Positions 1 through 64,000 of a DNA stretch of 64,000 nt are shown in pieces. The DNA comes from Daejeonella oryzae DSM 19973 (lineage in GTDB: Bacteria > Bacteroidota > Bacteroidia > Sphingobacteriales > Sphingobacteriaceae), in NCBI RefSeq assembly GCF_000422945.1, contig NZ_AUHA01000003.1:676940-740939 (forward strand), written 5' to 3'. The translations under genes and the position numbers were made by a program. Under the pieces are notes generated by a model. It had not been told where the DNA came from, made no database searches, and saw nothing but the letters and a program-made list of their open reading frames with translations. The stretch's first letter is position 1, and each line of letters begins with the position of its first letter.

Positions 1-318
1 CCAACGGTAGAAAATCAGGAAAAACCAGAAGCAGTTAAAAATCTTTTCGATCTGATGAATGTTGTTTCATCAGCCGATACGCTACAGCATTTCGATCAGC
101 TTTATAATTCCTGCCAAATCAGATATGGTGATATGAAAAAACAGCTGAGTGAAGATATGATTATTGCTACCGAACCAATGCGCCAGCGAATTAATGACAT
201 TGCAGGCGATAGTTCGTATTTACGCCAGGTAGCTCGTCACGGAGCTTTAAAAGCACGCGAAAGTGCTTCTAAAACCATTAAAGAAGTTAGGGAAATTATA
301 GGCTTTAGAAATTTCTAA
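1..318 (+). CDS. trpS: Tryptophanyl-tRNA synthetase, C-terminal part (cut by window start)
   Basis: These are the last 105 residues of tryptophanyl-tRNA synthetase, the cytoplasmic enzyme that charges tRNA-Trp. The frame is open from base 1, so the Rossmann fold with the HIGH and KMSKS signatures lies outside the window. What is visible is the helical C-terminal tail: NLFDLMNVVSS, then YGDMKKQLSEDM, then MRQRINDI, in the order usual for bacterial TrpRS. The ATG at base 55 is an internal methionine, not the start. The gene ends 61 bases before the deoxynucleoside kinase on the same strand. The assignment rests on the tail alone, so it is good but not absolute. Confidence 0.85.
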   Translation, partial: PTVENQEKPEAVKNLFDLMNVVSSADTLQHFDQLYNSCQIRYGDMKKQLSEDMIIATEPMRQRINDIAGDSSYLRQVARHGALKARESASKTIKEVREIIGFRNF

Positions 319-379
319 ATCTTCAACAGACTCTCAAAATTATCTAATCAAATATCATCATCATTATATAACTTAATTC

Positions 380-994
380 ATGCACATTGCTATCGTTGGA
401 AATATTGGAGCCGGAAAAACAACATTAACCGAATTGCTGGCCAAACATTTGGGTTATGAACCTCAGTTTGAGGCCGTGGATAATAATCCTTACCTGGAAG
501 ATTTTTACGGAGATATGAAAAGGTGGAGCTTTAATCTGCAGATTTATTTTTTAAACAGCCGTTTTCAGCAAATCATGGAAATCCAGAATAATAACAAGAA
601 CATAATTCAGGACAGAACCATTTATGAAGATGCGTATATTTTTGCCGAGAACCTGCATGATATGGGCTTAATGACATCCCGCGACTATGAAAATTATCGT
701 GCAATTTTCGACAATATTACCTCATTTATCAAACCTCCGGATCTGTTAATTTATTTAAAAGCATCGGTTCCAACCTTGGTAAATAATATTCAACGAAGGG
801 GTCGCGAGTATGAAGCAGGAATCAGGATTGATTACTTATCCAAACTAAACGAAAAATACAAAAACTGGATGGATCATTACACAGCCGGGAAATTATTGGT
901 TTTAGATAAAGATAATTTAGATTTTGCCAACAATCCCGAAGATCTGGGTTTTGTAATTCAAAGTATAGACAGAGAGATACACGGATTATTTTAA
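380..994 (+). CDS. Deoxynucleoside kinase (deoxyadenosine/deoxyguanosine kinase type)
   Basis: This is a 204-residue cytoplasmic kinase of the dCK/dGK/TK2 family, which phosphorylates deoxynucleosides to monophosphates in purine and pyrimidine salvage. The P-loop GNIGAGKTT is at residues 7-15. The DRT motif that follows the substrate pocket is at 78-80 (with IYED after it), and the arginine-rich LID RRGRE is at 139-143. The length is that of the bacterial dAdo/dGuo kinases. Which base it prefers cannot be read from the sequence. It lies in a same-strand run with a small DUF5808-like gene and kdsB, probably one transcript. Confidence 0.9.
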   Translation: MHIAIVGNIGAGKTTLTELLAKHLGYEPQFEAVDNNPYLEDFYGDMKRWSFNLQIYFLNSRFQQIMEIQNNNKNIIQDRTIYEDAYIFAENLHDMGLMTSRDYENYRAIFDNITSFIKPPDLLIYLKASVPTLVNNIQRRGREYEAGIRIDYLSKLNEKYKNWMDHYTAGKLLVLDKDNLDFANNPEDLGFVIQSIDREIHGLF

Positions 995-1016
995 ATTATC
1001 TAAAGCATCAACTTAT

Positions 1017-1202
1017 ATGAATAATAATAATCCCATGCATTGGAAATTGGGAATATTTTATTACAATAAAAATGATTATCGATTTTTAGTTCCGAAGCAA
1101 ATTGAGAGCCTGGGCTATACAATTAATTTTGCTCATAAAAATGCTGTTATTGGGTTTTGCCTGATTTTAATAGTGATACTCTATAGCATATACTTTTTTT
1201 AA
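1017..1202 (+). CDS. Small membrane protein, DUF5808-like
   Basis: This 61-residue protein has the pattern WKLGIFYYNKND near the start, a VPK segment and a GYTINFAH segment, followed by one hydrophobic helix (about residues 39-59) that ends the protein. The order W-G-x-x-Y-Y-N, VPK and G-x-T-x-N-F resembles the DUF5808 family of small membrane-anchored proteins of unknown function. The gene ends only 3 bases before kdsB starts, which argues for co-translation. An internal ATG at base 1035 (MHWK) is an alternative start. No function is proposed. Confidence 0.65.
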   Translation: MNNNNPMHWKLGIFYYNKNDYRFLVPKQIESLGYTINFAHKNAVIGFCLILIVILYSIYFF

Positions 1203-1205
1203 AAG

Positions 1206-1958
1206 ATGAAAATTCTAGGAATTATTCCCGCACGATTTGCATCTACCCGTTTACCGGGCAAACCTCTGCTTGATATTGGAGGTAAGTCTATGATTAAACG
1301 GGTTTACGAACAGGCTTGCAAATCAAAATTTTTAACAGATGTAATTGTTGCCACAGACGATTACCGAATTGCAGATCATGTTAAACTATTTGGCGGTAAA
1401 GCGGAGCTAACATCAGTTTCTCATCAAAGCGGAACTGACAGATGTGCAGAAGTATCAAATAATTATCCGGAGTATGATATTATTATAAATATTCAGGGCG
1501 ATGAGCCTTTTATTGATCCCGGACAAATTGATCTCTTATGTAACTCATTTAATGATGCGAGTGTTTCTTTGGCTACGCTCATTAAATTGATAAATAATCC
1601 AGAAGAGCTTTTTGATCCCAATATTCCTAAGGTTATTGTAAATAAACTGGGGCAGGCTATTTATTTCAGCCGTGCAGCCCTTCCCTATTACCGTGGATCA
1701 GAACCTTCTAACTGGCTTAACATACATCCATACTTTAAACACATTGGAATTTATGGTTACAGAAATTTTGCCTTAAAATTGATAACGGAATTACCGGTAT
1801 CTTCACTTGAAAAAGCAGAATCTCTGGAACAATTAAGATGGTTAGAAAACGGTTTAACTATTTATGTTTCAGAAACTAATTTCGAAAGCCTTTCTATTGA
1901 TACCCCTCTGGATCTTGAAAAAGCAATCAAACAAATTGAATCCAACACTGGCATTTAG
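1206..1958 (+). CDS. kdsB: 3-deoxy-manno-octulosonate cytidylyltransferase (CMP-Kdo synthetase)
   Basis: This 250-residue cytoplasmic enzyme makes CMP-Kdo from CTP and Kdo, activating Kdo for transfer to lipid A. The nucleotide-binding signature IIPARFASTRLPGKPL is at residues 6-21, SGTDR at 75-79 and the metal-binding QGDEP at 97-101. HIGIYGYR and the C-terminal LE(Q)LRWLENG segment are also as in KdsB. The length is the family norm. It directly follows the 61-residue gene (3-base gap). A Kdo gene indicates a Gram-negative envelope, in keeping with Bacteroidota. Confidence 0.96.
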   Translation: MKILGIIPARFASTRLPGKPLLDIGGKSMIKRVYEQACKSKFLTDVIVATDDYRIADHVKLFGGKAELTSVSHQSGTDRCAEVSNNYPEYDIIINIQGDEPFIDPGQIDLLCNSFNDASVSLATLIKLINNPEELFDPNIPKVIVNKLGQAIYFSRAALPYYRGSEPSNWLNIHPYFKHIGIYGYRNFALKLITELPVSSLEKAESLEQLRWLENGLTIYVSETNFESLSIDTPLDLEKAIKQIESNTGI

Positions 1959-2023
1959 CTTTTTACCTGATTTTTAAAACAGTTAAGGAGCAGGCCTGTT
2001 TATTGAGAAACAAGATTCAATAC

Positions 2024-2575
2024 ATGCAAAAGTTACTTAACATTCTTTGCATCATCCTATTTATAAGCATAAATTTTTCCTGTAACGTAGATGAAAATGA
2101 TGCCGATAATAAGCCATTAACTAATCTCAATGAGGATAAACTGGATGATGATGCGAAGAATTTTCTTAAATCAGCGGCTCAAATTTTAATTTTTGAAATT
2201 GAATTAGGCAAATTGGGCACAACCAAAAGTATTAACCCAAAGATAAAATCCTTTGCCTCTGATATGGTGGCTGAAAATACACGAACGTATAATGAGCTTA
2301 AAAAAATATCTGCTGAAAACCGTTTGTTATTGCCCATAGATCCGGATAAAGATCAAGCAAAAAAGTTAAAAGATCTGAGTGAACTGAACAGAAAGTCCTT
2401 CGAAGTTGCCTATCTCAAACATTCTTTAAAAAATCATTCCCTGGCAATTAACCTTTATCAAAAAGCTGTTGAAAATAGAAACAAATCAATTAACTCATTT
2501 GCAATCAACAAAACACAAAATCTTAAAAAATCTTTATTAACAGCCAATAAAACTTATAAAAGCTTGCAAAACTAA
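2024..2575 (+). CDS. DUF4142 lipoprotein
   Basis: This is a predicted lipoprotein of 183 residues. The first residues form a signal peptide ending in the lipobox INFSC (Cys20). The mature part has the DUF4142 pattern: EIELGKLG, then IKSFASDMVAENTRTYNELKK, then a proline (LLLPIDPD), then a long helical segment ending YQKAVENRNKSI. DUF4142 proteins are four-helix ferritin-like proteins of unknown function, common in Bacteroidota. I chose the ATG at 2024 because it places the signal peptide at the N-terminus; a TTG at 2003 would add seven residues. Confidence 0.75.
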   Translation: MQKLLNILCIILFISINFSCNVDENDADNKPLTNLNEDKLDDDAKNFLKSAAQILIFEIELGKLGTTKSINPKIKSFASDMVAENTRTYNELKKISAENRLLLPIDPDKDQAKKLKDLSELNRKSFEVAYLKHSLKNHSLAINLYQKAVENRNKSINSFAINKTQNLKKSLLTANKTYKSLQN

Positions 2576-2596
2576 TTTTTATGGGCAATTATATTT

Positions 2597-3709
2597 TTAC
2601 TGCATGGCTGTAAAACCTGCCAATTCCTTATCAATTCGCTCGTTCCAAATCTTTTGCATGGCCGGGTTAGATCCATTTTGTGTTTCTGAATCATAGAGTT
2701 TCTGCATTTTATCCAGCTCCCGAAGTGATTCGATATATTCAAAAGAAATGATTCCTTCGTAGTTTGCTACGGTTATTTGTTCCTTCAAGAGCTTACTTTT
2801 AAATCTTTCAGATATTATTTTCACGATATCAAAATGCCTTTGCTCGTGGTTAAGTGTATAACTATTCCGTGCAAAATCTTTCACCCATGAAAAACTGCGA
2901 ACTAAATAAACTTTGAGATTTATATTAAGTTCTACAATACTATTCACCAGCTCATTTTTACTGTCAACTGCAAAAAAAGAGAAAATAGTAGCAGCATAAT
3001 TACCTCCGGTTACAGGCTTGCTTTTAAAATCCAACCATGTGAGAGGATTTTTAGAATTATAAAATAAAGTATCTACAGCTTCATTATTAATATAATTTTT
3101 GAAATTGAACTTTACGCCTATTGCCAAATTTTCATCACTTTTTGACTGCGAATTAATCCAGGTGTTAAAGTAAATAAGCGATTGAGAAATAGCTTTGGCG
3201 AGTGCGTTAGTGGCTGCAAAATTATCGTTTAAGGAACGGGTATATGAAACCTTAGCCTTGTATTCTATCAGTTTGATGTATTCTCCATCTCTGTTAAATT
3301 CAAAAGAAAAATGAATATCTAAATCTCCGGCAGCAGCGTTTTTTCCCTGACTTATTTCCGCTATGTTGTATTTGTAAACCCGTATCGATACCGGTCTTAA
3401 AGACATATTTTGATTAATACTTTTTTCAACATATTTCATCAAGGAGGTTTTAAAACCATTTTTTAAATCAAATATTACATGCTGGTTTGGATTGCCCTGA
3501 AATAATAATTTAGCAACTCCTGACTGATTAAGACGCTCATCGATGATTTTTTCAATATAAAACTCTGTTGGAGTAATACTTTTTTTTGGCATCGGCAACT
3601 CAATAACCTGAGCCTGAGAATTATTCATCCCAAACAGTAAAAAACTGCTTATTAATACTGCATAAATTCTGTAATATTTAATTTTTATCCAATCTGTAAA
3701 ATGCCTCAT
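2597..3709 (-). CDS. DUF922-like exported protein with HExxH motif
   Basis: This is a 370-residue exported protein. A basic start and a hydrophobic stretch ending NNSQAQ look like a signal peptide. PLTWLDFKSKP followed by an AAT segment, and further on LNHEQRHFDIVK with HEQRH at residues 288-292, match the layout of DUF922, a family suspected of metalloprotease activity because of its HExxH-type motif. The frame is open further upstream to 3826, but the start at 3709 puts the signal peptide at the front. It converges with the DUF4142 gene. The function is unproven. Confidence 0.6.
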   Translation of the reverse strand: MRHFTDWIKIKYYRIYAVLISSFLLFGMNNSQAQVIELPMPKKSITPTEFYIEKIIDERLNQSGVAKLLFQGNPNQHVIFDLKNGFKTSLMKYVEKSINQNMSLRPVSIRVYKYNIAEISQGKNAAAGDLDIHFSFEFNRDGEYIKLIEYKAKVSYTRSLNDNFAATNALAKAISQSLIYFNTWINSQSKSDENLAIGVKFNFKNYINNEAVDTLFYNSKNPLTWLDFKSKPVTGGNYAATIFSFFAVDSKNELVNSIVELNINLKVYLVRSFSWVKDFARNSYTLNHEQRHFDIVKIISERFKSKLLKEQITVANYEGIISFEYIESLRELDKMQKLYDSETQNGSNPAMQKIWNERIDKELAGFTAMQ

Positions 3710-3890
3710 TAATTGAAAAAACAGAAATCCAAAATACTTATTTACTGTTGTATAACTTAAACATATGCTAATCACTGTCATATTATTTGTAATACAATAA
3801 AACGTTAGAATAAGAACGAATAACATTCGTTATTCAAATTAAGTCTAAAAACTAACCTATTAGTTATTTATTCTATTCCATAACAGTGCA

Positions 3891-4877
3891 ATGAAAAATT
3901 TTAAGTTTGTATTCCTCATATATATATCCGTTGTCTTTTTTGCATGTAAAAAAGATAAAGAAACAAAATCCCCGGTTCTTCCTGCCATTACTTCTTCAGA
4001 GTATAAAAATGATCTGTTATTTATAAACCGGGCAGATTTTCAAATACTTACCAGCGAGCCCGCGGAATTTAGTTCAGATGATACATTGATCGATATCTCT
4101 ATTGATGGTTTAATTAAAAGGATTACTTCTGCTGAAGTTGTCCCTATAAATATAACCTGGAAAAATTCTGGTAATAAACTTACGATCTATGCAGTTGGGG
4201 CAACTGATGATAGTTTTGATGCACCTTATGCCAGGTTTCACGGTGCCTTAGCTACAGATAGTTATTCGGCTTTACAGGCAGGTTGGGAAACACTTAGAAA
4301 ACTTCCGTTTTCTCAGGAGACATATGTTATAGTCTTGAGACATGCTGATGCTGATCTCGGAAGAGATTATTCTATCAGTCCAACAGATCAGGGGCCGCCT
4401 GAATGGTGGAAATCATGTGATCCGGATTTAGCCAGGCAGTTAAATCAAACAGGAATCATACGATCCACAGAACTGGGCAATATATTCAGAGATTTAGATT
4501 ATTCATTTGCACGGGTTATTAGCAGTGAATTTTGCCGTTCTGTAAAAACAGCGGAACTCATCAACGCCGGTCCGACTATTCAGATTGATGGGCGATTGAA
4601 TCACCCATCATATAATAAGTCGGGATTAGGTGCCTTTGTGGGAATGAAAGAGCTTGTGCAAGAATTTCCGGTAGACAATAAAATGTCTTTAATTGTCACT
4701 CATCATCCTGTTAATGAGATAAGAACAGCGATTGCTCCGGGATTTCCTCAGGTTAGTCCTTTCAGCTGGACTGGTGGTTATATTATCAAAGTCGATCCTG
4801 ATAAATCAATTAGCTATCAGGGAGCAGTTTCATTTGGAATGTTTAAATACTGGAGAAATTTAAAACTCAAAAGATAA
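3891..4877 (+). CDS. Histidine phosphatase superfamily lipoprotein
   Basis: This 328-residue protein carries a lipoprotein signal (VVFFAC, Cys19) and a spacer region, so it is probably anchored in the envelope. From residue 145 there is a histidine phosphatase (phosphoglycerate mutase-like) domain: VIVLRHAD, with catalytic R150 and H151, then GIIRSTELGNIFRDL, SSEFCRSVKTAEL and the second catalytic His in VTHHPVNEI. The first 140 residues are unrecognised. The substrate is unknown; exported members are often phytase- or SixA-like. It is divergent from the DUF922-like gene and shares a bidirectional terminator with the convergent gene at 4950. Confidence 0.75.
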   Translation: MKNFKFVFLIYISVVFFACKKDKETKSPVLPAITSSEYKNDLLFINRADFQILTSEPAEFSSDDTLIDISIDGLIKRITSAEVVPINITWKNSGNKLTIYAVGATDDSFDAPYARFHGALATDSYSALQAGWETLRKLPFSQETYVIVLRHADADLGRDYSISPTDQGPPEWWKSCDPDLARQLNQTGIIRSTELGNIFRDLDYSFARVISSEFCRSVKTAELINAGPTIQIDGRLNHPSYNKSGLGAFVGMKELVQEFPVDNKMSLIVTHHPVNEIRTAIAPGFPQVSPFSWTGGYIIKVDPDKSISYQGAVSFGMFKYWRNLKLKR

Positions 4878-4899
4878 TACCGCTGAAAAATTGGTCATA

Positions 4900-4934
4900 A
4901 AAAAAGCTTATTCTGGACAGAATAAGCTTTTCAA
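4900..4934. terminator. Bidirectional intrinsic terminator
   Basis: The inverted repeat AAGCTTATTCTG / CAGAATAAGCTT is separated by two bases, with an A-run on the left and a short T-run on the right. It lies between the convergent genes ending at 4877 (+) and 4950 (-) and can serve both. Confidence 0.8.
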
Positions 4935-4949
4935 TTTAAGCAGGTTAAA

Positions 4950-5267
4950 TTATAAAATCAGAATCAATAATAAGATAATGATAATGATAGCTCCAACAGA
5001 AAGATAAACCCCACCTGAAGTAGCTGCTGCTTCTTTTTTCATTTGAACCAATTCTTTACGAAGATCTTTACGTTCCTGACGTGATAAGTTAGACTTATCC
5101 ATCTCTTTGATCTCTAAAACTCTTTGCTCAATGTTTTGCAAACGAACAATTTGTTGTTCAGTTAAAGGAGCTTTATCCTTTTTTGAACTTGTTTCATTCG
5201 CCATTACTGCCGGAGAAACCACAGTAAACATTATGGCCATAGCCAATAAGTAAATTTTCTTTTTCAT
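4950..5267 (-). CDS. Small exported protein with coiled-coil and C-terminal membrane helix
   Basis: This is a 105-residue protein. It has an N-terminal signal sequence (KKKIYLLAMAIMFTVVSPAVMA), a charged helical middle with heptad-like spacing (TEQQIVRLQNIEQRVLEIKEM, then RQERKDLRKELVQMKKEA) and a strongly hydrophobic end (IIIIILLLILIL). This architecture is common in Bacteroidota, where such proteins sit in the envelope, but no function is known to me. The start at 5267 puts the signal peptide first; an ATG at 5294 would add nine residues. Confidence 0.65.
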   Translation of the reverse strand: MKKKIYLLAMAIMFTVVSPAVMANETSSKKDKAPLTEQQIVRLQNIEQRVLEIKEMDKSNLSRQERKDLRKELVQMKKEAAATSGGVYLSVGAIIIIILLLILIL

Positions 5268-5470
5268 GCGTTTTAAGTTTAGATTGTTTAACAAGAAATA
5301 ATAAGATCAGTTTGAAAGAAAATTTAATCTTACAACAATTATATAACAAATATCAGTCCATAAGATGTGTCAGCATGATCTCATATTTGTTGAAACACAA
5401 CTAATTTATAATTCTTTGGCTTCCGGAGGGTTAAATTGCACTAGGGATAATTAAGGCTATCATTTTAAAT

Positions 5471-6544
5471 ATGAGTATTTTTAATAATCAATTTCTTGAC
5501 AAGTGTCGCAGTACATCAGACAACCCTGCTGACCAGTTTATACAACAAAACTTTGAAACTCTAATCAATAAAACTAAGCTTAAGCAAAATCTGGACGATT
5601 TACATGATAATGCTCATTTTTTAAAATTTCAGGACAGTTACCCCAATTCTGCGTTACTAAAAGATTTTTCAGACATGCCTTCCTGGGCAAACCAAAAAAA
5701 AATGAACATGGGATCTGCTTTTTTCGTTCGTTTTGCAGAACCCATCATGAATTTGCTCGGACTCTTGTCCTTGCCTTATTGTTACGCTGCTGCCGATGGT
5801 GCCAGGGTTCTTTCAATGTCTGAGAGGATAAAAACAAATCCCAAAAACCGATTTTCTGAAACTGCTGCTTTTGTGTGGGACGTAATGGCTCCCAATGCGT
5901 TCGAATCTACAGGAAAAGGATTGTCGGGTATCTTAAAAGTGCGGCTGATACATGCAAGCATCCGGTTTTATATTAACCAAACAAATTCATGGAATCAAGA
6001 ATGGGGACTTCCATTAAATCAGGAAGATATGGCCGGCACCAATCTTTCGTTCTCATTAATTACACTTCGTGGTTTAAGAAAAATGGGCTTTGTGATCAGC
6101 TACGAAGAGCAGGACGCATACATTCATCTTTGGAATGTAATTGGCTATTTTTTAGGTTTAAATGAACAACTATTACCCAAAAACGGATTAGATGCCAATG
6201 CATTGGAAAATAGCATCCGCCAAAGGCAGTTTAAATATTCAGAACATGGAAGCCAGCTTAGCAACCAACTAATTGATTTTATGATTAGTAACGCGGATAA
6301 AAAAGTTTCCAGAAAAGACCTATCGGGATTAATGAGGTATTTATTAACTGATGAAGTAGCCGATTTAATTGGTATTGAAGCTATCAATAATCAAACTTTT
6401 AATCCGCTGGCTATAAAATTTTTCAGCAGTTTGCAGCACCTCATGAGTTCAACAAAATCTTATCAGTATCAGCAAAGCAAGTTTCAGCAAAAAATACAGG
6501 ATGTGAAAAATCCTTTTGGCCTTCCCATGGCTTTAAGAAGTTAA
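5471..6544 (+). CDS. Oxygenase MpaB / rubber-oxygenase (DUF2236) family protein
   Basis: This 357-residue protein has the landmarks of the DUF2236 family, to which the latex-clearing protein Lcp and fungal MpaB belong: R(L)IHASIRFYI with a central His, then WGLPLNQEDMAGTNLSFSLITLRGLRKMG, then a helix with the sequence YIHLWNVIGYFLGL. In Lcp-type enzymes such His and Arg residues hold a b-type haem; whether this one binds haem or cleaves a polyisoprenoid cannot be decided here. No signal peptide is seen. It overlaps the convergent nuclease gene by four bases. Confidence 0.7.
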   Translation: MSIFNNQFLDKCRSTSDNPADQFIQQNFETLINKTKLKQNLDDLHDNAHFLKFQDSYPNSALLKDFSDMPSWANQKKMNMGSAFFVRFAEPIMNLLGLLSLPYCYAAADGARVLSMSERIKTNPKNRFSETAAFVWDVMAPNAFESTGKGLSGILKVRLIHASIRFYINQTNSWNQEWGLPLNQEDMAGTNLSFSLITLRGLRKMGFVISYEEQDAYIHLWNVIGYFLGLNEQLLPKNGLDANALENSIRQRQFKYSEHGSQLSNQLIDFMISNADKKVSRKDLSGLMRYLLTDEVADLIGIEAINNQTFNPLAIKFFSSLQHLMSSTKSYQYQQSKFQQKIQDVKNPFGLPMALRS

Positions 6545-7929
6545 ATTGTAAACATTAATTTCTTTTCCGGGAATTTTCCCGCATACGTTTGGATAAGGTT
6601 TCTGATATAATCATTTGCAGGATAGCTTGTGATTTGATCTTTTAATACCGAAATATCATCAGTTGAAACTTGCCGGTCTAAATATCCCATTCCATAAAAA
6701 ATTCCATTTTCCATTAGAATACAGCTTTTTTCACCTTCAACCCTTCCTTCATCCACTATTGCAAAAGTTGGCAATGCTGCTTTAAGCCGGTGAATAGCAT
6801 TTGTAACTCTCTGATTATATTCAATATGATTTTCCTCTCCCTGACAAGCTCCAAGGCAGGATTTATTTTCCATTCCTGTGCATGGATTTGTATTCCTTTG
6901 AATGAAGCATAATTTAGGACAAAGATCAAATTCCCTGATCAAAACTTTAATAAGTTCATATCCCTCTAAAACGTAATTAAACGTGTATAAGGGTGAAGAA
7001 AATTTAAGGCGCTTATCAACCGCGAGTCTTAAATATCCATTTTGATCTTCAAAAGCATATAATCCGTAAGCATGTTCAAATCGTTTTTGTGAACGGTTAT
7101 ATTCTGGCCAATGTTTTTTGATCTCAATAGATTCTAGAATAAAAGCCATTAACTCCGTTCCGCATTCGTTAAAAGTAATCGAATAAATATTTTTCAAAAA
7201 TTCCTGTTTTTGCCTCCCGGGATTATTGTTTGCAAAATGACTAACTACGCGTTTGCGTAAATTTTTAGCCTTACCCACATATATAACCTTACTTTTTTGA
7301 TTATGAAAATAATATACTCCCGGAGTACCAGGAAGCTTTTCTATCATGTCCAGAGATAGGTTTGGCGGTAAGCTTTTGTCTTTTGATCCGGCTTTTAAAG
7401 AATTGTTAATATTATCTTCTGCATCATTCTGCAGCAGCATAGAAAACAATATGGCGGTTGCTTCTGCATCGCCTCCTGCCCTGTGCCGTCCATGATTTTC
7501 AATTCCCAGGTGATTGCAAAATCGGCCCAAACTATAAGACGGAAGTCCGGGCATGATTTTGCGCCCCAGCCTAACGGTGCATAACTTTTTGCATTGCAGA
7601 TCAAAACCGCAATTTCCCAGGTGATACTTTAGAAAAGAATAATCGAAATTTACATTATGAGCTACAAAAATTTTATTCTGAAGTAAGCTGAAAATCCGTG
7701 AAGCAACATCCTTAAAAGAAGGAGCTTCGGCTACCATCTCGTTACTTATCCCGGTTAAAGCCCGGATATAAATCGGAATATTCATTTCCGGATTTACAAG
7801 GGTTTCAAATCTTTCCATTACCTCATAGCCGTTATGTATCAGAATAGCAATTTCTGTTATCCCATTGGCGGATGCGTGGCCTCCGGTTGTCTCAATATCG
7901 ACTATTGCATAAATTCTGTCCTGATTCAT
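6541..7929 (-). CDS. DnaQ-type 3'-5' exonuclease fused to a GIY-YIG (UvrC-like) nuclease
   Basis: This 462-residue protein has two nuclease modules. Residues 6-170 form a DEDDh exonuclease: D11 and E13 in VDIETTGG, HNVNFD at 91-96, and HRAGGDA at 149-155 supplying the last His and Asp. Residues about 198-285 form a GIY-YIG domain (GVYYF 204-208, VIYVGKAKNLRKR from 215). The rest resembles the UvrC N-terminal half, with a Cys-containing stretch (CTGMENKSCLGAC). This fusion, related to the E. coli Cho plus epsilon parts, is known in Bacteroidota and probably acts in DNA repair. Its -7 promoter element is at 7952-7959. Confidence 0.88.
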   Translation of the reverse strand: MNQDRIYAIVDIETTGGHASANGITEIAILIHNGYEVMERFETLVNPEMNIPIYIRALTGISNEMVAEAPSFKDVASRIFSLLQNKIFVAHNVNFDYSFLKYHLGNCGFDLQCKKLCTVRLGRKIMPGLPSYSLGRFCNHLGIENHGRHRAGGDAEATAILFSMLLQNDAEDNINNSLKAGSKDKSLPPNLSLDMIEKLPGTPGVYYFHNQKSKVIYVGKAKNLRKRVVSHFANNNPGRQKQEFLKNIYSITFNECGTELMAFILESIEIKKHWPEYNRSQKRFEHAYGLYAFEDQNGYLRLAVDKRLKFSSPLYTFNYVLEGYELIKVLIREFDLCPKLCFIQRNTNPCTGMENKSCLGACQGEENHIEYNQRVTNAIHRLKAALPTFAIVDEGRVEGEKSCILMENGIFYGMGYLDRQVSTDDISVLKDQITSYPANDYIRNLIQTYAGKFPEKKLMFTI

Positions 7930-7951
7930 TTCAAATATTTTCCAATACTTG

Positions 7952-7959
7952 CAAAGCTA
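7952..7959 (-). promoter_or_regulatory. -7 promoter element (TAGCTTTG)
   Basis: On the minus strand this reads TAGCTTTG, an exact match to the Bacteroidota -7 consensus TAnnTTTG. It lies 22 bases upstream of the nuclease start codon, giving a very short leader. No convincing -33 element at standard spacing was seen. Confidence 0.5.
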
Positions 7960-8074
7960 ATATTTTTAGCATCAATATTTAAATGAAGTATAAATTTACT
8001 TACTAAATACAGGTTTCAAAAACATTTTGAAGCTGCTATTCCTTTATTTCAGAACAATCATATGTATAGAGATA

Positions 8075-8695
8075 ATGTCAAAAGATAATTCAATTCCTAC
8101 CCAAAAAATCGGAGCCGAATCTGATACAAGCAGCGAAGTAATATTAAATTCGACAGAGGCGGCTATAGAACATTTTAAAACTGTTAAACAAAGACTATTA
8201 GATGTTTCTAAGTGGCATTCGATTAGCGGAAAGTTCTCTGCCGATTTTACCTTAACTGATAATGAAGGAAATCCGGTTAACCGCCTGGCACAGGAAGGAG
8301 ATTTTTTTAAAATTAAAATCCCTGCTCCTAAAAATGAAACGGGAGATGGCTATGACTGGGTACAAATTCAAGGTATTGAAGATTTAAATCCTTCGGAGCA
8401 TATTCAATCAGTTTCTATTAAGGTAAAGCCAGCCGCTAATCCTCAAAACTTAAAAGAAGAAACTGCACATTTTTTTAAAGATGAGGCAAGCAGTACATTT
8501 TTAGTGAAACGCGATCATCAAACAATTGCTGCCGAAGTTCACGGTAGAAATGAAGTTCCCAATACCGATGCTGATTTTAAGGATTCTATCCGAAATTTAT
8601 TCGTAGCACTTGGAGCTATGCTGGGATTTTCTAAAACCCAGTGGAAAGCCATTGTAGAGGGTTTAATAGAAGTTGATGATTCAAAGAAAGCCTGA
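8075..8695 (+). CDS. Conserved hypothetical protein
   Basis: This is a 206-residue soluble protein with no signal peptide or membrane segment and no domain that I recognise. An N-terminal helix (SSEVILNSTEAAIEHFKTVKQRLLDV) precedes a beta-rich part with DYDW-like and EDLNPSEH segments, then a helical C-terminus with FKDSIRNLFVALGAMLGFSKTQWKAIVEGLIEV. Related proteins appear to be widespread in Sphingobacteriaceae. I chose the ATG at 8075; an in-frame ATG at 8027 would add a hydrophobic, improbable leader. The next gene is convergent with no gap. Confidence 0.6.
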   Translation: MSKDNSIPTQKIGAESDTSSEVILNSTEAAIEHFKTVKQRLLDVSKWHSISGKFSADFTLTDNEGNPVNRLAQEGDFFKIKIPAPKNETGDGYDWVQIQGIEDLNPSEHIQSVSIKVKPAANPQNLKEETAHFFKDEASSTFLVKRDHQTIAAEVHGRNEVPNTDADFKDSIRNLFVALGAMLGFSKTQWKAIVEGLIEVDDSKKA

Positions 8696-8905
8696 TTATT
8701 TTTTTAATGGCTTTAACAGGTATTCCAGTCCGTTCAATTTTATTTCATAAATAGTATGCAAAAGCATTCCTAAATTCCCTGCCGGGAAACCCTTTGAATG
8801 ATACCAAACAAGATAATGCTCCGGAATATTACAAATAAAAACACCTTTATATTTACCGTAAGGCATTTTCGTTTTTACAAGCTGATTTAATATTTCCGGA
8901 TTCAA
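8696..8905 (-). CDS. DUF3820 family protein
   Basis: This 69-residue protein carries the whole DUF3820 signature: MPYGKYKGVFICNIPEHYLVW, then KGFPAGNLGMLL, then YEIKLNGLEYLLKPL. DUF3820 is a short family with a nucleic-acid-binding-like fold, sometimes annotated as a quorum-sensing-regulated virulence factor; its role in Bacteroidota is unknown. It ends on the base after the stop of the convergent gene at 8695. Confidence 0.8.
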   Translation of the reverse strand: MNPEILNQLVKTKMPYGKYKGVFICNIPEHYLVWYHSKGFPAGNLGMLLHTIYEIKLNGLEYLLKPLKK

Positions 8906-8956
8906 ACTTTAAATTTTTTATAAAGATATTATTAATGATGAATGAAAAATCCGGTT

Positions 8957-8989
8957 AAAAAAAAAATAGCCCGATAAATCCGGCTAAGC
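8957..8989 (-). terminator. Intrinsic terminator, minus strand
   Basis: On the minus strand TAGCCGGAT / ATCGGGCTA (one mismatch) forms a stem followed by a run of ten T. It sits downstream of the minus-strand gene 9037-9384 and upstream of the DUF3820 gene, separating the two. Confidence 0.7.
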
Positions 8990-9036
8990 ATCTTATTCCC
9001 TTTGCTATAAAATTCCGCAAATATTAAAATCTAAAT

Positions 9037-9384
9037 CTATTTATTCACATTAAGTCCAATTGCTTTTGCAATTAAAACCATTTTATCAAGCCAGGTTTTT
9101 AATAGAAATTCTTTTCCTATCGGATAACTGATTGTTATGGTAAATTCCCGCATTGGTGTTAATTCGGAATCGGGCAAAAAATTAAACTGAAAACCAGTAG
9201 CGAAGTATTTTTCAAAGTCGTGTTCTAAAGCAACAGAAACAGCTTTTATATTACCTGAGGTCCAGTCCTTTTGTTCATATAAATTTAATAGAATTACCTC
9301 GTTAACCCCGAGCTTAAGAGCCAGGTTATCGGCAGATAAGCCTGCAGAATATGCTACATTTTTTACAATCTTACCGAAATGCAT
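9037..9384 (-). CDS. Hypothetical protein with HTH-like N-terminus
   Basis: This is a 115-residue protein. Residues 5-45 (IVKNVAYSAGLSADNLALKLGVNEVILLNLYEQKDW) have the rhythm of an XRE-type helix-turn-helix, and the following segment (SVALEHDFEKYFATGF) resembles the linker seen in small Bacteroidota HTH proteins. The C-terminal half (EFTITISYPIGKEFLLKTWLDKMVLIAKAIGL) is unrecognised. No partner gene or target site is evident. It stands alone, with its own terminator at 8957-8989. Confidence 0.55.
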   Translation of the reverse strand: MHFGKIVKNVAYSAGLSADNLALKLGVNEVILLNLYEQKDWTSGNIKAVSVALEHDFEKYFATGFQFNFLPDSELTPMREFTITISYPIGKEFLLKTWLDKMVLIAKAIGLNVNK

Positions 9385-9559
9385 TTTTCCTCTTTATTTA
9401 ATTGCTACTGTTTAACTACATTCTAATTCGTAAAAAAAGGAATAAGGTTACAAGGATTTAAAATAAACCAATAATTAAAAAATAAGATCGTCCTAGAACT
9501 GGATTAAACATCCCAAACTGTTTCAGCTGAGATTTAAAACTTCAGATTTTTAAATACTT

Positions 9560-9567
9560 TATATTTG
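9560..9567 (+). promoter_or_regulatory. -7 promoter element (TATATTTG)
   Basis: TATATTTG matches the Bacteroidota TAnnTTTG consensus and lies 16 bases upstream of the methyltransferase ATG at 9584. No clear -33 TTG was found at the usual distance. Confidence 0.45.
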
Positions 9568-9583
9568 CTGATAAAGTTTAAAA

Positions 9584-10279
9584 ATGAGTGTAAAAGATAT
9601 TTTCGGAAAATCGTTATCAGATTATTTTTTGAATCACACTCCGGTAAAATTATATCTGCATAATTCTTATGGTTCTCCCGAAGAAATGCCTGTTGATATT
9701 TTTTTCAGAGATAAAAATGAAATGCCCGACCTTGAACATTATGCTTTAGCTGAGTGTAAAGGAAAAGTACTTGATATTGGTGCCGGGGTTGGAAGCCATG
9801 CTTTAATTCTGCAGGAGAATGGTATAGAGGTAACTGCTTTAGAAATTTCTGAGATGGCTTGCAAAATCATGAAATTGCGGGGAGTTAAGCGAATACTCAA
9901 TCAGAGTATTTATTCTTTTAAGACTGAGAAATTTGACACCTTACTTATGCTTATGAACGGAATCGGGTTAACCGGAACAATTGCCGGCTTAAAAGATTTT
10001 CTCCATTCAGCTAAACAATTGTTAAATCCTGCCGGGCAATTACTTTTTGATTCGTCTGATATTTCTTATTTGTATCTGGATGATGAAATCCCCAAAAACC
10101 ACTATTTTGGTGAAATTTCATATCAATATGAATATATGAACCAAAAAGGGCCCTGGTTTAACTGGCTTTATATTGATTATCCGCTGCTTAATGAAATAGC
10201 ATCGAAGGAAGGTTGGAATACTGAATTAATTTATGAAGATGATCAGGATCAGTATCTGGTACGCTTAACCCTCAAATAA
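9584..10279 (+). CDS. Class I SAM-dependent methyltransferase
   Basis: This is a 231-residue soluble protein with a Rossmann-fold methyltransferase core. Motif I, VLDIGAGVGSHAL, is at residues 62-74; the acidic residue that binds the ribose is in VTALEISEMA; the post-motif TLLMLMNGIGLTG corresponds to motif IV. The substrate is not evident, and the protein lacks the signature of any named small-molecule or RNA methyltransferase that I recognise. It stands alone and converges with the aldose-epimerase gene. Confidence 0.8.
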   Translation: MSVKDIFGKSLSDYFLNHTPVKLYLHNSYGSPEEMPVDIFFRDKNEMPDLEHYALAECKGKVLDIGAGVGSHALILQENGIEVTALEISEMACKIMKLRGVKRILNQSIYSFKTEKFDTLLMLMNGIGLTGTIAGLKDFLHSAKQLLNPAGQLLFDSSDISYLYLDDEIPKNHYFGEISYQYEYMNQKGPWFNWLYIDYPLLNEIASKEGWNTELIYEDDQDQYLVRLTLK

Positions 10280-10295
10280 CTTAAACAAAAATGTC

Positions 10296-11165
10296 TTATA
10301 AAACGCCGATTCGATAATCTGCCTCAAATACCTGACCTGCAGCTAATACCTGTATAGCTTCCTTATTTTTCAACTCTTCACTTTTCCCCTCGGTATCCGC
10401 ACAGCCTAACCAGGGTTCCAGGCAAATAAAAGGAACATCATCTTTTGCCCATATTCCTAAATAATTAAACTGAGGGAATTTTAGATATATACTTTTAGAA
10501 TGGTTAAGGCTTTTTAAACACAGTTCTCTGGAAAGCAGATTTTTAAAAACAAGCGCATCGTTTTTAAATAATTCCCTACTGAGGAGTAATGTATTGGATT
10601 CGTTCCGAATGATCTCTGTCATGCCATTAAAAAAGCCATTTACAGAAAGTAAATGCTTTTCCAGAACTTCATCTCTTTCAAACTCCAGGTAATAATCTTC
10701 CAGTGAATCATTTTTATCAAAAGGAATTCTGAAGGCGGGGTGTGCTCCTACAGAAAAATAAATGGTCTTATTATCGCGGTTAATTACTTTATATGTGATT
10801 TTTAATTCATTATCCAAAAGGTCATAAATTACCTGAAAGGTAAATTTATAGGGATAATTCACATGCGTTTCAACAGAATCATTTAATTCAAAAACAGCAT
10901 GTGTATCTGTACAATCAATAACTTTAAATGTAGAATTACGGGCAAATCCATGTCTTTCCATTTTGAAAGGCATACCGTCAACAACTATCTGATTGTTCAA
11001 ACATCCCCCTACTACGGGAAAAAGATTAGGAGAATACCAGCCCCACACTGATGGATCGGCCTGCCATAGATGTTCAATACCTGTAGTGTTATTGTAAAAG
11101 GACGTTAGCTCAGCTCCCTGATTGCGAACAGAAACTTTTAAAAATTCATTTTCCAGGTGAATCAT
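10296..11165 (-). CDS. Aldose 1-epimerase family protein
   Basis: This 289-residue protein has the galactose-mutarotase fold sequence pattern: an N-terminal LxNEFLKVSVRNQGAELTSF, then HLWQADPSVWGWYSPNLFPVVG, the His-containing FSVGAHPAF and a late CLEPWLGCADTEG with the catalytic Glu. It resembles the LACX/YihR-like branch more than GalM proper, so it may epimerise a sugar or sugar phosphate other than galactose. No signal peptide is present. It stands alone on the minus strand. Confidence 0.85.
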   Translation of the reverse strand: MIHLENEFLKVSVRNQGAELTSFYNNTTGIEHLWQADPSVWGWYSPNLFPVVGGCLNNQIVVDGMPFKMERHGFARNSTFKVIDCTDTHAVFELNDSVETHVNYPYKFTFQVIYDLLDNELKITYKVINRDNKTIYFSVGAHPAFRIPFDKNDSLEDYYLEFERDEVLEKHLLSVNGFFNGMTEIIRNESNTLLLSRELFKNDALVFKNLLSRELCLKSLNHSKSIYLKFPQFNYLGIWAKDDVPFICLEPWLGCADTEGKSEELKNKEAIQVLAAGQVFEADYRIGVL

Positions 11166-11299
11166 AAAATTTTAATAAATAATGAAAAGTAATTCAATCC
11201 AAATAACTATTTATAATCCAGACTATCAGACGACTTCAAAACTAAAATTCAGAAGAATTTTAAGAAAGTAAATTATTTCCGTTCTTACTAAGCTAGCAA

Positions 11300-12514
11300 T
11301 TAAATAACCTTCTTTTTGTTATTAGTCAAGGGTTTTTTACGTTTAAAAGTGCCTTTTCTTTTTACTTCGGGCTGATAAGCGGGACCTTCACCAAGTTCCT
11401 CAGGCAAAGGAACTCTTTCTATTTCACGGCCAATCAGATTCTCGATATAAGAGAATTTACGCTGGTCTTTTTCATTTACAAAAGTAATTGCAGTACCGGT
11501 AGTTTCAGCTCTGGCTGTCCGTCCAATTCTATGAATGTAATCCTCCGGATCTGGCGGAACATCAAAATTTATAACAAGACTTATTCCTTCCACATCAATA
11601 CCGCGGCTCAATACATCAGTACCTATAATAACGGGCAAAGTGCGGGCTTTAAAAGCCCTTAAAATAGTTTCACGTTGTTCCTGTTCAAGGTCAGAGTGAA
11701 ACGCTTCGGCTTTAATGCCTTCTCTCTTCAGTGTGCGGTTAAGATCTTTAACAGTTTCCTTGCGGGAAGCAAAAATCAAAACGCTTCCATAATTTCCATT
11801 TTTTAAGATACCGGAAATTAAACGAATCTTTTGATTATCAAAAGTCATGTACACCTGCTGTAAAATACCAACGGCGGGTTGAGAGATGGCCAGACTTATC
11901 TGCTCGGGATTTTTTAAGATTGTATTGGCAAGTGTGCGAATTTTTGGAGGCATAGTTGCCGAAAAAAGCATGGTTTGCCTTTTAGCAGGTATATAACTGA
12001 TAATCCGAAGAATATCTTCATAAAATCCCATATCCAGCATTCTATCTGCTTCGTCTAAAACCAGATATTCTACATGACTTAATTTTATAACCCCCGAGGA
12101 AAGCTGAGCAATCAAGCGGCCGGGTGTAGCAATAATGATATCAACACCGTCCATCATGGCTCTCCTTTGCTGCTCGTAAACCATGCCGTCGCCGCCACCG
12201 TAAACTGCTATTGAACTAATTCCTGCAAAATAGGCCAGTCCTTCAACCTGTTGATCTATTTGCTGGGCAAGTTCACGGGTTGGGGCCAGAATAAGTGCTT
12301 TTGTATGTTTTTTATCTGTGGTGCTGATGTGCTGCAAAACTGGAAGCAGGTAAGAGGCCGTTTTTCCGGTACCTGTTTGTGCGCAGGCTATCAGATCTTT
12401 ATTATCCAGAATTAATGGAATGGCTTGCTCCTGTATGGGTGTGGGTTTTAAATAACCCATGCTTTGTACGCCTTCAAAAAGTTGAGGGTCGAAATTAAAA
12501 TCGTTAAATGTCAA
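11300..12514 (-). CDS. DEAD-box ATP-dependent RNA helicase (RhlE-like)
   Basis: This 404-residue RNA helicase shows every DEAD-box motif in order: Q motif PTPIQEQ at 24-30, Walker A AQTGTGKT at 45-52, PTRELAQQ, TPGR, DEADRMLDMGF, SAT, then in the second RecA domain SRGIDV and HRIGRTAR. The basic tail (KRKGTFKRKKPLTNNKKK) probably binds RNA. It fits the RhlE group involved in ribosome assembly and mRNA turnover, often cold-induced in Bacteroidota. A minus-strand TACTTTTG -7 element lies at 12546-12553. Confidence 0.93.
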   Translation of the reverse strand: MTFNDFNFDPQLFEGVQSMGYLKPTPIQEQAIPLILDNKDLIACAQTGTGKTASYLLPVLQHISTTDKKHTKALILAPTRELAQQIDQQVEGLAYFAGISSIAVYGGGDGMVYEQQRRAMMDGVDIIIATPGRLIAQLSSGVIKLSHVEYLVLDEADRMLDMGFYEDILRIISYIPAKRQTMLFSATMPPKIRTLANTILKNPEQISLAISQPAVGILQQVYMTFDNQKIRLISGILKNGNYGSVLIFASRKETVKDLNRTLKREGIKAEAFHSDLEQEQRETILRAFKARTLPVIIGTDVLSRGIDVEGISLVINFDVPPDPEDYIHRIGRTARAETTGTAITFVNEKDQRKFSYIENLIGREIERVPLPEELGEGPAYQPEVKRKGTFKRKKPLTNNKKKVI

Positions 12515-12545
12515 TGGTGCGTTGTAATAGTAAAAAATAATTCCT

Positions 12546-12553
12546 CAAAAGTA
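12546..12553 (-). promoter_or_regulatory. -7 promoter element (TACTTTTG)
   Basis: The minus strand reads TACTTTTG, an exact TAnnTTTG match, 31 bases upstream of the helicase start codon. A -33 element was not recognised. Confidence 0.5.
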
Positions 12554-12799
12554 GTCAAAATGCCCGGTATTTTATTTTACAGGAAATTGCCAATCATATA
12601 TCCTATACTTTCAACTAACCGACAAACATCTAAAAATAATAATTACCTCAGAAACTCAAAAATATTTCCGCTAAATCATTCATTTTAAACTAAAAATGAC
12701 ACTCAAACATTTAGCCATTAAAATGTTACACAGCACCTATAAGTTATGGTAAATATTGGCATTTGCTTTGAAAGCACAGTGTTACTCTACTCTACCACT
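12554..12799. other. Intergenic stretch without recognisable gene
   Basis: AT-rich DNA between the helicase promoter and the small membrane ORF. Short open frames here lack ribosome-binding sites, domains and a coding-like composition. I see no RNA gene or repeat in it. Confidence 0.4.
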
Positions 12800-12931
12800 A
12801 TGACAAAACTTTTCAACTATTCATTACTCAGGAATTATAAATTACCGGCAAGAAAAGGATTATTTAAGTATCTGGATCTTCTATTTGTTGTAGTATTTTT
12901 TCTACTATTAATAACTCAGGTATTGCGATAA
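12800..12931 (+). CDS. Possible 43-residue single-helix membrane protein
   Basis: An ATG at 12800 opens a 43-residue frame with a polar, basic N-terminal half (NYSLLRNYKLPARKGLFKY) and one hydrophobic helix (LDLLFVVVFFLLLITQVL) at the end. Small membrane proteins of this kind occur in Bacteroidota, but there is no convincing ribosome-binding site and no family that I recognise. The frame can be extended upstream to 12746. It is followed by a structured region and a terminator, which gives weak support for a transcript here. Confidence 0.3.
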   Translation: MTKLFNYSLLRNYKLPARKGLFKYLDLLFVVVFFLLLITQVLR

Positions 12932-12955
12932 TTCATTGCCTTAATTTTAAAAGTT

Positions 12956-13042
12956 TAGCATTCGTTTTGAGTCTATATTTATAGGCAGGTTGCGAATGCT
13001 ATTTTAATGTGTAGTTTTTTAAGGGCCCCTTTTGGGGCTTTT
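12956..13042 (+). ncRNA. Structured RNA candidate: 9-bp stem plus intrinsic terminator upstream of pyrG
   Basis: TAGCATTCG at 12956-12964 is perfectly complementary to CGAATGCTA at 12993-13001, enclosing a 28-base loop. Twenty bases further on, GCCCC-TTTT-GGGGC with A/G and T flanks (13021-13042) makes a strong terminator. It could be the 3' end of a small RNA, the end of a transcript of the small ORF at 12800, or a leader attenuator for pyrG. The downstream -7 element at 13131 argues against the last. Confidence 0.4.
13020..13042 (+). terminator. Intrinsic terminator about 190 bases before pyrG
   Basis: AAGGGCCCC-TTTT-GGGGCTTTT forms a nine-pair stem including two G-U pairs, with T residues at the 3' side. 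No large plus-strand gene precedes it. Confidence 0.7.
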
Positions 13043-13130
13043 AAAATTTATATTCCTTTCAATTTCAATTTCATCTTTTCCACAAATCTTTATTTTCTCA
13101 ACAAGAAGGCTCTTTCCGGAAAAATTTCCT

Positions 13131-13138
13131 ACTTTTGA
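13131..13138 (+). promoter_or_regulatory. -7 promoter element (TACTTTTG) for pyrG
   Basis: TACTTTTG is an exact TAnnTTTG match, 92 bases upstream of the pyrG ATG. It would give a leader of about 85 bases that begins after the terminator at 13020-13042. Confidence 0.5.
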
Positions 13139-13230
13139 ATCCCGAACAAACGATGTTTTTTACTGATCAAATCAGGGCTTTATAATCCTGAAAAAAAGTA
13201 AAAAATTCTAATAGAAATCCTTCAAATATC

Positions 13231-14841
13231 ATGACTAAATACATTTTTGTTACGGGCGGCGTTACCTCGTCGTTAGGAAAAGGTATTATTTCCGCTTCCC
13301 TTGCTAAATTACTTCAGGCCCGCGGTTACTCCGTAACTATTCAAAAATTTGACCCTTACATTAACATCGATCCGGGTACTTTAAATCCTTATGAACATGG
13401 TGAATGTTATGTAACTGAAGATGGTGCCGAAACAGATCTGGATCTTGGCCATTACGAACGATTTTTAAATGTTCCTACATCGCAGGCCAACAATATAACC
13501 ACCGGCCGTATTTATCAGAATGTAATTAATAAAGAGCGTGAGGGCGCTTACTTAGGAAAAACCGTTCAGGTTGTTCCGCATATTACAGATGAGATTAAAC
13601 GCAATATGCAAATATTGGGAGAAGGTAGTGAATTTGATATTGTAATTACCGAATTGGGGGGGACCGTAGGCGATATTGAATCATTGCCGTATATCGAAGC
13701 TGTTCGTCAGTTACGCTGGGAACTTGGTTCCGGAAATTCATTGGTTATCCATTTAACCCTTATTCCTTTTCTGGCCGCTGCCGGCGAATTGAAAACAAAG
13801 CCTACTCAGCACTCTGTTAAAATGTTGCTTGAATATGGTATTCAGCCCGATATTTTAGTTTGCCGTACAGAGCATCATCTTTCACAGGAAATCCGCAAAA
13901 AAATAGCATTGTTCTGCAACGTAAACATCAATGCGGTTATTGAATCTATAGATGCCTCTACCATTTATGATGTGCCTTTGTTAATGCTAAAGGAGCAGTT
14001 GGATAAAATTGTATTAACCAAACTTAAACTTCCGCTTAAAAGCGATCCGCTTCTGGATAAATGGAAAAGTTTTTTGGGCAGATTAAAAAATCCTACATCA
14101 GAAGTGAAAATCGGATTGGTTGGAAAATATGTTGAACTGCCCGATGCCTATAAATCTATAACTGAATCTTTTATTCATGCAGGTGCAAAAAATGAATGCA
14201 AGGTTATAGTTAAATGTATTCAATCTGAAAGTATTACATCAGATAATGTGGCTGAAAAATTTAAGGGACTTAACGGAGTTTTGGTTGCCCCCGGATTTGG
14301 AAGCCGCGGAATAGAAGGCAAGATCGAAGCAATTCAGTACGTACGCGAAAACGACATTCCATTTTTTGGAATCTGTCTGGGAATGCAGTGTGCGGTAGTT
14401 GAATTTGCCCGTAATGTACTCGGATTAGAAGATGCTCAAAGTACAGAAATGGACGAAAATGCAAAGAATCCGGTTATATCTATGATGGAAGATCAGAAGA
14501 AAATTAAAAATAAGGGCGGAACTATGCGCTTGGGAGCTTATAGCTGCGATTTAAAAAAGGGAAGTAAAGCGGCCGCCATTTATGGAAAAAGTCATATTTC
14601 AGAACGGCATCGTCACCGTTACGAATTCAACAACAGCTATTTAGAGCAATTTGAAAATGCCGGCATGATGGCATCAGGCATCAATCCTGAGAACAACTTG
14701 GTGGAAATTATTGAACTTAAAAACCATGCGTTTTTTGTTGCTGGCCAATTCCATCCGGAATTAAAATCAACAGTTGATAATCCGCATCCACTTTTTGTTA
14801 ACTTTGTCGCCGCTTCTTTAACCCACTCAAAAAAGAAGTAA
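13231..14841 (+). CDS. pyrG: CTP synthase
   Basis: This 536-residue glutamine-dependent enzyme aminates UTP to CTP, the last step of pyrimidine nucleotide synthesis. The N-terminal synthase half begins [18 protein letters not shown] with the P-loop-like SSLGKG, and holds [10 protein letters not shown] and GGTVGDIES. The C-terminal class I glutamine amidotransferase half has the oxyanion loop PGFGSRG, the nucleophile Cys in GICLGMQ, and the catalytic His and Glu in QFHPELKS. The length is normal. It is 30 bases from yidC and very probably co-transcribed with it, an arrangement seen in other Bacteroidota. Confidence 0.98.
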
Positions 14842-14871
14842 TTGCATTTAAAGCAATACGATTTATAAAAA

Positions 14872-16728
14872 ATGGATAGAAATACGTTTACAGGCCTCTT
14901 CCTGATCCTGATTATTCTGGTAGGATCAACCTACTTTTTACAACCCTCAAAGCAGGAAATAAGCAGGGAAAAATTAGTTCAGGATTCAATAAACAATGCC
15001 GGAAGCACCAAAAAACCGGTTAAAACTTTAGCAGCTGATACTGCTGTTGTTGCGAAAACAATAACTGTTGACTCTGCATTATTAGCCGGGCCTTTCGGAT
15101 CCGCCAGAACTGGAAACAATCAGCCGGTAGTTTTAGAAAACGAACTGATTAAAGTTAACATCAGCCCTAAAGGCGGAAAAATAGCATCGGTTGAATTAAA
15201 AAGCTTCAAAACTTTTGATCAAAAACCGGTAATTCTTTTTGAAGGCGAAGCCAATAAATTTGGTTTACTATTTGGCTCTGCAGGAAAAAATATAAATACC
15301 AACGAGTTGTATTTTACTTCAACAGCTCCTTCCCTTTCGGTTGCCAAAGTTGATTCGGGCTCATTAACCATGCGCTTGAATTACGGTCCTGAAAAATACA
15401 TCGATTATGTATATTCTTTAAAGGGCGACAGTTATAATGTTGGCTTAAGCATCCTCACTAAAGGGATGCAGGATGTAATTATTTCTGATCAGCAAAATAT
15501 TACGCTAAACTGGGAAACTATCCTTAAACAGAAAGAAAAGGATATGGCCATCGAACAGCGCACTTCATCAGCTTATTACAAGATGGTTGATGGCGATGTG
15601 GATCATCTTAGTGTTACAGAATCTGAGTCTAAAGAAATTAAAGAAGGCAAAATTCAGTGGATCTCGTTTAAGCAGCATTTCTTCTCAAACGTGCTGATAG
15701 CCAAAAAAGGATTCAGTAATGGTTTACTAGCCATTAATACTTCTACAGAAAAAGACGTAGTAAAAGGTTTTAGAGCAAATATGCAGATTCCGTTTACGGA
15801 TCAGGATTTGAATTTCCCAATGGAATTTTATTTCGGACCGAATAAAATCAGCACTTTAGAAGCCGTAGGTTATGATGTTGAGAAACAAATAGATTTAGGA
15901 TACTGGCCATTAAAATACATTAACCGCTGGGTGGTACTTCCGGTATTTAACTTTCTGGAAGGTTTTGGATGGGGTTATGGATTAATTATTCTGGTGTTAA
16001 CCATTTTACTTAAAACCGTTTTATTACCGCTTACATACAAGTCATATCTTTCGATGGCTAAAATGAAGGTTTTAAAACCCGAAATGGATGAAATCAAGGC
16101 TAAAGTTGGTGATGATAATCCTACACTTTTACAGCAGGAATATTTAAAACTGTACAAAAAAGCAGGTGTAAATCCACTGGGAGGATGTTTACCCATGTTG
16201 CTTCAATTGCCCATTATTATGGCATTCTTCTTTTTCTTCCCTAACTTATTTGAGTTACGTCAGGAGAGTTTCTTATGGATGAATGACCTTTCAACGTATG
16301 ATGCATTTTTTAATCTTGGTTTTACACTTCCGTTTCTTGGAAACCACATCAGTTTAATGTGTATTCTGATGACGATCTCTACCCTGATTTATACATACTT
16401 TAATAACCAGGTTTCCGGAGCTACTGGTCAGATGAAATATATCGGTTACATCACTCCTATTATTTTCTTCGGGGTATTAAACAGCTATCCATCCGGATTA
16501 AACTATTATTATTTCCTGGCTAACATGCTTACATTCCTGCAGCAATATCTAATCCGTCAGTTTGTAAATGACGAAAAGATTCATGCCCGCATTCAGGAAA
16601 ACAAGAAAAAACCGGTTTCAGATAAAAAGAAATCAGGTTTCCAAAAGCGTATGGAAGATTATATGCAAAACCAGCAAAAAACTAAAAATGAAATTGCCCC
16701 TGTAAAGCCAGGCGGCAAGAAAAAATAA
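14872..16728 (+). CDS. yidC: Membrane protein insertase YidC
   Basis: This 618-residue inner-membrane insertase and chaperone places proteins in the membrane alone or with SecYEG. An N-terminal helix (TFTGLFLILIILVGSTYFL) is followed by the large periplasmic beta domain (about residues 90-340), then the conserved core: WGYGLIILVLTILLKTVLLPLTYKSY with the hydrophilic-groove Arg position occupied by Lys, as in many Bacteroidota, NPLGGCLPMLLQLPI, and the later helices. The basic tail (KKPVSDKKKSGFQKR and PGGKKK) probably contacts ribosomes. It follows pyrG and ends in a strong terminator. Confidence 0.96.
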   Translation: MDRNTFTGLFLILIILVGSTYFLQPSKQEISREKLVQDSINNAGSTKKPVKTLAADTAVVAKTITVDSALLAGPFGSARTGNNQPVVLENELIKVNISPKGGKIASVELKSFKTFDQKPVILFEGEANKFGLLFGSAGKNINTNELYFTSTAPSLSVAKVDSGSLTMRLNYGPEKYIDYVYSLKGDSYNVGLSILTKGMQDVIISDQQNITLNWETILKQKEKDMAIEQRTSSAYYKMVDGDVDHLSVTESESKEIKEGKIQWISFKQHFFSNVLIAKKGFSNGLLAINTSTEKDVVKGFRANMQIPFTDQDLNFPMEFYFGPNKISTLEAVGYDVEKQIDLGYWPLKYINRWVVLPVFNFLEGFGWGYGLIILVLTILLKTVLLPLTYKSYLSMAKMKVLKPEMDEIKAKVGDDNPTLLQQEYLKLYKKAGVNPLGGCLPMLLQLPIIMAFFFFFPNLFELRQESFLWMNDLSTYDAFFNLGFTLPFLGNHISLMCILMTISTLIYTYFNNQVSGATGQMKYIGYITPIIFFGVLNSYPSGLNYYYFLANMLTFLQQYLIRQFVNDEKIHARIQENKKKPVSDKKKSGFQKRMEDYMQNQQKTKNEIAPVKPGGKKK

Positions 16729-16748
16729 AAGTCAAACCATTTTTTTTA

Positions 16749-16780
16749 AAAGCGACTCTTAGCGAGTCGCTTTTTTTTTG
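16749..16780 (+). terminator. Intrinsic terminator after yidC
   Basis: AGCGACTC-TTA-GCGAGTCGCT forms a stem followed by nine T, 22 bases after the yidC stop codon. It ends the pyrG-yidC transcript. Confidence 0.92.
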
Positions 16781-16871
16781 CGGGAAACTTTTTAAAAATT
16801 ACAAAACCTCACTAAATGTTCCCAAAAAAATAAATTGAACTTTAAATTTCTATTTTCGTTCAGTTTTAAGG

Positions 16872-17825
16872 ATGAATAAACAGCGGCGAAAATTTTTACA
16901 GCAGGGAATTATAGGTGCAGTAGCCGGAATTGCAGCTCCGCTGCTCAGTTCAGCAACTTTACCTACTGCGGATAAAAAAAGGGTTCTTCGCATAGCTCAT
17001 ATCACTGATGTTCATATTAAAAATGACCCGGTTGCAGAAACCGGCTTAAGAAATCTTTTCAGAGAAATCAATTCACTCGTTGATGCTGCCGACTTTATAA
17101 TTAATACCGGAGATACTGTATATGAAGCAAACAGAAAAACAGATTCGTATGTGGCCTCGTGCTGGCAAAGCTGGAATAAAATCAATCAGCTCGAAAATAA
17201 ACTCCCTGTTTTCAGCGTAATCGGCAATCATGATAACTGGTATGCTCCCGAAGGAATGGTTGAGAAATTCAGATCCAGCCCTGATTACCGTAAAAACTGG
17301 GTTATTTCCCAATTAAATCTCCCCTCCAGATATTATCATTTCAAACAAAAAAACTGGCACTTTATAGCTTTAGACAGTATTGGTGATATTAATTATGAAC
17401 TGGATAAAAGACAGTTAAACTGGTTAAGAGAAACGCTTAAAAGTATTAAAAAATCTGAACCAGTTTGTATACTTAGCCATGTACCCATTTTATCTGTAGC
17501 ATCTTTAATGTATATGATGGAAAGCAGAGAATCACCCGAAGAGTACAAATTCCCGGCTTCTGAAATGCATCGCGACAGCCTGATTTTAAAGAATCTATTT
17601 TTTGAACACCCGAATGTTCGCCTGGCCCTTAGCGGTCATACCCATTATGCTGATTCTGTTAAGTTTCAGAATGTAACCTATCTGTGCAATGGTGCCGCTT
17701 CCGGAAACTGGTGGAAAGGTTCGTTAAATAATTTTGCTCCCGCATATGCGCTCATAGATCTGTTTGAAGATGGTAGTATGGAATCAAACCTGATTGAATA
17801 CGACTGGAGAAAAGACGGTTTGTAA
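16872..17825 (+). CDS. Tat-exported metallophosphoesterase
   Basis: This is a 317-residue calcineurin-like phosphoesterase. The N-terminus RRKFLQQGIIGAVAGIAAPLL is a twin-arginine signal, so the protein is probably exported folded. The metal-binding motifs are all present in order: TDVHIK, NTGDTVYE, GNHDNW, LSHVP and SGHTHYAD. The substrate (phosphomonoester, diester or nucleotide) is unknown. It starts after the yidC terminator and is separated by 68 bases from the S9 peptidase gene; whether they share a transcript is unclear. Confidence 0.85.
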   Translation: MNKQRRKFLQQGIIGAVAGIAAPLLSSATLPTADKKRVLRIAHITDVHIKNDPVAETGLRNLFREINSLVDAADFIINTGDTVYEANRKTDSYVASCWQSWNKINQLENKLPVFSVIGNHDNWYAPEGMVEKFRSSPDYRKNWVISQLNLPSRYYHFKQKNWHFIALDSIGDINYELDKRQLNWLRETLKSIKKSEPVCILSHVPILSVASLMYMMESRESPEEYKFPASEMHRDSLILKNLFFEHPNVRLALSGHTHYADSVKFQNVTYLCNGAASGNWWKGSLNNFAPAYALIDLFEDGSMESNLIEYDWRKDGL

Positions 17826-17893
17826 TAATCCTGCTTTAATTTTTATATCCTGCTATTATTTAAGCATCTTTAAATCCACAAAATGCTTAAAAT

Positions 17894-20731
17894 ATGCGCT
17901 GCTTTTTATTTGTTGTTCTATTCATTTCTGTAAACCTGACAGCTAATTCACAGTCAAAAAAACCTCTTGATCATTCTGTTTACGATTCCTGGCAAAGTAT
18001 ATCTTCAGAACGGATAAGTAATAACGGACATTGGGTTTTGTACTCAGTTACTCCTCAGGAGGGTGACGCTTTACTGCGTATTACCAATTTAAAATCCAAG
18101 TCATCGGTACAGATTCCCCGGGTAAACTCAGCAGAATTCACCCAGAATTCGAAATATGCGGTATTTATGATCAAGCCTTTTTTTAAGGATACCCGTCAGG
18201 CTAAAATTAAAAAGAAAAAAGCCGATGATATGCCAAAAGACAGTCTCGGAATTTTATCATTAGGTAGTACTAATGTTTGGAAGGCTCCCCGAATTAAATC
18301 CTATTTAATTCCTGAGAATTCATCAGAGTATATTGTTTATTTAAAGGATATTTCAATCGCGGATTCTATTTCCAAAAAATCAGGAGCAGCTAAAAAAGAT
18401 GATGATTATTTTTTTGCGGATGAAGAACCTGCGGCTTCAAAACAAAAAGATGGTACCGAGCTGGTTCTGCGAAATTTAAACACCGGAACTGAGCGAATCT
18501 TTAACTATGTAACAGATTATTCTATCAGTAAAAATGGAAAAAACCTGGCGTTTGTAAGTACAGGTTCAAAAAAAGACAGCGTTAATAAACCCGGTTTATA
18601 TTTCTATGATATTGCTGAAGAAAAACTCTTAAAAATAAGCTCGGGCAAAGGTCAGTACAAAAACCTTGCTTTTGATGAGGACGGAGATCAGCTTGCTTTT
18701 TTATCAGAAAAGGCACCCGAAAAAACCTTGCAGAAATTTTATAAGCTGTATTATTTTACTGCTTTGCAGGATAGCGCAACCATTATTGCAGATCAAAAAA
18801 CTGAAGGCATTCCTCTTAACTGGAGCGTAAGCGGAGATGGGAAAGTCTATTTCAGTAAAAACGGTCAGAAACTTTATTTTGGAACTGCTCCCATTCAATT
18901 GCCCAAAGACACCACTATTGTTGATTTCGAGGTAGCTAAGGTTGATGTGTGGAATTATAAAGATGATTATCTGCAACCTATGCAGCTTAAAAATCTGGAG
19001 AAAAATCTTAAAAGAAACTACCTGGCAGTGCTTTATCCTAAAGCAGGTTCAAAAAAAATCATTCAGTTAGGGGATGAGAAATTGCCGGATATTCAAATTG
19101 CTGACGAGGGAAATGCAGAATATGCCATGGCCGAAACCGATTTTGGGAACCGAATAGAAATGCAATGGACTGGTGGAACTTTACAGAATATTTACGTGGT
19201 TTCAACAATTGATGGAAGCCGAAAAATGATTGCTGAAAATGTTCGTGGTAATTCCAGTATTTCGCCAAAAGGAAATTATGTAGCCTGGTATAACCGGATA
19301 GATAAAAACTGGTATGCCTACTCAATATCAGAAAAAAAACAGATCCAGTTAAATACCGGGCTCAATATTCAATTTTATAATGAAGAAAATGATGTTCCTG
19401 ATGAACCGTACCCTTACGGAGTTGCAACCTGGACAAAGGACGACAAAAATGTATTGATTTATGACCGTTATGATATCTGGAGTTTTGATCCTGCAAACGG
19501 CCGAAGTATTAATTTAACCAACGGAATTGGCCGCGAACAGAAAATAACTTTTCGATATACCACCTTAGATCCCAAGGAAAAATTTATCGACAGCAGGCAA
19601 GCCATTTATCTGCAAGCCTTTGATAATATTAGTAAAAAACACGGCTGGTATAAAAAGAATATATCAAATTCCAAAAATCCTCAATTACTGGTCATGACGG
19701 GTTACAGTTATTCCCGGCCGGAAAAAGCTAAGGATGCTGATATTCTTGTTTATGAAAAATCAAACTACACAGCTTCACCAGATCTGTACGTTTCAAATGG
19801 ATTTAAGCAGGAAGTTAAGTTAAGCTCAATAAACCAGCAGCAAAGCAATTATAACTGGGGTACAGCAGAACTGGTTAAATGGAATACACCCAAAGGCTAT
19901 AAGTCAGAAGGCATTTTATATAAACCCGAAAATTTTGATCCAACGAAAAAATATCCAATGATCGTTTACTTTTACGAGAAATTATCTGACGGATTATATA
20001 ACTACCATGCCCCGGCTCCTACTCCGTCCCGGTTAAATATTTCATTTTTCGTAAGTAACGGCTATTTGGTTTTTGCACCGGATATTAGTTATGAAGCAGG
20101 ATATCCGGGAAAATCAGCCGAAGAATTTATTAATTCCGGAGTGGAAGAATTAAAGAAAAATACGTGGGTCGACGGAACAAAAATTGGCATCCAGGGACAA
20201 AGCTGGGGAGGTTATCAGGTTGCACATTTAATTACTCGCACAAATATGTACGCGGCTGCATGGGCCGGAGCTCCGGTTGTAAACATGACTTCGGCATACG
20301 GTGGCATCCGCTGGGAAAGTGGCATGAACAGGCAGTTTCAATATGAACGCACCCAGAGCCGGATAGGCGCTACACTCTGGGAAAAACCTGAATTGTATAT
20401 CGAGAATTCTCCTTTATTTCACTTTCCGAAAGTAAATACCCCGGTGGTTATAATGGCAAATGATGCCGATGGAGCTGTGCCCTGGTATCAGGGAATAGAA
20501 ATGTTTACCGGCCTGCGCCGATTAGGAAAACCGGTTTGGATGCTGAATTATAATAATGAAGCTCATAACCTTGTTTTACGCCAAAACAGAAAAGATATTC
20601 AGATTCGCGAACAACAATTTTTTGATCATTACCTGAAAGGCAAGCCTGCTCCTGCCTGGATGGAAAAAGGAGTTCCGGCCACCGAAAAAGGTAAGAATTG
20701 GGGTTTTGAAATACCAGCTTCGGTTAATTAA
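17894..20731 (+). CDS. S9 family (prolyl oligopeptidase-type) serine peptidase
   Basis: This 945-residue secreted peptidase has a signal peptide (RCFLFVVLFISVNLTANSQ), an N-terminal beta-propeller-like region of about 630 residues, and a C-terminal alpha/beta hydrolase. The nucleophile lies in GQSWGGYQ (Ser near residue 770), the Asp in MANDADGAVPW and the His in NNEAHNLV. Long Bacteroidota members of this family act as periplasmic oligopeptidases. The segment KIKKKKADDMPKD and the nearby DDDYFFADEE stretch are low-complexity insertions in the propeller. The next gene, also a peptidase, starts 28 bases later and is probably in the same operon. Confidence 0.88.
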   Translation: MRCFLFVVLFISVNLTANSQSKKPLDHSVYDSWQSISSERISNNGHWVLYSVTPQEGDALLRITNLKSKSSVQIPRVNSAEFTQNSKYAVFMIKPFFKDTRQAKIKKKKADDMPKDSLGILSLGSTNVWKAPRIKSYLIPENSSEYIVYLKDISIADSISKKSGAAKKDDDYFFADEEPAASKQKDGTELVLRNLNTGTERIFNYVTDYSISKNGKNLAFVSTGSKKDSVNKPGLYFYDIAEEKLLKISSGKGQYKNLAFDEDGDQLAFLSEKAPEKTLQKFYKLYYFTALQDSATIIADQKTEGIPLNWSVSGDGKVYFSKNGQKLYFGTAPIQLPKDTTIVDFEVAKVDVWNYKDDYLQPMQLKNLEKNLKRNYLAVLYPKAGSKKIIQLGDEKLPDIQIADEGNAEYAMAETDFGNRIEMQWTGGTLQNIYVVSTIDGSRKMIAENVRGNSSISPKGNYVAWYNRIDKNWYAYSISEKKQIQLNTGLNIQFYNEENDVPDEPYPYGVATWTKDDKNVLIYDRYDIWSFDPANGRSINLTNGIGREQKITFRYTTLDPKEKFIDSRQAIYLQAFDNISKKHGWYKKNISNSKNPQLLVMTGYSYSRPEKAKDADILVYEKSNYTASPDLYVSNGFKQEVKLSSINQQQSNYNWGTAELVKWNTPKGYKSEGILYKPENFDPTKKYPMIVYFYEKLSDGLYNYHAPAPTPSRLNISFFVSNGYLVFAPDISYEAGYPGKSAEEFINSGVEELKKNTWVDGTKIGIQGQSWGGYQVAHLITRTNMYAAAWAGAPVVNMTSAYGGIRWESGMNRQFQYERTQSRIGATLWEKPELYIENSPLFHFPKVNTPVVIMANDADGAVPWYQGIEMFTGLRRLGKPVWMLNYNNEAHNLVLRQNRKDIQIREQQFFDHYLKGKPAPAWMEKGVPATEKGKNWGFEIPASVN

Positions 20732-20759
20732 TATCTGAGTTTACATAAACCTGTCAGAA

Positions 20760-21947
20760 ATGGATTTATTAAAAGACATTCAGAAATACCAGGAACATAG
20801 TATCAGTAACCGTTTTTTTAAACATACGGAAGTACAGATTCTGCTGAATAACCTAAACTCTGAAAAGTTTATCTTAACACAGATCGGACATTCTGCAGAA
20901 GGAAGAGCCATTCATCTGGTAAAATATGGAAAAGGTGCAACACGAATATTTTTGTGGAGCCAGATGCATGGAGATGAGGCCACAGCGACCATGGCTTTGT
21001 TTGATCTCTTCAACTTCCTGGAGGCAGATGATGAACAGGGTGAATTGAGAAATTCTATATCTAACAACTGCACATTATACATTCTGCCAATGGTTAATCC
21101 GGATGGAGCAGAATATTTTACCCGCCGCAATGCCCAGGGAATTGACATTAACCGGGATTTCAACAAAAGGCAATCACCGGAAGCCATTATTTTAGCTGAA
21201 ACCCGTGATCAGATAAATCCACATTTTGGCTTTAATTTGCATGATCAGAGCACTATTTGGTCGGCAGGAAAAAGTGGAAATCCGGCAACAATTTCCGTTC
21301 TGGCACCTGCTTTTGATGCTGAACTGACTGTAAACGATACCCGCTTAAAAGCGATGAACGTAATCACGCTGATTAATGAAGAGCTGCAAAAAATCATTCC
21401 TGGTCATGTAGGCCGTTTTAATGATGAATATGAACCCCGGGCATTTGGAGATAATTTTCAGGCTCTGGGAACCAGTACCATTTTAATTGAAGCGGGCGGA
21501 TACGCTGATGATTCAGAGAAACAATTCATCCGGAAAATATTTTTCAAAGCCATTTTAAAAGGACTGGAAGTCATTGCCGCAAACAACAATTTCAATAATA
21601 TAACATCATCTTATTTTTCAATACCTGAGAATGAGAAGCTGCATTTTCAAACCCTTATAAAAAATTGCTTACTAACACAAAGTAACATTCATTATACTGC
21701 AGATATCGGATTAATAGCAATTGAAGAAATTGCCGAAGATTTAAAATCAGTTACTTATACCTATGTCGTGGAAGACATGGGTGATCTGGAGGGCTTTAAT
21801 GGTTACGAGATGATGGATGCAAGCGGACTACAGATCACGTTAATTAAGCCATTAATCTGCGGACAAAATGCAGATTTTGTAATCCGGGACGGCATGACTA
21901 CAATTTTATGCATCGAGAATGGCCGGATTACTGACAAAAACTTCTAA
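20760..21947 (+). CDS. M14 family zinc carboxypeptidase
   Basis: This 395-residue protein has an N-terminal M14 domain. The zinc ligands are H70 and E73 in SQMHGDEAT and a third His in NLHDQS. The substrate-binding NPDGAEYFTRRNAQGIDINRDF is typical, and the catalytic Glu is in ILIEAGGY. No signal peptide is evident, so it is probably cytoplasmic. The last 120 residues are a separate unrecognised domain. Lying just after the S9 peptidase, it may act with it in stepwise peptide degradation. It is followed 34 bases later by the nucleoside-recognition gene. Confidence 0.85.
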   Translation: MDLLKDIQKYQEHSISNRFFKHTEVQILLNNLNSEKFILTQIGHSAEGRAIHLVKYGKGATRIFLWSQMHGDEATATMALFDLFNFLEADDEQGELRNSISNNCTLYILPMVNPDGAEYFTRRNAQGIDINRDFNKRQSPEAIILAETRDQINPHFGFNLHDQSTIWSAGKSGNPATISVLAPAFDAELTVNDTRLKAMNVITLINEELQKIIPGHVGRFNDEYEPRAFGDNFQALGTSTILIEAGGYADDSEKQFIRKIFFKAILKGLEVIAANNNFNNITSSYFSIPENEKLHFQTLIKNCLLTQSNIHYTADIGLIAIEEIAEDLKSVTYTYVVEDMGDLEGFNGYEMMDASGLQITLIKPLICGQNADFVIRDGMTTILCIENGRITDKNF

Positions 21948-21981
21948 ATTCAGCGATTCTTAATTCCATCAGTTTTCATAT

Positions 21982-23226
21982 ATGGCCCTTAATTACGTTT
22001 GGATTGCTTTTTTTCTTATTGCCTTTGTTGTTGCACTTATAAAATTAATTTTTTTCGGAGATACCGGTATTTTTATTGCAGTCGTAAACGGCATGTTCGA
22101 TAGCGCCAAAACAGGCGCAGAAATCTCATTAGGTCTGGTTGGTATCATGACCTTCTGGCTTGGTATTATGAAAGTGGGTGAAAAAGCCGGAATGATCAGT
22201 TTATTCGCCCGTGGCGTGGGTCCATTCTTCAGCAGACTTTTTCCCGGAGTTCCAAAAAATCATCCCGCCAACGGTTCTGTAATAATGAACTTTTCGGCAA
22301 ATATGCTTGGATTGGATAATGCCGCTACCCCGGTAGGTCTTAAAGCTATGAAAGAACTGCAGGAATTAAATCCTGTGAAAGACACCGCCAGTAATGCCCA
22401 GATTATGTTTCTGGTTCTTAATACCGCCGGTCTTACGCTGATTCCTACATCTGTTATTGCCTTGCGGATGGCCAATGGAGCAGCCAATCCGGCTGATATT
22501 TTTATCCCATCTCTGATAGGTACTTTCATTTCATTTACATCCGGAATGATTGCAGTAGCATTTTTTCAAAAGATCAATTTATTCAAATTACCCATTCTTA
22601 TATTTTTTGGAAGCTTTCTGGCCATGATGGCCGGTTTGTATTTCTGGTTGGGCAATCTTCCCCCGGATCAGATACAGGTATTTGCCGGCTTAATCGGAGG
22701 AGTAATCATATTCTCAATAATCGCTTTGTTTATAGCATTCGGAGCTTCTAAAAAGATCAACGTATACGAAGCATTTATTGATGGAGCCAAAGAAGGCTTT
22801 TCTACCTCCATTATGATCATTCCTTTTCTGATAGCTATACTGGTTGCTATAAGTGCTTTCAGAACTACAGGCTGCATGGATTATATAGTGAACGCAATTG
22901 GAGCACTGGCAGCTTTATGCGGGCTGGATACCGCCTTTGTTCCCGCCTTGCCTGTTGGATTAATGAAAACTTTAAGCGGCGGCGGAGCCCGTGGTTTAAT
23001 GGTGGACGTAATGAAAACATATGGTGCAGATTCCTTTCAGGGACGGCTTGCCAGTATTATTCAGGGATCTACAGAAACCACATTTTATGTTCTGGCTGTA
23101 TATTTCGGTTCTGTTGGTATTAAAAAACCCCGTTATGCATTAATCTGTGGTCTTATTGCTGATATGGTGGGCTTAATTGCTGCTATTATTTTAGCGTATA
23201 TGTTTTTTGGTCACACCATAAAATAA
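21982..23226 (+). CDS. Nucleoside-recognition (Gate) domain membrane protein, SpmA-SpmB fusion type
   Basis: This 414-residue polytopic membrane protein contains two Gate domains: the first has FDSAKTGAEISLGLVGIMTFWLGIMKVGEKAG and NFSANMLGLDNAATPVGLKAM, the second DGAKEGFSTSIMIIPFLIAIL and LSGGGARGLM. This corresponds to the Bacillus spore-maturation proteins SpmA and SpmB joined in one chain, a frequent arrangement in non-sporulating Bacteroidota. The transported or sensed molecule is unknown. The tight same-strand spacing suggests an operon with the two peptidases upstream, so a role in handling their products is possible but unproven. Confidence 0.85.
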   Translation: MALNYVWIAFFLIAFVVALIKLIFFGDTGIFIAVVNGMFDSAKTGAEISLGLVGIMTFWLGIMKVGEKAGMISLFARGVGPFFSRLFPGVPKNHPANGSVIMNFSANMLGLDNAATPVGLKAMKELQELNPVKDTASNAQIMFLVLNTAGLTLIPTSVIALRMANGAANPADIFIPSLIGTFISFTSGMIAVAFFQKINLFKLPILIFFGSFLAMMAGLYFWLGNLPPDQIQVFAGLIGGVIIFSIIALFIAFGASKKINVYEAFIDGAKEGFSTSIMIIPFLIAILVAISAFRTTGCMDYIVNAIGALAALCGLDTAFVPALPVGLMKTLSGGGARGLMVDVMKTYGADSFQGRLASIIQGSTETTFYVLAVYFGSVGIKKPRYALICGLIADMVGLIAAIILAYMFFGHTIK

Positions 23227-23333
23227 CAGGATCAATACTATATCTTTATACGAATGCAATATTATTCTTAATGTTTTAGCACATCAAACATTGGCCTGAT
23301 TATCACGTTATAGTATGACCTAACCCAATTAAT

Positions 23334-23876
23334 ATGGAAATTCCTGCTCCAACCATTTTGCGATTTTCATCTCAGTATAAGATTATTAAATATTATATCG
23401 ACGGACTTCCTCCGGAAGCAATTTATTCACGTTTTTCGGAAGAGAAATTTTCAATTCACGAAAGCATAGCTTATTTGTGCCGGTATCAGTATATTTTTTT
23501 AAGCCGCTTAAAGAAAATATCTCAGGAAGTTAATCCCTTTTTTGAGATTTACAGTCCCGAGGATGATTCAGAATTTTGCTTTACTGCTGCTAAAACCAGT
23601 GGATCATTACTTCATGAAATATACCGTGTACGGGATGAAATGATTCAAATAATCAGCAAATTAAGCAGCGAACAATTCGGACGTTTCGGCACACATGCCA
23701 TTCTTGGAAAAATGAATCTCACCCAGTGGATAGAGTTTTTCTTATTACATGAATCCAATCAACTTTTTAAAATCTTTAAATCTGCAGGTAGCTTTTGGTC
23801 CTTCGGGAACCAATACCAGGATAAGGTTATTAATCTTCCCAGGTACCAGAGTCAGGTAGATGAGCTTGCAGGTTAA
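23334..23876 (+). CDS. DinB-like four-helix protein
   Basis: This 180-residue protein has the DinB/YfiT-like layout: IKYYIDGLPPEAIYSRFSEEKFSIHESIAYLCRYQYIFLSRL, a middle helix with EIYRVRDEMIQIISKL, and MNLTQWIEFFLLHESNQLFKIF near the end with a His. In DinB-superfamily proteins three His residues bind a metal; here the positions fit only partly. The function is unknown. It has its own terminator at 23898-23930. Confidence 0.65.
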   Translation: MEIPAPTILRFSSQYKIIKYYIDGLPPEAIYSRFSEEKFSIHESIAYLCRYQYIFLSRLKKISQEVNPFFEIYSPEDDSEFCFTAAKTSGSLLHEIYRVRDEMIQIISKLSSEQFGRFGTHAILGKMNLTQWIEFFLLHESNQLFKIFKSAGSFWSFGNQYQDKVINLPRYQSQVDELAG

Positions 23877-23897
23877 ATTCGGTTGCTTTTTTTGGGG

Positions 23898-23930
23898 AGC
23901 CATTTCAATTAATTGAGATGGCTTTATTAT
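23898..23930 (+). terminator. Intrinsic terminator after the DinB-like gene
   Basis: AGCCATTTCAATT / AATTGAGATGGCT is a near-perfect inverted repeat followed by a T-rich stretch, 21 bases after the stop codon. Confidence 0.8.
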
Positions 23931-23954
23931 TTTACACTATTATATAATTAAATT

Positions 23955-24377
23955 ATGGTTGATCATTGTGCAGGTGCTGCATGTGCTATTGTTGAAACAG
24001 GTAAAGATCATTATCGTACAGAAATACATGCCGATGGCCATGTAATAATCTCTGATGAACCTGTTGAATTGGGCGGTAAAAATGAAGGTATTAATCCAAC
24101 ACTATTATTACTTGCCAGTTTAGGAAGCTGCACCTCCATTACATTAAGAATGTATGCTGACAGAAAAAACTGGCCAATTGATAAGATACGGGTCGAACTA
24201 TATTTAGACGTAGTAAAAAGCGAATTACAGCAAACTACGTTCATTAAAAGACACATTCATTTTGAAGGAGACATTACAGAAGAACAAAAAAGCAGGTTAT
24301 TGGATATAGCAGACAAGTGTCCTTTGCATAAAGTTATGACTAACCCCATTGTAATAAGTACAAATATTTTAGATTAA
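23955..24377 (+). CDS. OsmC family protein
   Basis: This 140-residue protein belongs to the OsmC/Ohr family of thiol peroxidases and related proteins. The two redox cysteines are in LASLGSCTSITLRMYA and ADKCPLHKVMTNPI, in the context typical of the OsmC-like (YhfA) branch. It would detoxify organic hydroperoxides in the cytoplasm, though many OsmC-like proteins are uncharacterised. It is the last ordinary chromosomal protein gene before tRNA-Arg and the mobile element. Confidence 0.85.
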   Translation: MVDHCAGAACAIVETGKDHYRTEIHADGHVIISDEPVELGGKNEGINPTLLLLASLGSCTSITLRMYADRKNWPIDKIRVELYLDVVKSELQQTTFIKRHIHFEGDITEEQKSRLLDIADKCPLHKVMTNPIVISTNILD

Positions 24378-24470
24378 CCTGCCATTATTCAACTTTAACA
24401 TACTGACAGTAAAACAATTAAATAATAGTGTGTAAAATATGTTGCTTGTATTTGCGGTTTAACGATGTTT

Positions 24471-26096
24471 TTATACTTTTGTGCCGTTGATGCACCCATA
24501 GCTCAGCTGGATAGAGCAACGGTTTTCTAAACCGTAGGTCATAGGTTCGAATCCTATTGGGTGTACAAATCCGGATTGGTTACGATTCTTCGTTCTAATT
24601 CGGATTTTTTTTGCATCTAACTGTCTGTTTATCTGATAGATAAGAAGGGCTGCTTCATTGATTTTATTGGTTCGATGTTGTGTTCCGTCATAACTCCATT
24701 TTTCAGTAAATATCGAACCAATTATATCACGTTTAGCTCCATTATCTGCATTAAGGTACAATAAATCAAGGTTTTCAAGCTTTTCTAAAGCTTTATTAGA
24801 GAGTTCATCTATTTCAATAGTTTCCTTCCCTTGATTGATTAAATCATTTAATTTAGCTTCAAATTTTAATATCGTTTCCTCTGCTTCTTTTCTGATGGAC
24901 TTGTAATCTATAGGTTCAATGGCTTCTCTCAAAAGCAATTCTCTGGCTTTAGTAATCCGGTTATTATTTTCGGTAATCTTTGATATCAACCGCTTACGTT
25001 CCTCCTGCTGATAACTTCTATCATCTTTAAAAAGGTCAATAATTACTTCTTTATAAAGTTCAGATATTCCAGGCCTGGGAATAAATTTTTTTAGCTCAAG
25101 AACAAAAGCTGTGTTTACTTTTTCTGCTTGTAGCCTCCACCCACAAACAGAAAGACAGTGGTAGTAATAATAATATTGATTACGTCCTTTCGAAGCGCTC
25201 CCTGTAAGAACGCGATTACATTTTGGACACTTTAAAAAGCCCCTCAAAGGTAATCTATCATGTGAAACAATAGCAATACCTTTTTGAACCTGGCCTCTTT
25301 GTCTGCCATTCAATAAATCCTGAATATCATAAAATAATGATTCCGAAATTAAAGGTTCATGCGTTCCTTGTACTAAATAAGACTCCTCATTATTGTATGC
25401 TGATATTTTTATCTTTCCATAATAACAAACGTTTCGTAATGCATTCCAAAAGCTGTTTAAACTACACGATAATCCCTGCTCTCTAGCCATTTTCCAAACC
25501 TCTTTTGTGCAATAAGGCCCATCGACTATTTTTTTAAATGCCCACTTGATGTAAGTGGCCTGAGGTTCAGAAATAGCTATATATTTTTTACCATCTTCAT
25601 TAACCTTATTTATATAACCAGGAGGAGCGGTCCCCATCCAGCGTCCTTCCTTTTTTGCCTGCCGCATCCCATGCTTAACATTCAGCGCTCTTCTATCATT
25701 TTCTATTTCAGGTGCAGTAAGATAAACAGCAAGCATCATTTTATTTTCCGGAATGTTCAAATTCAGGGGTTGTTCAATCGCCTGCGGTTCCACTCCGTTT
25801 TTACGAAGAATGCTTATCATTTGATATGCGTCGCTGGCATTTCTGCTAAATCTATCCCATTTTGTAAATAGCAATAATTGCGATTTACCTTTATGTTTTT
25901 TTAGTTGGGTAAGAAATTTTATCCATTGAGGCCTTTGAAAGGTTTTTGCTGAATGATCTTCAAAAATAATATCTCGAACTATTATAGAATTTATCTCACA
26001 ATATTTAGTCAGTACATCCTTTTGGTCCCTTTGAGAATATCCTTTATCAGCCTGCTCTTCAGTGCTTACACGAATATATAAATCAGCGATTTTCAT
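24471..26096 (-). CDS. Large serine recombinase (resolvase/recombinase/zinc ribbon), tail reads into tRNA-Arg
   Basis: This 541-residue site-specific recombinase probably integrates and excises the element. The resolvase domain starts ADLYIRVSTEEQ with catalytic Ser11; RPQWIKFL and FTKWDRFSRNASDA follow. A Recombinase domain is at about 150-270 (AKKEGRWMGTAPPGYI), a zinc ribbon LKCPKCNRVLTG...CLSVCGW at about 275-310, and a coiled-coil region with many Lys and Glu follows. The last 30 residues (PIGFEPMTYGLENR onwards) are the reverse translation of tRNA-Arg, so the functional C-terminus probably ends near KNRNQS. A 52-residue gene lies five bases upstream and is probably co-transcribed. Confidence 0.92.
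   Translation of the reverse strand: MKIADLYIRVSTEEQADKGYSQRDQKDVLTKYCEINSIIVRDIIFEDHSAKTFQRPQWIKFLTQLKKHKGKSQLLLFTKWDRFSRNASDAYQMISILRKNGVEPQAIEQPLNLNIPENKMMLAVYLTAPEIENDRRALNVKHGMRQAKKEGRWMGTAPPGYINKVNEDGKKYIAISEPQATYIKWAFKKIVDGPYCTKEVWKMAREQGLSCSLNSFWNALRNVCYYGKIKISAYNNEESYLVQGTHEPLISESLFYDIQDLLNGRQRGQVQKGIAIVSHDRLPLRGFLKCPKCNRVLTGSASKGRNQYYYYYHCLSVCGWRLQAEKVNTAFVLELKKFIPRPGISELYKEVIIDLFKDDRSYQQEERKRLISKITENNNRITKARELLLREAIEPIDYKSIRKEAEETILKFEAKLNDLINQGKETIEIDELSNKALEKLENLDLLYLNADNGAKRDIIGSIFTEKWSYDGTQHRTNKINEAALLIYQINRQLDAKKIRIRTKNRNQSGFVHPIGFEPMTYGLENRCSIQLSYGCINGTKV
24492..24565 (+). tRNA. tRNA-Arg (anticodon TCT)
   Basis: A complete cloverleaf can be folded. The acceptor GCACCCA pairs with TGGGTGT (G1-U72 wobble), the D-arm is GCTC...GAGC, the anticodon arm is ACGGT-TTTCTAA-ACCGT with anticodon TCT, and the T-arm is ATAGG-TTCGAAT-CCTAT. 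The discriminator base is A and CCA is not encoded. It decodes AGA. The 3' half is the probable attachment site of the serine-recombinase element that begins directly behind it. Confidence 0.97.
24541..24600. other. Probable attachment-site junction of the mobile element
   Basis: The reading frame of the serine recombinase runs from the element into the tRNA-Arg 3' end, giving a tail that is only the antisense translation of the tRNA. This shows that the element joins the chromosome close to the tRNA 3' end, within roughly these bases. A second copy of the tRNA 3' sequence marking the other end was not found in the window. The exact core is not defined. Confidence 0.5.
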
Positions 26097-26101
26097 ATTT
26101 A

Positions 26102-26260
26102 CTATTTTTTAACGTATTGATTAACAGCTAATTTAGCAAATTTATACATAATACTTAAAATATATTCTGCATCTTTCAATGTCACTATTGTTCCATGGTT
26201 TTTCAAAATTTCCATAGCTTTTTCAGGTGTAACTGTTCTTTTTTCATTTATCATTTTCAT
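26102..26260 (-). CDS. Small protein upstream of the serine recombinase
   Basis: This is a 52-residue, mostly helical protein (EKRTVTPEKAMEILKNHGTI, then LKDAEYILSIMYKFAKLAV, ending VNQYVKK). Its stop codon is five bases before the recombinase ATG, and an AAAGAGA-type purine stretch precedes its own ATG. The tight coupling suggests a partner or directionality factor for the recombinase, but that is inference; I do not know a named family. The length and composition look genuinely coding. Confidence 0.6.
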   Translation of the reverse strand: MKMINEKRTVTPEKAMEILKNHGTIVTLKDAEYILSIMYKFAKLAVNQYVKK

Positions 26261-26692
26261 CTCTTTTCTTTAAAAAAGAAACAAAACTGGTTTATTTAAC
26301 AAGTTACTTTTAACACCATCAAAGGACTGTTGTATATTTAGTTATAGATTATTTAACGATTAATTACCAGGATTCTACAGACCTTACTGTAAAGCGCAGA
26401 ACAACTATACTTTGGTTTAGTGGAATTATGTTTATAATGGAATAGTTGCAACCTATGGAGGATTAAATACTACCCAGAAATTTATATGAACCAACAAATA
26501 AAAAGCAAATTCCTGGCAAGTCAGGTTTATGTAAACCTGATATTATTTTAAAATGCTGAGCATTTTTTGAAGAATCTGTCAAAAATCCCCAACCCACACA
26601 GATCCTACCAAAACATATTTTGGCAGAACATTATTAAAAGAAAATTATGTATTATCTATTTATAACCAGACTTTTTTTTACAGAGCCTGTCT
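26261..26692. other. Intergenic stretch with hairpin and coding-like remnant
   Basis: No intact gene is seen. CAGGTTTA-TG-TAAACCTG at 26522-26539 is a perfect hairpin followed by ATATTATTTT. Upstream of it, plus-strand codons around 26380-26490 read like protein (PGFYRPYCKAQNNYTLV, a TAG, then WNYVYNGIVATYGGLNTTQK), which may be a decayed gene. Otherwise it is AT-rich DNA between the recombinase operon and the end of the biotin operon. Confidence 0.35.
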
Positions 26693-27961
26693 CTAAATAA
26701 ACGACTCCATCGCAGCATAAACCCTTGATAGCTCCTGATCGTTAATGCAGTAAGGCGGCATTAGGTAAATGGTATTTCCTAATGGGCGAAGAATAATGCC
26801 TTGATCAATAAAATATGTATAAAGGCGGGTACTAAGTGAATGAAAATAAGAGTTTTGCTCTACCGTTTCAATATCCATAGCCAGTATGGTCCCTGTGCTT
26901 CGAAGGTTCTTTAGAATTTTGTGGCCCTGATTTCTCGTAACAAAATCAACATGGCTCGAGGCAATCCTCTGAATGTTCTGCTGGCATTCTTCTTTAATTA
27001 ACAAGTCAAAACTGGCTAATGCTGCTGAACATGCAACGGGATTTGCAGTATAGGAATGTCCGTGAAAAAAGGTTTTAGATCGATCATCAGATAAAAAAGC
27101 AGCATAGATTTCAGCGGTGCAGGTGGTTGCACCAAAAGCCATTGTACCGCCTGTAATGCCTTTAGATAAACAAATAATATCCGGCTTTCGGGTCAGGTGA
27201 CCGCATGCAAAATTCTTTCCGGTCCTTCCAAAACCTGTCATTACTTCATCGGCTATAGCAAGAATAGAATTTTCTGAACAGATTTCAAGAAGCTGGTCAA
27301 GAACTTCCGCTTCATACATGAGCATTCCGCCAGCCCCAAGAACCAAGGGCTCAAAGATGAATGCGGCAATTGTATTCCCGCTTTCGCTGATTTCTTTTTG
27401 CAAAATACTGATTGTAAGATTTTCATGTCCCTTTAATGGTAATGGAATATGGATAACTTCAAAAAGTAGTTCTGAAAAAGCGTCGGTAAAGCTGCCTCTG
27501 GCACTGGCCGACATAGCCCCAAAGGTGTCCCCATGATAAGCATGTTCAAAAGCAATGATTTTAGTTTTGGTAATACCTTTATTCCACCAGTATTGAATAG
27601 CCATTTTTATGGCTACTTCCGTAGCCGTAGAACCGTTATCGGAATAAAACACCCGGTTTTGATTTGAGGGCAGGATGCTGAGGAGACGTTCGGCAAGTTC
27701 AATGGCTGGTTGATGGGTAAAACCGGCAAATATCACATGCTCCAACGTATGTAACTGTTCGCTGATTTTCTGAGACATATAGGGGTGTGAATGCCCGTGG
27801 AGGTTTACCCACCAAGACGAAACGGCGTCAAGATATTTGTTCCCAGTATCGTCAAACAAATTGACCCCTTCACCCCGTACAATTGCTATTGGTGCGCCGC
27901 TTAGTTGGGCTTGCGTATATGGGTGCCAGATTACTTGCTGGTCTCTTTCTGAAAGTCTCAT
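26693..27961 (-). CDS. bioA: Adenosylmethionine-8-amino-7-oxononanoate aminotransferase
   Basis: This 422-residue class III PLP aminotransferase converts 8-amino-7-oxononanoate to 7,8-diaminononanoate using S-adenosylmethionine as amino donor, the second of the four biotin-ring steps encoded here. Diagnostic stretches are IWHPYTQAQ at the start, SSWWVNLHGHSHP, SDNGSTATEVAIKM, AYHGDTFGAMS, the PLP Asp in ADEVMTGFGRTG and the Schiff-base Lys in LSKGITGG. It is the last gene of the operon bioB-bioF-bioD-bioA and overlaps bioD by four bases. Confidence 0.97.
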   Translation of the reverse strand: MRLSERDQQVIWHPYTQAQLSGAPIAIVRGEGVNLFDDTGNKYLDAVSSWWVNLHGHSHPYMSQKISEQLHTLEHVIFAGFTHQPAIELAERLLSILPSNQNRVFYSDNGSTATEVAIKMAIQYWWNKGITKTKIIAFEHAYHGDTFGAMSASARGSFTDAFSELLFEVIHIPLPLKGHENLTISILQKEISESGNTIAAFIFEPLVLGAGGMLMYEAEVLDQLLEICSENSILAIADEVMTGFGRTGKNFACGHLTRKPDIICLSKGITGGTMAFGATTCTAEIYAAFLSDDRSKTFFHGHSYTANPVACSAALASFDLLIKEECQQNIQRIASSHVDFVTRNQGHKILKNLRSTGTILAMDIETVEQNSYFHSLSTRLYTYFIDQGIILRPLGNTIYLMPPYCINDQELSRVYAAMESFI

Positions 27962-28587
27962 GTTAAAATACTTTTTAATCCCGCTTTTAATTCCTGAGTA
28001 AGTCGGCTCACCGTATCTTTGTTGATCATTGTTTGTTTACCAATATTGGCCAGACAAGGCATCCCGGTATAATTCATAATAAATTCTTCAGAAGCTGGAT
28101 TTGGATTGCCGTTGAAAATGATACCAATGCAATGGATACCTTTGCTTTTTAATACCTCAACAGATAACAAGGTGTGATTGATACTGCCCAAATAATTCTC
28201 TGAAACAAGGATAAGCGGCAATCGCCACTGCTGTAATAAATCTATATTAAGTTGATTGTTGTTTAATGGCACCATTAAACCTCCTGCAAGTTCTATAATC
28301 AGGCTTTTCTTGGTTTGAGGAACTTCAAGTTTTTCCAATTCAATCAAAATTCCTTCTGCTTCTGCTGCCGCATGAGGTGACATTGGAGCTGATAAGCGGT
28401 AAGCCTCCGGATGGCAAACGGTTTTTTTATTGCTGATATGGTGCTTTATAAAATCGGTATCTGTACAATCAAGATTTCCGGCCTGTATCGGTTTCCAGTA
28501 ATCGGCTTCCAAAGCTTCAACCAAAATAGATGAGATAAACGTTTTACCGATTTCAGTTCCTATTCCAGCTACTACAAAATACTTCAT
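27958..28587 (-). CDS. bioD: Dethiobiotin synthetase
   Basis: This 209-residue ATP-dependent carboxylase closes the ureido ring of dethiobiotin from 7,8-diaminononanoate and CO2. The P-loop GIGTEIGKTF is at residues 8-17. YWKPIQAG, DTDFI, YRLSAPMSPHAAAEAEG and the switch ELAGGLMVPLN follow the BioD pattern. The length is usual. Four-base overlaps with bioF and bioA (ATGA) indicate translational coupling in one transcript. Confidence 0.96.
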   Translation of the reverse strand: MKYFVVAGIGTEIGKTFISSILVEALEADYWKPIQAGNLDCTDTDFIKHHISNKKTVCHPEAYRLSAPMSPHAAAEAEGILIELEKLEVPQTKKSLIIELAGGLMVPLNNNQLNIDLLQQWRLPLILVSENYLGSINHTLLSVEVLKSKGIHCIGIIFNGNPNPASEEFIMNYTGMPCLANIGKQTMINKDTVSRLTQELKAGLKSILT

Positions 28588-29732
28588 GCTAAAATCTCGT
28601 TCAATGTATTTTTTAAATTATCAACCTCTTTTAAACTATTGTGCATGTGCAAGCTGATCCGTAAACGTTCTTTACCCACTGGAACCGACGGACTGAGTAT
28701 AGCTCTCACATCAAAACCCCAGGCTTGCAGAGCCAATGAAATGCTGCGGGCACGTTCATTGCCGGGAATGATCAGGCTCTGTACCGGACTGGTGCTTTCT
28801 ATAAGATAAAAATCAGGATGTATAAAAAAATCACTTTTAAAATGACAAATGAGCTCATGCAGGTAACTGTTATCAAACTTTTCTGACAATAATTGATCAT
28901 AAGCACTTTCTATTGCCGTTAATGAGTGGGATGACAATGCGGTAGTAAAAATAAAACTTCGCGAGAAATTGATTAGATAGTTACGGAGAACTTCAGTTCC
29001 AACAACAACTGCACCATGACAACCGATGGCTTTGCCAAACGTATGGATTCTTGCAAATACCTCCGCTTCCAAACCCAATTCTGATACCAAACCTCTCCCC
29101 TGTCTCCCGAAAACGCCGGTGGCGTGAGCTTCATCAACAATCAGATTTGCTTTATATTCTTTGCAAAGATCAGAGATCAGTTTAAGCGGGGCAATGTCGC
29201 CATCCATGGAATACACAGATTCCACAGCCACAAATATCTGCCCGTTCTGGATCTTGCCAGAGGCATGTTGAAGCTTCTTCTCTAGATCGTAAGCATCATT
29301 GTGTGCAAAACGCAACCTGCTGGCATAACTTAATCTGCCGCCATCGATAATACTGGCATGGATCAACTCATCACAAACCAGAAAGTCATCTTTTTTTGCG
29401 ATACAAGAGAACAAGCCAAGATTTGCATCATAACCGGAATTAAACAACAAAGCCGCTTCGGCACGATGAAACCTGGCAAGTCTTTTTTCAAGATCTTCGG
29501 CCTGGGCCGTGTTACCAGATATTGAACGTGAACCGGTTGATCCCGAAAATCTTCCTGCTACATTAAAGGAATCTTTGACTTTCTGCTTTATTTTTGGGCA
29601 TCGGGCAAAGCTTAAGTAATCATTGGAACAAAAATCAATCAGATCTTTATTGATCTGTAACTGGCGGTACAATGCTTGATCTTTACGTTTGTTAAGATCA
29701 TCCTGCAAATATGTATTAATGGGCAGGCTCAT
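28584..29732 (-). CDS. bioF: 8-amino-7-oxononanoate synthase
   Basis: This 382-residue PLP-dependent alpha-oxoamine synthase condenses L-alanine with pimeloyl-ACP (or CoA) to start the biotin ring. Signatures: [63 protein letters not shown], and the Schiff-base Lys in [12 protein letters not shown]. It overlaps bioB by 17 bases and bioD by four. It is paralogous to the alpha-oxoamine synthase at 35352, but the biotin context and short N-terminus make BioF secure. Confidence 0.95.
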
Positions 29733-30669
29733 TCTTGAACGCTTTACGTGCTGTTAAGCCGAGAATTTCAAACATCTGCATATCATCGTTAAAAGAAGGG
29801 TTAGGAGTTGTCAATAATTTATCTCCTGCAAAAATAGAATTCGCACCCGCCATAAAACACAATGCCTGTTCGGCCATGCTCATTTCTAGCCTTCCGGCTG
29901 ATAAGCGAACAACTGTTTTTGGCATGATAATACGGGTTGTTGCTATCATGCGCACCATTTCCCAAACAGAAACCCGTTGCTGATTTTCAAGTGGTGTTCC
30001 TTTGATGGCCACTAATGCATTGATTGGAACCGACTCTGGATGATGAGGCAAATTGCAAAGCGTATGAAGCATTTCTATCCGGTCTTCTTCTGTTTCGCCC
30101 AAACCAATGATTCCACCTGAACAGACAGTCAAATTCGCTCGACGAACATTATGCAATGTCTGTAAACGGTCATCAAATGTCCTGGTGGTGATCACCTTGC
30201 TGTAATTCTCTTCGGATGTATCCAGATTATGATTATAAGCGTACAGACCTGCCTTTTTTAATTTAGTTGCCTGCTCAAATGTGAGCATACCTAATGTGCA
30301 GCAAACTTCCATATCAAGAGCATTTACTGCGGTTACCATTTCTATCACCCTGTCGAAATCTCGGTTGTTCCTTACTTCACGCCAGGCAGCTCCCATACAT
30401 AAACGTGAGGATCCGGCATTTTTTGCTTTTTGGGCGAGTTCCACCACTTCGCCAACTTTCATCATCGCATGAACTTCCACCCCGGTATGATAACGTGCCG
30501 CCTGTGGACAATATGCACAATCTTCTGAACAGCCGCCGGTCTTGATAGATATCAAACTGCTAATCTGAACTTCACTGTAATCACTGTTGTTTCGATGAAT
30601 TGTCGCGGCAGCATAAATAAGATCCAGCAGCGGTCGGTTATAAATTTCGGAAATTTCTTCTTTATTCAT
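29716..30669 (-). CDS. bioB: Biotin synthase
   Basis: This 317-residue radical SAM enzyme inserts sulfur into dethiobiotin. The 4Fe-4S cluster ligands are C47, C51 and C54 in [33 protein letters not shown] and [15 protein letters not shown] are as in BioB, and the Arg that contacts the 2Fe-2S cluster is in [10 protein letters not shown] chose the ATG at 30669 ([13 protein letters not shown]); the frame is open to 30801, but the extra 44 residues resemble no BioB N-terminus. It is the first gene of the operon. No bioC, bioH or bioG lies in this window, so the pimeloyl chain must be made elsewhere. Confidence 0.96.
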
Positions 30670-31399
30670 AGTGCTTAAGAAATGTTCGCCGAAAATAATA
30701 AATATCCTCTGCACCTGCGGATACCACATGTAAAAACTGGCTGCAAAATGAATGATGTTCAACTGCAAATCAAGATGGATGCGAAACTGAAGAATTCTCA
30801 ATCATTTTACCAAGTTTTTGAAGAAGTTTGAATTCTTTTCTACGTTGAATTACACTGGCGGCTGTTTCACTTATATTTTTGCCCGGCAGTCAGAAGTTGC
30901 CAGACTTGTACAAATGATGAAATCTGATCGTTAAACAAAGAGTAGTGAAAAACCTCATAATTTTCATCGGAAATAATACCCTCCTCCCACTATTTTAACT
31001 TTATTTATTCCCGGTGATTATGTCTCGTATTTCACTTCTATAAACTGGCAAGGAATACCAGAGCCTTGGTCTAATTTCTATTTATTTTTAATTCGAAATT
31101 ATATATAGTCTGATAAAAACTTTAACACCTTTCTATCTCCGTGTTAATCACTATATAAATCAATCCCAAACTTTGGCTTTATAAAATTCAAAGTTATGGC
31201 AAATAATCCCGCAATATCCTACCTTCTCAACCAGAAATTTATTGGCACTTTCCACCCTCAAATAAAGCGAATACGAGTAAGCCCAAAAATCCGGACTCAT
31301 CTATTATTACGGTCTTTTATTCCATTGAAAAAGATAAAAAAGATGGAAGATAAAAGCTAACTGGTTTATCGCCTTTTCCTAAAATAAAAATATTTTTAA
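30670..31399. other. Intergenic region between the biotin operon and the mobilization genes
   Basis: It contains the upstream region of bioB (minus strand) and AT-rich DNA leading to the transfer-origin region. An ATG at 31196 opens a 54-codon frame (MANNPAISYLLNQKF... ending KKMEDKS) with no recognisable family or ribosome-binding site. No clear promoter, biotin-repressor operator or riboswitch was recognised. Confidence 0.4.
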
Positions 31400-31439
31400 T
31401 TACAAACCAAAGCTTTTGAATCGCAGTGGTAAGGTCAGT

Positions 31440-31545
31440 ATTTGCCCACGCGGGTGTGCAGCAAGATGTATTTTCGTATACGAAAATATCTTGCCAGCCT
31501 TGAGGCCGGTGACTTTGCTGCGGAACTTGCAAAGTCTGAAACTTT
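31440..31545. other. Putative origin of transfer (oriT) region
   Basis: Just upstream of the mobilization genes there is a cluster of dyad symmetries. CCCACGCGGG at 31445-31454 is followed by TATTTTCGTATACGAAAATA, a perfect 20-base palindrome flanked by AAGAT on the left and TCTT on the right. Next come GCCTTGAGGC and the pair GACTTTGC / GCAAAGTC around ten bases. A run of inverted repeats directly before relaxosome genes is the normal place and form of an oriT or of its relaxosome-protein sites. The nic site cannot be fixed. Confidence 0.55.
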
Positions 31546-31571
31546 CTTTTCGAGCCTTAAAGTAGATTTTT

Positions 31572-32009
31572 ATGCCTAGAAAAAAACTTACTAACCCGGA
31601 GGATATTTTAAGTAAACCTATTATCATCCGGGTAAATGAAGCCGTTTTTAAGCGGCTGCAAGTGTTGCAAAAAGAAAGTGACTGCAGTTCCGTTGGTGAG
31701 GTCGCCAGGAAGATCCTTTCCCGCGAAAAGATTAATTGCTTTTACCGCGATATATCTCTCAATGCTCCCATGGAAGAAATGGCACTAATCCGGAAAGAAT
31801 TAAAATCTATAGGCATTAATATCAACCAGCAAACCAAATACTTCCATACCAGTCAAAGTGAAGCAGAACGGGCCTTTTATACAAACAGAACTGCAAAACT
31901 TTACCAAACAATAGATGAAAAAGTTGAACAGTTGCTGACACTGATATTCCAACTGGCTGAAAAATGGTTGCAAAAATCTCAAGCGGTAAAAGCATCCGTG
32001 GAATCCTGA
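31572..32009 (+). CDS. Mobilization accessory (MobC-like, relaxosome) protein
   Basis: This is a 145-residue basic DNA-binding-type protein. The N-terminus (PIIIRVNEAVFKRLQVLQKESDCSSVGEVARKIL) resembles a ribbon-helix-helix, and the later EMALIRKELKSIGININQQTKYFH matches the conserved segment of plasmid mobilization proteins of the MobC/BmgB type. It should bind oriT and help load the relaxase. The 3' end overlaps the relaxase gene by 46 bases in another frame, which indicates translational coupling. Confidence 0.78.
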   Translation: MPRKKLTNPEDILSKPIIIRVNEAVFKRLQVLQKESDCSSVGEVARKILSREKINCFYRDISLNAPMEEMALIRKELKSIGININQQTKYFHTSQSEAERAFYTNRTAKLYQTIDEKVEQLLTLIFQLAEKWLQKSQAVKASVES

Positions 32010-33235
32010 AGTATAACGAAAATAAGGTAAACCTCGGAGAGGCCAGGTTAATTATGGCTAGTGGATTTGCTATGGACATAAACAAGATGAGTTTTGAAAA
32101 CAAGGCCCGGCGTTATGAAAGGCTGACCATGCTCAACGGAAGGGTCAAGACCAATGCCATGCATATCTCCCTCAATTTTGCCAATGAAGATAAACTCAGT
32201 GATGAAAAACTGCAGCAAATTGGCGCAGCTTACATGAACAAAATCGGGTTTGGAGATCAGCCCTATTTAATTTACAAACACCTGGATGCCGGTCATCCCC
32301 ACCTGCACATCGCTACTGTTATCATTAAACCGGACGGCAAAAGAATTGACATACACGGTATTGGCAGAACAATTTCTCAATCGGCAAGAAAGGAACTGGA
32401 GCTGGAGTATAAATTGGTTCTGGCTGATGGGAGGACTTCAAGTAATAGGTTAGGTATAAAAGGGGCAGATATTGAAAAGGCCATTTATGGAAAAGTACAC
32501 ACGAAAAGGGCAATTACTAATATTGTAAATGATGTGATCCGTACCTATAAATTTACTTCCCTCACCGAGTTCAATGCTATTTTGAAACAGTTTAATGTAG
32601 TTGCTGACCGGGGGAAAGAAGATACCATCATGTTTCACAAGAAAGGCTTGATTTATTCCGTCCTGGATAAAAAAGGCGATCAGATAGGCATTCCCATTAA
32701 GTCCAGTTCCATATATGGTAAGCCAACTTTAGCAAACCTGCAGCTGCAATTTGAAATGAATAAAGAATTAAGGAAGCCCTACCGGGATGATCTGAAAGAA
32801 AGAATAGACCAGGTATTAGGGAAATACAGCGAAATAACCAGAACTACATTTCAGGCAGAGCTGCAAAAGCAAAAGATTCATTCAGTATTCCGGCAAAACA
32901 ACCAAGGGTATATTTTCGGATTAACTTTTATCGACAACAAGAACAAAACAATATTTAACGGCAGTGACCTGGGGAAAAACTATAGTGCTAAAGTCATCAT
33001 GAAACGCTTTGGCAATATAGATAATCCGATTAAGCCTACGGTAAAAGTGTATCTGACAGAGCAGAAAAACACAAGTTATCTGGAGCATCAGAACTCTCTG
33101 AAACAATATTTAAAGCTTCCCGAGGAAACAGGGTATTTGAAAAGTTTATTAAACCATTCCGATCAGGATTCCAGCCCACAAGGGATGAATTTCAAAAAAA
33201 AGAAAAAGAAAAAAAGGTCAGGGATCTCAATTTAG
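31964..33235 (+). CDS. Relaxase / mobilization nuclease
   Basis: This 423-residue relaxase of the Bacteroidetes mobilization type would nick oriT and pilot the DNA strand during conjugation. It begins MVAKISSGKSIRGILKYNENKV; H67 is in AMHISLNF, and the metal-binding 3-His motif HPHLH is at residues 111-115. The catalytic tyrosine is probably in the N-terminal third (Y17 in LKYNE is a candidate). The middle and C-terminal parts are unrecognised, and the tail is lysine-rich (KKKKKKRS). The coupling-protein gene follows ten bases later. Confidence 0.88.
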   Translation: MVAKISSGKSIRGILKYNENKVNLGEARLIMASGFAMDINKMSFENKARRYERLTMLNGRVKTNAMHISLNFANEDKLSDEKLQQIGAAYMNKIGFGDQPYLIYKHLDAGHPHLHIATVIIKPDGKRIDIHGIGRTISQSARKELELEYKLVLADGRTSSNRLGIKGADIEKAIYGKVHTKRAITNIVNDVIRTYKFTSLTEFNAILKQFNVVADRGKEDTIMFHKKGLIYSVLDKKGDQIGIPIKSSSIYGKPTLANLQLQFEMNKELRKPYRDDLKERIDQVLGKYSEITRTTFQAELQKQKIHSVFRQNNQGYIFGLTFIDNKNKTIFNGSDLGKNYSAKVIMKRFGNIDNPIKPTVKVYLTEQKNTSYLEHQNSLKQYLKLPEETGYLKSLLNHSDQDSSPQGMNFKKKKKKKRSGISI

Positions 33236-33245
33236 CTATTATATC

Positions 33246-35228
33246 ATGAATACAGGAGAAGACGGTAATGGGCTTCGTAAGATCATTGACCTGACAAGGT
33301 TCATCAGCATATTGATATTAAGCATCCATTTTTATATATGCTGTTATCAAGTGTTTATACTTTGGGGCTTCACAGCAGAAATTACAGACCGAATTATTGG
33401 AACTATTGCAAAAACCGGTTTATTCAGCACCATTTTTAAGCCTAAATTGGCAGCTCTTTTATTCCTGATTATTTCATTACTGGGTATTAAAGGAAAGAAG
33501 GATGAACACATCAAGGTAAACATTATTCTGATTTACCTGATAGGAGGTTTTCTACTCTATTTTCTAAGTGAGTTATGCTTTTTTATGAATGCAGAAGACC
33601 GGACCCTGGCAGTTTGTTATATGCTTTTAACTTTAGCCGGATACCTGATGATTATTTCCGGGGGAGCTTATTTATCCCGTCTAATCAAGTTGAACCTGCA
33701 AAAAGACATTTTTAACGAGGATAACGAAACATTTCCTCAGGAAGAACGGCTATTGGAAAACGAATATTCTATAAATCTGCCTGCCCGATACAACTTGAAA
33801 GGAAAAATTCGTGAAAACTGGATCAATTTCATCAATCCATTCAGGGGAATGCTGGTTGCAGGAACACCCGGTGCCGGAAAGAGTTATTTTGTGATCCGCC
33901 ACATTATTGATCAGCATATTAAAAAAGGTTTTTGCATGTTCATTTATGACTTTAAATACGATGACCTTACAAAAATTGCCTACAACAAACTTCTTAAATA
34001 CGGATCAAACTATAAGGTAAAACCATCGTTTTACGTCATCAATTTTGATGACCTTAACCGGTCCCACCGGTGCAACCCATTGGACCCTGCTGGTATGAAC
34101 GACATTACCGATGCCACTGAAGCCTCCAGGACAATTATGCTGGGATTGAACCGACAGTGGATAAAGAAACAGGGTGATTTCTTTGTTGAATCGCCCATTA
34201 ATTTTTTAACGGCAATCATTTGGTACCTCCGCACCTATAAAAATGGGAAATATTGTACCCTCCCCCATGTAATCGAATTGATGCAGGCCGATTACGACCC
34301 CCTCTTTGCCATACTTCAAACACAGGAAGAAATAAAAGTGTTGATCAATCCTTTCGTATCCGCTTTTCAGAATAAAGCGAAGGAACAACTGGAAGGTCAA
34401 ATTGCCAGTGCCAAAATTGGCCTTGCAAGGCTATCCTCCCCGCAATTGTATTATGTTTTGTCAGGCAATGATTTTACGCTTGATGTGAACAATCCGAATG
34501 AACCTAAAATTGTCTGTATTGGCAATAATCCACAGAAACTGCAGATTTATGGGGCCGTTCTTTCCCTATACATTTCGCGGATGATTAAACTGGTAAACCG
34601 AAAGGATCAATTAAAAAGCAGTCTGATTTTTGACGAATTTCCTACGATATACTTCAATAATATCGACAGCCTCATCGCCACGGCAAGATCTAACAAAGTG
34701 GCCACAACTTTAGCAGTTCAGGATTTTAGCCAGCTCAAAAAGGATTACGGAACTGAGGAGGCCGATGTAATTACCGGTATCGTAGGAAATATCATCAGCG
34801 GGCAGGTAACGGGTGATACAGCCAGAAAGTTATCAGAAAATTTCGGCAAGATTCTCCAGGATCGGAATAGTATGACAATTAATAGTTCTGATACTTCGAC
34901 CACCAAATCTGTTCAACTGGATTATGCTGTTCCAGCATCTAAGATTGCCGCCTTATCCTCAGGTGAGTTTGTTGGGGTCGTAGCTGACAATCCGAATTGT
35001 AAAATTAAACTTAAAGTATTTCATTCTGAGATACAAAACAACCACAAGGAAATTGAAAAAGAAGAAAAACGGTATAAAAAAATGCCTGTCATCGAATTGG
35101 TTACAGCCGAATTAGTACAGGAAAATTACAAGAGAATTAAAGAGGATATTCAGGAATTAATAACCAGTGAACTTGCCTCACTACAAATAAATCCGAGTGG
35201 TGATGAAGAACAAACATTGTCGACCTAA
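33246..35228 (+). CDS. Conjugative coupling protein (VirD4/TraG family)
   Basis: This 660-residue inner-membrane ATPase links a relaxosome to a type IV secretion channel. N-terminal hydrophobic helices lie at about 19-40, 67-80, 92-112 and 121-142. The Walker A motif GTPGAGKS is at 206-213, and a Walker B-like LIFDEFPTIYF lies near residue 460, followed by IATARSNKVATTLAVQDFSQL with the Gln sensor. It completes a three-gene transfer module. No TraA-Q type pore genes follow, so the element would need a helper for transfer. Confidence 0.9.
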   Translation: MNTGEDGNGLRKIIDLTRFISILILSIHFYICCYQVFILWGFTAEITDRIIGTIAKTGLFSTIFKPKLAALLFLIISLLGIKGKKDEHIKVNIILIYLIGGFLLYFLSELCFFMNAEDRTLAVCYMLLTLAGYLMIISGGAYLSRLIKLNLQKDIFNEDNETFPQEERLLENEYSINLPARYNLKGKIRENWINFINPFRGMLVAGTPGAGKSYFVIRHIIDQHIKKGFCMFIYDFKYDDLTKIAYNKLLKYGSNYKVKPSFYVINFDDLNRSHRCNPLDPAGMNDITDATEASRTIMLGLNRQWIKKQGDFFVESPINFLTAIIWYLRTYKNGKYCTLPHVIELMQADYDPLFAILQTQEEIKVLINPFVSAFQNKAKEQLEGQIASAKIGLARLSSPQLYYVLSGNDFTLDVNNPNEPKIVCIGNNPQKLQIYGAVLSLYISRMIKLVNRKDQLKSSLIFDEFPTIYFNNIDSLIATARSNKVATTLAVQDFSQLKKDYGTEEADVITGIVGNIISGQVTGDTARKLSENFGKILQDRNSMTINSSDTSTTKSVQLDYAVPASKIAALSSGEFVGVVADNPNCKIKLKVFHSEIQNNHKEIEKEEKRYKKMPVIELVTAELVQENYKRIKEDIQELITSELASLQINPSGDEEQTLST

Positions 35229-35295
35229 GTTTATAAAATCAAATTATCCATTATTTAAATTCTGATGATTAAAATCTTAATGATAACTCATTGTT

Positions 35296-35340
35296 AAAAT
35301 AAATTCCTCCATGTCACCACCTTGTATTTAAAAGGAACTT
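35296..35340 (+). promoter_or_regulatory. Shared upstream element, copy 1
   Basis: AAAATAAATT, three bases, CCATGTCACCAC, nine bases, AAAAGGA. The same blocks with almost the same spacing occur at 58906-58947 before the GNAT gene. The element ends 11 bases before the oxoamine-synthase ATG and may be a binding site or promoter of a common regulator. Confidence 0.55.
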
Positions 35341-35351
35341 ATTTTTAATAT

Positions 35352-36644
35352 ATGTTTAATCCTAATTATCTAAATATGGAAATCGACTTCAGTAAAGCAA
35401 GCTTCAAAGATTTTGAAAATGTATCTGGTATGGATGCATGGAAAAGGGCAGATTTATTTAAAGATTATCTTGATTATCTTAATAACAAAGGTTATTTAAA
35501 TTACCGACTGGTATCTACAACCGGTTGCGGTCCGGAAATGGAAATCATTACCGATAAGAATGAAAAACCAAAGTCTTTAGTAAGTTTTGTTTCAAATGAC
35601 TATCTGGGTTTTACTCAGCATCCTAAAATTAAAGAAGCTGTAATTGAAGGTATACGGCAATACGGTACGGGAGCCGGAGCCTCCCCTGCTTTTGGAGGAC
35701 AATTCAGCTATCACGAACAACTTGAAAATAAGATAGCATCCTTTTTTAACCGGGATAGTGCCATTATTTATACAACTGGTTATACAGCAAACAGCGCCAC
35801 TTTAATGAGTCTGCTGCAAAAGGAAGATATTGCTATTGTGGATATGCCTGTTCATGCCCGCGTTTACGAGGGCTGCCAGTCCACCAATCTGAAGGTTTTT
35901 CTTCATAATCGACTGGATATACTCGAAAAAGTTCTGAAAGAATCGCAATCAAAATACCGGACAAAGATGGTGATTGTGGACGGGGTTTATTCTCAGGACG
36001 GCGATATGGCACCGCTCGATAAAATACTTGAATTATGCCGGCATTATGGTGCATACCTCTGTGTTGATGATGCTCACGGTGTTGGAGTAATCGGCGAAAC
36101 CGGACGCGGAGCAATGGAGAAATACGGGGTTACTAATGAAGTAGATATCATTACAGGTACTTTCAGTAAAACTTTTGCCAACGTGGGAGGATATGTAATT
36201 GCTGATCCCAATCTGATCAGTTTCCTGAAATATCAGAGTCGCCAGCATTTGTTTTCTGCCACCTCTACTCCTGCCGCCGCAGGAATTCTGAAAGGTATAG
36301 ACCTTTTGGATGAAGAACCGCAGTGGAAAGATAAACTTTGGGATAATATCAACTATTTCAAATCCGGTTTAACTGAACTTGGTATGGACATCGGAAATAC
36401 AGAATCCGCAATTATCCCAGTAAAAATTGGTGATGCCGCTACAACCGGTGAAGCAGGGAGATTACTGCTTAAAGCAGGCGTTTACTGCAATCCAATTATT
36501 TATCCGGCAGTTTCTAAGAAAAACGCAAGAATAAGAATGAGTGTAATGGCCACTCATACCAAGGAACAGCTGGACAAAGCACTTAACGCATTTGAATATG
36601 CTGATCAGAAACTTCATATTTCAAAATCACTATCAAATCTGTAG
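35352..36644 (+). CDS. Alpha-oxoamine synthase (serine palmitoyltransferase/KBL/BioF superfamily)
   Basis: This 430-residue PLP enzyme condenses an amino acid with an acyl thioester. Landmarks: SFVSNDYLGFTQHPKIKEA, GTGAGASPAFGGQFSYHEQLE, the PLP-contacting DDAHGVGVIGETGRGA and the Schiff-base Lys in TGTFSKTFANVGGY. The N-terminal part (FKDFENVSGMDAWKRADLFKDYLDYLNNKGY) is longer than in BioF and matches the Bacteroidota lipid-synthesis branch, so the product may be a sphingoid or sulfonolipid base; an aminoketone signal enzyme is an alternative. An internal ATG at 35376 is possible. TetR and Crp-type genes follow closely. Confidence 0.8.
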   Translation: MFNPNYLNMEIDFSKASFKDFENVSGMDAWKRADLFKDYLDYLNNKGYLNYRLVSTTGCGPEMEIITDKNEKPKSLVSFVSNDYLGFTQHPKIKEAVIEGIRQYGTGAGASPAFGGQFSYHEQLENKIASFFNRDSAIIYTTGYTANSATLMSLLQKEDIAIVDMPVHARVYEGCQSTNLKVFLHNRLDILEKVLKESQSKYRTKMVIVDGVYSQDGDMAPLDKILELCRHYGAYLCVDDAHGVGVIGETGRGAMEKYGVTNEVDIITGTFSKTFANVGGYVIADPNLISFLKYQSRQHLFSATSTPAAAGILKGIDLLDEEPQWKDKLWDNINYFKSGLTELGMDIGNTESAIIPVKIGDAATTGEAGRLLLKAGVYCNPIIYPAVSKKNARIRMSVMATHTKEQLDKALNAFEYADQKLHISKSLSNL

Positions 36645-36647
36645 AGC

Positions 36648-37298
36648 ATGGAAAATCAGGTGATACCAGTCCGCAAACCCAAAAGGACTAAAGACAAAGA
36701 ACTTGCTAAACTTGAGCTAATCCAGGCAGTTGCTGAAATTATACGAACCAAAGGCTATACCGGATTAGGGGTTAATAAAATAGCCCAGAAAGCAGGATTA
36801 CATAAAAAGTTGATTTACCGTTATTTTGGAAACGTAGATAACCTGATCGAACAGTATATTGTTGAAAAAGATTTCTGGATTATTGCTTCTGAAGAATTGA
36901 GTAATAAGGCAGCGGTCAATTCAGAAAGTAATCTCGAAGATGTCATTTCAACTATTCTGGAACAGCAATTTCATTTTTTTTATAACGAACAAGAAATGCA
37001 GGAACTTATTCTGTGGGAACTTAGCGGCAAAAGTTTCCTGATGAACAGCATTTCGAAGGCAAGAGAAGAACTCGGGGAAAAATTCCTGACATTAACTGAT
37101 AAATATTTTGAAGATTCTGACATAAACTTCAGGGCATTAAGCGCATTACTAACCGCTGGAATTTATTATATCATTCTGCATTCCAGGGTCAGCACTTTCT
37201 GTGGATTAGATATCAGAAACAAGGAAGATAAGGAAGAAATACTGAGAACATTAAAACTCGTTATTCATCGTGCTTTTGAGTCTGCAAAAAAGAAATAA
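36648..37298 (+). CDS. TetR/AcrR family regulator
   Basis: This 216-residue repressor-type protein has an N-terminal TetR helix-turn-helix: LIQAVAEIIRTKGYTGLGVNKIAQKAGLHKKLIYRYFGNVDNLIEQYI, at about residues 22-70. The C-terminal ligand domain is unrecognised. It starts three bases after the oxoamine synthase stop codon, so the two are probably co-transcribed, and the regulator may control that gene. Neither its ligand nor its operator is known; the shared element at 35296 is a candidate site. Confidence 0.9.
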   Translation: MENQVIPVRKPKRTKDKELAKLELIQAVAEIIRTKGYTGLGVNKIAQKAGLHKKLIYRYFGNVDNLIEQYIVEKDFWIIASEELSNKAAVNSESNLEDVISTILEQQFHFFYNEQEMQELILWELSGKSFLMNSISKAREELGEKFLTLTDKYFEDSDINFRALSALLTAGIYYIILHSRVSTFCGLDIRNKEDKEEILRTLKLVIHRAFESAKKK

Positions 37299-37313
37299 TT
37301 ATAACTCATCATT

Positions 37314-37913
37314 ATGGAGAATTCAGCACATATCAATTCGCTTTTTCTTCTCTTCGAAAAATACCAGCCAACAAAGGAAAATCTTTCAGGAAAGCTGAAA
37401 GACTTTCTGGCCGGAGCGGTCAAGGAAAGATGTTACAGGAAAAAACATCTAATCCTGAATGAAGACGATGTTCCCTTGTATGCCTGGTACATAGTGAAAG
37501 GATCGGCCAGGGTATATTTTTATGATCCAAAGGCCCGGCGTGAAATAACCAGATGGTTCTGGTACGAAGGCGATCTGATGTTATATCTCCGAAGCTTTTT
37601 CAGACAAAAAGAAGCCGGAGAATTCATTGAGCTTTTACAGGAAAGTACCCTGTTGCTTATTTCGGCAAGGGATATAGATATTATGATCCGTCAATTTCCG
37701 GAGTACAGATTCTTTGAAAGAGCTTTATTGGAAGAATATCATACCCGTATGTCTGATCATACCAATGATCTTGTTAGCCTGATCCACAGACATAAATTTC
37801 TAAAACTCATGAAAACTCACAAAGAAATTTTTAACCTCGCCTACCTCAAAGATATTGCCTCCTTTTTAAATATGCACCCTGCCGCTCTCAGCCGACTTAG
37901 ATCTGAGAAATAA
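37314..37913 (+). CDS. Crp/Fnr family transcriptional regulator
   Basis: This 199-residue protein has a cyclic-nucleotide-binding-like beta-barrel (residues about 30-125: HLILNEDDVPLYAWYIVKGSARVYFYD, then ITRWFWYEGDLM) and a short C-terminal helix-turn-helix (IFNLAYLKDIASFLNMHPAALSRLRS). It lacks the cAMP-contacting Arg-Ser phosphate cassette of true CRP and the Fnr cysteines, so the signal is unknown, as for many Bacteroidota members. It is 15 bases behind the TetR gene in the same direction. Confidence 0.85.
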   Translation: MENSAHINSLFLLFEKYQPTKENLSGKLKDFLAGAVKERCYRKKHLILNEDDVPLYAWYIVKGSARVYFYDPKARREITRWFWYEGDLMLYLRSFFRQKEAGEFIELLQESTLLLISARDIDIMIRQFPEYRFFERALLEEYHTRMSDHTNDLVSLIHRHKFLKLMKTHKEIFNLAYLKDIASFLNMHPAALSRLRSEK

Positions 37914-38124
37914 ATATCTTCCAAATTAACATATAGAATCCGTCGGTTGATCTGTTTAAGGTATAATATCACACCTTATGGGAGAATGTCAGTTCCGAAT
38001 AGCTATAAAGCAATTCCTCAATTGCTGGTTTACGGATATTCTTTTGCGGATTTAGCCTCCTTCATTTGCTCTCCTGATAATCCTTCATCTCAGCTTCATT
38101 CTAACTTTAAACAAAGAGTTAGCT

Positions 38125-38576
38125 ATGGAAAAGTTCAAATTTATGGTCTGGGAAAACCGGCTTCGGGTGATCTCTTCAATCTTGATCTTCCTTTGGGTCT
38201 ATGCTTCACTAAGTAAGCTTCTCAATTTTGAGCAAAACCGTAGTCAGATGCTGGAACAAGTATTTCCGGTTGCGATTTCTGAAATTCTTTCATGGGCCGT
38301 TCCACTCGCTGAACTGGGCACTGCGGATTACTCATCTTTTCAAAAACCAGATTGCTGGGCCTAAATTTTTCGCTATTCCTTTTAATTCAATTCACCATTT
38401 ATATAATCCTGATAATGCTAAACGTCTTTGGACGCATCCCCTGCTCCTGCGGGGGCATCCTGGAGGAAATGTCCTGGGGACAGCATCTGGTATTTAATTT
38501 ATTCTTTCTGCTCTTAACCATAATTGCAATAATTCATAATTCTAAAGAAAGGAGGCTTATGGGAAAAGTGTTTTGA
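38125..38576 (+). pseudogene. MauE/DoxX-like membrane protein, frameshifted
   Basis: The first frame (MEKFKFMVWENRLRV...SWAVPLAELGTA) stops at a TAA at 38362-38364. The second frame, one base back, continues the protein: LLIFSKTRLLGLNFSLFLLIQFTIYIILIML, then GRIPCSCGGILEEMSWGQHL and a last membrane helix. Joined near 38320, the pieces make a four-helix MauE-type redox-associated membrane protein with the CxC motif. A single missing base explains the break. No slippery heptamer is seen at the junction, so a programmed shift is unlikely; a sequencing error is possible. Confidence 0.75.
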
Positions 38577-38648
38577 GTTAAGATAATTGATAAATAAAGG
38601 GGAAGCCGAAAACCTTTCAGAGTAGGCAATCAATTAAATTTTTAAGTC

Positions 38649-38936
38649 ATGTTTAAAAAAATCAATTTCGCAATTTTTGCACTCCTATTGGGTGCGGGAC
38701 TGGCATTTGCGTTTAATGCGCCGGTCACAAAGCCAGCAAATAAACTTGCTGTGCAGTGGTTTTTGTACAACGGAGGCGGTGAAAGCAATCCGAATAATTA
38801 TTCGGAATTACCGGGAATGCCCAGTTGTGCAGGTGCAGGGGTTCTTTGTGCTATCGAGGCACCTGAGAATGGCAGCAGCGGGAAACCAACACAATCCGGT
38901 GTGAACAGTCCGATCAGCACCCGGAAATACGATTAA
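38649..38936 (+). CDS. DUF6520-like small exported protein
   Basis: This is a 95-residue exported protein: signal peptide MFKKINFAIFALLLGAGLAFA, then VQWFLYNGGGESNPNNYSELPG and a region with two cysteines (MPSCAGAGVLCAIEAPENG). Small Bacteroidota proteins of the DUF6520 kind have exactly this layout and usually lie beside MauE-like membrane genes, as here. The role is unknown; a disulfide-bearing exported peptide paired with a redox membrane protein is a reasonable reading. Confidence 0.7.
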   Translation: MFKKINFAIFALLLGAGLAFAFNAPVTKPANKLAVQWFLYNGGGESNPNNYSELPGMPSCAGAGVLCAIEAPENGSSGKPTQSGVNSPISTRKYD

Positions 38937-38956
38937 AAACACAGGCAGATACCTGA

Positions 38957-38989
38957 TAAAGCCCGGGACTGAATCCTCCCGGGCTTTTC
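38957..38989. terminator. Bidirectional intrinsic terminator
   Basis: AAAGCCCGGGA and TCCCGGGCTTT form an eleven-pair stem with an eight-base loop, with A and T runs on either side. It lies between the convergent DUF6520 gene and the SusD gene. Confidence 0.88.
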
Positions 38990-38998
38990 ATGTGCTTA

Positions 38999-40363
38999 TT
39001 AATTTTGTTCTATCCCGCTTGCTTCTATCACTTTGCGGGGGATCGGCATCGCATACCTTTTATCTCCGGGTTCCAGCGTATAAACGGAGCCATTCAGATT
39101 GCGGATAATGGTTTTCTGCCGGTTCGGCTCCAGGTTCAGGCGTTTCAGATCGCTCCAGCGCCTGTTCCGGAAAGCAAGCTCTTTCCTCCGCTCATCCAAA
39201 ATTAAGCTCAGGACTTCGCTGGCATCCGGGGTATTCAGGGGTATAAACGTTCCGGTTTTCCAGCGATTGACAAGGAGCTTGTTCAGACGGTTAAGCGCAG
39301 CGGTCACATTATTGCTGCGGGCATAACATTCGGCTGCGATCAGGTATAATTCATCTGTAGCCAATCCGCTAAAACGGGAGGTGGAACCATTATAGCTGCC
39401 TTTGAAAAAAACCTCTCCGGCACTCTGGCGGTAATAAACGGTGCGGCGTAAATCATCCGGCCGGTACATTTCATACAAATCAGTACTTACCCTGCCAAAG
39501 TTTGGGGTGGTTCCGGATAATCCGGTGATAATGGAATGAAAAATCACTTCTTCATTAAACCGGTTTAAAGGAAAGGCGGCATCGGCATTTAAGGTATTGT
39601 AATCAATCAGCACCGGAGATGCCGAAATGGCTTCTTCGGCATTTCTCAGCGCCAGTTCATACTGCTGCATCTGCAGATACACCCGGGCCAGTAAAGCGGC
39701 GGCGGCCGTCATGCTTACTCTGGTTTTAAACTCAACTGTTTTAGGTAGTAATGTTTTTGATTCTTCCAGATCTGCCAGCACATGATCATAACATTGCCGT
39801 ACAGATGCCCGCGGAAGCTTTTCATTGATATCCGAACTTAATTTTAAAGGCAAGCCGGGCGTATTGTCCGCAGTAGCTTCGCTGTAAGCCAGAGAAAAGG
39901 TTTGAAGCAGGTTGAAATTAGCATGCGCCCTGTGAAATAAGGCAGCCCCCTTCAGTTCTTTCCAGAGTACCTGGCCCGATTCTTCTTTCAGCTTGTCCAG
40001 TCCTTCCAAAATCAGGTTTGAATATAAAATAGCCTTGTAAGAGGTTGCCCAGTCAGTAAGGTCTATGTCGTTAAATACATCCTTATCCCAGATATAGGCA
40101 TTCGCCGATGTTCTTTGCGCCTGCAGAAGCGCAGTCCATTTATCCCCGGGAATAAACACATCATCCACAGCCAGATCAGAAGCCGCAGGATTAAACATAT
40201 TCATGGTTCCATGGTCCTCCAGCATCAGCTGCAGGTACAGCAGTTTATCAGAAGGGACGGCCAGTTTGGCATCCGGCTTTACATCCAGAAATTCTTTGCA
40301 GCTGCTGATAGCGGAGATCAGAAACAGCGCCAGTATCATTTTTATCATTTTCATAATCGTCAT
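38999..40363 (-). CDS. RagB/SusD family outer-membrane lipoprotein
   Basis: This 454-residue surface lipoprotein is the lid of a SusC-type transporter. The signal ends with a lipobox at Cys22 (ISSCKEFLDVKPD, and FLDVKP is the usual SusD start). The TPR-like helices include KAILYSNLILEGLDKL, and the C-terminal LSLILDERRKELAFRNRRWSDLKRL is the diagnostic RagB/SusD signature. It follows susC by eight bases in the same operon. The ligand is unknown; no glycoside hydrolase lies nearby, and the thioredoxin-like partner suggests a peptide or another non-glycan substrate. Confidence 0.94.
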   Translation of the reverse strand: MTIMKMIKMILALFLISAISSCKEFLDVKPDAKLAVPSDKLLYLQLMLEDHGTMNMFNPAASDLAVDDVFIPGDKWTALLQAQRTSANAYIWDKDVFNDIDLTDWATSYKAILYSNLILEGLDKLKEESGQVLWKELKGAALFHRAHANFNLLQTFSLAYSEATADNTPGLPLKLSSDINEKLPRASVRQCYDHVLADLEESKTLLPKTVEFKTRVSMTAAAALLARVYLQMQQYELALRNAEEAISASPVLIDYNTLNADAAFPLNRFNEEVIFHSIITGLSGTTPNFGRVSTDLYEMYRPDDLRRTVYYRQSAGEVFFKGSYNGSTSRFSGLATDELYLIAAECYARSNNVTAALNRLNKLLVNRWKTGTFIPLNTPDASEVLSLILDERRKELAFRNRRWSDLKRLNLEPNRQKTIIRNLNGSVYTLEPGDKRYAMPIPRKVIEASGIEQN

Positions 40364-40371
40364 TTTTAGAT

Positions 40372-43300
40372 TTAGAAGTTTGCTTTTATTCCAAATGCAA
40401 GGCTTTCACGCTGGGGTGTAAAACCCGTATAATCCGGATCCAGTCCCAGTTTATTGGATCTCCAGATAAATCCCGGATTACGCAGGTTCAGGTTCAGGCT
40501 GAAATCCCTGATCTTTATTGCCTTAAGCAGCCGATCATTGAAACTGTACGTAAGATTCACATCCTGCACACGCAGGTTATCCCCTTTTTCTACCAGGGCG
40601 GAAGAATTGGTATAAAATTCATCCCGGGTTTCATCGGCCGGATAAATCATCGAAGGAACCGAACTGCGGCTTTCATCACCCGGTTTTTGCCAGCGCTCCG
40701 CAAAATCTGCATGCCCCGTCCATGAATTATACAACCTGTTGTATGAAATAGATGGCCGCGTAAAATAGTATCCCAAGCGGTAGCTGATATTTACAAATAA
40801 GCTCAGGCCTTTATATGAAAATGTGTTGGCCACTGATCCAAATGTAACCGGTGTTGCCGGGCCGTGATATTCCAGATCTTCAAGGCCGGAATTATAGACC
40901 AGGTTGCCGTAATCCGCGGAGAGGGCGCCAGCCTCTATCCCTCGCGGATCACCCGTTTGAGGATCCAGGCCTCCCCATTTATAGGTATAAATACTTTGTA
41001 CCGGGCGGCCTTTAACAGGTGTAATTCCAAGGCCCCCGTTGATATACCTGTATCCCCTAAGGGTATTATTCCCGCCGGAAGTGATCCTGCTGCTGTTGAC
41101 ATTAAACAGCAAACCGGTATTCCATTTAAAAGCCCGGTCAATCGTATTCACATTCAGCGTTATATCCAGCCCGGTGGCTACCATATCCGCTACATTTTTA
41201 CGGATAGTTCCGGAAATCACACCCGATGTAGGATCCACTGCCTGGTCGCCAATCAGATCCTTTCCATTTTTTCTGTAGTATTCTATTGTTCCGCTGAACA
41301 GCCCGCTGCCGGATTTAAAATCAAGACCGGCATTCAGTATGCCGATCTTTTCCCAGCTCAGATCCGGATTCGGATAGGTTCTGATCAAAGCATAGGGCAT
41401 ATTGTTCAGATTGCCGTTCACCTGCAATACCGTAGCAAGCGCCGAGAGGCTGCGGCTCAGGTTTCCGTTGTATCCGTAAGTGAGCCTCAGTTTCAGATAA
41501 TCCATCAGCCTGCTTTTGAAAAATTTCTCCTGATGCACGTTCCAGCTTAATCCGGCTGACCACAGGGGAACGCCTTTCTGATTGCTGTTAACCCCAAACA
41601 GGTTGGAGGCATCTTTACGGGCGCTCAGTGAAAGCGTGTATTTCTGATCATAGGTATAGGCGGTATTGGCATAAATGGAAGTATATCGGTTCAGTTCCCT
41701 GGTATACTCATTCTGATACGGTATGCCCTGTGAATCATCCGGATTGGTGTACAAAGTATACAGGGAGGTATAATCAACCGGTACACTAACCAACCCGGAG
41801 GAGTCATACCCGTAGGTACGGAAGGAATGGCCCTCCTGCCTAAGCTGGCGGATCTCCGCCCCCATTAAGCCGGAAAAAGTATGTTTCAGATAATCCTTCT
41901 GATATTTTAACTGGCCCCGGCCCGTGTTTGAAACTAAAGCGGATCGGGACTGATCCAGGATGCCGCCTCTGGGGACAGGGAAAGTCAGGCTGCCGTTTTC
42001 ATCCAGCTGCGTAAAGCGGTTGACCATATCGCGGGCATAAAAGGAATCCCCGCCATACATCTCGCCGGTTTCGGCCCAGTTGCGGTTGTACTGATACAAA
42101 GCCTCTGCGGACAGACTTTTCGACAGATCATATACGGCACCGGCACTCATCAGCAGTTCATGACTCTGATTGTTATTTTCACGGGAGCGGTAATCGCTGA
42201 GCGGCAGGTAGCTGTAATCCAGCAAACCTGAGCCGGGAGCCTGCTGTATAAAAGAAGTACGGTAGTTTTTTACGATGGCAAGCGGATTGCCGGCATCATC
42301 TGCCAGCCGGGCATAGGGATACAAAAAATAATTATCGCCGCTGGTTATGCTGCTGAAATCCGGCCGCTTCTGCTCCGAATTCTGCAGGCTGTACGAGAGG
42401 GCCGGTTTGATACGCAGCCTTGTGCCGATCCGGTTGGTATGATCTGCCCGCAAACTGAATCGCTCATAGCTGTTATCTGTATGCCCTGTGTTTCGGTCGT
42501 ATCCCGCAGAATAGTAATAGGTATTTTTATCTGATCCGCCCTGCAGGTTGAGTGCATATTGCTGATTAACACTGTTTCTGTACAGATAACGGGAAAAATC
42601 ATTCCGCACGTCCTGCTGTTTAAGTGCGTTAATTTGCTGATCCGCGTCGGCGGCAGTAATCTTTCCATCCCGGGCAGCAATCAGCAGCTCCACAACCGGC
42701 GTAAGGGGCGAATGAGCCGGATCTCCTTCCAGACCGGAATAAAAATCGTTCTCAAACAGCATTTTTTCCACTTCTATAAAGTCAGCGGAAGCTATCGCCG
42801 GGCGGTAAAACATATCCGGCTTTCTTCCCATGCTGATTGCAGAATTAAAGGAAACCCGTGCAGGACTATTAAGCCCTCCTTTTTTAGTAGTGATTACCAG
42901 TACGCCGTTTGCCGCCCGTACTCCCCAGATGGAAGCCGCGGCCGCATCTTTTAAAATGGTGATGCTTTCCACATCATTCGGATTGATGCTGCTGATACCT
43001 CCCTCATAGGGAAAATTATTGAGTACAATAAGAGGCTGTGTATCTCCGTAAATGGTACTTAGTCCCCGTATGCTGATGCTGCGGTTATTATCCACCCGCT
43101 CGTCAAAGAGTACGGCATTGGAAACCCCTTTCAGCCTGCTGATGATATCCGGCGCCGTGCTGCGGTTGAGGGATTTATTGTCGAGCAGCGTAAACGAACC
43201 GGTTACCCGTTCCCCGGGTAATTCATAATACCCTGTATTTATTTTTACTTCATCCAGAACGAGGTTATTTTCTGTAAGTTCAATCAGCAGCGGAGCGCTT

Positions 43301-43566
43301 AGCGGAAGCATGACAGGCACAAACTGATCCCGGTATCCAACAAAAGAGATCTTCAGGGTATCCGCCCGGCCGGACACGGCCAGGCTGAATGTCCCGTCGC
43401 GTTTGCTTAGCGTACGGGCCTTGCTTCCGGTAGTGCTGATGGAGGCCCCGGCAAGCGGTAGCTTATCCGCAGCCGATATAACCTTTGCCCGGATCAGTTC
43501 CTGCCCCCGCATCAAGAAGGGAAGGAATAAAAAAAGTATCAGACCTACATATTTCATAAGATTCAA
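40372..43566 (-). CDS. SusC/RagA family TonB-linked outer-membrane transporter
   Basis: This 1,064-residue TonB-dependent transporter has a signal peptide (MKYVGLILFLFLPFLMRGQ), an N-terminal carboxypeptidase-regulatory-like domain (about 22-105, ISAADKLPLAGASISTTGSK), a plug (about 115-225) with ISIRGLSTIYGDTQPLIVLNNFPYEGG and DVESITILKDAAAASIWGVRAANGVLVITTKKG (the SusC signature), and a beta-barrel ending in Phe (FGIKANF). It lacks an STN domain, so no FecR-type signalling is implied. It lies between the TlpA-like gene and susD. The region is visibly G+C-richer than its surroundings, suggesting separate acquisition. Confidence 0.95.
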   Translation of the reverse strand: MNLMKYVGLILFLFLPFLMRGQELIRAKVISAADKLPLAGASISTTGSKARTLSKRDGTFSLAVSGRADTLKISFVGYRDQFVPVMLPLSAPLLIELTENNLVLDEVKINTGYYELPGERVTGSFTLLDNKSLNRSTAPDIISRLKGVSNAVLFDERVDNNRSISIRGLSTIYGDTQPLIVLNNFPYEGGISSINPNDVESITILKDAAAASIWGVRAANGVLVITTKKGGLNSPARVSFNSAISMGRKPDMFYRPAIASADFIEVEKMLFENDFYSGLEGDPAHSPLTPVVELLIAARDGKITAADADQQINALKQQDVRNDFSRYLYRNSVNQQYALNLQGGSDKNTYYYSAGYDRNTGHTDNSYERFSLRADHTNRIGTRLRIKPALSYSLQNSEQKRPDFSSITSGDNYFLYPYARLADDAGNPLAIVKNYRTSFIQQAPGSGLLDYSYLPLSDYRSRENNNQSHELLMSAGAVYDLSKSLSAEALYQYNRNWAETGEMYGGDSFYARDMVNRFTQLDENGSLTFPVPRGGILDQSRSALVSNTGRGQLKYQKDYLKHTFSGLMGAEIRQLRQEGHSFRTYGYDSSGLVSVPVDYTSLYTLYTNPDDSQGIPYQNEYTRELNRYTSIYANTAYTYDQKYTLSLSARKDASNLFGVNSNQKGVPLWSAGLSWNVHQEKFFKSRLMDYLKLRLTYGYNGNLSRSLSALATVLQVNGNLNNMPYALIRTYPNPDLSWEKIGILNAGLDFKSGSGLFSGTIEYYRKNGKDLIGDQAVDPTSGVISGTIRKNVADMVATGLDITLNVNTIDRAFKWNTGLLFNVNSSRITSGGNNTLRGYRYINGGLGITPVKGRPVQSIYTYKWGGLDPQTGDPRGIEAGALSADYGNLVYNSGLEDLEYHGPATPVTFGSVANTFSYKGLSLFVNISYRLGYYFTRPSISYNRLYNSWTGHADFAERWQKPGDESRSSVPSMIYPADETRDEFYTNSSALVEKGDNLRVQDVNLTYSFNDRLLKAIKIRDFSLNLNLRNPGFIWRSNKLGLDPDYTGFTPQRESLAFGIKANF

Positions 43567-43574
43567 TTTTAGGG

Positions 43575-45398
43575 TTAGCGATTAGTGTTGATTGGAGCAG
43601 GCGAAAGGATCATCATTTTCAGAAGCCTCTTTTCTTTATTCAGCCGGAGGCCATAGTTTGCAAGGGCCCTGTTCAGAGAATCTATAGTGCTGATATTGGT
43701 CCCCAGTTCCATATTCAGTGTATAGGTAATGCCGGATTCATCAATAATCGGAGGCATGCCCGGCTGCCGGTTCAAATGTTCTATGAAGCTACTGATCCAG
43801 TCATTTTTCATCGTATACTCCTGCCCTGCGGCTGCCGATAAATTCGTGTGCCGCTCTCCCCGGGAAGGAACTGGAATCAGTTTTTTATCCCTGACCTGCA
43901 AGACCAGGCAATCCATAAAACGTTCCTCCGCTACCGCACTCACTTTAAAGAAGCGTGCAAGATCCTGCTGCATGAGCAGGTGCAAATCCTGCCTGAAAGA
44001 AAGGGGCAGGATCAGTTCATAACACCATACTTTATCCTGCCGCTCCCGGTACCAATCGCCAATTTCATAATCCCTGCGCTCCAGTCCTTCATACAAAACC
44101 CGATTATCCTGCCAGTATGAAGGCAGGTTCAGCGCTTTTTTATACATGCTGACTACTCCCTGGTTCAGGGCATGCAGGCGTACCGAAACACTGTCTTCCC
44201 GCACACCGATACTGCCGGGAAGGCCCGCTGAAAAACCTGTGATCATGGAACGGTATTTATAAACAGCAGCTCCGCCGTTACCCCGGTCAAACAGGGGTTC
44301 GCGGGTATCGAAATTCAGCTGATCTGTTTTTTGGGCTTTAAAGTCCGCCTGCTCTTTTGCGAGCAATTTTTGAATATTTTGCGCATTAAAATCATAGGAT
44401 TCTGTGGTTTGAATGAGTTTGCCCTCCGGACTGATCCAAACCAAATGCGGAACCGTGGCATAGGGGAACAGCTTTTTCATAGCGATATCTCCGGTAGCAA
44501 TCACATTTTTGAAAGCCGCTATCCGGGGGTATTTTAGCAGGAATTTTTGGATCTCCTGCCCCTGCTGAGTGGTAATAAACAGCACCTGCAGCTGATCACC
44601 AAACTGCCTTTGGAGCTCATCCGCTTTTTCAAATGATTCCAGGCAGCCTTTGCACCAGGTATTCCAGAAATCCAGGATCAGCAACTTACCCCTGAAGTCT
44701 GAAATTTTTGCTGTACCGGTTTTGTAGTTTATCAGATTACTGATCGTCACATCGGGAACCTGATCACCCGGCTTCAGCTTGTCCAATTCCTGGGCATGGA
44801 GCTGCCCGGCACCTGTTGCTATAAAGAATAATAAAATGAAGCCAATGCGGCGATAGAAAGGATTGGACGGTTTTTGAGGTATCTGAAAATTTAGATTAAC
44901 GATATTGTTTTCCAACATGTACTGCTCCAGCTGGTTTTCGTCATGATCCCGCAGGAAGAGCTTTGTCAGCATTGTATCATGGGCGGAGCCGAAGCTCACA
45001 CTCCCGCCGTCATGGTGTGAAACCGGTTGGGATTGTTTGTTTGGGCGATGTGTAAACCCCGCAGCCATAAGCAATGAAAAGGATGTAGATCTGTCGTCTT
45101 CTTCCCGCCAGCTCATTTTCAAATCACTTCCTCCCTCCTTTTTATCGTGATACTTTTTAGACTTGCCCGGCAAGTAATACGGTTTTGTTACTTCCAGTTT
45201 GTACTGCTCTGCCCTGAGTTTGGATTCTTCAACACGGCGTGCTGATTCTTTCAGCTCTTCGGCCATGAGGTCAAATTTCAGTCGCTGGCAGGATCTGGTA
45301 CTGGTATATTCTGTGCGGCAAAAGCGCCTCAGGAACACATGAAATTTTTGCTTTAAAAAAGGCCAAAGCACGGCCATTAAGCTCTTTTTTGCTTTCAT
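43575..45398 (-). CDS. TlpA-like thioredoxin-fold protein with unusual N-terminal extension
   Basis: This is a 607-residue reading frame. Residues 183-203 (RRIGFILLFFIATGAGQLHAQ) look like a signal peptide, followed by an AhpC-TSA/TlpA domain (about 208-340) with the redox motif WCKGC (C249 and C252). The remaining 260 residues, unrecognised, carry a DUF-like C-terminal domain often seen in SusCD-linked thioredoxins. The first 160 residues are charged, basic and cytosolic-looking, which is odd ahead of a signal sequence. An ATG at 44918 with an upstream GGAG is a plausible real start. It heads the operon with susC and susD. Confidence 0.75.
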   Translation of the reverse strand: MKAKKSLMAVLWPFLKQKFHVFLRRFCRTEYTSTRSCQRLKFDLMAEELKESARRVEESKLRAEQYKLEVTKPYYLPGKSKKYHDKKEGGSDLKMSWREEDDRSTSFSLLMAAGFTHRPNKQSQPVSHHDGGSVSFGSAHDTMLTKLFLRDHDENQLEQYMLENNIVNLNFQIPQKPSNPFYRRIGFILLFFIATGAGQLHAQELDKLKPGDQVPDVTISNLINYKTGTAKISDFRGKLLILDFWNTWCKGCLESFEKADELQRQFGDQLQVLFITTQQGQEIQKFLLKYPRIAAFKNVIATGDIAMKKLFPYATVPHLVWISPEGKLIQTTESYDFNAQNIQKLLAKEQADFKAQKTDQLNFDTREPLFDRGNGGAAVYKYRSMITGFSAGLPGSIGVREDSVSVRLHALNQGVVSMYKKALNLPSYWQDNRVLYEGLERRDYEIGDWYRERQDKVWCYELILPLSFRQDLHLLMQQDLARFFKVSAVAEERFMDCLVLQVRDKKLIPVPSRGERHTNLSAAAGQEYTMKNDWISSFIEHLNRQPGMPPIIDESGITYTLNMELGTNISTIDSLNRALANYGLRLNKEKRLLKMMILSPAPINTNR

Positions 45399-45438
45399 TT
45401 TTTTTAATGGTTTGTTAAAAATTAATTACCTAATCCAT

Positions 45439-45584
45439 CAGCCTGAGCATCGTCGAAGGCTGAGCAACGTCGAAGGCTGAACTTCGTCACAGCCTGAGCA
45501 TCGTCACAGCCTGAGCTTCGCCGAAGGATGATCATCCGTCAGACTGAGCATCGTCGAAGACTGAGCATCGTCGAAGGCAGTGAC
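45439..45584. repeat. Degenerate tandem repeat, about eight units of 15-20 bases
   Basis: Successive variants of CTGAGCATCGTCGAAGG follow one another, with changes such as CTGAGCAACGTCGAAGG, CTGAACTTCGTCACAG and CTGAGCTTCGCCGAAGG. The period varies from 15 to about 18 bases. The units contain partial self-complementarity (CTTCGACGATGCTCAG on the other strand). There are no spacers and no cas genes, so it is not a CRISPR array. Confidence 0.85.
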
Positions 45585-45831
45585 TTAAAGCAGGCAGGGA
45601 AATAATCAAAACTAAACGGGTACCCTGCCGCCTTCAGGCAAGGGTCATTCGGGAGGGCAAATGATTAAGGAAAGGTGATTGCTGTATAAAATTTGCATAA
45701 AGGGAAGTTAGGCCTAAGTTGTAAAGTACCGAACCACAGCAAATTGTATTTAACAACCGCTTAAAGGTTTTAAACAACCAACCTGAACTTGTATATTTAT
45801 AATATATATTTGAAACCTAAACCAAACAGCT
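45585..45831. other. Intergenic stretch before the XRE gene
   Basis: With the repeat before it, this completes a 433-base gene-free gap between the divergent TlpA-like and XRE genes. It holds the XRE promoter region (-7 element at 45805) and no gene. Confidence 0.4.
45805..45812 (+). promoter_or_regulatory. -7 promoter element (TATATTTG)
   Basis: TATATTTG matches TAnnTTTG and lies 19 bases upstream of the XRE regulator ATG. A TTG 13 bases further upstream is closer than the usual -33 spacing. Confidence 0.45.
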
Positions 45832-46182
45832 ATGTCAGAGACCTCAACTCATATCGGAAGAAAAATCAGCCGCATTCGCGAATTGCGTGGCATGAAACAA
45901 GAAGCTTTAGCAGCTGAACTTGGTATCAGTCAGCAGGCGGTTTCGAAAATAGAACAGAGCGAAGAGGTGGAAGAAAGTGCATTGGCTAAGATTGCTAATA
46001 TACTTGGTGTAACAGTTGAAGCTTTAAAGCATTTTACAGAAGATTCCGTATTTAATAATATCAATAATTTCCACGATAACTCTATTCAAAACAATTTTAA
46101 TCCTATTGAAAAGATTGTTGAACTTTATGAGCGATTGCTTGCTAGTGAACGGGAGAAGGTCGAAATTTTGAAGGCAAAGTAA
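45832..46182 (+). CDS. XRE family transcriptional regulator
   Basis: This is a 116-residue protein with a Cro/CI helix-turn-helix at residues 10-62 (IGRKISRIRELRGMKQEALAAELGISQQAVSKIEQSEEV, then LAKIANILGVTVEALKHF). The C-terminal part is helical and asparagine-rich and may dimerise. It precedes the type IIG-like gene in the same direction by 129 bases. Regulators in this position often act as C proteins that delay or tune a restriction-modification system, but this one is also a generic Bacteroidota form, so the link is inference. Confidence 0.85.
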   Translation: MSETSTHIGRKISRIRELRGMKQEALAAELGISQQAVSKIEQSEEVEESALAKIANILGVTVEALKHFTEDSVFNNINNFHDNSIQNNFNPIEKIVELYERLLASEREKVEILKAK

Positions 46183-46311
46183 ATTTTTCCCGCACCTAAC
46201 TTCATATGTCTATAAGTTCTTTCTTTTGTGTTTAAAAGGTAAAACAAAATAATTTAACTTACCCTTAAATCCCCAAATCTTTATTTACTTTATGCCTTCG
46301 AAATACCTTGA

Positions 46312-49300
46312 ATGCAACTAAGTAAACTCAAACCAAAGCAATCCCTTAATAAAGCCTATCTCAAAGAAACTGTACTTCGTGCTGATATTGAGCTGTTTAA
46401 AGATAATTTTAAAACTTTTTTAAGCAATACCAGCACTAATTTAAACGATGAAGAATACCTGAAAACTCAGGTGAGCCATTTGCTTTGGGACACTTGGTAT
46501 AAAGGTAAGCATCATATCAATCCTATCAGCAAGAACGACCTGGCTATTCATACCGGCAAATCTCCATCCGATGCTATCGGGATAATTGTTGAGTTGAAAA
46601 GCGTGGGCAATAAAACTGAAATGCTAACCTCCGAAAAGCCAAACGCAAAGGCTTTTCATGAGTTGGTACTTTATTACATGCGGGAACGCCTGGAAACTAA
46701 AAACAACGAAATAAAGCATCTGATAGCAACCAATATTAACGATTGGTATGTTTTTGATGCCAATGAATTTGATAAGAAGATTTTCCGCAACACGGCTATT
46801 AAAAAACTTTATGAGCTTAAAATATCCGACAAGAAAGATAATCCCTGGTTTTATAATGAGCTGAAGGATCTGCTTAACAAATCCGTTGATCTCCTTTTAG
46901 AATGCACTTATTTCAATATTCGTGAATTTGAAAAGTTTATACTGAACCAGCAAAGAGAGGATGATAAACGGATCATTCCTTTGTATAAGATCCTTTCTCC
47001 GCCACACCTGCTCAAATTGCCTTTTGCCAACGACAGCAACTCCTTACAGCCCAAATTTTATTCAGAACTGCTGCATTTGATCGGTTTAACTGAAATAAAA
47101 GAGGGGAGCAAAAAATTAATTCAACGCAAAAAAGAAGGTCAAAGGGATGCGGGCTCGCTGATTGAAAATACCATCATGCAACTTGAAAGCCTGGATAAGT
47201 TATCCAGAATGGACCGGCCTTCGCAATATGGTGACAACCAGGAGGAACGTTTGTACAATGTGGCCCTCGAACTGGTCATCACCTGGATAAACCGTATCCT
47301 CTTTCTTAAGCTGTTGGAAGCTCAGTTACTAAGCTACCATAAAGGAGACGTGGCCTACACTTTTTTAAATAAAGATAAGATCAAGGATTTCGATGACCTG
47401 AATAAACTCTTTTTTAGAGTTTTGGCTAAACGGAACGACGAGCGCAGTGAATCCATCCGCCAGTTATTTGGCAACGTTCCTTATTTGAACTCTTCTCTTT
47501 TTGAACAAACCGAGATAGAGCACCAGTCGCTGTTCATCAGTGCCCTTGAAGATAATCTTGATCTAACACTACTTAGCAACAGCATATTAAAGGATAGGCA
47601 TACCAACACCCGCAAAGGCTCATTAAATACACTCGATTATCTTTTTGAATTTCTAAATGCCTACAATTTCAGCAGCGAAGGCAAAGAAGATATTCAGGAG
47701 GATAATAAAACACTGGTTAACGCATCCGTTCTGGGGCTCATTTTTGAAAAGATAAACGGCTACAAAGACGGTTCCTTTTTTACCCCCGGTTTTATTACCA
47801 TGTATATGTGTAAAGAAACTATCCGGCGGGCAGTAGTGCAAAAGTTTAATGAAATTAAAGGATGGGATTGTCAGGCCTACGAGGATTTGTATGATAAAAT
47901 ACAGGATCAAGCAGAGGCCAATACGATAATAAACAGCTTAAAGATTTGCGACCCGGCTGTTGGCTCAGGGCACTTTTTGGTTTCTGCCTTAAATGAGATT
48001 ATTGCTATCAAACACGATCTCCGTATTTTATCAGACCGTAACGGCCACTGGCTGAAAGAATACCAGGTAGAAGTGGTAAACGATGAGTTAATGGTTACCG
48101 CAGACGGCGACCCGTTTCAATATAACCCTTTAAACAAAGAAAGCCAGCGGGTACAGGAAACTCTTTTCCACGAAAAGCAAACGATCATAGAAAACTGTCT
48201 TTTCGGTGTTGACATTAACCCCAACTCCGTTAAGATTTGCCGCCTTAGGCTATGGATAGAGCTTCTTAAAAATGCCTATTATAAAAACTCAGTATCCCTG
48301 AATTTGGCAGAAAATCCTCATTCTTTGCAGGTACTTGAAACATTACCCAACATCGACATCAATATTAAATGTGGTAATTCCCTAATTAATCGCTTCGCTC
48401 TCAATTCTGATTTGAAACAAGCTTTTAGCGGTAGCAAGTGGAAATTAGTTGATTACAAAGAAGCAGTTGTAAAATATAAAGCCACATCAGATAAACAACA
48501 GAAAAAGGATTTAACAAAACTGATTGATGATATAAAAAGCAACTTTAAGGTTAAGTTTTATGCTAATGATAAGGAGAACAAAGAACTAAATAAGTTACGG
48601 GGACAGCTCACTAACCTGCTTACTGCTAATATTGATCTGTTTGGCAAGAAACGTTCGGCCAAAGAAATTGAAATAGAAGCCCGGCGGTTAAATTTATTGA
48701 TAGCAAAACAGGAGCAAATAATCGACGAGATTAAGAACAATAAGATATATGCAAATGCATTTGAGTGGCGTTTTGAGTTCCCGGAAGTATTAAATGATGA
48801 TGGTGATTTTGTAGGATTCGATGCGGTGATTGGAAATCCACCGTATGTAAGGCAGGAGGAGTTTAGCGATATAAAAGATTATCTCAAACAGAATTACGAG
48901 GTATTCGCAGGGACTGCCGACTTATTAATTTACTTCATCGAAAAAGGATTATCCGTATTAAAAGAAAATGGACAGTTCAATTTTATTATTGCGAATAAAT
49001 TCATGCGAGCCGGTTTCGGTAAACCGGTTAGAACTTATCTCCAAAAGTATCAATTAGAATCCATCATTGATTTTGGCGATTTGCCTGTTTTTCAGGAAGC
49101 CACAACCTATCCTTGTATTTTAACCGTTAAAAAGCAAAAAGTTGCTTCTCCGTTCTTTGCATTAATCATGACTGATTTGCACGTGGATGATTTACAAATA
49201 CACATTCAGGAAAATGCTTTTCATCTGCATCAGAATACTTTGAATAAGGAAGGGTGGAATTTAGAAAAGCAGGAAACTCAAAGCTTGGTTAATAAACTTA

Positions 49301-50109
49301 AGAAATCCGGGAAACCTTTTGACGAGTATGTAAATGGAAATGTTTATAGAGGATTATTGACAGGGTTAAATGAAGCCTTTGTTATTGATGAGAGCATTAA
49401 AAATCAAATAATTGCCCAGGAACCACAGGCTGGAGAAATTATTAAACCATTTTTAGAGGGCAAATATGTCAAGCAGTATAACTCCTTAAATCCTAATAAG
49501 CACCTTATTCTTTTTCAAAACCAGCAAACCCGGAGTTGGTTTGGAAAATTAAAAGAGGAAGAAGCATGGATAGAGTTAAGCTCAAAATTTCCAGTCTTAT
49601 GCTCTTATTTATCACCTTTCAAAGAAAAAGCTAAAGCCAGATCTGATCAGGGAGAATATTGGTGGGAGTTAAGGCCTTGTGCATATTATAACAAGTTCCA
49701 GGAAATTAAGATAATCTACCCAAATATTTGCAGAAGACCTGAATTCACTTTTGATGAAACCGGTGTTTACACGAACCAGAAGTGTTTCATCATTCCGGTT
49801 CCGGACAAATATCTTCTGGGAGTTTTAAATAGCTCTGTAACGTTCTTTCTTTTCAGAAATATCCTCCCAAAGCTTAGAGGTGATTTTTACGAACCGAGTT
49901 ATGTTTATTTCAAAGATTTCCCTATTGCTTTACCAGATGATGAAACAAGAGCGGAAATCATAAGGCTTGTGGAAAAAACCATACTCATAAAGCAAGATGA
50001 TTCAAACGCTGACATTAGATACCTGGAACAAAAAATAGATCAACTCGTATATCAGCTCTATAACTTAACCGAAGAGGAAATTAAGATTGTGGAGGGAGAA
50101 GCTCGATGA
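46312..50109 (+). CDS. Type IIG-like restriction-modification enzyme (Eco57I-type N6-adenine methylase)
   Basis: This 1,265-residue single-chain restriction-modification protein has an N-terminal PD-(D/E)XK-like nuclease pattern (D77, then VELK with E94 and K96). The methyltransferase core has motif I in ICDPAVGSGHFLVSALNE (near residue 550) and the N6-adenine motif IV in VIGNPPYVRQE (near 843). The C-terminal 350 residues resemble a TaqI-like target-recognition domain. The methylase modifies self DNA and the nuclease cuts unmodified DNA. It overlaps the membrane-protein gene downstream by four bases (ATGA). Confidence 0.88.
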   Translation: MQLSKLKPKQSLNKAYLKETVLRADIELFKDNFKTFLSNTSTNLNDEEYLKTQVSHLLWDTWYKGKHHINPISKNDLAIHTGKSPSDAIGIIVELKSVGNKTEMLTSEKPNAKAFHELVLYYMRERLETKNNEIKHLIATNINDWYVFDANEFDKKIFRNTAIKKLYELKISDKKDNPWFYNELKDLLNKSVDLLLECTYFNIREFEKFILNQQREDDKRIIPLYKILSPPHLLKLPFANDSNSLQPKFYSELLHLIGLTEIKEGSKKLIQRKKEGQRDAGSLIENTIMQLESLDKLSRMDRPSQYGDNQEERLYNVALELVITWINRILFLKLLEAQLLSYHKGDVAYTFLNKDKIKDFDDLNKLFFRVLAKRNDERSESIRQLFGNVPYLNSSLFEQTEIEHQSLFISALEDNLDLTLLSNSILKDRHTNTRKGSLNTLDYLFEFLNAYNFSSEGKEDIQEDNKTLVNASVLGLIFEKINGYKDGSFFTPGFITMYMCKETIRRAVVQKFNEIKGWDCQAYEDLYDKIQDQAEANTIINSLKICDPAVGSGHFLVSALNEIIAIKHDLRILSDRNGHWLKEYQVEVVNDELMVTADGDPFQYNPLNKESQRVQETLFHEKQTIIENCLFGVDINPNSVKICRLRLWIELLKNAYYKNSVSLNLAENPHSLQVLETLPNIDINIKCGNSLINRFALNSDLKQAFSGSKWKLVDYKEAVVKYKATSDKQQKKDLTKLIDDIKSNFKVKFYANDKENKELNKLRGQLTNLLTANIDLFGKKRSAKEIEIEARRLNLLIAKQEQIIDEIKNNKIYANAFEWRFEFPEVLNDDGDFVGFDAVIGNPPYVRQEEFSDIKDYLKQNYEVFAGTADLLIYFIEKGLSVLKENGQFNFIIANKFMRAGFGKPVRTYLQKYQLESIIDFGDLPVFQEATTYPCILTVKKQKVASPFFALIMTDLHVDDLQIHIQENAFHLHQNTLNKEGWNLEKQETQSLVNKLKKSGKPFDEYVNGNVYRGLLTGLNEAFVIDESIKNQIIAQEPQAGEIIKPFLEGKYVKQYNSLNPNKHLILFQNQQTRSWFGKLKEEEAWIELSSKFPVLCSYLSPFKEKAKARSDQGEYWWELRPCAYYNKFQEIKIIYPNICRRPEFTFDETGVYTNQKCFIIPVPDKYLLGVLNSSVTFFLFRNILPKLRGDFYEPSYVYFKDFPIALPDDETRAEIIRLVEKTILIKQDDSNADIRYLEQKIDQLVYQLYNLTEEEIKIVEGEAR

Positions 50110-50690
50110 AAAAGGACGAAAAAGAGATAATAAATCCATTGGAAGCATACAAATTAGAACTTGTTAAAGTATATGAAAAAAGCCAAGACTCCTTTGAAAA
50201 GCAGTTGTCCTATTTAAGTGCCGGAGCTTTAGGCTTATCAATTCTTTTTATTGAAAAAACTGTTACAGATATTTCTACAAGCTCCTTTAAAATTTTTTTA
50301 GCCGGAAGTTGGATGCTATTGGCAATAACATTAGTAGTAAATTTGATTTCCCATTCCATCTCTGCCAGAAATAGCTATAAAACCATTAATGACATTGAAA
50401 CAAATAAATATGATTCTGAAAAGGCCGAAAAACGTATTAAGCAAGTCAACAAAATAAATAATTTAACGATAACAACCTTTTTACTAGGCATTTTGCTACT
50501 TATAATATTTGTAATAATTAACACAATGAGCGATAAAATAAAAACTTCAAACAGTTCCGACTTAACAAAAGGTTTTACATCGGGTCCACCACCAAATAGT
50601 TACCCGACACCAGCCCCTCAAATAGGTCAAAATCCAACGCCACCGCCGAGTATTCCATCCAAGCCGATTGAGGCACCAAAAGAAAAGTAA
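50106..50690 (+). CDS. Two-helix membrane protein with proline-rich tail, coupled to the RM gene
   Basis: This 194-residue protein has a helical N-terminus (EAYKLELVKVYEKSQDSFEKQLSYLSAGALG), two membrane helices (about 56-77 and about 120-142) and a proline-rich C-terminal tail (PPPNSYPTPAPQ, then GQNPTPPPSIPSKP). I do not recognise a family. The ATGA overlap with the type IIG gene and the TAATG overlap with the next reading frame show that it belongs to that operon. It could be an anchor or an effector of the system. The tail motif recurs in the following microprotein. Confidence 0.7.
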   Translation: MKKDEKEIINPLEAYKLELVKVYEKSQDSFEKQLSYLSAGALGLSILFIEKTVTDISTSSFKIFLAGSWMLLAITLVVNLISHSISARNSYKTINDIETNKYDSEKAEKRIKQVNKINNLTITTFLLGILLLIIFVIINTMSDKIKTSNSSDLTKGFTSGPPPNSYPTPAPQIGQNPTPPPSIPSKPIEAPKEK

Positions 50691-50824
50691 TGTCAAAACA
50701 GATAAAAATCTCACCAGGTCCTTTAAGGGAACGGGGTCTTACTCCTTCTCCACCACCCAGAGAGAGGCAAGGGGGTCAGAATCCAACACCACCCCCAGCA
50801 GCGCCTAAAAAACCTCAAAAATAG
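50690..50824 (+). CDS. Proline-rich microprotein
   Basis: This is a 44-residue frame that begins inside the stop codon of the preceding gene (TAATG). It reads SKQIKISPGPLRERG, then a proline-rich part with GQNPTPPPAAPKKPQK. The segment GQNPTPPP followed by a P-x-K-P pattern is shared with the tail of the membrane protein just upstream, so one tail may have arisen from the other. The perfect overlap and biased composition support its being translated. It is unrecognised in function and followed three bases later by the 77-residue gene. Confidence 0.5.
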   Translation: MSKQIKISPGPLRERGLTPSPPPRERQGGQNPTPPPAAPKKPQK

Positions 50825-50827
50825 CAA

Positions 50828-51061
50828 ATGATAAAATTCGAAATTAAGCTCGGTGCCAGTTATCTTAATAAAGAAGCCCGGGAGATCAGAGACTTGATTA
50901 ATCCTCAGATAAAAGGGATGCGCTGTAGCAAATGTAAAGTGAATACAATTATTGATTTTTATAAAGGATCAGATAACCATGCTTATCACCGAATTACTTC
51001 ATGCTGCACTGAATTTGAGAAAAGAGTTAAGGATAAACTTTTTCATCCAAAGAGTAATTGA
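50828..51061 (+). CDS. Small Cys-containing hypothetical protein
   Basis: This 77-residue protein has the pattern MRCSKCKVNTIIDFYKGSDNHAYHRITSCCTEF, in which CSKC and the later CC with nearby His residues could bind zinc. It starts three bases after the proline-rich microprotein and is the last gene of the type IIG operon. No family is recognised, and the link to defence is by position only. Confidence 0.6.
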   Translation: MIKFEIKLGASYLNKEAREIRDLINPQIKGMRCSKCKVNTIIDFYKGSDNHAYHRITSCCTEFEKRVKDKLFHPKSN

Positions 51062-51408
51062 CGGGAACACACACAAGCTGTTAGAACTCCCAATCGTCCG
51101 CGTTTGTAACGCGTTATAAATGAGAAATGCGATAGGATCGCACTTTGGGTTTCGATTGCTGCTTTTAATTTTATGCTGCTTTATAGGGCATCTGCCTTTA
51201 AACTTTCCCGTCTGCACACAGCACCCTTAGCATGTTGAGGATGCCTGGGATCGATGGTTGGATCCAGCGGGTTTACATTAAATTTAGGTTTACCCCTGTG
51301 TTTGAAAAAGAAAGGAATGCGGCTTTCAATACATTTTAATTTGACATATTCTATTCATTCTTTTTGAATGGGGTGGGCTTTATGGTCGGATTCACCACCT
51401 ACTATCTG
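51062..51408. other. Intergenic stretch with palindrome and minus-strand coding remnant
   Basis: GCGTT-TGT-AACGC at 51101-51113 is a short palindrome. On the minus strand, 51181-51347 reads like a protein without a start codon (IPFFFKHRGKPKFNV, then NPLDPTIDPRHPQHAKG, stop at 51181-51183), probably the tail of a decayed gene. No intact gene is seen. Confidence 0.4.
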
Positions 51409-53040
51409 TTATAACGTTTCGTTTTCTTTATCATAGAATTTCTCAATAATCTGAATTTCTTTTTTAAATGATCTTGATGTTAGCAAACGAAGCAGTTGGT
51501 CTCTATCATAAGATACATCCATTAACGATGACTTGTATTTGCCACTATTTATCTTTCTTAAAAACTCAACACCATCACTCCAAAATCCACCAGTTGTAAG
51601 AATTACGGCTTTAATTTGTTTCCCTTCACCGATTTCCTTGGCAAATTGTTTTTGAGCGAATGGTACAGCTTTGCGAAAGAACCTTTTCAGGCTACTATGT
51701 GTGTCTAAATCACCAAGTGGGATGGTAGCGGCCTTGTCATAGCCCTTAAGTTCGACAAAGATGAGCTCATCAGGATTAGAAGATTTAATAATATAATCAT
51801 ATTCATGAGATATCTTTTGGCCATCGACTTCAAGCGTTAATATTTTCCCGGACGATATTTCTGAATTTGGAAACAGTGACCGAAGCAGCGGGTACATTAG
51901 AAATTCAAACAATATGCCCTTTAGAGCTTTAAGACTATCTTCCTGTCCGGCGTCCCGGATAGTTGACAAAACTTTTTCAACGCTTTCATCTATATTCTGC
52001 AGGTTGGAAACCCCGTTCTGCAAAAGATTTACCTTATCAACTATGTAATGGATCTTTGTTCCAAAGATTGATCCAATATCAAATGCCATAAAGCCAAGTT
52101 GCCTTATTGAATTAATAACATGCTCTGAGGCTTCACGATAGAAAATTATTGGCATAACTTTCCGTTCTCCAGTCTTTACGGAGTTAAGGGCGATTTGTAT
52201 GCGGTTATAAAAGCCGTCGAGGTCAATCCTATCATACGGCCTGTGCATCAATACATCAAGTGCCACAAAAGTTTCCTTTTCATTTTGATCAGCCTTTACT
52301 CCAGGTAGTGGATTTATACCTGTAGTTTTAGTATATGCAAATGCATCCCATAACTGTTTATTATGCTCAGCACCGATAGCCGGGGAATTTTTATTTCGAT
52401 ATATGATCCTGGAGTTGTCAATTATATTACACTTCCCAAGCCATCTGAGAATGTCGGGCATAAGATTAACATCTTCGACCATTCTAGAATAATGAACTCT
52501 CAAAAGTTCAGATTCAGTTTCCGAAGACAAGGTATTACCGCCTCTGGTATATAAGATATAATTGACGGAATTAGTATCACGGGTCTCATAAATGATTTCA
52601 AGTTTTTTTAAAATATTCAAGATATCCTTTAAGTAAGAAACTTTGGTTGAGGTCTCCTCAATAGGTGACGCTGTGAGCTTGATGGCTTCATAATATGATA
52701 TGACGCCATCATTGATATCCATTGCCTCCAGAAGTCTATATATAGGAGGTCTCGAGGCCACGCTGATCGCTTTTACACTATCAGCCGTGAGTTTCTCATC
52801 ATCATAAAGATAAATGTACTGGCCACCCTTCCCAAAAGTGAACGGCTTAGATGATTTGATTTCGTTTTCTGTTGCAGCACGTCCAATTATTTTTCTTGCA
52901 TAGGGATCACTCACGGAAAACTTTTTGACAAGAAGTTTTCTGAGTTCGCTGCCCGATTCATAAAGTTTTGTTGCTAAAATCTCACGCAAAAATTCGTTAT
53001 ACTTTGCTTGCTCGGAGTTTGCCTTTTTTTCTTTTGTCAC
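51409..53040 (-). CDS. Putative defence protein with PD-(D/E)XK nuclease domain
   Basis: This is a 543-residue soluble protein. The C-terminal 170 residues have a restriction-endonuclease-like pattern: E379 in ILFEFLMYP, D415 in HEYDYII, and E430-x-K432 in IFVELKG, at the spacing usual for PD-(D/E)XK folds. The N-terminal part (KYNEFLREILATKLYESGSELRKLLVKKFSVSDPYARKIIG) looks like a winged helix, and the middle is unrecognised. It stands alone on the minus strand next to a restriction-modification operon, so a role against foreign DNA is likely but inferred. No named family is recognised. Confidence 0.65.
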   Translation of the reverse strand: MTKEKKANSEQAKYNEFLREILATKLYESGSELRKLLVKKFSVSDPYARKIIGRAATENEIKSSKPFTFGKGGQYIYLYDDEKLTADSVKAISVASRPPIYRLLEAMDINDGVISYYEAIKLTASPIEETSTKVSYLKDILNILKKLEIIYETRDTNSVNYILYTRGGNTLSSETESELLRVHYSRMVEDVNLMPDILRWLGKCNIIDNSRIIYRNKNSPAIGAEHNKQLWDAFAYTKTTGINPLPGVKADQNEKETFVALDVLMHRPYDRIDLDGFYNRIQIALNSVKTGERKVMPIIFYREASEHVINSIRQLGFMAFDIGSIFGTKIHYIVDKVNLLQNGVSNLQNIDESVEKVLSTIRDAGQEDSLKALKGILFEFLMYPLLRSLFPNSEISSGKILTLEVDGQKISHEYDYIIKSSNPDELIFVELKGYDKAATIPLGDLDTHSSLKRFFRKAVPFAQKQFAKEIGEGKQIKAVILTTGGFWSDGVEFLRKINSGKYKSSLMDVSYDRDQLLRLLTSRSFKKEIQIIEKFYDKENETL

Positions 53041-53326
53041 ACTGCCCTTATTAATTATATTCCTTTATTTACTTATATCCTAAATCTTTTTAAAAATTTT
53101 CGATATTTACAATATCTAACTAATTTTATTTCAAATGGTTATCAATAATAAATTCATGGTATAACCTGATTCATTGTCACATAATGGTAGCATCGTAAGA
53201 AAAAGTAATATCTCGATTGGTTCAGCAGTGCTCGTATACCGGCATTGAAAGGTTCGTTTTAAAGAGCTGTGTGTAGCCTTCTTTGGTTAAGACGGTAATT
53301 CAAAAAAGCCGTCTGGTATAAAACAC

Positions 53327-53752
53327 TTAATAAGGATTTTCGTAAGCATAGACACTATATTTTGAAATGTCAAAAAGCTGTTTGGCAACTTCATCCATTT
53401 CCGAAAACTTTTCTCCAATATCTTCAGCTAAAATCCCAGGGTTCGCAAGTCTTATTGCCGTACCAGCCATACAAACCATTAACATACTTTCATCCCCACC
53501 CACTTCTGCGTCATCAATGTCTGTAGCAATAATTGCATTAGCGCCGATACTTACAGCATCAAGACGAAGTTGAGCTTTACAAAGATCTTCCCCTGCCTTT
53601 ATTTTAGTATTATATTTTTTTGATTGCATACCGAATAAATCTGTGAAGCTTGATGCAAATTCCGAAACAACTCCTGTCCCGGTAACTGATTGGGCAGTAA
53701 CTATTCTTAAAACTGTATAATCCCAGTCTTTGGGACTTTTTAATGTAACCAC
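53327..53752 (-). CDS. YbjQ/UPF0145 family protein
   Basis: This 141-residue protein has the YbjQ (UPF0145) core: LRIVTAQSVTGTGVVSEFASSFTDLFG, then KAGEDLCKAQLRLDAVSIGANAIIATDID and MLMVCMAGTAIRL. The family forms pentameric barrels of unknown function and is sometimes called heavy-metal-binding on weak grounds. It follows a 73-residue zinc-ribbon gene by six bases. In some relatives the two parts are a single protein. Confidence 0.85.
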   Translation of the reverse strand: MVTLKSPKDWDYTVLRIVTAQSVTGTGVVSEFASSFTDLFGMQSKKYNTKIKAGEDLCKAQLRLDAVSIGANAIIATDIDDAEVGGDESMLMVCMAGTAIRLANPGILAEDIGEKFSEMDEVAKQLFDISKYSVYAYENPY

Positions 53753-53758
53753 AGGTAT

Positions 53759-53980
53759 CTATCTGATTAATTCTTTTAAAGATGTATTCAACTTTGTATT
53801 CTGCGATCTCCAAGCTGACGAGGCCTTTATAGCTAAATCGGGAGAACATTTTGTGCAATAATCATCAGATTGAAGATTCGCAAAGCGATTAATAAACTCT
53901 GTTTTTCTTTTCTCAATAAGCTCAGTTGACCCGAAAAACCCGCTTTTAAGGGATGCTTTACAATTGGTACAATAATCCAT
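53759..53980 (-). CDS. Zinc-ribbon protein coupled to YbjQ
   Basis: This 73-residue protein has CTNC near the start and YCTKC around residue 41, a likely four-cysteine zinc site, and ends in a helical segment. The stop codon is six bases before the YbjQ ATG. It is probably the N-terminal partner of that protein, translated separately. Confidence 0.65.
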   Translation of the reverse strand: MDYCTNCKASLKSGFFGSTELIEKRKTEFINRFANLQSDDYCTKCSPDLAIKASSAWRSQNTKLNTSLKELIR

Positions 53981-54350
53981 TTATTTTATTTAATCTAAGC
54001 TATTTGTTGATGCTGCAGTTACGTTAATTCGTAAAATCCATGAGAAAATTTATTTGTTTAACTTATTCACCTTTTAATAGCTGCCATATAATGTTATCTG
54101 CCATTAATTTAATCGTTAATTATTATTTGAAGATTAATCATCAATAAAAAGGGTGAAAGGTAGGAATTACTGAGGGAACGGTAAGATTAATTAGCAAATG
54201 TGGAAATGAGCAAATTAGCAAATGAAAGAATGGTGAACGGTAGGAATTATTGAGGTAAAATAATTGACTTCGCTCTGGAGGAAACCGTATCTTGATTCTT
54301 TAGAAAATATTTACCTTACACAAAATACTCAAAATTTTAATTCTTTAAAT
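53981..54350. repeat. Gene-free stretch with two partial copies of a dispersed repeat
   Basis: Copy A (54151-54189) reads GGGTGAAAGGTAGGAATTAC then TGAGGGAACGGTAAGATTA; copy B (54232-54261) reads GGTGAACGGTAGGAATTATT then GAGGTAAAAT. Between them ATTAGCAAATG occurs twice. Related copies lie at 56593-56676 and 57585-57668. No gene is present in the stretch. Confidence 0.7.
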
Positions 54351-55508
54351 ATGTCAGAAGAGTTTGCAGAAAATTTACATGAAGTTGCTGACCCGGCTCC
54401 AAAGAAAAAAATAAAAAAAATACTCACAAAAGAAGAAAAAGAAGCAAAAGCTTTAGTAGAAAGAAAATTGCTTATTGATCGTGTTGCGAGCGGTACTATC
54501 TCCACAGTGAAGGATAAGGTTGCTTTTATCTTAAATAATCACAACGAAGCCAGAAACTCCGATATTAAACTGGCTTATATTTATTGGCGTAATTTTGAAG
54601 AAGAAAAACTAGAAGGCAAAGAAGATATATCTGTTGAAACAATGCTTAAACTCACCAAGCAAATCACCTTAGCAAGGTGGCGAGCCAAGATCCAGTACGA
54701 ATACAAACTATTTCTTGCAGACGAAGATGTACAAGTATCTCGAGGAAAGTTACAGGGACAATATAAAAGAGATGCATTGGTGAACAAGCCTCTAAATCTT
54801 CCTTTATATCAGGTCTTTATTGACGAAACTGGCAAAAATGATGAATATCTCTCAGTGGGATCGCTATGGCTTCTTGGTTATAATGCCAAGCTTATTATTC
54901 ATTCTATGGAAATTAATGAATGGAGAAAAAGGCAAAACATTGAGTACGAATTTCATTTCAGTAAATTGAGCAAACATAAGTTGGAAGTATATAAAGACTT
55001 TTTTAGGCTTTTTATCTCAAAATTTCCTGACATTGGATTTAAAGTCATTGTGTTAAAATCAAAAGGACTGGCAAATAAAAATGAAGCAATCGTTGATCTG
55101 ACATTTCATTTGTTACATAAGGGTATCCTCCATGAGCATGATTCTAAAAGAGCGCCACTTCCAAGAATGCTTCAGGTAAGAATAGATGACGAAGAAAGTG
55201 GAAGTGACACGCTAAAGCTTGAAAACATAAAGGAAAGACTTAATGGTCAAAAGGTAGCTGGTTTACATCTAGACGTATTTGAAGCGGTGTCATCCGCGAA
55301 AAATCACTTTATCCAAGCTGTCGATCTTTTCACCGGGGCAATCAACAGAAAATTGAATTTTTCAGGTGACCCAAACTTTAAGGACGGATTTGCAGATTTC
55401 ATTTTCGATATTTTAGGATTTGACATTGTGAATGTTGATACTTCGGTTGATGATCCAGGAACATCTAGGGTTTTTAATTTGAGTGCTAAGCATGACGACG
55501 CTCTTTGA
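54351..55508 (+). CDS. DUF3800 domain protein (RNase H-like fold)
   Basis: This is a 385-residue protein. The first 150 residues are lysine- and glutamate-rich and helical (KKKIKKILTKEEKEAKALVERKL). The DUF3800 domain starts with QVFIDETGKNDEYLSVGS, whose acidic residues correspond to the first RNase H-like strand, and ends with HFIQAVDLFTGAINRKL (the late Asp). DUF3800 proteins are found in many defence islands and mobile elements and are suspected nucleases. The ATG at 54351 was chosen; a TTG at 54264 would add 29 residues. Confidence 0.8.
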   Translation: MSEEFAENLHEVADPAPKKKIKKILTKEEKEAKALVERKLLIDRVASGTISTVKDKVAFILNNHNEARNSDIKLAYIYWRNFEEEKLEGKEDISVETMLKLTKQITLARWRAKIQYEYKLFLADEDVQVSRGKLQGQYKRDALVNKPLNLPLYQVFIDETGKNDEYLSVGSLWLLGYNAKLIIHSMEINEWRKRQNIEYEFHFSKLSKHKLEVYKDFFRLFISKFPDIGFKVIVLKSKGLANKNEAIVDLTFHLLHKGILHEHDSKRAPLPRMLQVRIDDEESGSDTLKLENIKERLNGQKVAGLHLDVFEAVSSAKNHFIQAVDLFTGAINRKLNFSGDPNFKDGFADFIFDILGFDIVNVDTSVDDPGTSRVFNLSAKHDDAL

Positions 55509-55556
55509 AAACCATGAAATAACGAAGCTTTTTCGCGATTCCACCCAATGAAAACA

Positions 55557-55585
55557 AAAAAACCTGAAACGACGTCCAGGTTTTA
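55557..55585 (-). terminator. Intrinsic terminator, mainly minus strand
   Basis: AAAACCTG and CAGGTTTT enclose about ten bases. On the minus strand the stem is followed by TTTTTTTGTTTT, so it should end the hicAB transcript; on the plus strand it lies 50 bases after the DUF3800 gene. Confidence 0.75.
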
Positions 55586-55653
55586 GGTCCTTATTTTAGA
55601 GTGCACCACTAAAGCAAATGAATTGCGGGGCACTAATGCTATAAACTTATAAT

Positions 55654-56040
55654 TTATTCTGCAAATACAAAAGCGTCCTTTAATTCATCAGCAAGTTGAT
55701 GAAGCGTAGTCTCAATTCTTTTCCCTTGGCTTGCGGAAGGGTGTTTAACCCCGGAGGCGTACTGTCGCAATAAACCGGGGTTCATTCCGGCCCGTTCTGC
55801 TACTTTTGATATTTTTAAATAATCAAATTTTAAGAAGAGTGCATATACGTCATAAAGATGATCAAACTCTACATCTTCTGGTTTCACATCTTCGAAATCA
55901 AATAATACTCCTTTTATTTTTTCTTCTAACTCAGTGACAGAGTTTCCAAAATCTGAAACCAGGTTATCCTTATAATTTACTCTTCCCCATAGACCATCTT
56001 CGGCTTGTTCGATGATCAACTCCATTTTAATCCTTTTCAT
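55654..56040 (-). CDS. hicB: HicB-like antitoxin
   Basis: This 128-residue protein has an N-terminal HicB fold (LIIEQAEDGLWGRVNYKDNLVSDFGNSVTELEEKIKGVL) and a C-terminal helix-turn-helix (LKISKVAERAGMNPGLLRQYASGVKHPS). It would neutralise HicA and repress the operon through the HTH. It lies 150 bases downstream of hicA on the minus strand, an unusually long gap for hicAB. The toxin-first gene order is the usual one. Confidence 0.82.
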   Translation of the reverse strand: MKRIKMELIIEQAEDGLWGRVNYKDNLVSDFGNSVTELEEKIKGVLFDFEDVKPEDVEFDHLYDVYALFLKFDYLKISKVAERAGMNPGLLRQYASGVKHPSASQGKRIETTLHQLADELKDAFVFAE

Positions 56041-56190
56041 GTTAAATCCCTTTTATTAGTTTTTCTAATAACCATAACCTTTGTATGCTGGTGAGGCGGG
56101 TTACTATTATCGTCCCTGTATCGCCGGGCATCGACTGCTTTTTAATGATCAGTTACATTATAAATGAAAGAAGTAAAGAAACAGGAAGGA

Positions 56191-56373
56191 CTACTTTAGT
56201 CCCGCCTGTTTTAGAATTGAGTTCAGCGTTCCTTTTGGGATATCACCGCCATGTACCGGTATTGTAACCTTACCTGGCTTTAAAGGATGCTCCAATTGAA
56301 GATGACTCCCCTTTTGACTCTTTTCTTCCCACCCATGTTGCTTTAACAACTTGATTACCGCCTTCACTTTCAT
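56191..56373 (-). CDS. hicA: HicA-like mRNA interferase toxin
   Basis: This 60-residue protein is a complete HicA: MKVKAVIKLLKQHGWEEKSQKGSHLQLEHPL, then GKVTIPVHGGDIPKGTLNSILKQAGL. The catalytic His of this double-stranded-RNA-binding-like fold is in KGSHLQL. It cleaves mRNA when released from HicB. The ATG at 56373 matches the family N-terminus; an in-frame ATG at 56388 would add five residues. Confidence 0.88.
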   Translation of the reverse strand: MKVKAVIKLLKQHGWEEKSQKGSHLQLEHPLKPGKVTIPVHGGDIPKGTLNSILKQAGLK

Positions 56374-56875
56374 AAACAAAGGTAGCAAATTTGCTACTTT
56401 TTATAAAATTTTTTATATTTTTTTTTGTAAAATATTTTATAAAAATCTCGGGTAAAGTTTATACAACATGTTCATGGGTAATCCATACGGTTGCATGAAA
56501 CTTGAGGTGCATAATTAAATGATGAGATAAAATCTATAGAATCTTAACATAGCCCCATTATTATATCTTTGGTTCTGCCAGCCTGCCTTTGAGGGTGAAC
56601 GGTAGTAATTATTGAGGGAACGGTAAAATTGGCTGGAACAGCGATTGGAATGATTGGAAGAGTGGGTATGATTTTATAATACAGTGGTTATAATGTTTTA
56701 CACTGCCTGTGCATAGGCAGTGGTTTAGGATCAACGATTAGTGCCCTAATATTATTTCGATGATGAAATAACTTAGATTTGAGTTAAATCAAATGTATAC
56801 TCATAATTAATGACGGTTTTGTCAAGTGTTTATACTTATTTTGGCCGCAGAAATAATTACTTCTCTTTTCCTTAA
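56374..56875. other. Intergenic stretch with a dispersed repeat copy
   Basis: It contains the hicA promoter region and repeat copy C at 56593-56676 (listed separately). The rest is AT-rich DNA without recognisable genes. Confidence 0.4.
56593..56676. repeat. Dispersed intergenic repeat, copy C
   Basis: It begins GGGTGAACGGTAGTAATTAT and continues TGAGGGAACGGTAAAATT, GGCTGGAACAGCGATTGGAA, TGATTGGAAGAGTGGGTATG. The middle 45 bases are nearly identical to copy D at 57585-57668, and the first 40 resemble copies A and B near 54.2 kb. Confidence 0.8.
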
Positions 56876-57556
56876 ATGAAACAAAGTCAGATCTTAGAAT
56901 TCATACGCCTAAATAGTCATGAACAGTTAAAATCATATCAATCAGAATTAAAAGAAAGCCTTAAAGACCTAGAGCAATCCATAAACAGACTATATTTTTG
57001 GATGATAATAACCGGCGTTCTATACTATCTGTTTAGATTATCAGCTATTACCTCATTTGAATTTAGTATAATAAAATTATCTGATCTTAAGATTATTGAG
57101 ATATTGACCCCACCCCTCTTTTCAATTATGTTGCTCTATAATTTTCTTTTCAATAATAGGAAAGCCGAACTTCTGCATTTTTCAAAATTGATTGCCACTA
57201 GACTATACAAAACTGGAAAGTTTGATCATTTAGATTTGATAGCCGGTCGTCCAAAAGATTATGTAAGACTCATTCAACCATTTTCGATATCCAATGAACT
57301 AATGAAAAGGGATTATCAGGTTAAAGTTTCAGTTATTGAGACCATATTAAGATTACCTTCATTAATAATTGGAATTGGTCCTATCATCTTTGCATTCATT
57401 TGTACAAAACACTTATATGTGAATTACTTCAACAGCTTAGCTACCAAACTTTCGTTTCTTTTTACAGTATGGCTCTTAGCGTATACAGCGTTTTTATTGG
57501 GCAAAGTAATGTATCTCGAAGCAAGAAACACTCAAACGACTGAAGATCAAAATTAA
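56876..57556 (+). CDS. Hypothetical four-helix membrane protein
   Basis: This is a 226-residue protein with a helical N-terminus (LKSYQSELKESLKDLEQSINRL) and four predicted membrane helices: about 41-61 (FWMIITGVLYYLFRLSAI), 74-92 (PPLFSIMLLYNFLF), 158-177 (LIIGIGPIIFAFICTKHL) and 192-213 (LFTVWLLAYTAFLLGKVMYL). No family is recognised. It is flanked on both sides by copies of the dispersed repeat, which suggests that it is part of a variable, exchangeable region. Confidence 0.6.
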   Translation: MKQSQILEFIRLNSHEQLKSYQSELKESLKDLEQSINRLYFWMIITGVLYYLFRLSAITSFEFSIIKLSDLKIIEILTPPLFSIMLLYNFLFNNRKAELLHFSKLIATRLYKTGKFDHLDLIAGRPKDYVRLIQPFSISNELMKRDYQVKVSVIETILRLPSLIIGIGPIIFAFICTKHLYVNYFNSLATKLSFLFTVWLLAYTAFLLGKVMYLEARNTQTTEDQN

Positions 57557-57584
57557 GTAATTAAATTCTTTAAATGTTAAAAAA

Positions 57585-57668
57585 GGGTTGCAGTCAGGAT
57601 TAATGAGGGAACGGTAAAATTGGCTGGAACTGTGATTGGAATGATTGAATGATGGGCTATGATTTATA
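57585..57668. repeat. Dispersed intergenic repeat, copy D
   Basis: It contains TGAGGGAACGGTAAAATTGG, then CTGGAACTGTGATTGGAATG and ATTGAATGATGGGCTATGAT. It aligns with copy C over almost its whole length and diverges only in the first 20 bases. Confidence 0.8.
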
Positions 57669-57714
57669 GTGCCCGGGTAAAGTGTCTCTTAAAATTTCGC
57701 TAATAAGGGTTCTA

Positions 57715-57930
57715 TCAATTTTTCATCATATTTAGATCGGCTTCAATAAAATCATTAGGCTGAATATTTGAAATGACAGGGGTAATTTTTCTTAGTTTTT
57801 TTACCGCCTGTTTATCATTTTTATAAGTGAGCTATATAATTGAAATGCCTTCTGATATTTCGGGTCGTTTGAAATGGCCAAATCACAAAACTCGTAGTCT
57901 TCAGTCTCCCACTCCGTAATAGTCCTTGAA
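57715..57930 (-). pseudogene. Frameshifted remnant of an unrecognised protein
   Basis: On the minus strand two frames join into one protein-like sequence: ITEWETEDYEFCDLAISNDP and KYQKAFQLYSSLIK in one frame, then NDKQAVKKLRKITPVISNIQ and PNDFIEADLNMMKN with a stop at 57715-57717 in another. The switch lies in an A-run near 57822. No start codon is visible. The codon pattern looks coding, but I do not recognise the family. Confidence 0.45.
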
Positions 57931-58905
57931 AAATAGGTCGCCAAGGACGGAATCCTGAAAGTGGAGTTCAGTTTATGAGACTTTGAGTCCTATACAGGAG
58001 CAGTGGACCCGGTATGTAAAGCCATTATAGCTTATACTTATATCCCGCTTCATTACAATTATAATATGCAAACTGCACAGTTAACTCATGCCCGGGAATC
58101 GAAAACATCCCCAAAGTATTTTCTGATGATTACAGGCATTAATGTAAAGTTAAAACCGTATGACCCCGTTTGACAAAGTGTATTGACAAGCTTAATCAGT
58201 ATGAGTTTTATATTTGTAAAGCTTAAACCGTAAACCGTTCGCTTTTTGTAAAGCTATTTAAGTGTAAGACATATTGGCTTTTCTTCGGCTCTTATTCGGT
58301 TCTTGTTCGGGTAAATATGCATTCAGACTATCTTAAACCAGGATATAGCCGAAGAAGGAGCGACTGAGAACCGAACAATGTACCTTTGAAGATAGTTTTG
58401 TATCCTATCTGAGACTCGAGTAGAAACAAAAAAGGATCAAATTAATAATTTGACCCTTTCAGAAAGGAGGCTACTGGAAATTTAGTCTCTTTATTGATAT
58501 CAGGAAAGGTAGTTTTCCTTATATCTTCAATATTTTCGAACTGTTCTAAATATTTTTGTGAATATATCTTCTATTTGTGGGTACGTCTTTCATACAGGCC
58601 AAGCTTGAATACTAAATATAGCACAATTATCTATATTGCCCAAAAAGCAGCAGGTTAAAATAGGATCAAATTGATTCCATGGGGTTGATAATTCCTAACT
58701 AAATTATATACACAAGTTCCCCATTGTTGTGAAGATTCCTGGCTTTTGGCACCAGACACAGATGCCTTAGTTGAAGGCGAACATCTATCAAAAAGTTACG
58801 AAGATATGGCTTTTCCCCAAGCTGATGATAGGTAATAAGCAGAATTGCGCCTATTATAAAATAATTCTACACTGATACCATCCTAATCTAAAAGCAATCG
58901 TCATA

Positions 58906-58950
58906 AAAATAAATTTGACCATGTCACCACAAACCTTAAAAAAAGGAGCC
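58906..58950 (+). promoter_or_regulatory. Shared upstream element, copy 2
   Basis: AAAATAAATT, three bases, CCATGTCACCAC, ten bases, AAAAGGA: the same blocks as at 35296-35336. It ends about 70 bases before the GNAT start codon. Confidence 0.55.
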
Positions 58951-59017
58951 TAAATTTAATTTAGTTTCTAACTGATTAACATCAATACCGGATGTTATTT
59001 CTTTAACGAACAAATCT

Positions 59018-59599
59018 ATGAGACAGGCGACTACTAAAGATAAAGACCATATAACAGATCTATTAACCTGTGCTTTTACTGACAATCAAAGTGTTAATTA
59101 TATTATTAAACAGGATGAAAAAAGACTAAAGAGGATTAAGGCGTTAATGTCATACTCTTTTGAAATTTGCAAGCTGTTTGGCGAAGTCTATTTGTCTGAT
59201 GATGATCATGCTTGCGCTTTGATAGTGTATCCCCATAAAAAGCGAACTTCTTTTAAATCAATCCTGTTAGATATTCAACTCATTTATAACTGCATCGGTT
59301 TTTTTCATATAGGCCGGGCTCTTAAAAGGGAATTAAAAATCGGAAAAATCCAACCAAAAGAAAAAAAATATTACCTATGGTTTATTGGCGTTGATCCCGC
59401 TTATCAAAGTAAAGGAATTGGCTCTGAGTTTCTGATGGAGGTAATTGAAGACAGCGAAAAAAAACATCTTCCAATCTATCTGGAAACCTCTACCCTGCGT
59501 AACCTGCCCTTTTATACTAAAATGGGTTTTAGCGTATATCATCAATTGAATTTATCTTATCAGCTCTATTTTTTAAGAAGATTTCAATCTAAAATATAA
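59018..59599 (+). CDS. GNAT family N-acetyltransferase
   Basis: This 193-residue protein has a GNAT fold: MRQATTKDKDHITDLLTCAF at the start, and the acetyl-CoA motif A in YLWFIGVDPAYQSKGIGSEFLMEVIEDSE, followed by PIYLETSTLRNLPFYTKMGF. The acceptor is unknown. The membrane-linked LuxR gene starts four bases later, so they form a pair. The upstream element is shared with the alpha-oxoamine synthase, which suggests common regulation. Confidence 0.85.
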   Translation: MRQATTKDKDHITDLLTCAFTDNQSVNYIIKQDEKRLKRIKALMSYSFEICKLFGEVYLSDDDHACALIVYPHKKRTSFKSILLDIQLIYNCIGFFHIGRALKRELKIGKIQPKEKKYYLWFIGVDPAYQSKGIGSEFLMEVIEDSEKKHLPIYLETSTLRNLPFYTKMGFSVYHQLNLSYQLYFLRRFQSKI

Positions 59600-59603
59600 T
59601 ATT

Positions 59604-60560
59604 ATGAATGTATTTGGCACAGAAATGCTTTTAGTAACCTGCATTTTCGCATTACTTGAAATTGTGATGTTCTTCTATCAGTTTATTCATTACTTATCAC
59701 GTCCTGAGGAAAAGCAAAGACTCTACTATCTTATACTACTGTTTCTGCTTATTGTTTATAACATCAGCGGCGGACTCTTTCCCGATCCGAAAATCGATAT
59801 TCCGGTTGTCGCTCAAAATATTATTGCATATGGTAGTGGTTTTCTGATGGCCTCCTATTTTCCGTATTATTTTTACAAAGGGTTTGATTTGATCAGGTTG
59901 CGATTCCATGCTTTATATGGGGTTTTGTTATTTTTAATCCTGCCTTTTGTAATCTTCTTTGTGATCGTTTATTCCATCCAACAGAGTTTAGATTTTGCAA
60001 TCAAATTCGGCATCATTATTCCATTTTTCTATTCAATTGTACTCCTTTGGGCAATCATGAGGGCAATCAGGTTAAAATACAGGGATCATAAAAGCAGGGG
60101 AAATTTCATGGAAGTGGTTGCCGTTTATCTGGCAGTAATTCCCTGGGTAATGATGACTCCTATTGCCTATTTTGATTTAGGCCAATTAATAGAAGTACTC
60201 TGCACAAATGGTGGTTTTGTAGTCATAAGTATATTATTCATATCCAAATCAATCAGCAGATCCAGGTTAGAATATCAGAGACTGATGGAGTTGAATGCCG
60301 GCGGAGTACCGCCAATACTGTTTATGGAAAACTGCTTTTTATATAAATTAACCAACCGCGAAATTGAAATAGTAAAGCTACTGAGGCAGGGTAAAAAATA
60401 TCAGCTTATAGCCGAAAAATTATTTATATCTGAATTTACGGTGAAAAAACATGTTCATAATATTTTTCAAAAAACTGAAGTAAATAATAAAGTTGAGCTA
60501 GTCCATAAGCTTGACCAGCAACAATTTTTCCAGGGAAACAACCGACTGAGACAGGCTTAA
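59604..60560 (+). CDS. Membrane-bound LuxR-type transcriptional regulator
   Basis: This 318-residue protein has seven predicted membrane helices in the first 225 residues (starting LLVTCIFALLEIVMFFYQF and ending GGFVVISILFISK) and a C-terminal LuxR/GerE helix-turn-helix (LTNREIEIVKLLRQGKKYQLIAEKLFISEFTVKKHVHNIFQKTEV). It probably senses a membrane or external signal and binds DNA from the membrane. It is co-transcribed with the GNAT gene. Its target is not known; the shared element at 35296 and 58906 is a candidate. Confidence 0.85.
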   Translation: MNVFGTEMLLVTCIFALLEIVMFFYQFIHYLSRPEEKQRLYYLILLFLLIVYNISGGLFPDPKIDIPVVAQNIIAYGSGFLMASYFPYYFYKGFDLIRLRFHALYGVLLFLILPFVIFFVIVYSIQQSLDFAIKFGIIIPFFYSIVLLWAIMRAIRLKYRDHKSRGNFMEVVAVYLAVIPWVMMTPIAYFDLGQLIEVLCTNGGFVVISILFISKSISRSRLEYQRLMELNAGGVPPILFMENCFLYKLTNREIEIVKLLRQGKKYQLIAEKLFISEFTVKKHVHNIFQKTEVNNKVELVHKLDQQQFFQGNNRLRQA

Positions 60561-60588
60561 ATCATAGAAAACAAAGGAGAAGATTTCT

Positions 60589-60954
60589 TCAGCCCTTCAT
60601 GTATTTCTGATGCCCTACTATTCTTACTTTATCCTCATCCAGATACATATAGCCCATGTCATAACAGAACCAGTACTCATTGCCCTCTTTGGTTTTAAAC
60701 AGGCTGGTAAAATACTTAAAGTTGAAATGACGTTCTTCCAGAAATTCTTTACGGATCACACTCATTCCGGCAGGATTTAGCGTTTTGAGAATAGTCCGGT
60801 TTCTGCGGAGAACCTGGTTCACCTGCTGTATCACCTTTTCACTTTCTGCCCGGTTCTGATTATTATAACTCGCCCGGCATTGATCCGTACAAAAACGCTT
60901 ATCACTTCTACCTTTTAGGTCATCGTTACAAAACAGGCAGGATCGTTTTTCCAT
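60589..60954 (-). CDS. Zinc-ribbon protein of unknown function
   Basis: This 121-residue protein begins with a zinc ribbon CLFCNDDLKGRSDKRFCTDQC (four Cys), followed by a basic helical part (VLRRNRTILKTLNP) and ends GNEYWFCYDMGYMYLDEDKVRIVGHQ. Similar proteins are frequent in Bacteroidota. A nucleic-acid-binding role is possible but unproven. It lies convergent to the LuxR gene and divergent from the tyrosine recombinase. Confidence 0.65.
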   Translation of the reverse strand: MEKRSCLFCNDDLKGRSDKRFCTDQCRASYNNQNRAESEKVIQQVNQVLRRNRTILKTLNPAGMSVIRKEFLEERHFNFKYFTSLFKTKEGNEYWFCYDMGYMYLDEDKVRIVGHQKYMKG

Positions 60955-61057
60955 AGCTATCTTATTAACCGAATATATCCATTTAAGATACGGATATATT
61001 CGTTTATAAATCGGCTAAAACTCTTTATGTTTTTAGTTTCGGAATAACTAATATATA

Positions 61058-62488
61058 ATGCGATCAGGTATGGCTATTCACGTTTACATACGGCCTTTAA
61101 TTTTGAAAAGCCAGGCGGTGTACAGTTATACTTTTCAAAAGAACCCTCCCCTGTTTAAATGGCTGTTGGGTTTGTCCTGTTTTAAATATGACCGACCAGG
61201 AAAAATACTCTACACCGAAGCCAAAGAAGAAATACTTGATTATTTAGAAATCGCTTCCGGAGGCAAATTGCTGATCAACAAAAACAATCTTTACCGCGAT
61301 TGTGTCATTGAGGCGCAAAAGCAGAATTTAAATGGACTTTCCCGGGTAGAAATTCCGAAGTATCGCTTTGAAGCCAGAATGACAATTAAGTATGCAGTGG
61401 TGGAAAATTCAAATTGTTTTTTGCTTACTACTGACCGGGTTAACAGATGTAAAGAAATTTTAGAACCTTTAGAATTTATTTATTTTAATCGTAAACTTTC
61501 GGCCTTTCTGATGCCTATGCGGGAAGTAAATCTATTAAAGTTATTGACGGTGGTAAAGGGCAAAGTAGTGCTTTCGCTTCAGCAGCATGTAAAACTTAAA
61601 AGCCTCTTCCTACAATCATATATTTGGAATCAAACGTATAATGTGGATGTAGTGGTACCGGAGGCTTATCTGAAACACTTAAAGTCCAAAAACTACAGCC
61701 CAAACACGATTCAAAACTATTACGCATCATTTTTCACTTACCTGTATTATTGCAAAACAATCGCAGTTAATGCCGAAGACCTTAGTCCGGAACGGGTAAA
61801 CGATATTGTTCTGAAGATAGCCAGCAATAATAGTCATTGCAGCAGCAGCACGCATATGATGATTAATGCGGTGTTGTATTTTTATAAAAATGTGCTGAAT
61901 AAACCGGAATATACCAATCAGTTACACCGCCCTCACAAAGAAAAAGTGCTACCTAAGGTAATTGCCAAAGAAGATATCGAAAAAATTCTAAACAGCTGCA
62001 GCAATATCAAGCATAAAACGATGCTCAGCCTGGTATATGCCTGCGGCCTGAGAGCCGGTGAACTTATTAATTTAAAAGTTTGCGATATAGACAGCAAACG
62101 AATGATTATTCTAATTGCAAAAGCCAAAGGTTATAAAGACCGCCGGGTGATGCTATCTGAAAAATTGCTTGAAAAATTAAAAGAATATTATAAAGCATAT
62201 AAGCCCCGCACCTACCTGTTTGAAGGACAATACCAGGATCAGTATTCGGTAAGTTCATTGAGGCAGGTGCTTGCTGAAGCCTGCAATAAGGCAGGTTACA
62301 AGCAAAAAGCGACACTGCACTGGTTAAGGCATTCCTTTGCCACCCATTTACTGGAAGCCGGAACAGACATCCGTTATATTCAGCAACTGCTCGGGCACAG
62401 CAGTACCAAAACCACTGAAATTTATACCTATGTGAGCACAAAACACATCAGCAAAATAAAAAGTCCGCTGGATAGTTTAAACATTTGA
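61058..62488 (+). CDS. Tyrosine recombinase (Xer-like, with N-terminal extension) next to a cassette array
   Basis: This is a 476-residue site-specific recombinase. Residues about 205-290 form the SAM-like core-binding domain (YLKHLKSKNYSPNTIQNYYASFFTYL). The catalytic domain has R332 (GLRAGELINL), the Lys in AKGYKDRRVML, H421-x-x-R424, H447 and the nucleophile Y456. It ends IKSPLDSLNI. The first 200 residues are a separate unrecognised region. The insertion that marks integron integrases between the Lys and H-x-x-R is missing. The gene lies 65 bases upstream of the first cassette boundary, in the same direction as the cassettes. Confidence 0.92.
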   Translation: MRSGMAIHVYIRPLILKSQAVYSYTFQKNPPLFKWLLGLSCFKYDRPGKILYTEAKEEILDYLEIASGGKLLINKNNLYRDCVIEAQKQNLNGLSRVEIPKYRFEARMTIKYAVVENSNCFLLTTDRVNRCKEILEPLEFIYFNRKLSAFLMPMREVNLLKLLTVVKGKVVLSLQQHVKLKSLFLQSYIWNQTYNVDVVVPEAYLKHLKSKNYSPNTIQNYYASFFTYLYYCKTIAVNAEDLSPERVNDIVLKIASNNSHCSSSTHMMINAVLYFYKNVLNKPEYTNQLHRPHKEKVLPKVIAKEDIEKILNSCSNIKHKTMLSLVYACGLRAGELINLKVCDIDSKRMIILIAKAKGYKDRRVMLSEKLLEKLKEYYKAYKPRTYLFEGQYQDQYSVSSLRQVLAEACNKAGYKQKATLHWLRHSFATHLLEAGTDIRYIQQLLGHSSTKTTEIYTYVSTKHISKIKSPLDSLNI

Positions 62489-62565
62489 AATAATCTGTAT
62501 GTTGGCTCCACTTATAGTAAATATATATGCAATAGACAGCGTATATCTACTAGTTATGTGTAACC
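62489..62565 (+). other. Possible primary recombination (attI-like) site
   Basis: The 65 bases between the recombinase stop and GTTATGTGTAACC at 62553-62565 form the entrance to the array. By analogy with integrons the crossover would lie between G and TT at 62553/62554. No further box structure was recognised in it. Confidence 0.35.
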
Positions 62566-63402
62566 TTATGACGACACTTCGAAACATATTGACCATACTG
62601 ACAATTGGAACAACTTTTCAACTCTTCGGACAGAGTGTTGGAAAGGATACGACTTTTATTTTTAAGGACACGGTTGACGGAGAACTTCAAACTATTTTTA
62701 TTGACAACAATAAGGACAGCAAATTTTACGACCACATATCTAACTTTAATTTCCAGCATTTCGACAAAGACAGTTATAAATATTCGACTGACTTTTTCAA
62801 AGAGCAAAAACTGACTTTAACTAAATCAAAGCCATTAATTCCTTGGACAAAGTGGGTTACACTTAAACAATACAATGGACAACTTTATGCTTATCACCCT
62901 TGCGACTTTTTATTTCATTTTCGACAATCAGTAAATGACACAACATTTATTGACTGGACTGGTGAAGGTCCTGTTGCAAACAAAATTATCGAGCAGAAGA
63001 AAATTGACAACAAGACGTATGAGTTTAAGTTGACCGGTATTTACGACCACGACCGAAAAATCATAATTTACATAATTGACTTTAAAAAAGGAATAGCAGT
63101 TTTTGAGCAAATTACTAACGGGATAGACAAGAATTATTACTTGATGATAGCAGCAGACAAAATAAAAAGTGTTCCAATTATTGTAAATCATTGCCCGACT
63201 CAAAAGCAAACAGAATTACAATTTGACGAGCCTGACTTTAAAACTTTATTGACAACGAAATGACAAGAAAGGCTACACATAACACGGGTTTTGCGTCAGG
63301 CGGGCTGATGTGCAAAGCTTAACGGTAATTTTTTATTTAAGCTTTTGTAATAAAATCGACTTTTGTGCTTCGATTTCCCGCCCGAACGCAAAGCCCGAAT
63401 CG
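62554..63402 (+). mobile_element. Integron-like gene cassette 1
   Basis: This 849-bp unit starts with TTATGTGTAACC (after G62553) and ends with its own recombination site. The box GGCTACACATAAC at 63271-63283 is the reverse complement, with one mismatch in 13, of GTTATGTGTAACC at its start; in a circularised cassette these would be the two paired boxes of one attC site. One short leader, one promoterless gene and one stem-loop make the unit. The next unit begins at the matching GTTATG at 63402. Confidence 0.6.
62568..63263 (+). CDS. Exported hypothetical protein (cassette 1 gene)
   Basis: This 231-residue protein has a signal peptide (TTLRNILTILTIGTTFQLFGQ) and a soluble mature part with many aromatic and acidic residues (WTKWVTLKQYNGQLYAYHPCDF, then IYDHDRKIIIYIIDFKKG). 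No domain is recognised. The ATG at 62568 is the third in the frame and puts the signal peptide first; it lies only three bases after the cassette boundary GTTATGTGTAACC, as in integron cassettes. The base composition is more AT-rich than that of the recombinase gene. Confidence 0.65.
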   Translation: MTTLRNILTILTIGTTFQLFGQSVGKDTTFIFKDTVDGELQTIFIDNNKDSKFYDHISNFNFQHFDKDSYKYSTDFFKEQKLTLTKSKPLIPWTKWVTLKQYNGQLYAYHPCDFLFHFRQSVNDTTFIDWTGEGPVANKIIEQKKIDNKTYEFKLTGIYDHDRKIIIYIIDFKKGIAVFEQITNGIDKNYYLMIAADKIKSVPIIVNHCPTQKQTELQFDEPDFKTLLTTK

Positions 63403-63414
63403 TTATGCCCAACC
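63271..63414 (+). repeat. attC-like stem-loop recombination site
   Basis: The left arm 63278-63304 (CATAAC, CGGG, TTTTGCGT, GGCGGG) pairs with the right arm 63377-63407 (CCCGCC, AACGCAAA, CCCG, GTTATG), with small bulges as in attC sites. The terminal loop contains a second stem, AGCTTAA / TTAAGCT, and CTTTTGTAATAAAATCGACT. The right end GTTATGCCCAACC has the same layout as the left end of cassette 1 (GTTATG-three bases-AACC). Confidence 0.65.
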
Positions 63415-63421
63415 ATAAAAC

Positions 63422-64000
63422 ATGCAACAATTCATAAGACTAAATCTTAAGAAATTTAAATACATTTTTCTAATACCTGCTGGTGTTATGACTGCTTTCA
63501 TTTGGTTTCTATTCCTTTTTGTAGACTCATCAAAGACTTATACTTTATCAGAAAAAATATTTATACCACCGACGATGGGATTGTATGTTGGTTTTATCAT
63601 CCTGACTTTGGCTTTTGTCTCTGGCTATTACACCTTTTACAAAAACAGAAAGACTTTAAATAAGTACCCTTATATTGAATTGGAAGCGCAACTTGGCTTT
63701 AAAAAACAGTTTTTTGGAAAGAATAATATATGGCGTTTCACTGAAGAAATTTTGGTAGGTCAACAGGAAGGCTTTCCAATAGAAATACATTCTATAAACG
63801 AAAATGGTAAAAAGAAAATTGGAGTTACCGTACTAACTGAAATAAATGAGTTAGACGACATGACCTACAAGAAAACTTTTGAATACTTTGAAAAGGAAGA
63901 TATATATTTTGGAGTAGGAGGTTCATCAAAAACTTTTGAACTTGAGAAAGGTAATACAGGAAATCTCGAACAGATTAAAACGGAATTAACAACGTTTATT
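63422..64000 (+). CDS. Two-helix membrane protein (cassette 2 gene, cut by window end)
   Basis: A 193-codon open frame runs to the end of the window without a stop. It starts MQQFIRLNLKKFKYIF with two membrane helices near residues 18-36 (LIPAGVMTAFIWFLFLFV) and 52-72 (GLYVGFIILTLAFVSGYYTFY), followed by a soluble region (WRFTEEILVGQQEGFPIEIH). No family is recognised. The ATG lies seven bases after the boundary GTTATGCCCAACC, again with almost no leader, as for cassette 1. If the cassette rule holds, its own site downstream should contain a box complementary to that boundary. Confidence 0.7.
   Translation, partial: MQQFIRLNLKKFKYIFLIPAGVMTAFIWFLFLFVDSSKTYTLSEKIFIPPTMGLYVGFIILTLAFVSGYYTFYKNRKTLNKYPYIELEAQLGFKKQFFGKNNIWRFTEEILVGQQEGFPIEIHSINENGKKKIGVTVLTEINELDDMTYKKTFEYFEKEDIYFGVGGSSKTFELEKGNTGNLEQIKTELTTFI

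What the first reader, a model, noticed from the sequence alone, without database searches (positions are those of the whole stretch)
62553..64000. Gene units with integron-cassette logic in a Bacteroidota chromosome
The first unit starts G|TTATGTGTAACC and ends with a box GGCTACACATAAC that is its reverse complement at 12 of 13 positions, followed by a long imperfect stem-loop whose right end, GTTATGCCCAACC, opens the next unit. In integrons the box at the end of a cassette is complementary to that same cassette's start, because they form one site when it is circular; a plain intergenic repeat has no reason to obey this. Both genes start within ten bases of their boundary, as cassettes do.
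Basis: partly seen in the sequence, partly recalled or inferred. Interest (0 to 1): 0.88.

Follow-up and report, generated by a model that had tools for sequence, protein, structure and literature searches.

The report
Integron lacking the integron-specific integrase domain
A Bacteroidota genome carries rows of genes packaged like integron cassettes beside a recombinase that lacks the extra domain thought essential for integrons, so these bacteria likely run a second kind of gene-capture system, which would change the picture of how integrons arose.

Summary
Unit 1 starts GTTATGTGTAACC and its end box complements that start at 12 of 13. The window ends at a contig end; contig C7 overlaps it by 140 bases, and the box predicted for unit 2 is there (12 of 13). 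C7 carries 18 more cassettes in one direction. In 20 cassettes the end box fits its own start (6.6/7 variable positions) and not the next cassette's (3.1/7; 0 of 100,000 permutations).

The surprise is the enzyme. The adjacent recombinase lacks the ~41-residue IntI-specific insertion, has an added N-terminal part and points toward the array. No IntI passes the family cut-off in this genome. At 40 relatives' loci, 106 of 107 such hairpins lie downstream on the recombinase's strand; 15 true IntI loci have none. Most hairpins lack the extrahelical bases that IntI's extra domain reads. The outer arm is 15 nt with a fixed A·C mismatch (G·T on the bottom strand).

I call it an integron-like system of a new variant: same logic, different enzyme subclass and site code. 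Recombination is inferred, not shown. tet(X3) on Acinetobacter plasmids sits behind a fragment of this enzyme family.

The parts
60932..62556 (+). Conserved platform block: recombinase gene plus attI-like site, right edge at the GTT crossover triplet
   Evidence: Only block shared with the related 20 kb locus L220 at E <= 1e-5 (window 40001-62600 compared): 78.6% over 1629 columns
61058..62488 (+). Tyrosine recombinase, 476 aa (M5 at 61070 may be the start); core 202-466 lacks the IntI-specific insertion; N-terminal ~170 aa predicted as a duplicated alpha/beta domain
   Evidence: Pfam PF00589 2.9e-39; TIGR02249 matched only at 7-181 and 241-315 of 315; 65 aa between motifs against 107 in 15 of 15 IntI; model
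62489..62555 (+). attI-like insertion site, crossover inferred between G62553 and T62554
   Evidence: Near-identical in C5:69989-70104 (98%) up to the GTT, then unrelated sequence; two more copies at C2:116178-116290 (83%) and C3:547299-547342 (93% of the last 44 b)
62554..63402 (+). Cassette 1; ORF from 62556 or 62568 to 63263, no Pfam, NCBIfam or PADLOC match
   Evidence: Start and end box 12 of 13
63271..63414 (+). attC-like hairpin of cassette 1: R'' 63277-63283, R' 63402-63408
   Evidence: z -4.5; member of the 20-sequence alignment with covarying stem; model R1 89.9 bits (one of the sites the model was built from)
63403..64000 (+). Cassette 2 ('X'), cut by the contig end; taken to continue on C7:1-315; ORF from 63422
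   Evidence: 140 b exact overlap with C7; the first 361 b of X also end C7; end box on C7

Best explanation
This is a chromosomal integron-like platform whose cassettes are likely captured and released by a Xer/XerA-like recombinase that has no IntI-specific (I2) domain. Shown from sequence: a recombinase, then an attI-like site, then a co-oriented row of cassettes, each bounded by G|TT and closed by a ~130 b hairpin whose 5' box complements that same cassette's own start over 15 nt with a fixed mismatch at position 11. Inferred: a free circular cassette exposes the complete hairpin on its bottom strand, because own start and own end meet there; the recombinase cuts at the GTT/AAC triplet and joins the hairpin to attI or to another attC. 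Strand choice would come from the one-sided central spacer and from the position-11 pair (G·T on the bottom strand, A·C on the top) in place of the extrahelical bases that IntI reads through I2. Inserted sites lose most of the outer arm, because R' then belongs to the neighbour, so capture would be favoured over loss. The added N-terminal domain is a candidate reader of the long arm; this last step is a guess.
For: Own-box rule: 20 cassettes, 0 of 100,000 permutations; 59 cassettes in 18 relatives' loci, agreement 0.90-1.00 at positions 1-9, 0.69 at 10, 0.00 at 11, 0.83-0.88 at 12-15, 0.02 at 16. Hairpin stem: 13 of 15 predicted pairs have compensatory changes. attI: two copies 98% alike up to GTT, then different sequence. 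At 40 recombinase loci, 106 of 107 attC hits downstream on the same strand, 1 upstream on the same strand, 0 opposite; 34 of 40 loci have at least one hit, and 5 of the 6 without have under 500 b of contig downstream; 20 control windows gave 2 hits, both in one window. 15 IntI loci gave none. 395 genomes: recombinase with attC, odds ratio 16.9, p 1e-28; IntI with attC 0.62. No IntI over cut-off in the own genome. Motif spacing 65-66 aa in all 43 rows of the family against 107 in 15 of 15 IntI. No one-sided bulge of 1-2 nt in the first 18 stem pairs at 69 of 80 sites; spacer longer on the R' side at 79 of 80. Circle form folds better than array form in 20 of 20, bottom strand better than top in 19 of 20.
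Against: No recombination event was observed; cassette movement is inferred from sequence. 17 of 114 recombinase genomes have no attC hit and 57 of 168 attC genomes have neither enzyme (one search scored 8 candidates per genome with strict filters). Congener G122 has a 9-hit array and no recombinase hit at E <= 1e-60. The link from C2 to C7 rests on a contig overlap inside a cassette that occurs twice. Eleven of 80 sites do show a one-sided bulge. In VCR sites with extrahelical bases the spacer was found not to choose the strand (PMC2727003, passages). The N-terminal domain's kinship is weak: DUF5710 on 9 of 41 at E up to 1, HARP on one protein, low Z to XPB chains.
Confidence: 0.84

Rival explanations
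1. An ordinary IntI integron: the array belongs to a classical integrase that was lost or lies elsewhere (a CALIN), and the neighbouring recombinase is a bystander.
For: attC clusters with no recombinase hit nearby exist in this genome and in G122; IntI over cut-off occurs in 105 of 395 sampled genomes of the phylum.
Against: No IntI over cut-off in a 99.5% complete genome; among sampled genomes of its own class only G037 has one; these attC sites do not co-occur with IntI (odds ratio 0.62) and none lie in 15 IntI loci; position and strand are fixed relative to the I2-less enzyme at 40 loci.
Confidence: 0.06
2. Integron-like, but the recombinase acts on ordinary double-stranded sites as other tyrosine recombinases do; the hairpin is a terminator or a relic.
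For: The enzyme lacks I2, which is said to confer single-strand recombination (PMC7790495, passages), and its core scores highest with Xer enzymes by Z.
Against: Compensatory changes in the stem, a spacer longer on one side at 79 of 80 sites and a bottom-strand advantage in 19 of 20 are what a folded-strand substrate predicts; a terminator has no reason to pair with its own gene's start.
Confidence: 0.1
3. Interspersed intergenic repeats with no recombination role.
For: Hits occur in about a dozen places of the genome, and outside the main array 3 of 9 pairs fit the own-start rule poorly.
Against: Own-start complementarity in 20 and 59 cassettes, attI copies that diverge at GTT, a fixed downstream, same-strand position.
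Confidence: 0.01
4. Xer/dif-type modules moved by host XerCD.
For: The enzyme core resembles Xer proteins; Xer-driven modules are reported on Acinetobacter plasmids (PMC7530245, passages).
Against: The sites are ~130 b hairpins, not 28-bp sites as described there; the enzyme is outside the XerC and XerD rows in two trees and the genome has separate XerC- and XerD-like genes (found, placed).
Confidence: 0.02

Closest known systems
Integrons with IntI integrase (mobile and sedentary chromosomal)
   Same: Recombinase next to an insertion site, array of small cassettes, hairpin attC with GTT/AAC core, box complementary to the same cassette's start, asymmetric central spacer (the general picture of classical integrons is recalled and agrees with PMC9668308 and PMC2727003, passages).
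   Different: Enzyme lacks the IntI-specific insertion; outer arm 15 nt with fixed position-11 mismatch; extrahelical bases mostly absent; an added N-terminal domain in most (profile found it in 34 of 40 relatives).
Treponema integrons with co-oriented intI
   Same: intI is transcribed toward attI, in the direction of the cassettes (PMC3607928, passages).
   Different: Reported there as intI; whether those enzymes have the insertion was not checked here.
XerA/XerC/XerD recombinases
   Different: Linked to an attI-like site and a cassette array; separate from XerC/XerD in the trees. No XerA rows were in the trees.
Salinibacter ruber integron and other Bacteroidota reports
   Same: Integrons in the phylum are in print; [quoted passage not shown]
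   Different: Reported as a complete integron by that tool; its integrase was not compared here. That such tools rely on IntI models is recalled.

Membership tests
IntI-type integron | Integrase with the IntI-specific additional domain around patch III (holds I2) | tested here: not met
   TIGR02249 positions 182-240 unmatched; 65 aa between motifs against 107 in 15 of 15 IntI; IntI4 2a3v aligned in two pieces
IntI-type integron | attI next to the integrase gene with the GTT insertion point | tested here: met
   Two copies 98% alike up to GTT then diverging; in related loci the own-box rule alone puts the first cassette start 20-123 b after the recombinase stop in 21 of 26; the other 5 gave -16, 229, 276, 406 and 899 b
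IntI-type integron | Array of cassettes, each with an attC whose R'' pairs with its own start | tested here: met
   20 cassettes, 59 in relatives; weaker in the small clusters elsewhere in the genome
IntI-type integron | Unpaired, asymmetric central spacer in the folded attC | tested here: met
   Longer on the R' side at 17 of 17 own and 62 of 63 relatives' sites
IntI-type integron | Extrahelical bases in the attC stem | tested here: not met
   No one-sided bulge of 1-2 nt in the first 18 pairs at 69 of 80 sites, present at 11. Ten strand readings of five pattern-found IntI candidate sites had 1.8 on average, none in 1 of 10
IntI-type integron | Cassette promoter Pc | not tested
   Only a sigma-70 consensus scan was run; that Bacteroidota promoters differ is recalled
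IntI-type integron | Recombination of attI and attC by the integrase | not testable with these tools
   Needs an experiment
CALIN | attC cluster without an integrase nearby | tested here: inconclusive
   The recombinase ends 65 b before the first cassette but is not an IntI, so by an IntI-based definition this array would still count; other clusters in the genome may be true orphans
XerC/XerD chromosome dimer resolvases | Scores over the family cut-off and groups with XerC or XerD | tested here: not met
   XerD 174.8 of 329.6 and XerC 164.6 of 335.15 bits; outside XerC and XerD rows
HARP/DRD or DUF5710 domain at the N-terminus | Profile score over the family cut-off or clear fold match | tested here: inconclusive

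The most novel reading that the evidence does not exclude
A second kind of integron, common in Bacteroidota, that recombines folded single-stranded attC sites with no I2 domain and no extrahelical bases. Strand choice is written in an asymmetric spacer and a bottom-strand G·T pair in a 15-nt arm, and a HARP-like N-terminal domain reads the fold. It is a sister of IntI and a living picture of the state before I2, and it is the platform from which tet(X) genes were mobilised.
Probability: 0.45. Interest if true: 0.93.

Novelty: new variant of a known kind. Interest (0 to 1): 0.86.

Why it matters
I2 is described as necessary for cassette capture, its deletion as a complete loss of function of IntI1 (PMC7790495, passages), and its origin as a chicken-egg paradox (PMC4792948, part 1 of 2 of the Discussion). 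A natural family that pairs attC-like hairpins with an I2-less enzyme would make that question testable. Matches to the enzyme occur in 114 of 395 sampled genomes of the phylum at E <= 1e-60 (the insertion was checked only in the 40 best hits, the window's own enzyme and two more), so a large gene-exchange system may be overlooked. It also offers a reason why a 'xerD' gene sits beside some tet(X) genes, which PMC7473080 notes and leaves open (passages; in the Empedobacter case of that paper xerD points the other way, which does not fit the arrangement here).

Tried and rejected

Selections: the 40 relatives are the 40 best-scoring hits after the own genome's. The own-box test in relatives used 93 of the 118 sites listed (the rest, mostly single-site loci and weak hits, were not typed in); 3 were dropped for lacking AAC or GTT and 6 pairs over 2,500 b were skipped. 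The bulge test used 65 sites with both boxes from the higher-scoring part of the same lists; 2 of these and 3 of 20 own sites had fewer than 8 stem pairs and were left out. In the first-cassette test I gave 26 loci; L112, L115, L135, L136 and L206 did not give a start within 20-123 b.

Full report
Observation. The window's last 1.4 kb hold two gene units. Unit 1 opens G|TTATGTGTAACC at 62553 and its end box at 63271-63283 complements that start at 12 of 13. A hairpin follows (z -4.5) and its right end GTTATGCCCAACC opens unit 2. The window ends where contig C2 ends. C7 also ends with the first 361 b of the same cassette 'X', so X is present at least twice, which probably explains the assembly break; the physical join is inferred.

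The array. C7 holds 19 hairpin sites, 118-122 b from AAC to GTT, bounding 18 cassettes between the two copies of X; their main ORFs lie on one strand. Most hold one ORF; the 1.7 kb unit 12621-14346 holds two on that strand, and smaller reading frames on the other strand were not assessed. In 20 cassettes (unit 1, X and these 18) the end box matches its own start at 6.6 of 7 variable positions and the next start at 3.1 of 7; 0 of 100,000 permutations reach this; own box is best, ties allowed, in 19 of 20. A covariance model of 20 sites gives 50 hits at E <= 0.01 in the genome, in about a dozen clusters; the sites it was built from match by construction. Outside the main array 9 neighbouring pairs could be read: 6 have 6 or 7 of 7 own matches, the others 5, 4 and 3.

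attI. The 117 b before the first cassette recur at C5:69989-70104 at 98%, up to the GTT, where the sequences part. Two further copies lie at C2:116178-116290 (83%) and C3:547299-547342 (93% of the last 44 b). The C5 copy follows a stub of the recombinase with an in-frame stop; its first cassette obeys the box rule (6 of 7), its second does not (3 of 7). The related locus L220 shares with the window (40001-62600) only 60932-62556, the recombinase plus attI.

Association. Around the 40 best relatives, 106 of 107 attC hits lie downstream of the recombinase on its strand, 1 upstream, none on the other strand; 34 of 40 loci have at least one. Of the six without, five have 103-476 b of contig downstream and one 1,783 b. 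Twenty control windows gave two hits, both in one window of G198. Fifteen IntI loci gave none. Over 395 genomes: 97 have both recombinase and attC, 17 recombinase only, 71 attC only, 210 neither (odds ratio 16.9, p 1e-28); IntI (108 genomes at E <= 1e-50) with attC is 37, 71, 131, 156 (odds ratio 0.62, p 0.05). Fifty-seven attC genomes have neither enzyme at these thresholds. In ten further loci of closer relatives six have hits (L220, L222, L224, L225, L226, L227), 21 in all, each downstream on the recombinase's strand; the four without (L221, L223, L228, L229) have about 0.1-1.3 kb of contig after the recombinase.

Site code. Over 59 cassettes of relatives the own start and own end agree at 0.90-1.00 for positions 1-9, 0.69 at 10, 0.00 at 11, 0.83-0.88 at 12-15 and 0.02 at 16. 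In the own genome position 11 is A at the start in 20 of 20 and G in the complemented box in 19 of 20. On the bottom strand this is G·T, on the top A·C. Stem folding shows no one-sided bulge of 1-2 nt in the first 18 pairs at 13 of 17 own and 56 of 63 relatives' sites, and a spacer longer on the R' side at 17 of 17 and 62 of 63. In VCR sites an extrahelical G sets strand choice and the spacer does not choose the strand while such bases are present; the text suggests that without them the spacer still has an influence (PMC2727003, passages). The circular form folds at -27.6 kcal/mol on the bottom strand against -19.7 in the array (20 of 20), and the bottom beats the top in 19 of 20.

Mechanism. 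The parts fit an integron: capture of a circular cassette at attI through a folded bottom strand. Shown: architecture, boundaries, complementarity, association. Inferred: recombination, strand, direction of preference, role of the N-terminal domain.

Literature. Ten full-text searches were run; bear on this and their listings showed no description of I2-less integrons; the library lacks most subscription journals and all preprints. A complete Bacteroidetes integron, in Salinibacter ruber, is reported (PMC9024848, passage). Treponema integrons share the co-orientation (PMC3607928, passages). I2 is called necessary and its origin paradoxical (PMC7790495, passages; PMC4792948, Discussion part 1).

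Resistance link. On Acinetobacter plasmids a recombinase piece with 50.5% identity to residues 264-471 stands directly before tet(X3). With the end box chosen by eye, the tet(X3) boundaries fit the family's box pattern at 8 of 11 tested positions, a level reached by 8 of 4,680 GTT places scanned. The hairpin after it is incomplete: the model gives one weak partial match in L209 (E 0.12) and none in L208. This is suggestive only.

Noticed in passing
L208 (NZ_CP041297.1) and L209 (NZ_CP104735.1), Acinetobacter plasmids: tet(X3) lies directly behind a C-terminal fragment of this recombinase family, with an attI-like junction (by eye) and an incomplete hairpin after it; an I2-less integron could be the source of 'xerD-tet(X)'.
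   Followed up: partly
G000:C5:62373-70277 (part in L015): Second platform: recombinase stub (89% identical over the last 73 residues, one stop) with attI and its own short row of sites; first cassette fits the box rule, second does not.
   Followed up: partly
G000:C2:116178-116290 and C3:547299-547342 (L173, L174): Two further attI-like copies ahead of attC clusters, with no recombinase match there: the one enzyme may serve several platforms in trans.
   Followed up: partly
L005 5329-5903 and 8915-9489: One cassette occurs twice in the C7 array (98% over 300 b); its product has a 42% relative in a cassette of the congener G122 (L172 11432-11797).
   Followed up: partly
L172 (G122:C92:309-317 kb): Nine attC hits in a congener without a recombinase hit at E <= 1e-60: an orphan array.
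   Followed up: no
L206 (Chryseobacterium sp. SNU WT5 plasmid): The same type on a plasmid, four full attC hits downstream of the recombinase; two other Bacteroidota plasmids with the enzyme (L207, L210) gave no hit at E <= 1.
   Followed up: partly
window 13332-13419: An isolated GTAAC...GTTATG pair met by a simple pattern scan.
   Followed up: no
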